The position numbers were made by a program, and so were the translations under genes. Shown here piece after piece: positions 1 through 64,000 of a DNA stretch of 64,000 bases. Numbering within the stretch: the stretch's first letter is position 1; each line of letters starts with the position of its first letter. The stretch comes from Opeltia flavorubescens (Eukaryota > Ascomycota > Lecanoromycetes > Teloschistales > Teloschistaceae), in the NCBI GenBank assembly GCA_000442125.1, contig KE546969.1, forward strand, positions 1,674,001 to 1,738,000, read 5' to 3'. The notes under the pieces were generated by a model. It saw only the letters and a list, made by a program, of their open reading frames with translations. It was not told the DNA's origin and ran no database searches.

Positions 1-1731
1 AACTGCGCCGGCTCTACCCGAATGCTTCCACACCATGAGATGTCTCTTACCGTCTTAAGGAACATGAAATATCAACATTATTCAATTCACCTATACTCCT
101 CGCTATGGTATCATGTACACACAACACTTGAAGAATTACCTTCTAACTTAATAGGGCCAACTCCAAAAATCAAAGGCCGCACTTGAGTATGAATCTGAAG
201 AGAGCCAAGGACTATGAGCATTCGCACTTATCTCGGACAGTATGGTACTGAAACTATCCAAGATGTGGCCAAAAATTCTGCCATCCAACAGTTGCGTAGG
301 CACCCTTTGGCAGAGTCCGCAGTTCAATGAGATCTTCGATGAGGACATTGCCAGCTGGGCATGACTATCTTCCGCCAACCAGCTGCCAATGAAGATAGGA
401 GCCACCATGACCAAAGCTCACCTCGTCACTGTTTGAGGGAAAGTGTGAAGGCATTCGGAAACGATGAAGCAAAGGTAAAGGTAGGAATTTGGGACAATAT
501 AGGCTGCTTTCCATATGACCACTATGAGATAAGTAGCAGCATCATGAGTAGGGACCATTAGAGAAGTAAGTGACGCATAGTTGATAGACATGTATAGACC
601 ACCTTGTGCCTGTATTCCTTATGCAGAAGGGAGTAAAACGAATCATCGGAGAAAGAGTGGCTGACTTTCAGCGGCTTCTCACACTCACACATTTCCTTTT
701 CCTTGTCTCCATATCTCTCTTTCTCTCCTAACAATCAGTATCGTCTTTGAATTGGTATGGTGAAGCCGGTGGAGTTGAAATAAGCTTGTGCAACNTGACA
801 CAAGCACTAATCAACCAATTTGCGGTATACACCTACTAATTCACCTTGCTTTAAGTGACACACTTGAGTTGGCTCCAAGAGAAAGATATTTTATCACAAA
901 ATGACAATCTCATTACAATCTATTAAATGGCCCACTTGAGAAGTGGAAACTTGGTCAACCTTGAGTTGTAGAACCAGCGTGCACATGATGAAACCAACAA
1001 CGGACAACTTAGCTAAGCAATATATTCACCGATATGCCGGAAATTTATACCCCGTTATTTTCCACAAGTAGTACACGGAGGTAGATGAAGTGTGCGCTGG
1101 TATATCAATCGGCCTACGAATAAACACGTGGTAATCGTGGCTTTTGAAAGTCGGAACTTTTAGATTGTTTTCGATTCGAGCCTGAATATGTGTACGCTTC
1201 ATCACACAACATACTTCTTGATTCGTCTCTCACCATGTGGGTGAAAGGACAAAAGCAGGAACGGCCTCAATCCCACAAATCCCGTTCGCTCACGCTCACA
1301 ATTCAAATTGGTTTCATACGAATTAATTGACTGTATACAAAGTAAAAACGATGATTAGGGAATAGACTTACCTGATAAGGCTGAACGTTCCGCGGGTCGC
1401 TCTTTCCTTCTTGTGGAAGCATAACGGCTATGGCTCCCGACACAACAGCATCAAAGCTTTTACGAACATCAAGCGACAGGCGGGTGCTTGTTCGACGGCC
1501 TTATTACCACTTCCTTCCTGTACAATGATTCTTCAACACGGATATCCACGAAGGAAAGGCTTGTGATATGTACTAAATGCTGCCGTTGCCGACAGGTTCG
1601 GGGCATTGATACACCAAAACTCGAAACAAGCACACAGCATCAATCTATAATCAAACGCAAGGAACACATTGGCGATGCTACACAAAACGATGCGAAGCTT
1701 ACGGTATGCTTGAAGCGGATGCTCCCGTGCG
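1..1731. other. Left-edge stretch, no gene recognised
   Basis: No reading frame here has a product I recognise. Short open frames exist on both strands, but none shows a domain or a convincing exon chain. A minus-strand piece near 1371-1500 reads like coding sequence and ends at a GTAAGT-type donor, but it lacks a start and a partner exon. An N lies at 795. Confidence 0.5.
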
Positions 1732-2658
1732 TCACCCGGTCTTCCTCAGCCGGGCTCCAGTACTATTCTCATCAACCTTGCCTGCAGATTTTTTGGCTCT
1801 GACAACGTTATATCCCCATACTTTTCTCCGGAGGCCACGGTAACTTTGCACACCAGCCTCAGTGTTAATGAACCAAGCCTGGAGCCCAAGAAAGACGATG
1901 ATCATATATGGTATGTATCCTAGGACAAAGAATAGTCGTGACATAGGTCTAATGTTATCTGATAGGTCGGCCTCATCAACATTGGTGAAGCCCTGATCTT
2001 TTACCCAGCTTTGCAAGACTCCTTCCGTGAGACGCTCGCGGGTAGGCATTGCCGCGTATTGGCTAATACGTTTGTTGGACTCGATTAGATCCTGTGGAGT
2101 ATCCGAGGGTAATTCCGAGTACGCCACATACCAATACTCGTACATCGCTAGAGATCCACCTGGTTTTAACACACGAAAGAACTCTTGCAATACCCGCTTG
2201 GGATTATCTGCATGGACAAAGGTTTCTACCGTGTAGACGCCATCCAGGGAGTTATCAGGAATGTTGCTCAGATGGTGATAGTCCGCGACCTCAGCTGTGA
2301 CCATTTCTTCTAACCCTTGGTCTCTTATATGTTTCTTTGCCCATTCGACGTGGAACTTAGTAATGTCGATTCCCTGGACACGGAGACCCCTGCGAGCAAG
2401 ATGGCTAGCAACAGCGCAGATGCCACATCCTGCATCTAGGACTTTTGAGCCCGCTGGAAGGGCTAAAGAATCGAAGAGGTGGTCTTCCATGCGTCTTAAA
2501 GCTGCATTGATTGGGAATGGCCACAATGTGCCAGGCGCGTAGTAACCATGGTGTCGAGTTCCACCAAGCATGAACCTATACCCTATCCGGGACTCCCAGG
2601 TGGAAAAATAGTCATTGACACTGGTATACGATGATACAGAATCCTCCTTCTTAGCCAT
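1732..2658 (-). CDS. SAM-dependent methyltransferase, Erg6/UbiE-like class I
   Basis: The gene is a single exon of 308 residues. The class I methyltransferase motif I (VLDAGCGICAVASHLA, about residues 73-88) binds S-adenosylmethionine. A GID acidic strand end lies near residue 97, and a post-motif 'RVLKPGGSLAMYEY' matches sterol methyltransferase-like and UbiE-like small-molecule methyltransferases. A hydrophobic segment at about 242-268 could hold the C-terminus at a membrane; Erg6-like enzymes are often membrane-associated. The substrate cannot be told from sequence. The length is shorter than true Erg6 (about 380 residues), so a secondary-metabolite or lipid methyltransferase is more likely than ergosterol synthesis. 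It is divergent from the membrane-protein gene at 3713, and the same arrangement recurs in decayed form at 6588-9843. The start was chosen as the only ATG giving the full conserved N-terminus. Confidence 0.85.
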   Translation of the reverse strand: MAKKEDSVSSYTSVNDYFSTWESRIGYRFMLGGTRHHGYYAPGTLWPFPINAALRRMEDHLFDSLALPAGSKVLDAGCGICAVASHLARRGLRVQGIDITKFHVEWAKKHIRDQGLEEMVTAEVADYHHLSNIPDNSLDGVYTVETFVHADNPKRVLQEFFRVLKPGGSLAMYEYWYVAYSELPSDTPQDLIESNKRISQYAAMPTRERLTEGVLQSWVKDQGFTNVDEADLSDNIRPMSRLFFVLGYIPYMIIVFLGLQAWFINTEAGVQSYRGLRRKVWGYNVVRAKKSAGKVDENSTGARLRKTG

Positions 2659-3712
2659 GCTTCAGTCGGAACTGGACAGACACAATTTTTGACGGCGGTA
2701 TCATGCGGCTGGTTTGTCGATGCAATCTCTGTCTCCGCAAATAACGTGTGCCTTCGCTGGAAACAAAGACTCCAACGATCCTTGACTGGATTGTGGTCGG
2801 AGGCAAGAGAAGTCGAAATAGGTGTCAGTACTCATACAATGGACAAGCTGGAGTCACAAACTGTAGCTTCGATAAACGAGCAAAGCAATTGGACGCAAAA
2901 CAGGAAGGTAAAGCCTGAACGTATCCCTGGAAGGTGCGTTGGAGGCACGCTTGACCATGGCCAGCCATTGGACGCTGATGTGTTACCCTATGCCTGACAT
3001 AGAATGGCTTCAATGTACTAGCCGCCCGGAACGTCAGGATGATCGCTCCGAGCCGCAGCCATGATGTTGGAGCTGTCAAGCTGTCACACTGAGACGGAAC
3101 ATTATGACATGGGTTCAAGTCCGAGCGCGGGAGCTCACTTCACGAGCATTCGCAACACAAGATTTTCCTTCAGTGGCTCAAAAGTCTTCGCTTTTGGAAT
3201 AGCCCTGAGGTCCATCAACGCGGCTTACTGTAGGCCCATCTTTTAAAACCTGGAGCCTTGGATCTGCGGTCATCCTTGAAAGATTGGAAGCGATGGAACG
3301 ATCAGCCGACTGTACTGATGGAGATGTCGCCGATAGGCGCCTAGTGTCCAGTGCCGTGGGCTCTCCGTAGCGCAGATGAACAGAGTATAAATGATCCATA
3401 CTGCAAGCCGGATCGGCAGAGCTTCAGCATTGGCTCGAACAACTGCACATGATGCCGACCCTCGCACAAAATGGCTGTGGCGCTTGGATGTCTGCAGGAA
3501 TCAGGTCTATATGATTGGTTGTTATACACGTCTATTTCAGGTCTACCACACCTCTCTCTGCTCTTATGTCACATACGATTTCAGATGTCTCCTTCCTCGT
3601 TTCATGCTACTTTGAAGGCGTCCCAGCCTTGACTACTCGGAGAAGTAGTTTAGACTGCTTTATCTGCTTGCAATGGTCGGAGTATCTCTTTCATTCCTCA
3701 TGGCTAGATGTC
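2659..3712. promoter_or_regulatory. Shared intergenic/promoter region between divergent genes
   Basis: About 1 kb separates the two divergent starts. I see no RNA gene, repeat or credible ORF; it presumably holds both promoters (inference from layout). Confidence 0.4.
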
Positions 3713-5272
3713 ATGGCTCTTTATTTCTTTCTTTTTTACGTTCCCTGTTCTGGACTTACATTGGCAGTTGATTCGAACAACGCCACCACAGGACAGAGTC
3801 AGCCCCCAACCCCAGGGAAACATGGATGGACATCGCAACCCAACGGAAGGGGAACTTTGGACATTATTTGGAGCTGTGTCGTGACCATGGGTTTGTGCTC
3901 CTGGTCGATTACATGTCTTAACATGCCCGGTGCGAAAGAATCAAAGTATATCGTACTCTGGCGGAAGTTTTGTATGACTGTCCTGGGCATCCTCTGCCCA
4001 GAGATTATGACAGCTACTGCCTTGGGTCAGTGGGTAAGAGCACGTCGGCTTGTACGAATCTTCAATAAGGCAGACCCTGAGATGGAGCAGACTGGGGTTC
4101 AAGATCAACAGCCTGCAGCAACTACTGAGAAATTACCGTCAGAAGAGTCTCATCCAAAAGAGAAGTGGACAATGGACATGGCATTCTTTGCGGATATGGG
4201 CGGATTCAGGCTGCATACCAGAGATTATCCAAAAGGATTCGCAATCGATGGGAAGCAGCTCCATTGGCTAATCCAGAAAAGACTTGTGCAACCACCAATT
4301 TTCAGGCCTCAATTGATTGATGATAAGAATAAGGTCGACGTTCTGCTGCGCACGATCATACTTTGCCAAATTTTGTGGTTTCTGATCAGCACCATTGGCA
4401 GATTCGCACAGCATCTTTTCATTACCACAGCTGAACTTACGACGGTGTCGTTCATCCTCTGCAGCGCAGTGACATTCGGCTTCTGGTGGAATAAGCCTGC
4501 CGACGTGGTGATGGCAGAACCTCTTAAGATTGACAAGGATACAAACGATATCCTGAAAGAGGAAGGCTTGGAGGGCTCAACATGGAAATATACACCCCTT
4601 GATTTCGTGAGTCGCGATGAATGGTGGTGGTCGAAGGCCATGATGAGTTATATCAACTTCATTCACGCCACATTCCATATCTCTTTCGGTTCTGGAGGTA
4701 AACCTATTGACCGCATTGGGGACTCCATGCAAAGACCGTTGGGTGTGAAAGAGCTATACGGCCTCCTGGTGATGACGACCGTGTGCTTTTCGGTCTTCTT
4801 CGCCGCGTGGAACCACGACTTCCCTACTCACGTCGAATTGATACTTTGGCGGGTGACAGCGATCGCGTTCATGACGATTCTCTATGTGACTTTCCTGGTA
4901 TCCGAGCTCATTCGAGCTTTTCACGTTGGAGAGGCACGGAGTGACTCTTGGCTACAGCGGCATCTTGCCTCGATGCCGTCTCCGTCTGTTGGATCAAGCA
5001 GAAGGTGGCTTGCGGTACGCGACAATAAAGTGGCCACAAGAATTACCAAGAGGATCAACAAAATCTTGGATAAGATCAGGAATAATTCGCCGGACGGTGA
5101 TCCGGAATTGACTCTTCCTCTCAGGGCTATCCTGCCGCTTTGGATCATAGCTTGGTTGTACGTTAGCTGCCGCGGGTACCTCCTCCTTGCCGATATCATT
5201 GAGTTAAGGTCTTTACCGGCAAGTGCTTTCGAAACTGTCAACTGGGAAGCATTCTGGCCTCATCTCGGATGA
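3713..5272 (+). CDS. Fungal polytopic membrane protein, uncharacterised
   Basis: A single exon of 519 residues is read from the ATG at 3713, because the sequence there begins with a signal peptide (MALYFFLFYVPCSGLTLAVD). The open frame runs 66 codons further upstream, but that part looks non-coding. The conserved part starts 'GTLDIIWSCVVTMGLCSWSI', followed by an 'MDMAFFADMGGF' block. Several hydrophobic helices follow (near 'ILCQILWFLISTIG', 'SFILCSAVTFGFWWNKP', 'ELYGLLVMTTVCFSVFFAAW', 'TAIAFMTILYVTFLV', 'LPLWIIAWLYVSCRGYLLLADI'). This pattern belongs to a large filamentous-fungal family of multi-pass membrane proteins, usually annotated as integral membrane or hypothetical; its biochemical role is unknown to me. 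It is divergent from the methyltransferase at 1732-2658, and a decayed homologue lies at 8386-9843. Confidence 0.85.
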   Translation: MALYFFLFYVPCSGLTLAVDSNNATTGQSQPPTPGKHGWTSQPNGRGTLDIIWSCVVTMGLCSWSITCLNMPGAKESKYIVLWRKFCMTVLGILCPEIMTATALGQWVRARRLVRIFNKADPEMEQTGVQDQQPAATTEKLPSEESHPKEKWTMDMAFFADMGGFRLHTRDYPKGFAIDGKQLHWLIQKRLVQPPIFRPQLIDDKNKVDVLLRTIILCQILWFLISTIGRFAQHLFITTAELTTVSFILCSAVTFGFWWNKPADVVMAEPLKIDKDTNDILKEEGLEGSTWKYTPLDFVSRDEWWWSKAMMSYINFIHATFHISFGSGGKPIDRIGDSMQRPLGVKELYGLLVMTTVCFSVFFAAWNHDFPTHVELILWRVTAIAFMTILYVTFLVSELIRAFHVGEARSDSWLQRHLASMPSPSVGSSRRWLAVRDNKVATRITKRINKILDKIRNNSPDGDPELTLPLRAILPLWIIAWLYVSCRGYLLLADIIELRSLPASAFETVNWEAFWPHLG

Positions 5273-6587
5273 TATCTCACATATGATGAAGGGGAAGGGA
5301 TAGCTTCCATGGCTTTTGATCGTAACGACCGTCCTGGAAATGAGCTCTTGAGTTGATGCTACGTCTGATCGTCAAGCTTCACCGGTTAGACAATCCTTGT
5401 TGAACGTACTGCTCCATATGAATTCTGGTCAACGTGGCACTTTTAGCGGTGGCGCTTGGGATAGCATTGAATTCCTTACATCCATATCTAAATATCATCT
5501 CTATATTTGTCAGGAGTGAAATATTAAGCAATAGTACATATTTCTTGATCAATGGCGCGGAGGAAAGTTGAGTTGGCAAGCATATGAATCTTGGTTGGGA
5601 TAGCACTGTGCTTTTCTTCTTTCTATTCCCTGCGCCTATATATAAATATAGAATATGTACAACTCTCACATCGATTAGCGGTCGGTGCAAGGATGAGCAA
5701 GAAAATTTTTATGAAAAAAATTATTATTTCAGGGGTCACGCAGAAGAACATCATCGCAAGACACCGTTCTTAGAAAAGCTTAGGTGGTAGAATTGCAACT
5801 CTCTATCTCCCTCATTTGCATTGATAAGCTTCCATTGGTACGAACTTGAAGCTCTCAGCGACATAAAGATATCTATACTCGAACACCGACACTCCCAGGA
5901 AATGGCCCCAGACAGGGATTTGTAAGGAGACCGAGACTATGATCCTGCAAAGATGAAGTCGGCGCAAGGGATCCCGGATCTTCTAGCACGCTCTTGCGAC
6001 GGCAACTATCGTCACCTCCACCTACGTAATTACCGCAAGACCCAGACGCCTGCGTAGGAAACGAAGAGCTATTATTCACGTTTTCATTTGGGTTAGATGA
6101 ACAGACGTAGAATATAGAAACCGAAAAGGTTGGAAACAAGCGACTTGTATAATATCACACAAGCGCTTGTTCCTGAAATCTAATTACCTTGGATATACTC
6201 CATTGAATATAGGGGAGAATGAGGTGCGGTTTGATGTGTCAAAGAATAGAGAGACAAAAAAGACAAGAACTCTCCCCTCGATGAGAGAAAGAATGAAAAC
6301 CGACAGCTCGACGTATGATAAGGGTATATACATATGATAAATGGATATGATCAGAATCATTGTTTAGATTGCTGTGCGTTTTACGAGCTAACTACACTGG
6401 TATAGTCTATATTGAGTACTTTTCCAGTATGTCCGTATATAAGACTCCTTGCGTCGGAAATGAGAGCAATGGTTTTTCCGATTCAGGCACGTTGATAGAG
6501 AGCACGTAGCGACATTATCCCGATGTTGGAGGGAGCTCATTCCGGGTCATCAGCACACACAAATCAGCACCTCCCAACAATACTTTA
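5273..6587. other. Intergenic, nothing recognised
   Basis: AT-rich tracts (for example around 5630-5730) and short spurious frames only. It separates the intact gene pair from the decayed copy. Confidence 0.5.
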
Positions 6588-7515
6588 TCATGCCACCCGT
6601 CTCTGACAGGGTCCGTCACCAGCATCCCGCGCAGCGGACTTGCGCGCTGCATAGACCATATACCTCCAATACCCCCTCTTGAGCGCGCGATAGCCTTGTA
6701 CCCCAGACTCTGTATTGACAAAACAAGGTGGCAGCTCCAACGGCCTAATGGGTTAGTACGGGATACAAGCAATGAGCCAGAACAAGCGCTTCAACGGCCT
6801 CGTGTTATCGGGAAGGTTGGTAGAAGTGACGTCCACGAATCCCTGATCTTTCATCATGCCAGGTATACCCTGGTCGAAGGAGTGGAAATCAGGACCGCCG
6901 GCTGTAGTATTGATACGGATAACGGCTTTGGCGAGATCGGTCGGACAATCCGGTGGGAGCTTCGAGGCATCAGCATGATCGTGCTCATACGAGGCGATAT
7001 GTCCACCAGGCTTGAGGACGCGACACCTCTCCGAAACCGCTTTGGTCAGGTCGGTAGAGTGGAAAGCGTTGCCATGGTGAAAACGCCGTCAACGGATCCA
7101 TCAGCCATCCCATCGAGGTTCTGATAGTCTCCCCAGCCAACACTGACCATGTGTTCCATTTCTTGTCGTTTAATCTCTTCCCGTGCCCACGGAACATGGT
7201 TGTCCATTATGTCAATCCCTTTCATCTTAAGACCCTTGTATGCGAGGTGTAATGCCACATGCCCATTGCCACAACCTGCGTCCAAAACCGTTGAACCGGC
7301 TTTTGGATCCAAAGACACATAAAAATGTCATCCATTCGTTTCAAAGCAGCGGTGATACGGAAGGGCCATATCGTTCCTGCTTCCCCAGTAAATCAAACAT
7401 TTCTCTCCTCCTAGGATGTCTAACATACGATCCGAGTCCCCGATGCCGCATAACAGTCCCATACAGCGGAGAAGGCTGGTGATTTGTACTCATACTTCTT
7501 GTTGTCGGTGGTCAT
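6588..7515 (-). pseudogene. Decayed copy of the methyltransferase gene
   Basis: The minus strand matches the methyltransferase at 1732-2658 from end to end, but in several reading frames. From the likely start at 7515 (MTTDNKKYEY) the frame soon meets stops. A 'GTIWPFRITAALKRMDDIF' block, matching 'GTLWPFPINAALRRMEDHLF' of the intact gene, is followed by motif I 'STVLDAGCGNGHVALHLAYKG' in another frame (7046-7318). The frame then changes again to 'RCRVLKPGGHIASYEHDHA' and 'DQGFVDVTSTNLPDNTRPLKRLFW'. A last change gives 'CFVNTESGVQGYRALKRGYW', matching the C-terminus. I count at least three frame changes plus stops. Divergence between the copies is substantial, so the duplication is not recent. 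Confidence 0.8.
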
Positions 7516-8385
7516 TGCCAGGTGAGGAGAAGAGCTATTTGTTTACCTGCCCTTCTGCAGTCATATTAGTCCAAAATCCTGCAGCAGTGGATGTATGCTA
7601 TCAAGGGGAGGAACAAACCTAGAAGATACGAGCACAAAATACAAGGCGGCGCAATCAAATTGTGTAAACCGCCTGAAACGACAACACTGAAAAAGAGCCG
7701 TCGGAGCAAATGGAGGTAGCGCTATGGCGAGACGTTTGACAGGAAGCACGATCTGCCGGGGAAGTGGGCAAGCGATCCGGATGGATGGATGCAGGGAGGC
7801 TTGTGGAGGCCAAAATAGATCCCATAGCTCCCTTTAAAACACGACAACACATGAAGTTTCCTATCCTTGAGGAGGTCCACAGTGAAGCGACGCCGGCGTA
7901 TTCGCCTTCACCTATATTGCGCTGTAATTTTCGGCCTCACCTTTTCAAAGCTAAAGGTATGCACTGTCTTATGGATTGGCTGCATTCATCTGCCCTGTTC
8001 AATCGGACATCGCTTGTGACACGTGACCGTAGCCGAGGAGTAGGCGCCCAATTTGTGCAGGGAGCATGGTTAATTTTGGGTGCCTTGGTGGTATAGGGAA
8101 ATCCTGATCAGCATGTCCTACGCTCAGTCGCTGTGCCGTATACATGCACGAGATGAAAAGACCTTTGAGAGCATGCCTCCACCTCCATGTCCGCGCACAA
8201 TCGCTCGCTCGATATCCCCGGCGTACTATGTAATCTATGCAACCCTCGCACAGGCGCCACATGATATCTATGGTGTCCTTCCCCCATAATTATCCTCCAA
8301 AAGTATGCATTTTTTTGCGTTTCCCCCCCTATTTTACTATGCCTCAGCACCAAAATGTACTGGATTTCTGTGATGTCTCGTAATA
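7516..8385. other. Intergenic region of the decayed pair
   Basis: This corresponds by position to the region between the intact divergent pair. No ORF of note. Confidence 0.4.
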
Positions 8386-9843
8386 ATGAACATTGGTTTT
8401 TGTCTGATTGGCCTAATATGTCTACCCACCCTGGAGGCGGCTTCTTTACAGAATGGTATCACAGAAACCGACAATGGTGGTCAACCGAAGCAAGGATGGA
8501 TAGCTGAACCAGATGGGAGAGGAATGTTGAGTATCAGTGAAAGCTGCGCCTTCACAATGGGTTTATGTTTGTGGTCGATCCTCTGTGTGACCGTACCAGG
8601 GTCGAAAGACTCCAAATGGACAATCGTATAGAGGAAGGCGCATTGAGTGCCCTCGGCATCATATGCCCTCGGCATCATATGCCCGCAGATCTTAGTATCA
8701 ATGCCGGCGAGCCAGTGGATGAGAGCGCGCCGGTCTGTGCAGGAATTCAACTCGTTCGTCGTCGAGAGATCGCCAATTGAGACTCAGGGACTTTTGCCCG
8801 GCATGCAACACCATCTGGTCAACGGTACCTGGCAGACGATCGAGGGCCAGTCACACCGACTGGAGGATATAGAGGAACCTCCTTCGAACGACGATAATGA
8901 GAGAGAAATATTCGACTTGTCAATGGCTTTTATGCGGACATGGGCGGGTTTCGGCTAGAGTTTCGGGATCTTATATCAATTCCAGTGAATTCTAGGGCAA
9001 TTGCGTGGCTGATTTTGAAGAGACTAGTCAAGCACTGTTTGTACAAGCCTCTAATGATCGAAGAAAAGAACAGAGTGGATATCCTCTTACGGCTGATCAC
9101 ATTACTTCAAATCTTCTGTTTGCTTATCACTGTCATCGCTAAATGTGTTCAGGGACTCTTTATTACAACTATAGAACTCGCCAACGTGACTTTCATCGCC
9201 TGCAGTATATTAGCCGCTTTCTTCTGGTGGCATAAAACGTGCGATGTGTCGAGTCCGGCACCTATCAAATTTAACATCGGCAAGGAAGACCTCTACAAGC
9301 TGACCAATCTTGAGTCCAGCTACAGATAGGAACTGAGACCGCTCGATTTGGTTTCTCACAAAGAGTAATAGTTCTTGTGAGCGTGATAGAATAATTTAAA
9401 CATACTCCGCCTGATGCGTTTCTCTTCTAGCTCGAATACTAGACCTATAGATCGTATCTCAGGCGCCTATCAGAAACCACACTTTAGGAAAGAATAGCTC
9501 ATGCTCCTTAGAGTGACGACGGGCTATTTCATTATTTCCTCCCTTGCCTAGAATGATACCTTCCCCACCTGCATCAAAGCAGGCTTCTCGGCGAGGAGTG
9601 AATACAGTCTCAATATCCATGCTCTACCTCGGCCGAACCTGCATTCAAAATTACCCTCAAATAGGACAGCGAATCCAATCTTCGATATGGCGGTCTCCGT
9701 TCCCATCGGCAACTGGTTGTGTCAAAATAAGAATACCTAGCTGTCTATTGATGTCAAATTCCCCGAAAGCCAAGGCCATGATAGATCGTATCGATACAGT
9801 CCTCGAAAAGATTAGGAATAAATTGGGGAGTAATGATAAGTAG
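8386..9843 (+). pseudogene. Decayed copy of the fungal membrane-protein gene
   Basis: The sequence is colinear with the intact membrane protein at 3713-5272. It begins with an ATG and signal-like peptide at 8386 and has 'GMLSISESCAFTMGLCLWSI', matching 'GTLDIIWSCVVTMGLCSWSI'. A stop then falls where the intact copy has the Trp of 'VLWRKF'. 'MRARRSVQEFNSFV' follows in a second frame. 'MGGFRLEFRD' through 'FFWWHKTCDV' (8940-9329) follows in a third frame. Remnants such as 'RPIDRISGAYQKP' and 'VLEKIRNK' appear among many stops to 9843. The last about 65 residues of the family are missing. Together with the pseudogene at 6588-7515 it forms a decayed duplicate of the intact divergent pair. Confidence 0.8.
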
Positions 9844-10793
9844 ATGAGGATTTATGGTATGCGTTATCTTCTCTGATGCTATAGATAGAAGTTGACTTTG
9901 GGCTTCTCATGTAGTATAATGGGCTTTTATTGAGAAAGAAGCGGTAAGTGTTTGCTTGTATTTCTATTTATTGCTTAGAGTTTCTACAGATGATGATATG
10001 GTTTTTCGAAGCAGGAGTAGCTGTACGTTTTCCCTGTGCTTTCGCAGTTATGACATGTTTTCCATGATGTTATGGTTTTAGGTGGCTAGAGAAACGTATA
10101 TCGTGCGTATCACGCGAAACAGGTTGATGATCTTGAGTTATCTAGACTTGCCATCCTTGATCAATTATGGTTTCGTCTACCACATATATTTAATCTAGAT
10201 CTTCCCTCGTTCATCCAAGGATATAAAACATGGTTACTGAGGAAAACTTCCCTTCACCGGTTACTGCTGACGGTGTTTAGTCTGCCTTTTGAGATTGGGT
10301 ATGGAGAAGCCGATATGACAATCGTCAGGAAGACTCCGGCTATGTTTTCGGTGACACATTGTAGTGGACTTCCCTGGTCGTTCACGATCAGTTGGCATTA
10401 AGAGATCCCGTACAATGCGCCTCATTGCATATGCAATGCACGTACTCGCTGGTAAGATGTTCCAGCCTTTTGCGTGCTCCAAGGAATCGAAGTCGTCAAT
10501 CAGGTCATAGGGAGATAGTTTTGAGAGTAGAGATAGGCTTCTTGCGGTAGCATGGTAAGGTAAATGCTGTTACGCGAAGAGACTACCTAATTAACATCGT
10601 TGATCGTAAAATATCTCCAATAGGGCAGGGTAGTGACAGCAGCACAGTAGAGTAGAGTAGATTTGAAACCGAAAGCCTAGTAGATACACTGGAACATAGC
10701 TGCACGTGAGATCGTATAAAACCTGGTTCCCTCCAACGAAACAAAGTCCGAAAAGCCTCAATGAATCCCAAACAGCTGTAATTTTCACTTTCT
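9844..10793. other. Intergenic, nothing recognised
   Basis: No convincing gene. Minus-strand frames at 10591-10790 are hydrophobic and may be an extension of the weak gene upstream of them. Confidence 0.4.
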
Positions 10794-11411
10794 CTACCGG
10801 CGACTCAAGAATTCCGCGCAATGTAAACGCACGTTGTCGCAATGTTGTCCAACCACCAGCCAAGAGGATAAGATCGAAAGCTTGAGATATACATAGCTGT
10901 ATCTTTTGCGTTTTGGCCAGGAGATTGATGCCCACTTCCGTAGGATTTCGGTCTTGTGGAAAGCGGTTTCCTGACGCTGAACAGTCACCAACTCTTGTCT
11001 GCATCGCCGCAGTTCGTTGAATAACCTGGGAATGCTAACAGGTAGTTGACCTCGCCCTGTCGAGGTTAGGAGGTCGCAAAGTGGTGCCCAGGATCGGAAT
11101 CGTAACCTAGTGATGGCGTTCATGTAAGATCGTTGGCGGATGAGGGAGTCTTCCCATTCCTGTAAAGCGAGGCGATCTTCGATTGCATCTGATGCATGAT
11201 CATGAGCTGTTCGGGGGTAGGTTGTTTGGACTTTGTCGCTCTCCAGTTTTGAGCGTTCGATTCTTTGCTTAATTTCTGCAATCCTCTGCTCAGCATGTTG
11301 TTCTTCGACTCCAATCTCCCAAGTCGAGTTGGTGGACTGTAGCAGCCAGTTGTAGAGGCTGTCAAGGTTCCTTCTCACTGTCGCAGCTAACATCTCTTTT
11401 AATGGGGCCAT
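10794..11411 (-). CDS. Hypothetical protein, possibly broken
   Basis: The open frame is 205 residues and I do not recognise it. The N-terminal half is helical and charged, with a possible short coiled coil around 'QRIAEIKQRIERSKLESD'. The C-terminal 50 residues read poorly. A neighbouring frame, starting at 'TEVGINLLAKTQKIQLCISQ' just after 'ETAFHKTEI', looks more protein-like and runs on to about 10591. This suggests either a missed intron or a single-base frameshift near 10945-10960. No neighbour gives a functional hint. Confidence 0.35.
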   Translation of the reverse strand: MAPLKEMLAATVRRNLDSLYNWLLQSTNSTWEIGVEEQHAEQRIAEIKQRIERSKLESDKVQTTYPRTAHDHASDAIEDRLALQEWEDSLIRQRSYMNAITRLRFRSWAPLCDLLTSTGRGQLPVSIPRLFNELRRCRQELVTVQRQETAFHKTEILRKWASISWPKRKRYSYVYLKLSILSSWLVVGQHCDNVRLHCAEFLSRR

Positions 11412-11930
11412 CTTTCCACAAAGCGAGCTGCAATTTGGTGATCACGAAGGAAGGCGGCAAGAGGGCTGGTAGATAGTGCCAGTTTTCTCTCATGCAAGGG
11501 TCATGCAAATATCCAAATGCGGATAGATCACTTGCGCGTGTTGAATCTCTTTGCAGATGCCTCCAAGAACGGGATGAAACCACATTTCGAACCCGTCTAC
11601 ATGAATTCCTAGAGTGTGCTCTGAATTGTACTTTGTTAGAGGTTTCCGCTTTTTCGATCATCGGTCATAGTCTTGTTCGCTTAGATGAGCAACAGAGGCT
11701 GTTCAGGCCGAGAGCTAAGCTGTAAAGTTACCTTGTACAGGCTATCAAGTTGGAATTGATGAAGGATTCAATATGATAATAAAGCAAACCATGAAGCCAT
11801 GCCGTGATGGGTCAGCTCGACGCGATGCTCGGTCTTGCGTATATGACACCTGTGAATCACTATGTCAGAAAATCTGTGTCACAGTCACACACCAACTACA
11901 TATATCTCACCGTTCCAGTAGCATCGCACC
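11412..11930. other. Intergenic, nothing recognised
   Basis: Presumed 5' region for the gene starting at 11931. Only short frames without domains. Confidence 0.4.
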
Positions 11931-13553
11931 ATGCATTGCAAATTTTTGCTCTCCTGCTGCATATATCTCCCTGTTATTTTCGCCATGCTTGTTGACGGAT
12001 ATATCGCCATCGTAGATAATGAGACGAGCAACACCGCCGCTGCTAGATCAAGAGATGATAATCAAGCTGCGACAGAAGTGCGAATCATTGCTGCGATACC
12101 TCGAAGCGGTTCAACGCTATTCATGCGAATCTTCAGAGAAGCGGCAGAATGCGCAGTGACTAGTCGGCTGGTACTGATGGGTAACCACGACGTTGGAGGA
12201 TGTTTCCGCCCAGACTACACCATATCCCAGAATCCAGAGGCTTTAGCAGTATACCGTGACGCAAAGACGGCTGGAAAGTCCATCCTCATCAGCAAAGCGG
12301 AGTTAGGCCATGAATGTTGGAAGGGCGAATGTGACTACCAGATCTTCCCTGACAAGGCTTGCGTAGGACGCACCCGACCGGCATTTTTATTTCGTGATCC
12401 ACTGAGAGTACTTGACAGCTGGAAAGCAGTAGGATGGACTGACATCGATAGTCTCATAGTTGCGTATCGACACCTGTATCGAACATGGGCCACTTGTAAA
12501 CAGTCAGCCATTGCTATTATTTATGAGGAACTGATGAACCATCCGGACCTTACTGTTAGGCGTTTGTGTCGTCATTGGGGCATTGAATTCACCCATAATC
12601 TACTCACCTTCCAACATCCATTTGGCAAATTTCTCTATAGCAGTGAACGAGAAAGACGGATATACTCCGTCGACAACCCACTAAGCCTTTTCAATACGGT
12701 CCAATCAAATCAGACCGTGAACGCAGATATCCGTAGCCACGGCCTCCTTACGACAGAAGAAAAAGAACGGATTGAACGAGCTATCGGTGGCATCTACATG
12801 GATACCTTTGAGAACGGGATCAATGCTGTCCGGGACGCTTTGTTGCAGAAGACGCATTTCGGCTTCGACCTCGACGATACGCTCCACGAATTTCGCAAAG
12901 CATCAGGAGTGGCATCAGCGTCCGTCTTCACATACCTTTCAACGCATCACAGAGCCACATTCGAAGAATTAAAGGAAAGCTATGCTGGGATTCTGGCAAG
13001 GACAACATCTGGTGCTTTTGCTGAAGGGAAATCATCGGAGGATTACCGGACGGAGCGATTTACAGCCCTTATGCAAGCTCACGATATTGAATTTACGAAA
13101 GAGACACTGCAGCATTTGCTAGGCCTGTATCACACATCTCTCCGGTCGGCTTTGACACTGAAGTCTGGGGCGCTGGAGCTCCTTCTGAAGCTCAAAAGCT
13201 TAGGCAAAAAGGTGGTCCTCGTCACTGAAGGACCAGAAGATGCGCAGAAATGGACGGTTGAGGAGTTAGGAATTGCAGACATAGTGGATATGTTGATTAC
13301 GTCTAACAAATTCGGGAGGACCAAGACGGACGGACTCTTCGACGTAGTCCTCAAAGAACTCGGAGTCGAAGCCAAAAACCTAGTCTTCATTGGCGACAAC
13401 ATGACTCGAGATGTCTTACCAGCCAGAGAAGCTGGAATTATGGCAATTCACTACAGCGAATCCGAGAACATTCGGCTTGATCTGGGAGGACTCAGGCTCA
13501 ACTCGCTGTGGAAGCTTTCGAGGCTAGTCACGAGCTCGGACAATCATATTTGA
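11931..13553 (+). CDS. Sulfotransferase-like / HAD hydrolase fusion protein
   Basis: A single exon encodes 540 residues with two domains. The N-terminal domain (about 50-300) has a P-loop of PAPS-dependent sulfotransferase type, 'IPRSGSTLFMRIF' (residues 56-68), and a downstream 'FRDPLRVLDSW' (154-164) typical of the 3'-phosphate-binding part of that fold. The C-terminal domain (about 308-530) carries all four haloacid dehalogenase motifs: 'FDLDDT' (nucleophile D313 and D315), T432 in 'LVTEG', K465 in 'GRTKTD', and 'GDNMTRD' (D489, D494). The first 22 residues are hydrophobic and could be a signal anchor. A two-step enzyme acting on one sulfated or phosphorylated metabolite (for example removing PAP or another phosphate) is inference. 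An alternative start at M20 cannot be excluded. Confidence 0.8.
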   Translation: MHCKFLLSCCIYLPVIFAMLVDGYIAIVDNETSNTAAARSRDDNQAATEVRIIAAIPRSGSTLFMRIFREAAECAVTSRLVLMGNHDVGGCFRPDYTISQNPEALAVYRDAKTAGKSILISKAELGHECWKGECDYQIFPDKACVGRTRPAFLFRDPLRVLDSWKAVGWTDIDSLIVAYRHLYRTWATCKQSAIAIIYEELMNHPDLTVRRLCRHWGIEFTHNLLTFQHPFGKFLYSSERERRIYSVDNPLSLFNTVQSNQTVNADIRSHGLLTTEEKERIERAIGGIYMDTFENGINAVRDALLQKTHFGFDLDDTLHEFRKASGVASASVFTYLSTHHRATFEELKESYAGILARTTSGAFAEGKSSEDYRTERFTALMQAHDIEFTKETLQHLLGLYHTSLRSALTLKSGALELLLKLKSLGKKVVLVTEGPEDAQKWTVEELGIADIVDMLITSNKFGRTKTDGLFDVVLKELGVEAKNLVFIGDNMTRDVLPAREAGIMAIHYSESENIRLDLGGLRLNSLWKLSRLVTSSDNHI

Positions 13554-13852
13554 CATGGTGAGACATGGAAGAGACAGGCAATTGGAATAATGAGTTGCGA
13601 TGTGTTGTTATGTCAGTTGTAAAACTTTGGCGTTTGACAAGCGAGCGCTTCGGGTCAGGTGATCAATCAAAGAATGTATCTCAGATAGTATGCGACAAGA
13701 AATCAATCCAAAACTTCCTTTCGTCATCAATGAGAACTTGAATTGATGACACCTAACGGGGACGAATACATGAAACCAAAAAAACTAAATACATTGCGCA
13801 AAAAAAAACAGAAGAAAGCCCCATTCACTCAACCACACCAAAAAATCCGCCA

Positions 13853-14230
13853 TCATCTCCCCGTCCGATACCGCCGAGCAACATTTCGAATTTCCTGCGA
13901 AGAGCACGAATCATCATCTTCTTCCCTCTTAACTTTGACAGCGACTTTCTCTGCCGCGGCTTCTTGAGCCACGGCGTCGCACGCATCGACCCAGGCGGAA
14001 AAGACATCGACGGCGCCCTCAAGATGGTTAATTGGCGTTTGAAAATGCTCTCCGCAAGCGCTGCACGACAACGAGCCTAGGCCGACCTTTTTGTCTAATG
14101 TGACGGTAACTTTCATCTGCTCGTTGCAGAACAGGCAGTCGAAGGTCTTGGGCAGGTCGCCCTTGCCTTTCTTGGTCTTCTTGGCCGGAGCGGTGAACAG
14201 CCGCTGGGGCCTTTGCTTGGGTAGACCCAT
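13853..14230 (-). CDS. ELF1: Transcription elongation factor Elf1 (ELOF1) homologue
   Basis: The product is 125 residues. A basic N-terminus rich in Lys precedes a zinc ribbon with C32-x2-C35 ('CLFC') and C56-x2-C59 ('CSAC'). The conserved Elf1 tail follows: 'FQTPINHLEGAVDVFSAWVDACD'. Elf1 is a small RNA polymerase II-associated elongation factor acting in the nucleus. The acidic C-terminal extension ('REEDDDSCSSQE') is common in fungal members. A likely 5'-UTR intron lies at 14243-14292 on the minus strand, with a GTAAGT donor and a TCTAG acceptor just upstream of the ATG. Confidence 0.9.
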   Translation of the reverse strand: MGLPKQRPQRLFTAPAKKTKKGKGDLPKTFDCLFCNEQMKVTVTLDKKVGLGSLSCSACGEHFQTPINHLEGAVDVFSAWVDACDAVAQEAAAEKVAVKVKREEDDDSCSSQEIRNVARRYRTGR

Positions 14231-14292
14231 TGTGATGGTTGTCTAGACAAACCATTAGCATGGCTATGCAGCACAGAATGAACGACACTTAC

Positions 14293-14884
14293 AGATGAAT
14301 TGATGTGATGATGCGTAAGCAGTGCTTGTGTAGTGCGTCTGAAGTTTGTTTGAATGATGCAGCTGAAAGGCAAGTCAGCAAGTCGATATATCGATGTATG
14401 AGCGAGAGAAAATGGATGAAAAAGAAAAGAGGAAGAGAAGGCAGGTTCATCAAATTATATAGTCAAGGCATCTCAGATTGCAAGCGCAATGCCTCATGAC
14501 TCCTAAGCCAAGCCTCTCAAAGCCAGTGCTAACGTGCTCAATTCTCAATAGCAGAGTCTAAATATATTAACGAATGTGGTCTAGTTCCGTCGAAGTCACG
14601 CTTTCAACGTGTGATCCCAGGTTCGCGTCAGATCTAAGCCGTTTCCATCAATATTTCAAAAGCTCCTGTTTGAGTAAGTCCTTTCTTAGATCTGGGAAAA
14701 GGGAGCCATTGTGGTATCCTGATGACATCTATCTTGAATAGTAAAGAGATGGGAAATCATTTGGCTTTTCTCATGAGCAAAGAAATGTACAGTAACAAGA
14801 AAGTCGAGTAATCTCACATCTAAAGTTGACTCCCATCTGTGAATTCAAAGCCAAGCAAACGGTAGGAAGATAGTACAGTGAATA
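14293..14884. other. Intergenic between divergent genes
   Basis: Contains the upstream region of the Elf1 homologue and of the gene at 14885. No RNA gene or repeat seen. Confidence 0.4.
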
Positions 14885-15988
14885 ATGTCAGATTCCGCAA
14901 TATCCGAGGTACATCACATCAGCCTCCCAATAGATTTGCTGTCAAACAAACCAAAATATGCAAAACCATATGATCTTAGAGACCTACGCTATGTCAACAT
15001 AATCTATGCGGACGTCGACCACCCAATCATAAAAACAGCCCTAATTTCTAATATCAGTATGGAACGAGAGCAACATTCTCAGGCTATAAATACGACCTTG
15101 GTTTGTGATCTTAGCAAGGAGCGAGAGCAATATCCCGAGTATTATGAGCTTTTTGGTACAGTCGATCGACAGACACCTGATCAGGAATACCATTGCATGA
15201 TTGAGAAAGAGAATCGAGAATGGTGGGAGAGGCGGGATGGAAAAGAACCCCGTGTTTTTGCACATGGAGAAGCTGGCCGGGTCGAGTTGTACTCGGTGCT
15301 CGCTGCGGAAATTGAGAAGACCGAATCGTCGTTGGAAGCGAATAAGATCCACTTCGACCCGATGACCAAGGACACAACCACCAAAGCACTCTTACTGTTC
15401 TGGAAGATGCAATGGCAAGATCGACCTGGTCTCTCACATCTCTGCGAGCGATCCGAAACTGAAGACTACTATCTCAAAATTCGGTATGATCTCTTCCTCA
15501 ACGAGACCCCCGAAGTGCGAGCACGATATCTTGAAATCTTAAAGCCTGTCGCGTATCAACTGTGGAAGAATTCAGACTTCCGAAAATATACAAGAAATTG
15601 GAGCATGGCCAATCGGAAAGTGTTACGCTTCGAGGAATACATCAGCACGAAAGCCATGGATGGCTGGGTCTGCGATCTGGCCGCTGAACTAATTGTTGAG
15701 TTGGTCTCGAAGATTGGCATCGTCAGGGCGCTTCAAGTGAAAACTGAAGCGTTGAATCATGTCTGGGCGCCTCAGGCAAACCCTTTTGCTTCCAGCTATA
15801 TCAGGAGGGATTGGATTAAGGGGGCGGTTTTGGAGCGACTGGGGGAGATACTGGGGGATGTGGTAACAGTACTTAAGAGTCAAGCTCCCCATGAGGTATT
15901 CCAGCATGGAACAGCATTGGGATTGAGGTCGAAAGATGTGATTGCAGATGGGGTACCTATGTTCGATATAATGCTGCGGTACACTTGA
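14885..15988 (+). CDS. Hypothetical protein, 367 residues
   Basis: This is one uninterrupted frame with good codon structure; I do not recognise a family. There is no signal peptide or membrane segment. It is rich in Glu, Trp and Tyr ('ENREWWERRDGKEPRVFAHG', 'LLLFWKMQWQDRP') and looks like a soluble helical protein. Two short neighbouring segments, 'ISMEREQHSQ' and 'LSKEREQYPE', are similar and may be a small internal repeat. It could be lineage-restricted. Confidence 0.55.
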   Translation: MSDSAISEVHHISLPIDLLSNKPKYAKPYDLRDLRYVNIIYADVDHPIIKTALISNISMEREQHSQAINTTLVCDLSKEREQYPEYYELFGTVDRQTPDQEYHCMIEKENREWWERRDGKEPRVFAHGEAGRVELYSVLAAEIEKTESSLEANKIHFDPMTKDTTTKALLLFWKMQWQDRPGLSHLCERSETEDYYLKIRYDLFLNETPEVRARYLEILKPVAYQLWKNSDFRKYTRNWSMANRKVLRFEEYISTKAMDGWVCDLAAELIVELVSKIGIVRALQVKTEALNHVWAPQANPFASSYIRRDWIKGAVLERLGEILGDVVTVLKSQAPHEVFQHGTALGLRSKDVIADGVPMFDIMLRYT

Positions 15989-16705
15989 TCACTGCCAATC
16001 TAACTGCATGCCGTCGTCATGTTGGACAGATGCTACGACCGAGTTTCTGCTGTGCAGAGTATGGCGTTTAGATTTCGATGACAGTAAGATGATCAATTCA
16101 GATCGAACCGTGATCTTAGGGTAAACCAGGAAGATTGTCCAATAGAACTCGAGTATTATTTCCCAGACGATCAATGCGACCAGCTGTTGGTTGAAGGAGC
16201 ATCATTTCCCTAGCGTACTGGAACACAAGTCCCAATGTCTGATTAGATGATATGATTGGCCGAATTCTAAGGCGATTTTGAGCTGAAGGACGACCGGTTG
16301 AAAACGTGGAGATCGATGTGGACTAGCGTCGTAGGGCTTTGGTCTTGCATCTTCACAGCCTTACTGTAAATGGTAACTTCGAGGGGCCGCAGTGATAGGC
16401 TGAGGGACTTCATCCTAATCCTATCCCCCCACTCTGGACAATTTGCTTCTTTCTAGGTCGTGTTGTTTGTGATCGCTGAGCTTCAGCTCTCAGCTCAGAC
16501 TCCGCATGATAGATATTAATCTGCCGCTCGCTTCCTAACCACTTCTCTCAGTCCCATCACTCCAGTCGCGAGGAGCCTCCCCACCGCAGCAATCACAGCC
16601 TGGCCTGAACGACCCATTCCCGTCTGCACTGGACCATCTGCCTCAAAGCTTCTTCACACTACTGACTATCCACCGGGACATCGCTGCTTGAGTAGAAACT
16701 CGGCC
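15989..16705. promoter_or_regulatory. Upstream region of the Slt2 MAP kinase gene
   Basis: A pyrimidine-rich stretch at about 16540-16690 precedes the ATG, as is usual for fungal promoters and leaders. No other gene seen. Confidence 0.4.
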
Positions 16706-18285
<1,580 letters not shown>

Positions 18286-18924
18286 TCTGATAGTCATGAT
18301 GAATGTTGGGTATGAAGGCGATCTTTTGGATTAATGTGACGATTGTTGCTGTAGAACAAAAGTAAGACGCATGATTTTAGAGCCTCCGTTTTCATCTCTC
18401 TCCTGGCTTTATATAATGGGGTCATCAAATAAGGTATTTGCCATTGAAGCTATTGCATCGAAGCATATTGACAGTTTGAATCATATTTCATCGACGAGCG
18501 GTAATACTATCAATCTCAGGATTGTTGTGGGTGGATGACGCCAAGGCTTCAACAGAAGGAGCGAAGTAGAGGTTATCGTTATCTTAGCGTGCATGATGCC
18601 CCTCCATCAACCTTACTCTTGTGACTGCCTACACTCACCTTCGACTCATCATCCTCCTCGGCCACTCCCACCGGGTATCAGTGACCTTTCTTCTAGTTGA
18701 TGATTCCATTGCAATATCGTAGACTCAACAGTCTTCTGGCATGATACACTGAATGTCGTGCATTAGACTTACAAAGCTATAAGCTTCTTCCGCTTCCATC
18801 AAGCTCAAACCTGCGCAGGAACCCTCCTGTGATCGGATCTCCCAGGGCTACAGTCTTCTGCCCCACCAACTACCCGGCTTGATACTTTGCCTACATATCT
18901 TGCGTCTGGCTACAACTTGACAAG
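18286..18924. other. Intergenic between SLT2 and the FHA gene
   Basis: 3' region of the kinase gene and 5' region of the next gene on the same strand. Nothing else seen. Confidence 0.4.
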
Positions 18925-21837
18925 ATGCAGACGCCAAAGGGTAAGTCTCCTACATTCTCAAATTAACATCAGAGGCTGTATGAAGCCCTGATGGTTTCAC
19001 TTTACCATCCAACCTCATCCAGCTAGCAAACAACCACTAATAGTCCGTCATCAGCTACTATATTTCTGACTCCTCGGAATGACGAAAATGACTTCACGAG
19101 ATCAATAATCCTCACACCCTCCGACGACCCTGTCATTATTGGCCGTGCATCCAAGACAGCGAGCAAGGGCCTAGTTCCGATGTCAGGAAACGCCTGGTTC
19201 AACAGTCCAATCATGTCTCGAGAACATGGCAAATTGTTCTTGACGCCCGAGGGAGAAGTACATCTACCTCAAGACGCTGTTTGGACTCAATCTGATTAGG
19301 GAATGTTTAGATTCATGTCCAAGATTCTGCTTCAACCCACGGTACATGGATCGGACAGCGACGTCTAGCTTCTCATGAGTCTGCCAAGATTTCAGATGGC
19401 GATATGGTCACCTTTGGTACAACCGTCACCAGTGGTCCGAGTATGTAACAAGAATCATTACCAACCAGTCACTTGAATTCTTCGCTGACTCTCTTTTGCA
19501 GTGACCTATCATGCTCGCTCTTTTGATGTTCGCATCTTGTTGACAAGGTAACCGCACCCTTTCCTCCAACTTTGGCAGACTGTGTAACTGGGACTAAATC
19601 TGTATTGCAGTGAACAAATATCGCCGAGTTCTACACGGTCCAAGGCGTCCGGGAGTTCTACCTTCAGTGTCCCTAACGATGACGTCGAGTCGTTGTCGGA
19701 TGATTCTGATCCTGGCTCTTGCCAGATTCTTGACTCACATCCGAGGACCTTTTCCGTGCCTTCCTCCGACGACGAAATGGAGGATTCGGAGGAAGATGAT
19801 GTTGTCATCCCAACTTCAAGACGCCTGTTTCTTGCCTCAGTCAACGCTAGAGACTCTCCGAAGTCACAAATCCGTCGATCGAGATTCCTCACTCTCAATG
19901 AAAATCGAGATAGCGACGGCCATGAGGAACAAGCGAAGCCTGGAGCTCCAGTAGAAGCTCGTTCTTTTTCAGCAGAATGTCGTTCCTTCCCAAGTAGTCA
20001 AGAGGAAGATGTGCCTATGATCGCGAATACGTTTGACAGCGATAGCGAAGATGAAGGACCAGATGTTATTCATTGGGGGCACGGCCAGCACTCATATAGT
20101 ACGAGGAAGACCGACAATAATGGCACAGCAGCTACTCCAATGCTCATGCCCGAGGTTCAGATTCCGGAGACGTACCAATCCCCTGATTCACATACAGCCG
20201 AGGCGGGGAGTCCAGCTCTGGAAATGAACAGCGAGAATCGGCAAGCGACCGCCACGTCCGCAGAAATTCAGGAGAAAGAGCTCCATGAAAAGTGTGACCG
20301 TGCGTTTCTTACGGAAGATCTACACGAAGGTGTGACAGACACAACAAAAACCCACGTTTCTCACCACCGTTTGACCGATGCTTCCAATAACGATCAGCCT
20401 AAACCACCCCAGTATCAATCACCTACGGAGCATGGCCAAGTGGTCCTTAGCGAGTCTGGTGACAACCAGGATAGGAGTAGCAGTGATCAGCACGACGGAG
20501 GTTCTCTTGCCAACAATCAGTCCCGTCTGTCCCCATCTCCCGCTTCCTCTTTTGGGCCAGATGACACCATTGACAGTGAGGCAATGTCAGCCCATGCTGG
20601 GTCTAGCAAAGCACATCTCCCAATGAAGGATGCCGAGCAGGACCAGGAGACTAGACGATTTGAGAATCTATTCCAAGAAGAATGGAACAACTACTCGGAG
20701 CACGAGGCTTCTAAAAAAGACCAAGGGTCATCTATTTCGTCGTTACCACCAAAGACGTACGCTTTTCCTATTAAACCTCCTCAATCAAATGATCATCAAC
20801 ATCCGTGGAATATTGATGCCCTTCCCCTCGAGCCCACATCTCGTTTCACTCGGTTTGATCAGCCAAGTATCAATAAGGTTCCCCCACATCCCTATCTACC
20901 AATGGCGAGACCTCCGAGTCCATCTGATGCTGCTTTACCTAAATATGTCACTCTGGGTCAGACCGAAAGTTACAAGCCCTCGGCTTGTAATGCTACCCGC
21001 AATACACCCTCAATGTACTACGGTGGGCCCAGATACGGTCGCTCAGGACCTGTCTTATCGTCACATTACGAGTTACCACCTGCCAAATTCCTGGGAGACC
21101 TACGGTCGAACCCCTCTATGAGGGCGCATCGTTCCTCACTGGAGACCATTCTTGCCCAAGCATCCGATGACTGGCAAAATGAACAAGCAAAGGAACAAGA
21201 CATCCATCGACCNGAGCCAGATACGAAGCCTGNTGNGTATCAACAAGGCCCGTTCTCCCCAAGTTTCGACTCCTTTCATACAGCCGCAGAGTCATCTCAA
21301 GAAGACACACGGTCTACAAGTCCTCTACGAAAGCAGTGCGTTGTGAAGCTCAAGTTGGACAACCCGATCACAGAGACACGTGAGCCAGACAACAGCTTGA
21401 ACATGAGTAGGGTACAGATTTCGAATCTAGTCAATTCCCAAGGAGAGGGATCACGAGGCAAAAAGAGGAAGTCCAACCAAATGAGCACTGAAGAATCTCC
21501 CAGCACAGCAAGTTCGCAAGTACATACCTTTTCCGTTCCAGGAATAACACAAGAGATCGTGTTTGATCATGACACTGCATCAGCGGCCAATAACTTAAGA
21601 CCCGCAGGAGCCGACACGTTGAGTGTCAAGGCATCCAATGTGCCTAAGGTTCTAGTTGGTAGCGATGAAGGACCCGCTCGTAAGAAAGCCAAAGTATCAA
21701 GTTCCAAGAGTGGTACAGTCGGCAAAGTCGTATCTGGAATTTGCTTGGGCGTTGCTGGTGCTTTTGCAGCACTTGTCGCTGCTACGCCTACTGATGTGTG
21801 GGAAGAAGCGCTGCGTGAGGCTGTTAAGCTTCAGTAG
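18925..21837 (+). CDS. FHA-domain protein with hydrophobic C-terminal tail
   Basis: Exons are 18925-18940, 19055-19257, 19311-19440, 19502-19547 and 19611-21837 (873 residues, phases consistent). The FHA (phosphothreonine-binding) domain spans about residues 18-130. It has 'VIIGRASK' (the conserved GR), 'MSREHGKLFL' (the conserved S-x-x-H) and 'QDSASTHGTWIGQRRL' (T-x-x-G-T-x-[IV]-[NG]). About 680 disordered Ser- and acid-rich residues follow with many possible phosphosites. There is a basic cluster ('GKKRKSNQ', 'ARKKAKVS') and a hydrophobic segment at the very end ('VVSGICLGVAGAFAALVAA'). The end could be a tail anchor, which would place the FHA domain in the cytosol or nucleoplasm; that is inference. 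Three Ns (21213, 21233, 21236) fall in the last exon. Confidence 0.85.
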
Positions 21838-23733
21838 CACGGAAGGACAGACTGGAGGACGGTGGAGGCCTGGCTCTTACAGATAAGGGCACTCACCAAT
21901 GGCTTCAACCCTCGATGTTCGATCTCCTACTTTTCATTGCCAAAGTGCAAAAGGCTCTGGGAAGTAAAAGATTGAGAGGTGGATAATGAGATGATGTCGG
22001 ATGCGGTACAACTTGATGATGGAGCTAAGGTGTTTCAGCAGGCAAGGCTCGAGGAGTATTTTAGGCCATTAAGCAGCTATTTTCGGCAAGGACGGTGTTG
22101 TGGATTTGATGGAGGCTTACATTATCTCTTGCATGATGCTGTATGATACTTCTGCAGGTTCAATGCCACGAGACTCCACTTACAGAGCTGTTTGTTCGTG
22201 TTTCGGTTTGCGATTGATATTGAGTGCAGGTCGTGTTACTTCACCGCCTCTCAGACAATTACCGTGTCCTCTGCCTGTACTGTACGAGGACGTCGAGTTG
22301 GATTGATTGGTCGATGGAATGTCACACAGCAGCTTTAGCTTTCCCCATACTGCATCCCAGCTGGCATTCGAAAGGGGCTCTGTGGACACGCGACACTAAG
22401 TATTGAAAGAATCCGAGCCACGTTCTTTCGGCAACTGAGGGTGACACATTGGAGCATGGACTTGCATCTAACTCACGTTTTTCATTGGTGCTGGTATGCC
22501 GCTTTGTTCGTCCAAATCAGCGGATGATGCTAATCATGTCGCACAGCATAGAGGTTGTGAGCTGAAGTCGCGTAGGTGAGCTCCATCATCGCCCTTTGAA
22601 AGTTCCTCGTCTTCGGTCAATCGGAATCTCGTTGATATTTTCCGATCTTTTTCAATTTCCGATTCCCTATCGCTATTGTGCCAGCACTTGATCTTTTGGC
22701 ATATCTCAAGTGCATACCGGCTTTTGCCTTCCGTCGAATCCTGTTTCATCTTTGCGGTTCCTTTACTCGCTTCACCTTTTCGTGTCAGACGTTCAGAAGC
22801 AACGTGCTAAAGTCAAGCACAAGTATTGGATACCTCATGTGGTAAATACCCCTGGCCAATATTAGAGTACGTGCATACGGATGATGAACGAAAGCTGGTC
22901 TCTTGGTCAATACATCGCTAATACAAGAAAGGGAAGTCCTGTCTTGGACCTACGCCAGTGCAGCGCTCTCCATACGTACCACACGTCCAATGACTTCAAA
23001 AGTTTGCAGACATGACGTAGGGTAGCCGTCCTCCGAGCAGCTGGTAACATGGTCAAACATTATATGGGCCCGCATTGTTTCAAACAGTGGTGGACTTGCA
23101 GACGAGGACATTGGGGTACGTTTTAGGACGGGACCGATTGAATGCCGGTGGTAGAACATGACTGCGATTAGGGTCCCTGTCCAACCCAGGGTTGTTCCTC
23201 CGGAGCCAGATACGATCAGCCACACACCACATGGTATGCTCAAGCGTAGCTCAAGGGTCCAGAATTGTGGCTCCTATCACCCCCCTCCCTCGGTCAAGGG
23301 GTCATTTGCCGTCGACGTCAGCTGTCAGAATCGGTGTCCACCCGTTGTGCAGCGCCCCCCGACCACACTATGTAGGAGGCGAATCCAAGCAGGGTACGAT
23401 CTTGACCGCTTCTTCATCTATGGTCGAAAAGAAATGCTTTATTCCTTTCAGCCGACTTTTATTTTGTACGGATTTGGTAAATTTGTCCTGGGCCACACCG
23501 TTCTCAACGTTTGAGGTCACGCCCTCTTGAAGTGTGCCTCTACACGGACTCTGCCTCCAATGAACCGACGCTACCAAGTACCGAGAAGAGCACACGTGCG
23601 ACCTCTGACGAACAGCACCTCGGTGGCTCATTGTCTTGAGCGGACAGGAATCGTGTATAAGATGGGAGGAGCTCACCCTTGATTAGGATAAGCCAGAGTC
23701 AAAGATCAGTGTCAAGCAAAAAGAAGGGAATCG
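21838..23733. other. About 1.9 kb without a recognisable gene
   Basis: Only short unsupported frames on both strands. I see no tRNA, repeat or mobile element. Confidence 0.4.
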
Positions 23734-24169
23734 ATGAAGAGACCATCTACCGTACAATATCACGCGAGCTTGCATCCAATCCCTATGGCTTTCCAAAGTT
23801 CAGCGTCGGCAGCAGTATCAGCAAGGGGCTTCCTTCACCCACAATGTCCTCTAAATTGCAGCGGAGGCCGCACCATGGTGACTTGCTCAGTCTGTGCCGG
23901 TATGGGAACAGGTCAAAGCTCGCAGAGGTATCACTACTATCCCTCCCGTATTCCATGCAAAGGACGAGCTAAGAGGCCATAGGAATCAGCCATGCATCCC
24001 TTGCCACGGTATGGGCTTCAAAGCCTACTCTTGTCCTCACTGCCAACGTATTACCGCATCTATTTCCTCGGCAGGTGGTGCGAATATCAAAGCTCAGCGC
24101 AATACACCAGGACGTCCGGCGCAAGGGGGTAGTGGAGGCTGTGGTGGGATTGGTATAGGAGCGACATGA
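23734..24169 (+). CDS. Small Cys-rich protein with DnaJ-like CxxCxGxG motifs
   Basis: Two frames join well through a 55-nt intron (23928-23982; donor GTATCA, branch GCTAAG, acceptor ATAG), giving a protein of about 126 residues. It has 'CSVCAGMGTG', 'CIPCHGMGF' and 'CPHCQR'. These resemble the CxxCxGxG zinc-binding repeats of DnaJ-type chaperones, followed by a CxxC. The tail is Gly-rich ('QGGSGGCGGIGIGAT'). The true start is unclear: the ATG at 23734 gives the longest form and 23875 gives the shortest (MVTCSVC). The gene call rests on the Cys pattern and the splice fit only. Confidence 0.45.
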
Positions 24170-25418
24170 GAGGAATGTATGATCTCATGTTCGATAAGAA
24201 GGTTTGGTTGATGGGTTTGCTATCGCTCTAATCGATGTTTGATGTTCGATGCTGGTCATCGGCATCTGTATGATTTGGGGATGGATTGATATACTATTCA
24301 GATTCTTTCGATACGATTACGTCTTCTAACTCTTCCTCCTCAAGATGACACCCTTCACGATTGAAAGGCCTCTTGTGCCTCCAGGAACAAGGCGCTGAAT
24401 AATTCCTAACGGTGATGTATTGATGCGCACTATTTCCTTTCTCTCCCATTGTGTCNGTCTCACTACTCAAGTCTACAAATAACGCAATGTCAATTTCTTC
24501 ATAGGTGTATTTGGGGTGATTTTTAGAAGGGAATTTTCTCTTTAGTTTTTTGCGATGGTGTGACGATTATGTTATCCTGAAACACCATCTTCTATTTGCG
24601 TCCCGCTCCCGGTCTTGCAACCACTTCCCTCCCGCCTTGACGTACATACCACCAATCGAAAGCAGCACACGAACGGTAGGATGCTTAAGCATAGAGTGTT
24701 TCTTGGATACCTTTTCATTAGGTTCGATCTGTTGAGCGGGATTCAGCTTGCATGTGCAATGCGAGGCTGGTTTGAGGATGTATCACTTTGAGATTCCATC
24801 AACCATGCAGAGTACTTACTCTACGGGTCGTGATTTCTTTTCCTTTCCTCTCCCTCTTGACTCTTCTTCTGCTACTTTTTGGGTGGTTCAAGAACTCAAA
24901 GTCCATTTCTTCTTTTGCAAGTTCAACACCTGCCCGCTATTTCCTTTTTTCCCAACCAAGAGCGCATTGAACAACATACCACCACAAAGAAAAGATGGAC
25001 TTTCAACTAAAGACAACCCAATAAATCGGAGAATCCACGATTGCGACGAGCAGGTTCCCAGAGAATCTGCCTTGGACACTACTATCTCTTCTCGTCAGGC
25101 AGAATCCAGACTCTATATGCGTTTCTAAGGAAAGCAAGCCGAAACCACAGCACCCTTACTGCGATCAAATCGGCGCGCACCAGTTGCGATCGGTTTTTTC
25201 CACCTCTGAGTGGGATTAAGCCTTCTTACCACGGGAGGCTTAGAAGCTTCGTTCTCTATTCTTCATTATTCAACTGCTAGACGGACGTCCTTCATTTAGG
25301 ATTTCCCAAGTAAAAAACGTCCTGAGTACGAGTCGGCACCGCGACGAATTCATAGCGACTCTCTTTCTTGCTGGCGGCTGGTTTGACTGCGGCTCTGAAT
25401 ACTGAGCAGAAAAAGAGC
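24170..25418. other. Intergenic, nothing recognised
   Basis: Pyrimidine-rich tracts near 24830-24960 and upstream of the next gene. No domain-bearing frame. An N lies at 24456. Confidence 0.4.
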
Positions 25419-26555
25419 ATGTCGGTGAAGAAGGAGCGACAACCATGGCTGAAGCGGGTCTTGATTCCGTTCTGGGTGTTCCAAATACTGCTCATGATCG
25501 TTCTTATCGGAGTCAATGTCGGGCTCGCTGAGGCGTATGTGACAACGCTGACTACGTGAGTGTGATCCTATTCCATTCTAATCCAATTAAGAAGCTATTG
25601 GGGAAAAAAGCCCCCTCCCTAAGAATTGTTTCTCTTCCTTTCTTATTTGATGGAATGCCTTGTTGGAAATTCAGACTGCAGGCTAATTCCATACCCTATC
25701 CTTCACTTCAACAGGAGTGGCAAAATCGTCGTCTCCTTCGCCAGCACAGCTTTATTCTTCATCATCACAGAGATCATCCTCTTTGTTCTCCGTCGCCTAC
25801 ACCCAATGACGTACCTATGTTTTCAAGTCCTGAAGACGACGCTGTGGACGGTGCTGTTTGTTATGAGTATGGTGGGGTTGGCGGGGAATATTAAATACTT
25901 GGGTTATGAGAGTGGGCAGGAGATTGCGTTTCTGCTTGTAGGGGTGGTGGAGGTTAGTGTTATTCTGTAAGTGTTTTCTTTTATGTTGGAAGGCTTTCTT
26001 CCCTGCTTTTTATTCTCCCCTTTCGACCATGTGGAGGGGCCTTTTACCTAGTCCCTGATGGATGGGGAAGGGATGAAGGAAGCCGAGTCATCCTCCTAAA
26101 CACATCCATCCATCCGCAGCCCCCAACCACAGCTGCTGCAAATACCAAACTCCACATCTCCGCTAACAAACACCCTCCCCCACAGACTAACATTCATCGG
26201 CACCCTCATCTACGCATCCGTAATCTACCACCGCCACCGCACCCATAAACCTTACCATCGATCCTCTCCCCCCTCCTCATCCCCCTCATCATCATCCTCC
26301 CCCTCCTCCTCGCCCCCACAAAATCCCAACCAACATGCACAACATCCCGCCGACAAAAAGAACAACCGCAACAGCACCTCCGCCCCTGAATTAGCCCTCT
26401 ACCACAACCACAGCCATCCCAACGAACTCGATCCGGAAGTAGAAATTAGGGAGATGCCAGCGGAGGAAAAGATGATGGGAAGGAGGGAGTTGGAGGGGGA
26501 AGTGAGGGTTTTTGAGTTGAGTGCTAGTAGGAGTGTAAGGGGAGGGGGGGTTTAG
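25419..26555 (+). CDS. Four-helix membrane protein, uncharacterised
   Basis: Exons are 25419-25555, 25682-25966 and 26186-26555, giving 263 residues. A second in-frame acceptor at 25714 would shorten exon 2 by 33 nt. Four hydrophobic segments can be read: 'VLIPFWVFQILLMIVLIGVN', 'IVVSFASTALFFIITEIILF', 'TTLWTVLFVMSMVGLAG' with 'IAFLLVGVVEVSVILL', and 'TFIGTLIYASVIYH'. The tail is Ser/Pro/His-rich and ends in an acidic region. The layout recalls small fungal MARVEL-like four-helix proteins, but I cannot assign it firmly. An upstream in-frame ATG at 25368 would add 17 residues. Confidence 0.65.
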
Positions 26556-27437
26556 ATTAACAGATAAATTGGTAAGGGACAAGCGGAAAGAGAGAGGAAA
26601 GGGAGAGGGGGGTGTAAGATGTAGGGCACAAAAAGAGTGGGAGAAGAAACAAGTAATTTGTATGAATATAATCTCCATCGGCTTATCCACGTATATAAAA
26701 TGTTCAAATTATCTTCCCTTACGTGCTCGAATGGAAAGGAAAAAAAGCAGTAGAAGCAGAGAAAGGAAAACGTGGATGATTGATTGGTTAGAACCAACAT
26801 ATCCCTCTAAATCAAACGTAAGATACCATATGAAGATTTCCAAAAAAACGAAAGAATCATTCACGAAGAAAGAGGAAAACCTCCCTTTGAAATCGTCAGA
26901 AAATTTTACATGAAAGTCTTTCCTCTCGACCTCAAAGTCAATCAATCCTATTCACAAGAATTACAAAAAGGGAACACCAATAAGATCATCATCAAGCAAC
27001 AATTTAATCTACCAAACCTATCGCCTATGGTTTTATAGAAATTCATTTGAGGAAGAATCAACCCAATCTCCTTCCATTCAGGTAATGTATTCATATCTCC
27101 CTCCCCTAGAGCCCGCAAGCTGTCCATCCACACATCCAGTGCAGAATACAGCCCGTTTTAAAGAACCCGAAGTAGAGCAAGCGATAGAAAACGAACATCC
27201 ATCATCATCAAGATCCATGCTCCTCCAGCCACGAACCTAATAGATTACTCAATCCCCATTTCCTCCTTGATTCCTACCCTCCGCGTTTACCCCCCAACTT
27301 CCTTCCTCATTAGCCCCTTCTTGCGCAGCGCAATCCTTTGTCCCCCCGTCAGAACGCCAAAGCCCCTTCCCTAATCTCCAGCTCCGAAACCATTTATTTG
27401 TTTCCCCCTTCCATCCATGATTGAAAAAATATCCCCT
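26556..27437. other. Intergenic between convergent genes
   Basis: Purine-rich at 26560-26890 and otherwise featureless. 3' regions of both neighbouring genes. Confidence 0.4.
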
Positions 27438-30400
27438 TCAATACGCTTCCTCCCCAGCAACCCCAACCGCATGATTCGGACTTCCTCTATACCTCTGCCC
27501 TCTCCCCTTATCCGGACTCCAGCTCCCAGAACCAGTGATAGGTCTTGGCCCGGTAGGTTTCCTTTGCGGGGTCTGCGCACCAGAGGCTGAGCGCGGGGAG
27601 CCATTCGCCTGAATCAGATTTTGTCAGCATCGAGCGAATCCATTTAGGGAGATCTTGCGGGGGACCCATGAAGACATACCTGTGCGTACCCATCCTGTGA
27701 TAAAGAGCCATTGCTAAACCTCTGCTCCGGCCTCAGATGCTCTTGACTAAGCGCCTGCACCTGTTGCGGCCGCGCAGGGATGAGCGGGCCCTCATCTCGA
27801 ACCTTAGGTGGTCGAGGCGGCGCAGGGTTTTGATCCCCCGCAGAAACCTCAGAAGCGCCTGCATCAGAGATGGGAGAGAGATAACCAGCGCCACCACTAT
27901 GTCTGTTGCCAGGACCAACTGGTGCGAATCGAGCGAGCGAGGGATTCGAGCCCCATGTATCTGATGTAGGTGAGATGGGAGAGCCAAAGTCATGAGCTCT
28001 GGACTCGAGCTGGGTTTGGTAGCGATGGGTAGGACCGGGACGAGGTTGTGGATGCTGAAGGTTGAGGGAGTTACGGTGGGCTTGGTATTTGGGATCTTCG
28101 GAAATGGCTGAAGGGACAAGAGGAGAGCGGGGCCGAGCATCGTGACCCATTGGATCATTGGCGAGGGAGTCATTTGAACGCAGACGGTCGTCGCCTTGAG
28201 GGTCGTAGTGATCATGAGTATTATACTGCAAGTCCGAGCCGGAGCGGGAGGCTTCGGATAATGGACGGGGCTGTTGGCGACTGTTTCTAGTAGTGTCCCC
28301 TGTGGATGAGGCAGTCGTCTTTGACCATCTTGATATCTTTGGAAAGAAAGAGGAGCTGGTGGACTTGTGCTTGCGGCTTCTGTCAGTCCCTGTCTTGGGT
28401 GTATGCTCATTACTCTGCGTTCCTGTTGGAACCTGGCTTTGGGGAGGTGTTGCCAGTGGCACGGAGCCAGCTCGTGCATATTCGCGTGTAGGCGTGAGGA
28501 GCTCTTCATTCTCAAGCAAATTCTGATCATAAGCATCAAGCTCTTCATCTCCTTCGAGGACAGTGCTGACACGGTTTTGTGACCCTCGACGACCTTCCGA
28601 GCTCCTCATGGCATTGCCTTGTCGTGGAGAAGAGCTTGAGAAATAGGCTGATTGGTTCCCTGTCGATGATGTACCGGCTTGGCCTTCAGGCTCGTAGCCG
28701 TCAGTGCCAATCTCCCTCGAGACGTTATTGGAGGTGTCTTGACTGCCCGGTCGTGCCATGCCACCGCCTTGGATACCTTGGCCAGCCTTTAAGTCTTCCA
28801 CTTCTCCGAGCAGATGGATCAGCATATCTTCGATCCTAGCTAGGTCGTTGCTATTACGCCCACCAAGTCCTTTCAGTGCTCGTTTGAAGACATTCTTCCT
28901 CTTTGGCAGCTCATCTCCCACATCATCTTCTGTTGACGTGCGGCGCGGCATTCGAGGAGTGCCCAAGGGCTGTGGTCGGGGTCCGTTGATAATCTTCTGA
29001 ACGGTCCTATTGTGTTGCTTATCGCCAGTATCCATTATCATGTCATCCTGTTTAGCGATGAAGTTCTTCATATCTTCGAAGGAGTTCCGCATTTCAGCTG
29101 CACTCCGGACCAAAGTAACCAGTATCTCGGTGTCGCGAGCGTTTCGTTGGTAATCACGCACAGTAAGCTTTCTCAATTAGCACCTATCTCATACTGCAGA
29201 GAAAGGTCTGGAACTCACATGATCCATTAGTGCAACAATATCCTTTGACTGAATCCGATCAATGCCTCTTCCTGTAGCACTGTCGTAGAGAGGCGACGGC
29301 ATGCCCTGCGAGTAGCCGCTAAGATGTCGGGCATGTTTCTCAGCTCCCACAAACGGATCGTCGTCCCCCAGAATACCGCCACCAACGTCGATGCCGGGGT
29401 CTTCAAAGATGCCGGGACTCCTGACATTGCTTTCTGGACTGAAAGGACCTGGAGACCTAGCTTGCTGTGCGGACACGTATCCCTCATCTCTGTTCATCTG
29501 AGGACTATACGACTCACGGTGCCCGTAATTATAGTCTCCGCTTTTCCCATCGTCGTCTTGTACCATTGGTGGCTTGTTTTCTTTGAAGGATCCTTCGCGA
29601 GATTGCTCATTGACACTGCCTTTGCTACCGCTTGCGTATGCCGCTTTGCTAAGAAAGTTGGCGGCGGCAGCCTTCAAACTCTCCTGAGCGCTGCTGTCGT
29701 GAGAGCGGTTTGGAAATTCCGTCTTCCCTTGTGGAGGTGTCTCTTTATACGGCCAGTGGTCAAGACTACCTTGCTGCACACCACCAATAGGACCTTGGAT
29801 GATGGATGGATTGGTGTTCAGATCTGAATCCGAGTCAGGAATGTGACCAATTTCCGGCATAGGATCATTGGCAATAGGCAACCCGCTGGCTCCTAACTGT
29901 ACCGATTCGTCGTCATGCTCTTCTAAAGATCTAGCGATGCTCTGCCTTGGACTGGCTTTAGGCGATTGCCCAATTTTCTCATGAGATCTTCCTGGCGCAA
30001 GATGAGCTTTGTCGGATACGAGACCAAGCCCATCTGGATGCATGTGGTTTAGATGATCGAGATGTTCCGTGGACTGCTGGTAATGTTCTTGATGGCCTCC
30101 GTCAGAATCCGTAATGGACCGGTTACCAATCTTCGAGCGTACTGAGAGCATCGACGGGTCATGGAGCGAAGCAACAGCCGATTCCACGGCTACGGGTGTA
30201 TGGATGTATTCGGGGTTCGCACCAATGTCCTGAACGTGTCGGGCATCAGTGACCATGTCGGCACTCTCATCCGTATAGTTTGTCAAGTGCCTAATATCAA
30301 TCTTGGGATCGTTTGAGCTAGCGTATGATTTTCGATATCTTTCATTCTCTTCATGCTGCTCTTGGTACCAATCGTCAATGGCATGATCTCGAGAGGGGGA

Positions 30401-32719
30401 TTCGCTTTGAGTTAGGGTGGAATCTCGCAAAGCTCCGTGTTGCTCGAGGACATCCTCTGATCGTTCCAGATTGATGCCTTTTGGTCGGTTGGAACGTGCG
30501 ATATTCGTGCTAGCAACCGATGATAAAGACTTGATCGAAATTCCAGAGTTACCTTTGCTCCTCCTGTCAAGCGACGAAAGCGAAGCAGAGCTATGGGCAT
30601 GGTCAATAATCTCATGGTGGGCTGGCTCTTCGTCTTCTCTATAGCTTGCAACACTCTGTATGGGACTCAAGCCACGAGTTTGAGCTCTGTGAGCAAACGA
30701 GTTCTCTTCATATTCGTCATAGGTGTCGTGCGGAGCCAACATCCCCTTCGTAATATCCGTGTCTGTAGCGGCGACATCTTCGACCTCTACGTATTCGGAC
30801 TTGTGCTTTTCATGACGCAAGCTTCTTTCACTAGGAGAATTATGAACGCTCAAGTCTCCACGAGAATGGTTGCTGTGATGCATCCCTATTCTCTTCCCAC
30901 TTACGGGAGTTCGAGTGGGCGTTCTTGTTGCCGGTGATAGTATTTCCCGAGGAGAGCCTCGAGATACTTCACGGATTTCCTTTCGTCGTAAATCTACCGA
31001 CGGGGAGGCAGTCTCGGTCCGGTTTGATAGTATTGATTCTCTCGTCATTTCAGAGCCCTGGACATCGCTTCGCATAGGCATGGGCGGCACATCATGCTTG
31101 TAAAAGATCTCCTCTGTGCTTCCCGCGATGCTGCCATTTCGACTATGACTCTTACTTCTTCTCCGTCTTCGTCGGTCCCGACTCTCTATGCTTGACTTTG
31201 AATCATGATGTTTAAGCGCAGCAGCGGTCAGAGTGCCTCCGACGACCACTCCAGCAACAGCATCTCGTAGCCGATGCCCATCTTTGCTTCTTCTTCGATT
31301 GGCCTTGTCGTCATCACGTATCACGGTTTCCTCAGACATTTCTCGTTCGAAACTTTGTACAGAAGGCGAGTCGCTCACCTTGGACCGTCGGTCTCCCTTC
31401 CGACCTTTAATGCTGTCACCAGAAAGCACCAATCCAGAATTGTTCTCGTCGCGGTTGAGAACGACTTTCGGATTGACGTCTGGGGCGCTTGCGTGTTTGG
31501 AGACTCTTCGAGGGGTGTCACGAGGGCTACTGATGGATCCATGGGATTCATTATAACCTTGTTCAAACTTTTCCCTATTCTGGTGCATCTTCTGCTCTTG
31601 CTTCAGAGTTGTCAGCTCGGGCAATATCAGGCGTCGTATTGCGTCTTCGACGGTCTCTAAAAGCTTGGGATTGTTGATTGATGATTTTGAGGTACCGGAT
31701 CGAAAGGAATATTGGTCGCCAGATCTCCGCTTCGGCGAAGCGTCAGTCAAGATGGATTCCGTACCGCTCTGGCTTACCATATCCTCAGGATGATGTCTAC
31801 TTGATCTTCGCCTTGTTGATTTGACGTTCTCGGCGACATATTCCTTGCTGGTACTGCGGCTGCTGGATTTACGGGTAGTCTTTCGCCTGTCTGGACTGAG
31901 CTCCCTCGGCCTATTACCAAGTTTCTCAAGGACTTTCTGTGTGATTCTTTCTTTACTTAAACTTCTACTGCGTCTTCGCGAAGGTGTCTTTAGGGTATTG
32001 TTGTCGATGACCGCATCACGGCTAATACTCCGACTCCGCGTTCTCTTTGGGGTGATGTAAGAGCCATTGCCGTCAAGCATGCTGTCCGGTGGCATGGATG
32101 AAATCTCCGATGCTGTCTGATTGACGTATAGCTTGTCCGCCGGAACACTTGTGGTTGACAAGTCGCTGCCTTCACCCTTCATTACTTCGATCTCCACAGG
32201 TGGAGGCCCTCGACCAACGTTGGAATCGTCCGCCGCAGAATTGTATGAGCTGATGCTTTTGTCGTCGGTGTTTTCGACAATACGCCTGTCGGCCGAAGAC
32301 TTTGGTCCAAGAGAGATTCGTCGTGTGTAGGAAGGTCTACGATTGCCTCCAGCCTCAGTAATTTGGATATGCTCGTTGCTGTCTTTGATCTTCCGAGCAG
32401 CGGAGGGAGTGACCTTCACCCTCACGCTCGGTCTAGCGTGAACGTTAGGGCCCTTGCCACCTTCAAAGTATTCAATCAAAAGCGAAGTTTGAGAATGATG
32501 CGATGCCTTCGTTAAAGAATGTTCACGATCCTTTTCGCGATGTTCCCGCCTCTTCTTTGTTGAAATGGTCACCGGACTACCGTCTTCTGGGATTGAAAAG
32601 GATGTCTTGTCGGTACGGCGGGAGAGATCTGTTGCTAGGTCGGTGCCTGTGGCGCTTCCTCCTGAGGTCTGAAGTGTCGATGATTCTGTAGGGGCAGGCA
32701 ATGGGGGTTTGACACCCAT
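27438..32719 (-). CDS. Large disordered fungal protein, 1719 residues
   Basis: Minus-strand exons are 29219-32719, 27680-29167 and 27438-27608, all phase 0. Introns are 29168-29218 (51 nt) and 27609-27679 (71 nt). I do not recognise a named family. The most conserved-looking block is near residues 75-130 ('SQTSLLIEYFEGGKG', 'RPSVRVKVTPSAARKIKD', 'RRPSYTRRISLGPKS'). Long stretches of Arg/Ser-rich, basic sequence follow ('RSRSISRD', 'RRRSRSLSKE'). A single Gly/Ala/Val-rich hydrophobic segment 'DAVAGVVVGGTLTAAALKHH' sits near residues 482-502. A helical region opens exon 2 ('EILVTLVRSAAEMRNSFEDM'). The protein is probably a scaffold or membrane-linked factor, but function is not deducible. Confidence 0.75.
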
Positions 32720-34016
32720 TGCGCTTGCCCACGGGCGTATGTTTGATAGCGAGGACTGAAAAGTCGAAGTGGGAAATCCAGGAATCCGAATGGACCGGAG
32801 AAAATGCGGTCAAATGTCGCTGCTTCAAGTCGTACTACTATCGGCCACGTACAGGACGGGCAGGCACAGATTTTGAATCGTAGAGAAATCCTTGATGAAA
32901 AACAGGTTGTACAGCGATTAAAAAGGTTATGTGTAGAATGTTGTACAAAGCTCAGAAGATTTCGAGGCTTTCACATCAAGTATGAATTCGGAGGGAAAGA
33001 TGGGAAAACTGGTCGTGTTGACAGATGCCTTTGAGCTCAAGGTGAAATGGCACAGATCAGGGGAAAAAGATTGACGAGGGGCTGATGCAGCATGTCATGG
33101 CCAAATTATCGACTCCACAACACAACCATCCGTCTTCGGCCAGATCACAGCTTCCCCAACTGCGACACACTTGATAGCACAACGTCTAAGAAAAAAGCAA
33201 ATCGATAATCTGGAGGCCGCGGATCAAGGAAACCTGGTGACGGGTAGCGTGGCAGGACTCCGCCAAACGCTGAGTAGCCTTGGGGCCCTTGGTAGCCACA
33301 AGGCACCCTATTTTAATTTACCCCAGCCCCCGCCCATTCTATGACATCTAGGCAACATTGTTACAGCGGCGACTGAGTTGACCGGACAAGGCGCTTGACT
33401 GCAGGTGTCGTTGGACAGTCGTCAATTAGTGCATGCTGCTTTTATTTCACATTTAACTATTTCCTGGGCTCGCACATGGGGGCCGATCAGGTACATCAAC
33501 GGCAGAAGCATGCTACCAGGAACCGAGCACTGCTTGCGCCGACCTTGGGTCATGAAGAATTTTACAGGAATCCCAACCCGCTGTCTCCCAAGATCCTACA
33601 TCTCATCCTTTGTTTACCGCGTGGCCACTAATTGACGACTGTCATAGCTCGCGGCTACTGTAGCTCTCGGGAGGACCAAAGAGTAAGTCGACAGGGGATG
33701 TTGGCCGGTCGACTTCGCTCCAAAGGTTCACTAAGCTTGCCACCCAACCAATTCCTTGCGCCTAAGTAACGTGATTGGACTCGACTCCCGACCGTCGTCT
33801 TTGCACTTGACAACTCATCATCGACGAGAACCATAGGGGGGTCTTGATTCGTGATACTCATCCGAAAAATGGCCGAAGCACTGCGATACAAGATTTCGCC
33901 CATTGTACGACCTGCATCAAAATGGCGATATTTGGATCTACCTTCCTGCCATGCAAACCATTTCTGACGCCATGCTTAATCGACCAAAGCAATCATACTA
34001 TTACTACCTATCAACA
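32720..34016. other. Intergenic upstream of the large protein
   Basis: About 1.3 kb with no credible gene. It holds the large protein's promoter and the HAS1 3' region. Confidence 0.4.
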
Positions 34017-36132
34017 TCATCCTCCCGCACTGGCAGTTCGTTTTCGATGAAAGTTTTGGCCCTGTTTCGGCTGACTTCCATACGCTCGACGTCCTTCCTT
34101 CTTCTTATCCCGGCTCATACTCGCGCCCAGTGTAATGTCAACTCGCGGTGGTGTCTGGAAGCCAAAGCTCTTGGCAACCTTATTCAGGTCCAGCTTGTGC
34201 ACGTCGAAGATGGATCGTAGGCTGTGGCTCGCATAAGCTTGAAGGTAGGAGCGATATCCGTCTTTGGCTGACTAGGGCTTATTAGCTAAAACACTCCCAA
34301 CCGTGATAGGACAAGTCTGTTTGGCATACCTTGTGAAGATAGTAATTTTGACTGATAAGCTTTTCAAGCTGGGGTTGGATGTTCATAATGCGTTTTGAAG
34401 GAAACTCAAACTCAACAAGAGGAACTCGAGCTTCCTTGAGATTCTTCAAGAACCCAATCTCTGATGGCTGAAGGAACATGAGGCTGCGTCCTTTGTTCGC
34501 TCCCCTTGCTGTCCGACCAACCCGGTGGATGTAATCTCTCGGATCGTCTGGGGGATCGAATTGAACTATCCAATCAACAGCGGGTATCTGTCGAACAGTG
34601 AGTAGAGTATTCAGGGGTAATGTTTATGGCAAGCGTACGTCTAAGCCTCTCGCAGCAACATCTGTAGCAATCAGGGTTCCTTGCTTAGCATTGCAGAATT
34701 CGAAAAAGGTATTTGTGCGTTTTTGCTGCTTCTGTTTGCCATGCAGGTCAAGGACAGGAAGGTCTATGTAGTTTAGGAGTTCTGAGTGATATTTGACACA
34801 GTTGCAGCTCGAGAAGAACACAATAACCTTCTTCTTTAGGTTCCGCTTGAGGAAGGAGAAAAGAAGTAAAAAACGTTTGTCTGAATCGCACAGAACATAG
34901 CCTTGTTCTAATGTATCCACTGTACTGTGCTCTTGCGACTCATCGACGTTGATATACAGTGGACCAGGACGAAGCGAAATCCGGGCTAAATCTTCGACCT
35001 TCGTCGTTTGAGTTGCGGAGAATAGCATTGTTTGCCTTTCGTCCTTGGGAAGAATTTTAACAATTTGTCGCATCTCATCCTCAAACCCCACTTCAAGAAT
35101 GCTAAGATAGGACATGTTAGGCTGATTTGACTTGTCCACATAGGGCAATTGTACTTACCGATCAGCTTCATCAATGACGAGAGCTTTAATATTTTTGTAG
35201 ACGAATCCGTGGGTATTTTGCAAGTGATCCAGCAGTCTTCCTGGTGTGGCAATGACCAAGTTGACCCCTTTTGCTAATTTCTCTGCCTCTGCCCTTCTAT
35301 TGGCGCCCCCTATGACGATACCGTACGTTTGCGAGTGATGTGCCATGAGTTCTCGAGCAACTCCGAAGATCTGGAGAGCCAACTCCCTTGTAGGTGAAAC
35401 CACTATGACCCCAGTGCCTGCAATAATATTAGTCAGCTCCTCTTGCCAAAACCCAGATGATGTACCGTTTCTGGGTTTGAATCTCAATGCACTCAGCATC
35501 TCCACCGCAGGTAAAAGGAATGCCAGAGTCTTGCCAGACCCAGTTTTGGCAGCTCCTAATACATCTCGCCCAGCCATAAGCGGTGGTATTCCCCTTTGTT
35601 GTATTTGAGTCATGTTTGTGAAACCCATGCCCGAAATCGCCTGCATGGTTTTGCTAGAAAGGTTCAAGTCTGAAAATGTTTGAGGATCGGCACCGGTCTT
35701 CGGTAGGGAGAGGGATGTGGCGGATGGAATGTCTGTCTCTGTCGGTCGATCTGCCCCTTGTAATGGATTTTCTGAATGCATTTCGTCTGCCTCTTCAGCC
35801 GCATCCTTCAGATCACTGTCTTCTGGAGCATGATCTTTGATAGCACCATTGTTCTTAGGAATATTGTCCACCTCGCTGTCGGATCGCACACTGGGCTGAG
35901 ATATAGTGTCATCTCCAGGAGAAAGTACTGCGCCATGTTCGGCTTTTGATAGGATTTCGGAAACGTGGGTATCCTTGTCTTGGTGTTTTCTCTTCTTACT
36001 TGTTGCTGCTAAGAGGTTTTGGGCGTTGGTGGTTGCTGCGTCATTGATCTTGGTTGAGGGTGCAGCATCGATCGCCACAGCTGACCCATGTTTTCGCTTC
36101 CTCTTCCTGCTCTTGATCTCGCTGTTCTCCAT
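34017..36132 (-). CDS. HAS1: DEAD-box RNA helicase HAS1
   Basis: Minus-strand exons are 35466-36132, 35159-35417, 34639-35101, 34330-34587 and 34017-34271 (633 residues, phases consistent). A Lys/Arg-rich nuclear N-terminus is followed by '[14 protein letters not shown]' and the Q-motif '[14 protein letters not shown]'. Then come motif I 'AAKTGSGKT', Ia 'SPTRELA', '[11 protein letters not shown]', motif II 'VIDEADR', motif III 'SAT', 'DVAARGLD' and motif VI 'HRVGRTARG'. The HAS1-specific C-terminus is present ('QNYYLHK', '[18 protein letters not shown]', '[14 protein letters not shown]'). HAS1 is a nucleolar helicase for 40S and 60S ribosomal subunit assembly. Intron 1 (35418-35465) is 48 nt, in frame and stop-free, so retention would insert 16 residues before motif Ia. 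Confidence 0.95.
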
Positions 36133-36937
36133 AGTGACGAATGATGGGTAGTGGGTTCGAAGTCAATTAAAGAACAAATCTTTGAATCTTCAGATAAGAT
36201 AAAGCTCGAAGCGAAAATTTGATTGATATTCCAACACGTGCTAAACCCTCTCGACCCTCAGCCTCATCAAGCTCCACCTCACCACCTCAAACTCCCAGAG
36301 CTGTGGATCCAGGTCACTCAGTACTTATTCTCTTTACATCACTCGACCTGCTTTGTTTTATGTGGTACATCGACATCTCTAGAACATGTCTGAAGTGAGA
36401 CTGCACGTCCATGTCGAATCCAAGTGCATGGGATTCTCGTTAAAGCTTGTGCAGAGTTCAATAAAGTAAAATCTGGGTCAGCTCGACCGTGCCTGAACCT
36501 GCGTGCGTCTTGGGAAGATGACTAAGGCTGTCTTATCGTCGAGAACCTCTCCTTTGTTTCTTGGCTGTTGTCTATTGCGATGTCGTGTAAAGATGTTTTG
36601 CTCAACGATGTCTTGCAGTCCTCCGAATGTTTCTTGTGTTCTCTCTGCCTTGGAGCGCCTCATTGGACATACGGTCAGCAAGTGTGGTTACACAACATTA
36701 TTATTGTCACGGAGGGGTAACCCCACAAACGATCGTATGACCTTTTAAAAAGGCTGTAGTATCCTACGCTTTGGCCGACAAGATCAAGTTGTCGAGCGCT
36801 ACATTATGGCCTTCTCTTCTCTCGGTCCGTTGCCATCCCTTTTCCCAGTTCCTTCGCTTGTGTCTTCGGCGCGCATACAGTTTGCCTACGTGAACATGAA
36901 CACGGACGCCTTTCATCCGACTCGAGGTGCACCTGCA
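36133..36937. promoter_or_regulatory. Divergent intergenic region, HAS1 and TENA genes
   Basis: About 0.8 kb between two divergent starts; promoters presumed. An in-frame upstream ATG at 36806 could extend the plus-strand gene by 44 codons. Confidence 0.4.
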
Positions 36938-37982
36938 ATGGATATCCAACAACATTTGACCAAACGAGAAATAACGTGAACACTACCTTTCCACTGTCTT
37001 CTGGACTCACCACATCTAACCGAGTGTTAACAGCTCCTCCATCGCCGACATCCTCTGGAACGATCCCAGTAACCAAGACCTCGTTTCCCAATTCCTCAAT
37101 AATAACCTCACCACCACTTGCGCCCATAGCTCCGACCAAGATTGCCTAGCCTACTACCAGAAATACTCGGTCGTACGGCATCTTCACCTGTTCTCCTTCC
37201 TTCTTCTATCCTTTCCTAACCATGCCCCAAGCAAGACTACTTCTTCCTCGAGGACTATGTCAAATACAAATCCCACCGCCTCATCACCATCCCCACCGGC
37301 GACCTCCAAACCCTCCAGCACGAAGCCAACTCCGTCCTCAGCGATGCCGAATACGCCATTACCGCCGGTCAGTCCTACGTCACTGATCTTCACGGTCGCG
37401 CCGAGGATCTAGCGGAAGAGAATCGTAGCGTTGCGGAACTCGCGTATGGGAGTGTGCTGCAAAATGCCGCTTCGCAGGAAGACTGGTATAATTTGCATAT
37501 TATCAGCATTCCGTGTATCTATGTGGGAATCTCCCCCGACTTTAGGCTAGTACTTAGCACATCAATCAATGGCTGATCAATCCCAGGGATGGACTCTCCT
37601 CGCGCAAAAGCTGCTGAACGACCCTTTAACAAAGAATGGTAAGTGGGATCTTCCCTGCCTAATCTTCACACCACTTATCTGGCGCACATTTCACTAAGAC
37701 ACTACGGTCTACAGACACGATATTTTACAAGACATGGATCGAGCCCAACAGTGATCCTTCATATGCCAGTAACCTGACCGGTGCGACGCCTTCCCCTATC
37801 CATGGTATATTTCCTTTTCTCGATTTCAACTGACAAAGAGCAAAGCTTTCCTCAGTGCCAACGAAGCGGTATGGAAAGATGGGATCGACACCGGCACGCC
37901 GGACAGGAGTGGGGAGTGGAGAGGACTGTTTCGCACAGCGTTGCGACTGGAGGTGGCGTTGTTCGCGAGCGCTTTTGAGTAG
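36938..37982 (+). CDS. TENA/THI-4 (thiaminase-2) family protein
   Basis: Six exons fit in phase: 36938-36975, 37034-37172, 37232-37522, 37587-37638, 37715-37780 and 37846-37982, giving 240 residues, the family's usual size. Family signs are 'QDYFFLEDYVKYKSHRL' (60-76), 'HIISIPCIYGWTLLAQKLL' with the Cys at 154 where TenA has its catalytic Cys, and a terminal 'LRLEVALFASAF' with E231 where TenA has its Glu. In bacteria TenA hydrolyses aminopyrimidine in thiamine salvage; fungal single-domain members are little studied and may differ. The start at 36938 is the nearest ATG that splices in frame. The upstream ATG at 36806 is also open. Confidence 0.8.
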
Positions 37983-39068
37983 GTGAGTGGGAGGGCAAGA
38001 GTTGTAGGTGAGAACATCAGTATCGTACGTGGGTTTTCGTTAAAAAAGTTTATGCCATATTTGGGATTATACTTTGTAAGGTTAGTTCCTACTCATTGAT
38101 TTTTGGTAGTAAGCGTGTGGTGCGAACAGGGCAGTGAGCGGTTTTGCAGAAGTCATTTGACTCTATGCAGATTGTCAGATAAGAATTCGCGTATCAATAA
38201 TAATCATCATAACCCAGGGCCATAATCCCCTGTTCGCAGCCACACACAATCATGCACAAGTCGAAAAGGTCATGAATTTATGAGACTCTTCACGTCAGGC
38301 TCTCCTTGTAGGTTTTATGCCTTGAGGCTCAAGGAATCAGGAACCTTCGGCGATTATTACAGATTCATGCAGCCCCCATCTAATCTACCGAGATCCGAGT
38401 TTGCGCCAAAAGCGCCGTCTAAGTAAGACATTGTAACGACGAGAGTAGACGTATGTAGAAGGTGTAGAAACGAGTTACCAAAAAGTATCATACCAAAATA
38501 GAAAGTCCTCGACGTCTCTTCTACGCTGGGCCTGTCGTGCCAGTCTTACGCGTTCACCGAAATTGAGACGTCGGAAAAAGCGGCGAATACGGGGTTGGGG
38601 AGCATGATCAGCGCTAGCGTCACGCTACCTCCTTGTTCCTGGCATTCTTGAGATGCATCACCACCACGTCCACCTTCTTTACATCCACATTAGCCATCTT
38701 TGATGTTGGCGTCGTCCCTCGCTATATCATCCTGAGGTCGTGACAACTTCATTCATATCGATATCGCCGGGGGAGAGTCATTCAGTCACTTCCAGCTTGT
38801 CGCTCGCTCTCCTTCCTTGATTTTCCTGGTACTCCTTAGTCGCCGCAGCGACCGACCATTTCCTCTTTGCCCCCCTCACAACCACCTTGAAAAATACAAC
38901 CATCCTCACCAAACCATATCGCCATAATATCAGCGACGATCGAGAATACTGTTCACACGATCGGTCTCACTCGTCGTACACTCGCTGGGCGTGGTCGCTT
39001 TGCCACCAGCTCCGGCGCTTAACAACCAAATCTCTCTGTAATATCCTCGTGTCTTCGGCCATATCGCA
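37983..39068. promoter_or_regulatory. Upstream region of the FLC-family gene
   Basis: About 1.1 kb without a gene, pyrimidine-rich near 38810-38920. Presumed promoter and leader. Confidence 0.4.
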
Positions 39069-41459
39069 ATGTTACCTTCCTTCTCAAGGGCGATGCTGCT
39101 CGTCCTCGCAGTCCTCTCAACTTTCTTCCATGGCTCATTGGCCATACGAAAAATCGAATCCAAATCACTGAACCCTTGCCAAGTCAACTCCAGTTTCACT
39201 GCAACCCTATTCAACGTCGTCTTCACTCCGGATAATGGAAGTCTCGCCTTTGAGGTCAAAGGAATATCTTCCATTTCAGGATATGTCAATGCCGAGATCG
39301 ATGTACTCGCCTACGGTTACAAAGCTCTTGAGCAATCCTTCAATCCATGTGACGAGGGTTTGCAGGGGATGTGCCCAATGAACACTGGCCCTATCGACAA
39401 CAAATTCAACATCGACGTGTCGAAGGACGTTGTCAACCAAATACCTGGAATCGCTTATGGAGTGCCGGATCCCGACATCGTAGTCAGGATCTACATTAAA
39501 GATACCAAAACCAACGACAGTGTAGCTTGTGTTGAAGCTGATCTCTCAAATGGCAAAACCGTGGACCAACCAGGCGTGGGATGGAGCACCGCCGTTGTCG
39601 CTGGATTGGCTTTGGTTGCGTCAGCTGTTACCTCTGGTCTAGGGCATTCAAATACTGCAGCACACGTCGCAGCCAATGCACTGTCGCTTTTTGGCTATCT
39701 CCAAGCACAAGCATTGATAGGCATGACAGCAGTGTCTCTCCCGCCGATTGTCATGTCATGGACACAAAATTTCCAATGGACAATGGGCATTATTCGAGTC
39801 GAGTTTCTGCAGGATATTTGCACATGGTATCAACGAGCGACTGGCGGTACACCTTCTACTTTATTGTCAAACCTTCAGGAAGCATCCGTGGAGATACAGA
39901 AACGATCCCTTGAATATGCTCGCAAATCATTCATCTATGGGAACAACGAAATGATTAAACGAACTAATGAGCAAGGTACCTCTACCGGAAAGACTGTTGT
40001 TGTTCGTGGCATCGAGCGCGTTGGCTTCCGAGCAAGGATCGAAAGCACCAACATCTTTCTTACCGGTGTCATCTTCTTCATGATTTTCGTGACCTTTACA
40101 GCTGCGGGCGTCGCTCTATTTAAAGCCTTCTGCGAGGGCGCAGTTCGAGCCGGCTGGTTCAAAGGGAATAAGTTCGAAGACTTTCGCAATGGCTGGAAGA
40201 TCGTTCTGAAGGGAATACTTTTTCGTCTTGTGAGTTTGGCTCGAAACGATGGAGACGAAATCTACTAATGGTACTGTTCAGGTTCTCATCGGTTATCCTC
40301 AAATGACGGTGCTCTGTCTATGGGAATTGACAAAACGTGACTCGGCTGCGGAAGTTGTTCTTGCTTTGTTTTATTTCATCTCCATGACAGGGTCCCTAGG
40401 CTGGGCCGGTTTGAAGGTTTACCGTATCGCCAAACGATCAGTCAGCATGCATAAGAATCCCGCCTACATCCTCTATTCGGACCCAACCGCACTCAACAAA
40501 TGGGGTTTCCTCTACGTCCAATTCCGCGCAACGGCCTACTACTTCATCATGCCAGTACTGTTGTATATCCTGGTGAAGGGCATCTTCATTGCATTCGCCC
40601 AAGGGAGCGGTGTTGCCCAAGCAGTGGGGTTGATCATTATTGAGGCTGGTTTCCTCATCGGTGTCAGCATTTTGCGGCCTTGGATGGACAAAAAGACTAA
40701 TGCTTTCAACATCTCTATCGCGGCGATCAATTTCTTGAATGTCATCTTTTTACTGATATTTACGGAAGTGTTCAATCAGCCTGTGAGTCGCTTAATTTCC
40801 TCATTAACTCCCACATATTGGTACTAATAGAGCATTAGGGAATCGTGACCGGTGTTGTAGGCGTCGTTTTCTTCGGCATCAATGCGGTCTTCGCTGTCGT
40901 ACTTCTTGTTATGGTTCTTTTGTCCACTGCCTGGGCTATATTCTCGAAAAACCCAGATACCCGATATCAACCGATGCGCGACGACCGCGGCTCATTCATC
41001 AAATCACAGACGCAACTCAACACCGAACTCGATGCTCTCGGCGCCACTGCTCGTGGGAATATGACCCAGGAATTCTACAAGGGCCGAGATCTGGATGATG
41101 ACGAGGATTCTTATTCGTCAGGATCGATAAAGCGAGGGCGAACCCATGATGCCGCAGGTGTACCGTTACCACCATCAACGGCGACGTCTCACAGATCGCC
41201 CTCTCGACCTCGCGAACCTCCAAGGTCTCCTATTGACCCAAATATGCCTTTCCTTCCTAGTGATGGGACCCCAAGGCACGGTACACCAACAGGTTATGGT
41301 GAGGCGCCGCGAGGTATGTACAATGGCTATAACGATAATAGCCGCAATCAAAGCTATGCCCAATTCAACGGTCCACCTGGATCGGCACAGTCACATATGG
41401 GTTACAGGAATCAGCACAACGGTAGCCCGTGGCAGCGAGGCGCCGGGTATGATCATTGA
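39069..41459 (+). CDS. FLC-family TRP-like membrane protein
   Basis: Exons are 39069-40229, 40282-40782 and 40839-41459 (760 residues). There is an N-terminal signal peptide (to about 'HGSLAIRK'). The luminal ML-like TRP N-terminal domain follows, with paired Cys ('LNPCQVNSS', 'FNPCDEGLQGMCPMN', 'VACVEADL'). The multi-helix TRP core follows, with segments such as 'VVAGLALVASAVTSGLG', 'FLTGVIFFMIFVTFTAAGVALF', 'VVLALFYFISMTGSLGW' and 'FRATAYYFIMPVLLYILV'. The cytosolic tail is Pro- and Asn-rich. This is the layout of fungal flavin-carrier (FLC) proteins, which act in the ER or endomembranes in FAD transport, calcium and wall homeostasis. Which paralogue it is cannot be told. Confidence 0.92.
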
Positions 41460-41851
41460 AAGTAATGGGAGTACTAATATCTAATGCTATTATCTCTGAG
41501 GGGTAGTAATGATGACCATGGAGGACGGGAGCTATTACGTTCTTATCTTTAACACGACCATTGAAGGTCGGTGCATTTGCATTCGAAGGCCAGTGCCTCG
41601 GGGGTGGCAGTTCATCTTTTCTGGCGTTACGCAACGAGTGCGGTCTTTCTATAGCACGATTCCAGCGATTAGCGGCTGGACTTGAAGATTGCTTATGTAT
41701 TTAGTTTTTGTACATAATTATCAATTCAAAATCTACCGAGCGCCTATCCTATACTTGTCCTCTACTCTGAAAGTGCAATCAAACTCATGATTGACATCTC
41801 AGATTCATAAGCCGCTAGACATCTCGATATAATACATAAGTGAGCACTTTC
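41460..41851. other. Short convergent 3' intergenic region
   Basis: 3' ends of the FLC gene (plus) and the complex I assembly factor gene (minus) meet here. Nothing else seen. Confidence 0.4.
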
Positions 41852-42537
41852 TTATCTCGAACTAGGAGGCTGCCAACTTGTAGGTTGCCACTCTTCACCA
41901 GCACCGCTCGGCCTTTGTTTGATCCAAGGATTCTCTCCTCTACCCTTCTTTCCCTCTCCCCAACTATCTCTCACATCTTCCCCTTTCGTCCCTTCTTCCA
42001 ACTTCTGACCTTGCGGCTCACCTCCATTTTCCGCACTCTCCCCTTTCCTTCCCACCACACCTACCCTTCCCTCGCCATTCCCAACCCCAAGCTCCTGGTT
42101 CCTCCTCCTCGGCGCATCCAGCACGCTCGGTTTACTCGCCCATCTCGCATCCGCTGCTGCAGCTAGCTGTTTTAACTGCGCTTTACGCTGCACGTCGATT
42201 TGGAGTTCTTGGATTGAAGGCGCGGAGGGACGGGTGTAGCGTAGCCATTGGTGCCATTGCACGGGGATTTGGATGTCGGAGTGGGGGATTAGGGGATTTG
42301 ATTGGAGGATTCGGCGGGGTCTGGAGGTGAGAGTGGAGCGGAAGTAGTAGTATGTGTTACCGGCGAGATCGACACCTGGAGGGAGTGGTTAATGGAGAAG
42401 TTCGGTGGAGGCGTTATTTACGAAAGATTGCGCAGAATAGTGGGAAAGGGAGGAGTTGTACCTGCGAGCCAGCGTTTTCGCCATGGGAATTGAAAAGACT
42501 TCCATTTTAGCCAAAGATTGCGAATGGGTGAGGTCAT
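41852..42537 (-). CDS. NDUFAF2-like complex I assembly factor (NDUFA12 family)
   Basis: Two exons, 42462-42537 and 41852-42375, give 199 residues with an 86-nt intron. The family signature is clear. 'LWLKWKSFQFPWRKRWLAG' is followed by 'GVDLAGNTYYYFRS' with 'RPRRIL', then 'PVQWHQWLRYTRPSAPSIQE' and 'ADARWASKPSVLD'. NDUFAF2 (mimitin, B17.2-like) is a mitochondrial chaperone for NADH:ubiquinone oxidoreductase and a paralogue of subunit NDUFA12. The long C-terminal tail ending 'EEWQPTSWQPPSSR' favours NDUFAF2 over NDUFA12. It is divergent from the calponin-homology gene with only about 330 bp between starts. Confidence 0.88.
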
Positions 42538-42866
42538 TTGTAGAAACTGCTGTCGGTATGCATTGCGGAAGAATAATTTGGAGGTCCCGAAGCCGTTGAC
42601 GTTTCTGGGTCAAGCGTCATCATGCTGCGGCGGGCTAGTGGGGGNTTAAGGAATCTCCATACCAGTTGATCCTATTACTTTCTACAAACCTATAAGCCTC
42701 CTCTCTACCTTGAAATTTCTCTACCGTGTATCTTAATCTGTGGATGATAATGAAAACCCTCGAACAGTCGAATTCTCTTCAGTAAACGAATTGCTCAAGG
42801 ACTCGCTCCAACTATATCCCTCGATCATTTCTGTAACTCTCAGCCTCTGGGTTGACGATAGCCAAC
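42538..42866. promoter_or_regulatory. Compact bidirectional promoter region
   Basis: 329 bp separate the divergent starts at 42537 (minus) and 42867 (plus). One N at 42644. No other feature. Confidence 0.45.
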
Positions 42867-45066
42867 ATGGCTTCAGTGTCTTCTTTGGACAAAGACCTCC
42901 GTAACATGCGGTTGGGGAAATATACACCTCAAGCCGCAGACGAAGCAAGAAGATGGATTGAGGAATCCCTCGGAGAACGTCTTGCGGCGGGTGACCTGCT
43001 GAATGCTTTGAAGGATGGGATTGCTCTTTGCAAGTACGACCAAGAGAGTCCAAGCAACTAAGGCAATCCTGCTAATGATTCAATTTCAGGCTGGCAAATC
43101 TTGCAAGCGGCCCGCCAGGTGTTCGATTTAAAGAATCCTCAATGCCCTTCGTCCAGATGGAGAATATCTCTCACTTCCTGAGGGCTTGCAAATCACCGCC
43201 GCTGAATCTTCAAGCTCATGATATATTCCAGACGGTGGATTTGTACGAGAATAAAGATCCAGCGCAGGTCCTGACTTGCATTGGTGCCTTTAACAGGAGA
43301 GCAAATGCCATACAACCAAGCAAATTTCCTTCAGTTATCGGACCAAAAAGCAAGGCTGGACCGATGAGCCCGGAGATTACTGGTGGCTATGGGTCAAGTC
43401 CAACTCCCTATGGGCGACCAAGGGGTACCAGTAATACGAGTGCTGCCAGTTCCGCTGCTTCTACTGCTCCGTCATGGGCAGGTGGCCGCACAAGTCCTAG
43501 TCGGTTATCGAATTCGACATTCTCTTCTGCCAATGGGAATACCAAATCTCCCACGGGAGGTGTAAGCAGTTGGAGCCAGAAAAAGGACGAAGGGGCTACT
43601 ATGCCAGCATGGAATATTCACCAGTATGAAATGTTCATTCCTCTGTGATGAGACTGCTACTAATATAATTTAGGTATGGATACATGGGAGGTGCAAGCCA
43701 GGGTAATCAAGGTATAACTTTCGGTGGCCGTCGCCAAATCACTACCCCTGCGCCGAAGGTGCCTAGTCTAGCCGAGAAAGAGCGAAAACGACGGGAGGAA
43801 GAAGCTGAAACTGAGCGACTGCGGCAGCAAGTTGAAGAAGCCGAGCATAAACGTCGTATCGAACGAGAAGCCGAAGAGGAGCGGGAGAGAATTGCGGAAG
43901 AACAGCGGTGGGCAGAGGAAACTCGAAAGCAAAGAGATATCGAGAAACGAAGGATCGAAGAAGAAAAGCGGAAATGGGAAGAAGAAGAACGAAGATGGAA
44001 AGAAGAGGAAGAAGCAAGAGCCATTGAAGAGCAAGAGGCCGAGCTTCGACTCGTCAAGGAACGACAACAAAAAAGGTCTCAAAGCGACGCTCGTTTGACA
44101 GGCCAATTCCTCAGCCAGTATCAGGCTGAACAACGCAAATTGCCCGTACCTCCTGTATCAGAGGCCCCTAAGCAGACGCCTGAAGCAAAGAGAGTCGAAG
44201 AACTGGAACGAGAGCTTGAGAAAGCCAAAGAACGAGAAGCAAAGTACGAGCTGGAGCGGGAAGAACGCCTGCGTCAGGATAAGCACAACTTTGAGAACGT
44301 CGACTCGGCGTTACAGCGCGAACGAGCCAGGGATATCTCGTCACCGACGGACAATCAGTTTCAGCCAGCAAGCCATATCGCCCAAGATGATAATGACGAG
44401 TCCTGGCACAACGACGAACGCGAATACCTCCAACGCGAATGGGCAAATCATCAATCTCAGCCGCCAACGTCTCGAAATCAGCCATCGGACTCAGCACCTC
44501 CAAAGCCTCCTCGACCACTACCTACACCAGCGGCTCGACCTGAAAGCCCCCCACCACCTCAACCACCGCGTCCACTCCCAATCCCCCAAGTATCCAACAC
44601 TCTCCCCTCCCAACAACCTCCGTCCCCTACACCATCCCCACCCCCACCAACCCTCCCATCCCGTCCCCTCCCTTCCTTAGCACCCACACCCGCCCAATCA
44701 TCATCGACCACCTCCCCACCCAAGCCCCCTCGTTCTCCCTTCACCCGTCCTCCACCAACCTCACCTTCCAAAAATTCAACCACAACACCACGCACCACCT
44801 CCCCCTTTCCCACCAAACCCTCATCCTCCTCCCTCCTCGACCGCGAAATGGAACTCGAACGCCAGCGCCAGCGCGAATGGGAGGAAAACCAGAATTCCAC
44901 GAGGAAAGCAGCGCAAGAAGGGAAAGGGGAGCAGGGGTTTGGTCCGAAGGGAGAGAATTGGGATGTTAATCAGTATGGGTATTTGGGAGGGGATAGCCAG
45001 AATAGAGGTGGGCCCGGGTTGGGGGGGAGGAGGCAGCTTGTGGGGCCGAGGGCGATGGGGAGGTAG
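42867..45066 (+). CDS. Calponin-homology protein with coiled coil and Pro-rich tail
   Basis: Exons are 42867-43033, 43090-43623 and 43674-45066 (697 residues). A single CH domain (about 15-135) reads 'DEARRWIEESLGERL', 'LKDGIALCKLANL' and 'FVQMENISHFLRACKSPPL' with 'DIFQTVDLYENKDPAQVL'. It is close to transgelin/Scp1, an actin-bundling family. A calponin repeat follows ('GASQGNQGITFGGRRQI'). A Glu/Arg-rich coiled coil of about 150 residues, then a Pro-rich region with many PPKPPRP-like SH3-ligand motifs, come next. A second, degenerate calponin repeat lies at the extreme C-terminus ('QYGYLGGDSQNRGGPGLGG'). It is much longer than yeast Scp1 (about 200 residues). It probably acts at cortical actin. 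Confidence 0.85.
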
Positions 45067-45684
45067 TGTTGGTGGGATGGATGGAAGGGAGAGGGGAGTT
45101 GAGGGGTTTTTGGGCGTTGTGAGCTTTTTGCTGGAGGAGATTTTGTTGGGGGGTGGGTGTAGGGACGGGCGGTGTTGAGGTATTTGTAGAAGAGGATTCT
45201 TTACTATGGAACTGAGCTTTAGCTTTTGATATTGCTGGCTGGACAATAGTTCTTGGGGTGACCTGTGATATGTGATATGCCATTATATGAATTAGACTGT
45301 TGTTAGTAAGGTAAATGTATTGAGTGCGTATCGTTCGCTAACACTAAGGACCCCCTAGTCGAGTCTCACTTGAGCTTAGCCATAGATGTGTACGAGAAAG
45401 CTGATGCGGATTATTGACCAGACACCGGCTTATTTTACTGGGGGATTTCTTTTCCTTTCTTCAACCAGGCGAGAAGTATCTCCCTCCCTTTCTCAACCCG
45501 GGTCTCGAAAGAAAACAACATTTGAACTTCCCGAGCCAAATAGTCAAAAGCCCCACTCTCTCCCCTCCTCTTCACCATTTTCTCTGTTTCCCCTCCCTCC
45601 TAACACCCATCGCACACATTATCCTATCCCCTTCCACCCTCCCATCCCCTCCACCCTCCCCCTAATCTCTCTCCCCTATTCGAA
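45067..45684. other. Convergent 3' region, pyrimidine-rich
   Basis: 3' ends of the calponin-homology gene (plus) and U1-C gene (minus). The C-rich strand at 45540-45720 reads open in several frames because of composition. Confidence 0.4.
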
Positions 45685-46640
45685 TCACCGTCTCGGATCC
45701 CCCTCAAACCTCCCCCCCATCGGTGGCGGTGGTCCAAACCCCCCCTGTCCCTGCCCAAGTCCAGGACTCATCTGCCCCCCTCCTCCTCCTCCCGGTGGCG
45801 GAAACCCCGGAAACCCCGGCGGCGGCATCCCTCCTGGTGGTGGAAACGGAGGCATGCCATTGGGTGGAAATGGCGGCGCTGGAGAACCCGCTTGGTGAGG
45901 AGGGAGAGGGGGGAAACCACCCGGTGGAGGCGGGAAGGGGGGGATGCCTCTACCTCCTGGTCCTCCTGGGCCGCCTGGTTGAGGAGGAGGGAATTGCCCT
46001 CCTCCGGGGGGGAGGTTGAAGGGGGGAGGGGGGAGGCCGCCTTTTGTGGTGAGGTAGGTTAGTGGATTGGTTGTTTTGAAATGGACGAGGGGAGGGGACG
46101 GGAAGGGGTAAGGGGAAGGGTGAGGGAAGGAAAGCATACCAGGAAATCCAAACGGCGGCGGAGGAAACCCCTGCGGTGGAGGTCCCTGCGGGTTTAACAT
46201 TGGATTCGCGCCTGCTTGGCCCTCGGCGTTGTAGGAGGAGGTGATGGAGTCGATGACTGATTGGGCTTTTTCGTGGCCGATTTCTAGTGGGGTTTGAAGT
46301 CAGCTTACATCCCTGCAGTCCATGTTTTTTTCGGGTCCTTTCTGGGAGTAGAAGAGCGTGGAGGGTAAAAGGGTGGAGATCGTAGGATGCGATTGGGTGG
46401 GGGGAAAGAGCGTACGTTGGTAGTAGTCGAGTACATTTCGCTCATGATTTCGGCCGGCGTTGTGAGCTTTTCGAACGCTCATGGAGTCGTGGGTGAGGTA
46501 GACATCGCAGTAGTCGCCTGCATCGTTAGTTTCAAGATGCGTCTCGTCGAGGATTTCTTTGGGGAGACCTACAGAAGAGTGCATTGGAAGTCAGTATTAG
46601 CAGCAACTTAAGAGTTGGAAGGGCACTTATATTTGGGCAT
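45685..46640 (-). CDS. YHC1: U1 small nuclear ribonucleoprotein C
   Basis: Minus-strand exons are 46631-46640, 46573-46578, 46416-46517, 46140-46283 and 45685-46040 (205 residues). The U1-C zinc finger reads [18 protein letters not shown], with the two Cys and the His pair of the C2H2 finger. '[37 protein letters not shown]' follows as separate conserved pieces, then a Pro/Gly-rich tail with a C-terminal '[10 protein letters not shown]'. U1-C stabilises pairing of U1 snRNA with the 5' splice site. The first two junctions are odd: the only model that gives the invariant start needs an intron beginning ATAAGT and ending AC (46579-46630, 52 nt) and a 6-nt exon. The other introns are GT-AG. Protein identity is firm; the first junctions need RNA evidence. 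Confidence 0.88.
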
Positions 46641-47033
46641 CTTGGGTATTGCGGAGCTCCGCGCAGATGCTTGCGTAGCTGGGTTGTACTCGGAAGCAAT
46701 GTTCGAGATTCAAAGCTCCGGTTTCAAAAGCTGCCGAACTTCTACCAAGCTAGTCCGCTTTAGGTCTATACAGATGCATCATCCTTCTCTCCCGAATTCG
46801 AGTACGAAATACATGGAAGAGCCACGTGACAAGCATTCATAGATGCAAACAGCAAGGATTGTTGTTGTTAGCTAATAGTATATGCTTTTCAGCTCACATT
46901 GCAATCTACGGAGCTGCATATCAAGTGCAAAGACGCCTATATACCTTGGGTATCTTCGCTGACTCCAAAGCAAAATACCCCCCAAGAGATCCGTCATTGT
47001 CGTCCACTGCTAAATGTGACTGAAGCTCCTATC
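46641..47033. other. Intergenic between two minus-strand genes
   Basis: U1-C upstream region and 3' region of the zinc-knuckle gene. Nothing else seen. Confidence 0.4.
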
Positions 47034-49046
47034 TCACCTGCGGAACTGAGTCCAAGCCTGTCGACCAGAGCTAGGCATAGGGCGGTAGGCCTCTGCAGCT
47101 TTAGGCTTGCGAGCTTCGGCCGGGACCACATAATCATCGTAATGCAAAGGTGGAGGCTCTCGCGGCAACGGAGGTTGTTGATGGAAAGCCACATTTCTAT
47201 AGTCATAGTTCGTAAGCGCTCGTGAATAGCTAAATGGATCAGCATAACGTCCATAATCGTCCGGGCCATAGTAGTCTCTCCGTTGCGGAGATGTAGATCG
47301 TTGTCGCTCTCCACTATGCTGAGCCTGGTTTCCAAAACGGCCACCATAAGATCTACTGTCATGAGAATTCTGAGCACGCGGCTGCATCTGCCCGGACTGT
47401 GTTGCCATGATCTTGATCTGGCCAGGGCGAGCTGGTGCAGATATCTTTGGCCGATAGAAATTAGACATTTCGTCATCACTATCTTCAATAAGGATAGGCT
47501 CCTGCTGCTCCTGCTGAGCCCTTCCTTTGATGCTGAAACCTTTCGTGGCCTTTTCTATTCGGTTCGATGGTGGATAGTAAGTCCAGGAGCTGCTCCCTCT
47601 GGGCTTTTTTGGCTGCCGGGTAGGGCACTCATTGCCCAAATGGCCTTGCCTGCCGCATTCGTAGCATTCGAAGCGGATTTTTCTATCTTGCAGATCACTT
47701 TCCCAGGGTCGCCCGGAAGTACGCCAGTGAAGCTCACAATCTTTTGTGTGATGACCTCCACGCTCGCAAAACTCGCATTTCACTCCTTTAGTCAGAGCTT
47801 TGGACGCACAGGCCGAAGCTGAGTGCCCAGGCTGGCGACACTTAGAACATGTGAGGATCTTAGGGCAATAGAACGTGCTATGAGCCCTCTTTTTATCACA
47901 GCGATCACAATTTATCCAGTCACATTCGGCATTGGTATGACCCTTCTCCATACAGACAAGACAACGAACAGGATCATTGAGATCAACTTCACTCGGCTCT
48001 TTGGTAACATAAAAGTACCGAAGCTGAAGTTCAAGATCTCGCTGATCTAGCTCTGCAAGGATCAGTGGCCGCAGAGGCCGCGACCGGGCGTTTGACGAAG
48101 GGTGACGGTGATTCGAGACGATGTCGATGGGAGCTTTAGAGTTTGCATATTCCATCATCGCGTCGCCGTCTTCGAATGACTCTTGTTCGCCCTTGGAATT
48201 CGGCTCATCCTCAGAAATCGAACCATCGAAGGCTTTTACGCCTTTGTGTCTCTCTTGATCAACGTCTGTTGATGCATCGCGAGAGTCGGTGATTTCGCCG
48301 CTTTCATGCTCATCATCTTCCAGAACATTGACGAGTACGCCGCCTTCGGACTCAGAATCACTGATGCTACCTTCTTCCGAGTCACTTGGTAGTAGAGGTG
48401 ATCGGACCGAGTCTGAATGGTGGTCTTTGAGCATTCTTTCACGTTCAATTCCACCTAAGGTGTCGATTCCTATCTTGTTCGTATCTGTAGAGACGACGTT
48501 TTCATCAGTAGTCTGCTCTGACGCAGATACCTTACCTGAATCACTACTAATAGCATGACCATTCTCAGACTTGGGTGACTTTTCTAGAACCGTGTCCGAA
48601 AATTTATTTTCGGGCCCCTCTCTGGCGATTTGGACTGAGATTTTCCTGCCGCCAAGTAATGTACCGTTAAGCTGCTGGATGGCTTTAGAAACGTCGGAAG
48701 ATCTTGCTAGATTGGCAAAGGAATAGCCGACAGGACGAGAAGTGCGTGGATTCTTGGGTATTCTGATGTCGTCAACTGGATAAGCATCCAAGTGTTCTCT
48801 CAGATCTTCTTCGGTCATACTATAGGGCGCATTGCCTATGTATAAACGACGGTCTTCCACCGGAGATCGATCGATTTGTTTATTGTTTTCTTGCTCTTCA
48901 AATTCCGGTTTGAGCTGTGAGGCGCTATCAGACTTGCGTTCAGGAACATGCTGTGCCACTTCCTGCAAGCCTGCCCTTTGAGCACTACTGGGGCGGTCTC
49001 GAAGTGAGACACGTATCTTGGCTTTTGTTCCTGTATTCCAGTCCAT
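47034..49046 (-). CDS. RRM plus five-zinc-knuckle protein, Air1/2-like
   Basis: A single exon encodes 670 residues. An RRM spans about 66-143, with RNP2 'RLYIGNAP' and an RNP1-like 'RPVGYSFANL'. A long acidic, Ser-rich linker (150-325) follows. Five CCHC knuckles come next: C362-C365-H370-C375, C380-C383-H389-C394, C400-C403-H408-C413, C424-C427-H432-C437 and C461-C464-H469-C474. The order and the lead-in 'LQLRYFYV' with 'DLNDPVRCLVC' resemble Air1/Air2, the zinc-knuckle subunit of the nuclear TRAMP polyadenylation complex. Yeast Air proteins have no RRM and are about 350 residues. The C-terminal tail is Gln/Arg/Tyr-rich and disordered. A TRAMP-like role is inference from the knuckles. Confidence 0.8.
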   Translation of the reverse strand: MDWNTGTKAKIRVSLRDRPSSAQRAGLQEVAQHVPERKSDSASQLKPEFEEQENNKQIDRSPVEDRRLYIGNAPYSMTEEDLREHLDAYPVDDIRIPKNPRTSRPVGYSFANLARSSDVSKAIQQLNGTLLGGRKISVQIAREGPENKFSDTVLEKSPKSENGHAISSDSGKVSASEQTTDENVVSTDTNKIGIDTLGGIERERMLKDHHSDSVRSPLLPSDSEEGSISDSESEGGVLVNVLEDDEHESGEITDSRDASTDVDQERHKGVKAFDGSISEDEPNSKGEQESFEDGDAMMEYANSKAPIDIVSNHRHPSSNARSRPLRPLILAELDQRDLELQLRYFYVTKEPSEVDLNDPVRCLVCMEKGHTNAECDWINCDRCDKKRAHSTFYCPKILTCSKCRQPGHSASACASKALTKGVKCEFCERGGHHTKDCELHWRTSGRPWESDLQDRKIRFECYECGRQGHLGNECPTRQPKKPRGSSSWTYYPPSNRIEKATKGFSIKGRAQQEQQEPILIEDSDDEMSNFYRPKISAPARPGQIKIMATQSGQMQPRAQNSHDSRSYGGRFGNQAQHSGERQRSTSPQRRDYYGPDDYGRYADPFSYSRALTNYDYRNVAFHQQPPLPREPPPLHYDDYVVPAEARKPKAAEAYRPMPSSGRQAWTQFRR

Positions 49047-49825
49047 TGAGGGGAGCTGCTATGAAGACTGATCGGGAGTGAAGCTGGGATATTGAACTGG
49101 ACCTGATCAGAGAGCACTGCAGGTCACAACTTGTTCTTGCCTCTGATTGAACAAGATGAAATTCATCGCTTCGTCACTACCATATCATTGCGAACGCGAC
49201 TGCCAAATTTGAACATGACAGAATTTTGATGCAGGTGCGGAAGATTCTGATGACGACGACGTGCCAGGGTCCAAGCTTCCTTCCCGAGCTAGGATCAATT
49301 CATTGGTCTATTAATTCTCCCTCCGCTTTCTCCGAAGGACATCATTCAACTGCTTTGTCTACAGAACACTCATACTGCGTGCACATTATTCATTTACTGC
49401 ATTTCCTTTATTGCTATTTGGTACGTTGCGAGAACTACCAACACTCTTTACATTCCCAGTACAGCTGGCTTGTGCAGCCCCAAGGAGCACTAAATAAAAG
49501 TCCGGTACGCCGTTGAGTATTACTGAGCCGTTCTTTTCCAGGTACGTTCCCGTCATACCGTTATACAAATGCCTTCATGTCATCACCAATAGGAGGAATC
49601 ATCAATCGTTTCCCCAAGGGTCTCTCGAAGCACCTCTGCCCTTCACCAGTTTCTCCTAGAACATCACAGGAGTTCTACTAACACTTGAACAGCTATCAAT
49701 CTACTTCCCAATATCCTGTGTCTTGAGCCAACACCGCCAAGCTGTCGTCACTCCTTGTCCCGCGTACCCTTGCTTTTGCAACAAATACAAGGCCACCAGC
49801 TCGATCACCCTCACAGAGAAGAAGG
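49047..49825. promoter_or_regulatory. Divergent intergenic region, Air-like and ORM genes
   Basis: Between divergent starts at 49046 and 49826. No ORF or RNA gene recognised. Confidence 0.4.
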
Positions 49826-50576
49826 ATGAACGACGGAAGCAAAAAGTCGAGGAGGAGACGCTCGAGCAGCTTGTTGTACCAGGAACCACAGGAGTCTATG
49901 GAGCACTTGAGTGATCAGGCAGCAATTCCCAATCTGAATGCCAATTGGGTGAATGGAAAGGGTACGTTACTCTCAAGGAGTCCTTCAAGTAAATCCTTCA
50001 GGCCTCGGACAGCCTCCAATCTGAATGCTGGTGGAATAAATATGTTCCAATTCCGGAAGTACCTCAACTTGACTATTTTGGCTGACATCTTTGATTTATG
50101 CAGGTGCCTGGGCAGTCCACATAGTCCTCATCGTTGCCCTTAAGATACTCTTCACCATCATTCCCGGCATTCCAAGGCAAACCTCATGGACCCTCACGAA
50201 CATTACCTATATGTTCGGATCCTACCTTATGTTTCACTGGGTACAAGGTATACCATTCGAATTCAACGCTGGAGCCTACGACAACCTCAATATGTGGGAA
50301 CAGATGGATAACGGCGATCAATTCACTCCTACCAAGAAATTCCTCTTGGCAGTGCCCATCTGCCTCTTCCTGGCGAGCACACATTACACACACTATGATT
50401 TGACATATTTCACTATTAACGTACTGGCTTTGCTGGGCGTCATAATACCAAAGCTACCTGTGGTAAGTTATGCTCGCTTGATGACCCAACAAGATCCGTG
50501 AGCCATTGCTAATAACGGTATCTAGAGCCATCGTTTGAGGGTCAGTTTCCTTTCTGGGCATCCAGACGACAGATGA
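49826..50576 (+). CDS. ORM1: ORM-family regulator of sphingolipid synthesis
   Basis: Exons are 49826-49961, 50104-50462 and 50526-50576 (181 residues). A Ser/Arg-rich N-terminus ('SKKSRRRRSSSLLYQEPQ') carries candidate sites for Ypk-type phosphorylation. The ORMDL core follows: 'NANWVNGKG', 'AWAVHIVLIVALKILFTIIP', 'SWTLTNITYMFGSYLMFHWV' and 'GIPFEFNAGAYDNLNMWEQMD'. 'LLAVPICLFLASTHYTHYDL' and 'NVLALLGVIIPKLPV' follow. ORM proteins sit in the ER membrane, bind serine palmitoyltransferase and hold it back until phosphorylated. The short last exon ('SHRLRVSFLSG') fits the family tail. There is one ORM here; whether a second paralogue exists elsewhere is unknown. Confidence 0.93.
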
Positions 50577-51233
50577 TACCCTCATGGGCGATAGCACTGT
50601 ATTATTTCCTTTTTTTGTCTGCACTGACAGACTTTGTCCGGCGCTGGGTCGGAAAAAAGGGTTTCATCAGGGTAGCTAGATATTTCTAGATACAGCCCAA
50701 TGCTGTTTTGATCTGATTGTTCTTGTTCCTTCCATGTGATGCTGCGAATGATTGGCTCCCGGTCCGAAGTCCCTTTTCAACAGGAGTTTTAACAAACAGA
50801 TGTAGATGGGCAACATTAAAGCTTTCACAACAGAGACAACGTTCTTACCGTGATACCATACATTTGGATCCAGTGCGTTGTCATCTATTCCATTGATCGA
50901 CCTATATACAGCTCTTTTCAGCACTTCACATTCCCACGTCTATCATCATCATCGAGCGCTACAACAGAAAAGCCTATCGAATACAAATCTTCCGCCCCTT
51001 TTCGACTACGAACAGCGTAGCACAGATATCCTTCCTTGTATCGTACCATTGAACATTGAACACACATGTGACGTGACACTATCCGTAGTCATGACACACC
51101 ACAACATTCATCGTTACAAAGCCAAATCTTGTTTCATGTTTTTCTCATCCAAGCTCCCCTGCTCTTCTCTCTTCTCCTCCCCACATCACCAACAAGAAGA
51201 TAAACAACACCCCCTTCCCTCTCCTCTCCTCAT
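50577..51233. other. Convergent 3' region
   Basis: 3' ends of the ORM gene (plus) and the 1407-residue protein gene (minus). Pyrimidine-rich near 51150-51230 and otherwise featureless. Confidence 0.4.
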
Positions 51234-54200
51234 CTACCGTCCCGCCTTCCTCCTCCCCTTCAACCTCCCCCACACACCCCCTCCTTTTTCCTTCTCTTCC
51301 ACTCCATCCCTCCTCGCATTACTCCCAGCCCCATTCGAGTTACCACGAAACAACTCCTCAGGAACCTGCGTCGGGGGCTCTGAATTCTTCAAAAAATCCG
51401 CAAGATCCCCCGTTCCCCTTGGTGATTCCCGCTCTGAGCGGGCGATACCCGGGGGTTTAACGGGGATGCGTTTGTTAGTACCAACCCCCGCAGCCCCCGA
51501 TGTGTTGGAAGGGAAGTCCCGGTGAGGAGGAGTTTGGAATTGGTTTGTTAGTGTTGGAGGAGGGGGGCGGATGTTAGGGTTGTTGCTTGTTATTATTGTG
51601 GTGGGGTTTGTGGAGGAGGGGAGGGGGTAGTTTGTCATTAGATGGGGGGATGTGTCCCGAGTGTCGAGGGGGGGGAGTTGTGGTGCTGTTTGTGAGGGTT
51701 TATGCGAAGGGGGATTATTGACCAATGCTCGTCCACGTTGTTGGGATTGGAGTTGTGAGTGTAAGGTCTGGGCTTGCTGTGCTGCGGAGCGGGCACTTGC
51801 TGTTACGGCTGGTTGCTGTGGGGGCTTATTCCTCCCCACGACGGGACTATTATTATTATTGTTCAGACTTCCGGATGTGGACGTCGGTGAAGGGAGATCG
51901 TCGAATGCAGATGGGATCCTAAACCCTGTGTCGTCGGCTGGAGGGGGCGTACTGCTCAGAAAGTCGAGGAGGGATTCTCCACCTCTATCTCGATGATGAT
52001 GGGGGGGCTTTGGTGTTCCGCCTTCATTCTCGTTCTCACTGTCGGTGTCAATGGCGTAGGGGTCTTTCACGCGTCGCTGTTTCCGAGCCGGTCCGCCGTC
52101 GAGATGCGGGATTGGTTTTGATGAAGATGGGGATCGGGAGCCTGCTGTATGTGCTGGTCCGCGTGGACTATCCAATAGCCCGGTTCGGGAGTTTGTGGAT
52201 CGGATGGATTTATCGGCCGCGAAGGAGCTGTCTTGAGTGCTTGCTAGGGAACTTCGGGTGTTATCTGAAGCTCGGAAGCGGAGATTGCTGGATGCGTGTG
52301 GGTTTTGAGGCACGACGGATGCTACGGGGCCGGGCATTGGGCGCCTTTCGATACCTATTCGGTCTTCGGCTGGACCTTGTTTGAGGAAGTCGAGGAGATC
52401 TTCGTTGTGGGTTGGTTCGTAGGTTGCTCCACGGGCTTCGAGTTTTGAGGTCCGTCTCGGAGGTGGGCTGGACACGACAGGCGGTGGTGATTTCGATAGA
52501 CTAGGGTTTGGTTTTGTGATCTTCTTTGAGGTCGATGTTGCGGAACTTGACCTCTGACCAGTGACCAGAGATTTATTAGGCCTCTGCTTGACGGGAGACG
52601 GTGAGGCCGCACCATCTCTTTGGCTAATAGCTCCAGGCCTTTCTTCCGGCCCAGTAGACCTGATGAAGTCCGCAAAATCTCGAGTATTCTCTGAGGCTAA
52701 CTGAGCATCACGAGGTGCTCCGTGAGCGGATCTTGATGTTGTAGGTCTCGATCGCTGTNCCGGCGTCTTTGGCTTCTCCAGGGCAGGGGCAGAGGTCGGC
52801 ATGGGTGCTGGCTTAGAATTGTTGGACCGCAACCCGTCAAGACCCTTGAGCGACACTATTGAACGAGCAGTTGTCGGACGATTGCTCTCCGCTGGTGGTG
52901 GCCCGGAAGTCCGAATGAAATCAGCAAGCTCTGCGGTACCACTCCTACTGCGTGAATATGACGGAGAATCGGGCGACTGGCACTATTAGCCAATAATCAA
53001 GAGATTTTGGATACATAACTTACATCTGTCTCTCGCACACTTTGTGGAGTCAGCGTATATTGTATGGTTTCATCACTTTTGATCAACTGCTCGAAGCTAC
53101 GTTGCGTTTCGTCGTTCTTTGGCGTCCTTACAATACTTGCGCTTCCATCAGATGACGTTCTCGAGACTGCGAATTGTCTAGTATTATCGCTTGACTCTCT
53201 GCCACCGAGGCTCTTCGCTTTGGCAGCTTTTTGAGAACTGATTGAACCTGAAGTATGTAATGGTCGAATATCGCGGCTGCTGCTTGTCGAAGTTCGCCCT
53301 ACTGGCGAGTCGAGAGCACTACTGGAGGACTGCGATACTCGCTGGACTGTCGCTCTCTCTACGCCTGTGCTCACAGGAGGTAGCTGCTTCCGAATATCTG
53401 ATACCTTCGCCCCAGGCTTGATTTGAGCAAAGGTAGGTGAATGGTTGGTAGCACCGTCAGGATATGGTCGAATTGCCGCTCCATACCTCGCAGAACCGTA
53501 GTCTCCATCAGAAGACGATCCCCCGTCAACTTGATCATACTTAGCATAGGAGGTTGGACCTCTAAGCTCAGCTATTGTGTTTCTATATTCTTGGTCATCA
53601 GATCGTGTGGCTTCATCATCACTCGGTTGCAAACTAGTGTCCTCATGAGTAAGAGCTTGAGGTGTCGTTTCGACAATTGCGGTTTCACGATTCTCAAGGG
53701 ATGCATTCCTGGCTGTGTACCCTTGCGTCTGCTTTGAATTGTAACCATTTTCGACTTGAGATAGCAAATTATCAATACGGCTTGACATTGTAGACGAAGC
53801 ACTGTCCTTGTCCGGCTCTTGCAGGGATACTTGCTGCTTGTCATCAAAGCTTTTCTCGTTTGGTTCAGATCTTAAATGTGCTTGCTGGGTATCTAGAGGC
53901 ATTTCTTCACTGTATCCGTTCATAGACATCATCCGCTCGTCGACGCCAGGTTGTGAACCTTGGGTGTCCACGCTAGGCGTTGTCTCATCTCCACGGCCTT
54001 TGATTGCNCTTGTTTCTCGCATTATTGCTCCGTCATACATAGTGGTAACGCCGGAAGGACTAGCATCATGACGAAAATACCCATTGGCACTATCTGGAGG
54101 TGTGATAGGGTATGAGCTATCTTTAAACGTTGGAGAGAAGGCAGGCTGAGGAGATAGATAGTCTCTCGATGCGAGATGAGGTAGAGACGACGATCGATGA

Positions 54201-55504
54201 TGTTCTGACAGCCCTGGTCTGCTATTGGATGCTCTGTCTTTTGAGCCTCCATTCAGCTGTTCTGTACTCGGACCAGAATTAGAAGGCATCATCATGCTCG
54301 TTGGCCTGTCGTTGAGTTCCCGGTGCGAATCCCATGTTCGAACTTCATTTCCTTCAAAGTCTTTCACATCATCTACTGCTGCAGGCAAAGGAGTAGCCGC
54401 AGCCTCAAATACTTTTTCGCGGTCCTCGGCGGTAGACGGCCTTCGAAAAGTACCGGGGCCCAAAGCATGCTCTCCAGCTTCTCCAAAACTAGCATTGCGA
54501 CTTCTTGATTCACTCGTTGACAGTGAGCTTCCCGATCGAAGCAGTAAGTCGCGGGAGGACGGTCTTTGACTCGTGATGCTTGGAGACCTAACCTTCTTTT
54601 TCCAAGATCTCCACAGTCGGCCGAACGTTGTGCTGACAGCCAGCTTTTCCACGTCGACAACCTCGACAGTTGGCCGTGGGCCATCGATCGCATTTGATGA
54701 TGTATACTTCTCCTGCCGGCGCCGGGTCTCGAAGCGGGTGTATGCGGCTTTTCCAGCAACCAGTAGGACTTGTTCACCAATGAATTCCAGGATTGCCGTC
54801 AAAAAGATCGCAACGGTAGGTGAGACTGCGCCCAAATCGCGAGACAGCCGGTTTCGACCTCCATCGACTTTACTGTGTAGGTTTTCCCGTTCGATCCACA
54901 TTTCTTCGTCTGATTCCTCCAGATCACCCAAATGGGTGTAGACCATACACCTAAGGCGAGTCCTCTGCCAGATCAGGTTGAGATCCCAGTCTCCTCTTAA
55001 TCCTACACCATGGTGGAGGGCTGAGAGCTCCTCGTCATCTTCACCGCCACCCATTTCCTGTAGCTCCTCATCCGCACTTGCGATGGCGTCTTTAGCCAGT
55101 CGGGGTTTCAAGACTTCGGCGACTGATGGCCGCAGTGATGCGATTGACGTTGAGCGAGAGCTAGCGAGGAAGCTGTAAAGAAGTTGATCGAGGAAGGCGT
55201 TGACGAGACATAGAGCGGCCGGTGTTACCAGGGCATTTAATGGCTCCTGTCCATCATATTCTTCCTCTTCGATTGCCGATTCATGGTCGCCAGTCACGAT
55301 CTGAGATGCAGCGATAGGCGCGATGTAGGCTGGATCCGGTCTGACGGTCGGAGGGAAAGGAAGCGGAGCCACCGATAGGGATGCTCTGTCGCTCGAAATG
55401 CTGGAGCTCCTCTGCGATCGAAGTGGTGGACGGTCCAGCCCGCTTGGTCGAGTAGGTTGTTGCATCCTTCTCAATGTTGAACCTCCTCCTTGGGTTCTGC
55501 TCAA
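51234..55504 (-). CDS. Large fungal protein with repeated LxDFL-type motif
   Basis: Exons are 53024-55504 and 51234-52976 on minus, joined by a 47-nt intron (52977-53023), giving 1407 residues. I do not recognise the family. The N-terminal part (about 85-300) looks folded and conserved: 'LVTPAALCLVNAFLDQLLYSFL', 'SLRPSVAEVLKPRLAKDAI', 'ADEELQE', and a hydrophobic 'TVAIFLTAILEFIGEQVLLVAG'. The rest is Ser-rich and disordered. In the C-terminal 570 residues a short motif recurs five times: 'ELADFIRTSGPP' (about 843), 'FADFIRSTGPEE' (928), 'DLLDFLKQGPAE' (1020), 'SLLDFLSSTPPP' (1162) and 'DLADFLKNSEPP' (1351). It ends in a basic tail ('WGRLKGRRKAGR'). Scaffold function is inference. Ns lie at 52759 and 54008. 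Confidence 0.75.
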
Positions 55505-56320
55505 TTTCTGGTTTTTCCTACGTCGGTTTCATTCCATTGCGTGGAGTCCACAAGGTACCGGCGCAACCCTATTGGACGGACGGCGTGAAATATATAATAT
55601 TTTGAACAAAAGGTATTGGTCGCAAAGTGAGCGTTGACAAATACAGTATACGTGATTTGTACAACCCTAGAAATCGTACACAGTAAAACGGTCAAACGGT
55701 GTTGAGCGAGGGTGAAGTGAGTAACATGCAGGACGGGTGAGGCGACCGAGCTGCAGATGAATGACGGATGCAAAGGATCACTTGTGGTGTCGCAAGAAAC
55801 GGACTTCGGGAGGGCTAATCTGGAGTGGTGTAGGTACAGGCTCTCCCCCTGTAGTACTGATGCTCATGAAACACTGCTGATCTGGAGAAGCTCAAGGCGA
55901 TAGTGATACAAAATAGCAAGTAATTACGCCCACCAGTGTATTGATCCACTGTCAAATACAATGGCATGTCACACAAACTTCAATTGCCAGAACAGTGCCA
56001 TGCTCTTCTAGCAGTTCCTCTGCATTTGTCAGGATTCAGGGGCAGGGGCAGTTAATCTCTTCCCGCATGCAAGTCATGAGAACGACTTGGTGGCTGACCG
56101 TTCGATATTCCTAACCCGCTCCAGCCGAAAAATCCCCTAGCGAGTCGCGAAAGTCGGAGCTAGTCAAGTGTTGTGTCGCATATATGATAGGAACTAGTTT
56201 GATGGGATTTTGAATTGCTTCAAATACCCATCTGACAAGGAATACGGAGTCTGTAGCTTGATTGATAGTCTAGGCAAACAGTAAGTGCGCTCTCACTACA
56301 AGCTAGTGAGTCTATCAAAT
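55505..56320. other. Intergenic, nothing recognised
   Basis: Upstream region of the 1407-residue protein gene and 3' region of the transporter gene. No feature seen. Confidence 0.4.
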
Positions 56321-58158
56321 CTATGATCTACGGGACCACCACAGCCGACCGAATCCTCGCTCCTGTAATTCACGCCTCGCAGCTCCATCGACAATAATGC
56401 CATATCCCTCGCTCGTAGAGCTGCCGCTACTGGCTTGCTTGGCATTGGGACCATTACCGACATAGCGAAGAAGTAGGGTCATGACAATAGAGCTGAGGAT
56501 TGATAGACAGAGAATCCCAACCATGACCAATGTACTTTTCCGGTACTGCTTCCGTCCTTTCTTCGCATCAGTCGGCCATCCCTCGAAAAGGGCGTACGTT
56601 GTCAATATGGATCCAAGATTGCCCAATCCGGATACGAGAGCTGAAGCAGCTGCGACGCCCACCTCGCCGTGCCGTGGCTGAAATATCTCGTTTGTCCATG
56701 TCATCGTAATAGGGACGGTAGGCCCAAGGCCAAAGCCGACGAGCAGAAGTCCACCATACCGTGGCCACGGGTGGGCAATGCTACCGGCATATGTGGTCAT
56801 AAGCAACCCTATGATTTGAATACAGACAGGGATACTGAAGAAAAGGGCACGATGACGGTGAAATCTGTCTGAGAAGGGTGTCACGAGAAGGATTGCAATC
56901 AGATCCATCTAGCGAATCTCGTCAGCGCTGTTTCTTCCTCCATTGATTATTCGACTTACGATCCAAATCGGAGCCGAAAGTAGACTGAGCTCTATCCCTG
57001 TCAAGCTGGCGTTTGTCGATCNAATGATGACGGTAGAATAGTTTTGGACCCCTATGCCAACGCCGACAACACCAAAGTACATTACGAACAGTGGCCATAC
57101 TCGCCAGTCGGTCACCACGTGCCACAGATCTTTCCAGGTCCATTGACGACGCCGATACACGCGCGTCAAATCTTCGTAATGGATTTGGGCGTCTTCGCCG
57201 GTCAGAGCAGGTCGGCTTTGCGGAAGCCATTTTTCCCATCCAGTACGGTTCAATGTCTCCCCAGGCGGAAGAGGTCGATCTGGAAGCCAACAAAGGAGAC
57301 CGATACCGACACAGATGGCCACGAGACCATAGAGCAGGAACATCCATTGGAAGCCAACCAGACCTTGATCCCCGTCCATCTTTTGAAACCCTGCGGAAAC
57401 CAGGCCCACAACTGCAGCTGATACCTGAGCTGCGGTGAAATATTGTCCGATTCTTTTTCCGGTCCGCGACGGGGGATAGAACAAGGTGAGATAATAGGCC
57501 ATCCCAGGCCACATGCCAGCGATTACCACGCCGAGCAGCAGACGAAGAAGACTGGACCATGGCATCAGCAATGGCCAACGACCATGTGGAATAATCTCAC
57601 TAGAAGCTCCAGGCAGCCTTCATCGCAGCCATACAGCTGCCAATGATGCCAACTGCGATAACAATCCTGCTCATCCATATGCGAGGACTAAGTCTTGTCA
57701 TGACGAGGTTGGAAGGGAGGTCGAAGATCACATAGCAGACGTAGAAGAGAGCGAGACCGGTTGATATCTGCTTGGGTGTCAAGTTGAGTACATGTGACAG
57801 ATCATGCTTCGAAGATATATTCATCGTCTGCGACAAGGCGACGTTGGAACGGATAGCTGAACATAGGAAGTACAAAGTCCAGAATGCTTATTGAGATCAG
57901 TCGCCGACTTTGTCCTACCCCGTGCTGCGTGAGAGACCGTACCTGGTATGATGCGAAGGTCTAGCTTCCTAAACAATTGTCAGAATGTCGCTGGCGATAT
58001 AACGGTTCAGCGACTTGGGGCGAGTACCTGTAGACCTTTTCAATCCGCTGGATATCGACTGCTCCGAGAGCCATCTCGCCGTCTCGATCAAATTCATGGC
58101 TGCTATCCCCAATTTGAGTGTGCGAAGCTGGCCCTTCATGGACCACTTCCTTCTCCAT
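56321..58158 (-). CDS. MFS transporter, allantoate permease (Dal5)-like ACS family
   Basis: Five exons on minus, 58028-58158, 57943-57968, 57601-57886, 56960-57551 and 56321-56908, give 540 residues with all phases fitting. Twelve-helix major facilitator features are visible: 'KLDLRIIPAFWTLYFLCSAIR', 'SNVALSQ', 'GLALFYVCYVIFDLPSNL' and 'LLRLLLGVVIAGMWPGMAYY'. 'TLFYPPSRTGKRIGQYF', 'WVFPLFVMYF'-like 'WRVWPLFVMYF', and the second-half 'DLIAILLVTPFSDRFHRHR' follow. This pattern is typical of the anion:cation symporter family, which takes up allantoate, nicotinate, biotin or similar carboxylates at the plasma membrane. The substrate is unknown. An upstream in-frame ATG at 58212 is possible. An N at 57022 leaves one residue undefined. 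Confidence 0.88.
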
Positions 58159-58674
58159 CTGCGGAAGCCTCTCGGAGCTGATAGAGAGCAGAATTAAGCT
58201 CGCTCTGGTCAAAGGTTACAAGAGAATAGAATCGGAGCCTCGAAGCGTTGAGACCGAAACACCGCTGTGCTCGGAAGAAGTGGTCGTCCCCCGTCCACAA
58301 TGATATTAGGGGCTGCTTTGGCCGAAGCTTTTGATGCGCCGAGAAAGCCATTGTGCAAATTTTCTGCTGCTACAGCTGCACAATGCGTTGAATTGGTGGG
58401 GGTGAACTAGTACTTCGTAAGATTAAGGCCATCACGGTGAAGAATAATCCCTGTCGCGGGGTAGCTTTTTGTCTTTGCCCCGCTGCGATTTCGGCCTGGC
58501 GAACCGAGACCACTTCAAATCAATCGGTCAAACAACAAGAGAAGTATATAATCAGTTTTTGAGAATAATTATGTCTTCTGAGATACTCAAGACAATCCAT
58601 CGAATACATATGATTCGATTGAACCGAGTCGCCAAGTCATCATTGAGATATAGCAGCACTACATACTTCCATCA
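58159..58674. other. Intergenic, nothing recognised
   Basis: Promoter side of the transporter gene and 3' region of the next minus-strand gene. No feature seen. Confidence 0.4.
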
Positions 58675-59370
58675 CTATGTCTTCCTCTTCGTCAAATAGA
58701 AATAAAACGTTTTATCCGGCTCCATATATTTCGGACAATCCATCGCTCCTACTACGGTCTCCTCGTTCAGATACCGGAAATGATCAATGACGGGTATTTT
58801 ATCATAGATCATCGCCGTGGAAGTCACGCCTCGGAAGACCATTTCACGGAGCTATCAATCATTTTCTTGTGTTAGCTTCTTCTGCTTGGAAAATCAAAGA
58901 CCAGAGAACGAGGAGGAAGAAAACTTCTGTTGAACAACAACCTCCTCTCTGCTTTTCCCCCTCCCTTATTCCGCTCCCTCCCCCTCCCTCTCCTAACAAA
59001 AAAACCCCTCAATCACGAAAAAGAAAGAAAGAACACTTACGCTCGCACCCCCCCACTCCTCCCCCCTAACCCTCTCCCCTTCCTCCCCAAACACAATAAT
59101 CGGATCCACATCATCCACCCCCTTGAAGTCCTTCCCCGCCCACCTCGTCTTCTTCAACTCCGCATACCCACCATGTCCCGTATCGAACCCTCCCCCTTCC
59201 CAAGATCCGAAGAGAAATTCCCTTGAAGGCAAAGGTTTTAAAGCGTTGTAGAGTTTTTCGATCTTGGCTTCGGGGAGGGGAGAGGGGTTTTGGATGAGGT
59301 GGAGGATTTGTTGTTCTACTGTAGTGGAGGCGGTGGCCGTTTGGGTTTGGGTTGTTGTGGTGGTACTCAT
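58675..59370 (-). CDS. GXWXG / DUF4334 domain protein
   Basis: Two exons, 59041-59370 and 58675-58851, give 168 residues with both phases 0. The first exon holds the GXWXG domain: 'LFGSWEGGGFDTGH' with 'LKKTRWAGKDFKGVDDVDPI'. The second exon has the DUF4334 hallmark 'LREMVFRGVTSTAMIYDKIP', 'VIDHFRYLNEETVVGAMD'. The family is widespread in bacteria and fungi and has no established reaction. The N-terminus is a Thr/Gln-rich low-complexity run. The intron is 189 nt and C-rich, longer than others here. Confidence 0.85.
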
Positions 59371-59834
59371 TTTTGTTGGGTTTGTGGTTGGGGGGGGGGG
59401 GGAATTGATTATTGTCTAGAAGGAGTGTGTATCGAGTCTATTTATTGGGTTTTATAACTTCCCCATGAGACTACACATGCGTGCATATTCCTGAGCGGGG
59501 TAAGGTAAGTCATTCTGCATCCTCAGTCTCCTTCGCCAGTGGTGCGCTTCTGACTCCATCTGCAATACATCCCGAGACTTTGATGAATAAGGAAAAGGAA
59601 AACTACATTTTTAGGATTATGTGATGATAGCTAGCTAAGTCTACGATAGATATTTTGAATATGTTAGTATATTATTTTTCGTAAGCCATTGATCGTTCAA
59701 TATATATCTCTTGAACGCCAATGGGGTATCTGATTCCATGAAACTAAGATGCAAGAACGCCTTCCACGATGCCCGAGACTGCCAACAACTCCATATCATA
59801 TATCGAGGTTTCATGTCACGTGACGTAAGCCTCT
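59371..59834. other. Intergenic with a 13-nt G run
   Basis: A run of 13 G (59390-59402) lies about 20 bp upstream of the GXWXG gene start (C run on the coding strand). Otherwise nothing seen. Confidence 0.5.
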
Positions 59835-62563
<2,729 letters not shown>

Positions 62564-63383
62564 GGTGTGTCGAGGTGGGTGTGTGAACGCGAGCTTTGCG
62601 AAAGTTGTGAAGAGGAGTAGGCTCAATAAGGATCGCCGGGGATAATGGGCGTCTTTGCATCAAGGTACGATCTGCCAGCTGAAAATTGCCGAATTAGTCA
62701 GTATCCCACGAATAAAGTTCGATCCTGGGGGATCTAACGAAGCTTGAAATACTTACAATGACTGACCTCAGCACAACACAGCTCAACAACAGATTTGAGG
62801 CTGATGACGGAGATTATGAAGCTTGGTGTGTAAATGGTATTGTTTGTCGCGGGGCCCTCAAATGCAACACGCTTTACTAGCCACGGCCATCCAATTGCAT
62901 GAAATGTCAACGACAGCTTTATGTTACTAGCACGATCATAAAAGCCAATGCCGGATAAGATTTCAATGAATTGGCGAGAGTGGTGGTGTCTTGAAAGAGT
63001 CATGGAATAGTAAAGCTTCTGTGTGTGGACGTCACAGATCTGCACTAGCGGAGATGTCAAAGCTTTTTATAGGCGATGAATCCTTCCGAAATCTATGCTT
63101 TGCATTATTAACGACTTGATGGTGCATCTTAAAACCACTATCAATTCGCATATGGCCAGTGCTGTGTCAGAAAGAAGTGTTTCAGGGGACGAGAATCATT
63201 CGAGTTCTTTCCAAGACAGCTTCAATTAATCCGCGCCAAAACAAGAAGACCACCGTCCTTCAAGCTTCAACCATCATCCAGTCCTTGATCGCAACTAAAA
63301 TACACAAGGATTCAAGCAATGTCGCATTCGCTAGACGGTCTCCAACCCACAGTTTCGATATGCCGAAGTTTCGAAACGAGTCC
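62564..63383. promoter_or_regulatory. Upstream region of SNF1
   Basis: About 0.8 kb with no gene recognised. It contains the presumed SNF1 promoter and the 3' flank of the Gag-like frame. Confidence 0.4.
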
Positions 63384-64000
63384 TTAAAGACGTCTTTTAT
63401 TATTGTTAGGAGCCTGCCAACGTTTCTGCCTCTTAGGTGCCCGTTCACTATCCTCTGCCCCTTGTCTCATCTGTTTGTCAGGACATTGCCCTGCCATGTG
63501 GCCGTGTCTTCCACATTCATAGCAGCAACTCTCTTCCTTCCGTCTCTTTTTCTCCCCCTCAGATACCAACCCACTCGGCTTACCAATCTCAGGATTGGAA
63601 GTGGAGCTACCTTGGTAATCGGCACGCCTCTTGACACCTTGGATTCCCTCTGAAGGTCTGTCCACTGGATATCGACCAAGCATTTGTACGGGCTCCTCCT
63701 TCTGTTCGTCGTAGTCATCATGTTCGTATTGTTCTCTCACAGTTTGTTCGGTGTACCCGTAATCATCAGGAGTCGCGTGTTGTTGTGCGCTATTATCGAG
63801 TAGCATTCGTGATGAGGAGGGACGCCTTCGTCCAAGATTTCGTTCAATGACAATCGCTACCTCGTTGAGCGCTGCATGGGAGGTTGGTTGGATTATCTGC
63901 ATGCTGAGAGCTTCCTTGATTGGGTCCAACAACCCGGCCTTGACTCGATAGAAGACCATTGGCCCATGTAAGTCCCACGGGATGTCCGTCAATTGGTCGA
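63384..64000 (-). mobile_element. Gag-like zinc-knuckle fossil, Ty3/Gypsy-type, cut by window edge
   Basis: An open frame enters from the right edge and ends at 63384, with about 200 visible residues. Its first part ('MVFYRVKAGLLDPIKEAL', then 'ALNEVAIVIERNLGRRR') resembles the C-terminal part of a Ty3/Gypsy LTR-retrotransposon Gag. A CCHC knuckle ('CYECGRHGHMAGQC') and a basic tail follow. The visible part looks whole. No protease, reverse transcriptase or integrase sequence follows on the strand in the 800 bp before SNF1, and no terminal repeat is visible. It may be a truncated old element or a Gag-derived host gene. The rest lies outside the window. Confidence 0.5.

What the first reader, a model, noticed from the sequence alone, without database searches (positions are those of the whole stretch)
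46517..46640. Probable AT-AC intron and 6-nt microexon at the start of the U1-C gene
Seen: the start codon region (46631-46640) reads MPK plus one base. The next conserved exon begins with the last two bases of a Cys codon, then [10 protein letters not shown]. No GT-AG pair joins them in frame. An intron from ATAAGT (46630) to AC (46579), then the exon TCTTCT (46573-46578), then a GTAGGT...CAG intron (46518-46572), restores exactly MPKFFCDYC. Known: U2-type AT-AC introns exist, are rare and carry donors like ATAAGT; a CTAAT/CTGAC branch-like site is present. U1-C itself helps U1 choose 5' splice sites, so a non-canonical donor in its own second-to-last start codon region could be a self-sensing switch (inference).
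Basis: partly seen in the sequence, partly recalled or inferred. Interest (0 to 1): 0.78.

Follow-up and report, generated by a model that had tools for sequence, protein, structure and literature searches.

The report
AT-AC intron and microexon in U1-C
In what looks like a fungus, the gene for a protein that helps cells find where introns begin appears itself to start with an intron of a very rare kind, followed by a coding exon only six letters long; both features are known elsewhere, and neither has been checked on RNA here.

Summary
On the minus strand, exon 1 (46640-46631), an AT-AC intron (46630-46579, ATAAGT...GCAC), a 6-nt exon TCTTCT (46578-46573) and a GT-AG intron (46572-46518) restore MPKFFCDYC, the conserved U1-C start. 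Of 982 enumerated one- and two-intron models, 59 were in frame, none of these was purely GT-AG, and one gave MPKFFCDYC. Comparable solutions appeared in 107 of 20,000 shuffles, and in 2 of 20,000 with signal filters that I set after seeing the site. Signals are U2-type, not U12-type. No RNA, organism name or related fungal locus was available, so splicing in vivo and conservation are untested. The main rival, one GC-AG intron giving MPKYKCDYC, scores 71.6 against 77.8 bits on Pfam zf-U1 and has an un-fungal donor. My bold reading: the A...C terminal pair steers the donor away from two nearby AG acceptors and so keeps the microexon in. Best filed as a new member of known kinds.

The parts
46631..46640 (-). 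Exon 1 coding part, ATGCCCAAAT (MPK plus first base of codon 4)
   Evidence: the one MPK among 5 M[PTAS][KR] starts found between 54500 and 46517
46579..46630 (-). Intron 1, AT-AC termini, 52 nt, donor ATAAGTGC, acceptor ATGCAC; stop after 10 codons if retained
   Evidence: UAAGUG can pair with the (recalled) U1 5' end
46590..46594 (-). Probable branch site CTGAC, its A followed by 12 nt of intron (a CTAAT starts 6 nt upstream)
   Evidence: the other three introns of the gene carry CTAAC, CTGAC, CTAAC
46573..46578 (-). 6-nt microexon TCTTCT (completes F4, codes F5, gives first base of C6)
   Evidence: Pfam bits fall from 77.8 to 64.5 without it
46518..46572 (-). Intron 2, GT-AG, 55 nt, donor GTAGGT, branch CTAAC, acceptor ATGCAG
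46569..46570 (-). AG of an acceptor-like site (TCTTCTGTAG) 10 nt past the AC; with the AT donor it would be in frame but break the zinc finger
   Evidence: sequence; outcome; Pfam 58.7 bits
46416..46517 (-). Exon 3, conserved zinc-finger exon (last two bases of C6, [10 protein letters not shown]...)
46284..46415 (-). Intron 3, GT-AG, donor GTACGC, branch CTGAC, 132 nt
46140..46283 (-). Exon 4 of U1-C
46041..46139 (-). Intron 4, GT-AG, donor GTATGC, branch CTAAC, 99 nt
45685..46040 (-). Exon 5 of U1-C to the stop codon; Pro/Gly-rich part; whole product 205 aa

Best explanation
The gene is a U1-C gene (U1 small nuclear ribonucleoprotein C), probably of a filamentous fungus. Its coding sequence begins with a 10-nt exon, then a U2-type AT-AC intron, then a 6-nt microexon, then a normal GT-AG intron. 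Shown by sequence: the letters, the frame, U2-like donor and branch signals, and that this is the one enumerated model that restores MPKFFCDYC. Inferred: the major spliceosome recognises AUAAGUG by pairing UAAGUG with the U1 5' end, the branch is CTGAC, and the A at the first intron position is accommodated by the C at the last one (the known A-C substitute for the G-G terminal pair), so the ends look like a compensated pair of substitutions rather than a sequencing error. Most likely the intron is spliced constitutively and the microexon always included; I have no evidence of regulation.
For: Enumeration: 1 of 982 models gives MPKFFCDYC; none of 59 in-frame models is pure GT-AG. Shuffles: 107 of 20,000 unfiltered, 2 of 20,000 filtered. 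Pfam zf-U1 on N-terminal fragments: 77.8 bits with FF, 71.6 with YK, 64.5 without the microexon, 62.7 without the start. Solved U1-C chains begin MPKFYC and MTRYYC (I recall these as human and yeast). Donor 6 of 6 to ATAAGT but 3 of 9 to the U12 donor; best U12 branch match 5 of 9, reached by 1987 of 2000 shuffles (U12 strings recalled). Branch motifs and spacing like those of the gene's other three introns. In S. cerevisiae the G-G terminal pair can be replaced only by A-C (PMC8283771, passage). AT-AC is 0.019% of annotated introns in 130 fungi (PMC7072748, passages), so rare but real; one was confirmed by Sanger sequencing in Ganoderma lingzhi (PMC11590231, passages).
Against: No cDNA or RNA-seq. 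No related locus found, so conservation is untested. A GC-AG intron is also in frame. Predicted pairing of the AT donor with U1 (-3.6 kcal/mol) is weaker than for introns 2 (-5.1) and 4 (-4.2). The shuffle filters were set after the real site was known.
Confidence: 0.85

Rival explanations
1. One GC-AG intron, 46624-46518 (107 nt), joins ATGCCCAAATATAAGT to the conserved exon and gives MPKYKCDYC; there is no microexon and no AT-AC intron.
For: In frame, 205 aa, one intron instead of two. Y-x-C-x2-C is a common zinc-finger start (recalled). GC-AG is about 1% of fungal introns, far commoner than AT-AC.
Against: Donor GCCCTT lacks the AAGT that often follows GC in 20 Fusarium graminearum GC donors (PMC3577648, section 10); in the duplex calculation the U1 end pairs with UAAGUG, the AT register, not across the GC site. 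Pfam 71.6 against 77.8 bits. K at position 5, where the solved U1-C chains have Y.
Confidence: 0.07
2. The AT donor pairs with an AG acceptor: 46569 (in frame, 220 aa, 15 residues longer) or 46518 (microexon skipped, MPKCDYC, 203 aa), as the main form or as minor isoforms.
For: Both are in frame. 46569 is preceded by pyrimidines. AT-AG introns were counted at least as often as AT-AC in Ganoderma (21 and 13).
Against: In yeast only A-C replaces the G-G terminal pair. Pfam falls to 58.7 and 64.5 bits; the first form loses the C-x2-C spacing, the second the two aromatic residues.
Confidence: 0.03
3. The genome sequence has errors at the intron ends, and the true intron is GT-AG.
For: No reads were available to check the terminal bases.
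Against: Two independent errors would be needed, at exactly the two terminal bases, and together they would have to make the known functional A-C pair.
Confidence: 0.03
4. Self-sensing (not exclusive of the best explanation): recognition of the AT donor depends on U1-C level, so that intron 1 splicing reports U1-C activity.
For: Retention stops translation after 10 codons; U1-C contacts the backbone at -2 to +3 and favours most mismatched donors tested (PMC4383343).
Confidence: 0.05

Closest known systems
U2-type (type II) AT-AC introns
   Same: ATAAGT donor, AC end, CTRAY branch, no U12 signals
   Different: Sits in the gene of a U1 snRNP protein and abuts a 6-nt microexon; splicing not shown
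Fungal microexons (Trichoderma virens Xlr2; earlier cases cited in that paper)
   Same: Very short coding exon between introns
   Different: Inclusion of the Xlr2 microexon depends on glucose (PMC11121469, abstract and passages); here there is no evidence on regulation, and one flanking intron is AT-AC
U1C / U1-70K cross-regulation in human cells
   Same: Splicing-based control inside the U1 snRNP (PMC3798272, passages)
   Different: Acts on U1-70K through an alternative 3' splice site, not on the U1-C gene
U12-type AT-AC introns
   Same: AT-AC ends
   Different: U12 donor and branch not found here

Membership tests
U2-type AT-AC intron | AT at the 5' end and AC at the 3' end of a frame-restoring intron | tested here: met
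U2-type AT-AC intron | U1-complementary donor (ATAAGT) and U2-type branch near the end | tested here: met
   U1 5' end recalled, the host's own U1 not seen
U2-type AT-AC intron | Removed from mRNA by the major spliceosome | not testable with these tools
   no RNA data
U12-type AT-AC intron | Donor ATATCCTT and branch TTCCTTAAC (strings recalled), 11-13 nt from the end (PMC3584512, passage) | tested here: not met
   3 of 9 and 5 of 9 matches; branch match at chance level
Microexon | Very short internal exon between two introns | tested here: met
   6 nt in the best model
Microexon | Included in mRNA | not testable with these tools
   no RNA data
U1-C | zf-U1 domain at the N-terminus over the curated cut-off (22 bits) | tested here: met
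   75.6 bits for the 205-aa product
U1-C | Cys6, Cys9, His24, His30 (ligand roles recalled) shared with two solved U1-C chains | tested here: met
   invariant columns in a 3-sequence alignment
GC-AG intron (rival) | AAGT-like sequence after the GC donor | tested here: not met
   donor GCCCTT against PMC3577648 section 10
Conserved AT-AC intron of fungal U1-C | Same ATAAGT/AC pair in related species | not testable with these tools
   no fungal relative found in viral contigs or genome contigs

The most novel reading that the evidence does not exclude
The A...C terminal pair works as a matching key for the microexon: because an A at the first intron base accepts C rather than G at the last, the donor cannot easily join the AG at 46569 (whose pyrimidine tract is the microexon itself) or the AG at 46518, so the six bases coding the two aromatic residues are always kept. 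The rare termini would then be selected, not drifted into, in the gene of a protein that itself tunes donor choice. With GT-AG ends one would expect skipping or misplaced splicing. AT-AG introns reported in Ganoderma speak against a strict version.
Probability: 0.13. Interest if true: 0.75.

Novelty: new member of a known kind. Interest (0 to 1): 0.42.

Why it matters
AT-AC introns are about one in five thousand annotated fungal introns (0.019%), and missed AT-AC sites are known to truncate gene models (Ganoderma example), so the N-terminus of this protein, essential in yeast (PMC3798272, passage), could easily be misannotated. If the termini are conserved, the gene would be a natural test of whether non-canonical intron ends can enforce splice-site pairing around a microexon.

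Tried and rejected
U12-type intron: donor and branch do not fit. Alternative first exon: no unsplit MPKFF-like start between 54500 and 46517; of 41 in-frame single GT-AG joins from other ATGs none gives MPKFF, and the nearest (MTKCDY, from 47476) has a poor donor, a long intron and lies inside the upstream ORF. Related loci: viral contigs twice (1 and 80 stretches matched a pattern, none confirmed) and genome contigs once (51 stretches, 1 confirmed), the one locus L001 being a chance NVLDYYQQ match inside a bacterial ORF that I read by eye as glycosyltransferase-like. Rfam at gathering scores found nothing in the window. Zn-finger family search over L001's genome: no match.

bear on AT-AC introns, microexons or U1-C in fungi. 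By the titles and abstract openings shown (25 of 81, 12 of 16), none is about an AT-AC intron or microexon in a U1-C gene. The library lacks most subscription papers, and supplementary files could not be read, so the Fusarium and Trichoderma lists of AT-AC introns were not checked for this gene.

Duplex energies: for the GC and GT candidate sites the program paired the same UAAGUG letters, and for intron 3 its -0.9 lies outside the splice register, so those numbers do not rate these sites.

Full report
What was checked. The gene on the minus strand, 46640 to 45685, encodes a 205-residue product whose first 38 residues match Pfam zf-U1 at 75.6 bits, cut-off 22, and whose best solved relatives are chains named U1 small nuclear ribonucleoprotein C. 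I take it to be U1-C. The host looks like a filamentous ascomycete from short introns, branch motifs and the protein; that is inference and recall, since no genome is held for the window and I ran no taxonomic test.

Is it more than chance? I enumerated introns of five terminus classes (GT-AG, GC-AG, AT-AC, AT-AG, GT-AC; 30 nt or more) from the ATG at 46640: 139 introns, 982 one- and two-intron models, 59 in frame to the conserved exon. None of the 59 was purely GT-AG, and one gave MPKFFCDYC. Shuffling the 114 nt between MPK and the conserved exon (last CAG kept; GT-AG, GC-AG and AT-AC allowed) gave a solution MPK[FYW][FYLW]CDYC in 107 of 20,000 shuffles on termini alone and in 2 of 20,000 with donor and branch filters; with filters and GT-AG alone, 1 of 20,000. 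The filters were mine and were set knowing the real site. The bare motif set ATAAGT, CTRAY, YAC occurs twice in the window, so the frame, not the motif, carries the weight.

Signals. Intron 1: donor ATAAGTGC; CTAAT and CTGAC with 18 and 12 nt of intron after their A; acceptor GCAC. Introns 2 to 4 carry GTAGGT, GTACGC and GTATGC donors, and CTAAC, CTGAC and CTAAC with 8, 16 and 18 nt after the A. A mechanical scan of ORF pairs printed 11 further GT-AG candidates (two share a donor), such as two in the TRP-channel gene; 6 have 9-13 nt after the branch A. A CTRAY motif was required and U1-like donors were favoured by that script, so it shows only that such introns fit, and I did not verify them one by one. 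The U12 comparison fails at donor and branch. Best pairing with a recalled U1 5' end is -3.6 kcal/mol at the AT site, -5.1 at intron 2 and -4.2 at intron 4.

Protein test of the rivals. zf-U1 bits on N-terminal fragments: 77.8 for MPKFFC, 71.6 for the GC-AG product MPKYKC, 64.5 for the microexon-skipped form, 58.7 for AT-AG 46569, 62.7 with the start left out. Six bits alone would not settle the GC-AG rival; its donor weighs more. In 20 Fusarium GC-AG introns AAGT occurs more frequently after the GC (PMC3577648, section 10 read), and here GC is followed by CCTT.

Mechanism. Shown in silico: retention of intron 1 stops after 10 codons, retention of intron 2 alone after 18; AT-to-AG joins at 46569 and 46518 are in frame (220 and 203 aa) but damage the finger. 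From passages: in S. cerevisiae the first-last G-G pair can be replaced only by A-C (PMC8283771). Inferred: a compensated change of both ends, spliced by the major spliceosome. The self-sensing reading would be positive feedback and has no support. The lock reading in the section on the most novel reading follows from geometry: the AG at 46569 is preceded by the pyrimidines of the microexon itself, and the A-C rule would keep the AT donor from using it. Against a strict rule, AT-AG introns were counted in Ganoderma (21, with 13 AT-AC; PMC11590231).

How rare. AT-AC is 0.019% of annotated introns in 130 fungi (PMC7072748). RNA-seq junction sets report more: 69 of 14,305 (0.5%) in Trichoderma longibrachiatum (PMC4324775) and 0.09-5.19% across several fungal pathogens (PMC6176087). 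I did not weigh how many of those junctions are mapping artefacts. That last paper says minor-spliceosome components were not identified in the fungi it studied.

Limits. No RNA, no reads, no related fungal locus. Papers were seen as search listings or passages, and one section in full; supplementary files were not readable. That I found no earlier report for U1-C rests on the searches named in Tried and rejected.

Noticed in passing
47037-49058, minus strand: The next ORF upstream (674 aa) holds an RRM and CCHC zinc knuckles; residues 365-479 match yeast-type Air2 (2lli, E 1.3e-11). The combination looked unusual to me; not compared with other genomes.
   Followed up: partly
46569-46518, minus strand: Intron 2 without its first four bases (51 nt, 17 codons) is open in the U1-C frame, so an AT-AG join at 46569 would read on into U1-C without a second intron.
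   Followed up: partly
39042-41456, plus strand: TRP-like channel gene (TRP_N plus TRP domains) with two candidate GT-AG introns.
   Followed up: no
59838-61208, minus strand: AdenylateSensor domain of an SNF1-like kinase; an ORF upstream (61991-62659) had no PDB match at E up to 1e-30.
   Followed up: no
11922-13550, plus strand: One ORF matches both a sulfotransferase-family stretch (157-224) and a HAD-type hydrolase (314-505).
   Followed up: no
control genomes: The zf-U1 family search reported a match over the cut-off in 1 of 14 control genomes, Escherichia coli; unexplained.
   Followed up: no
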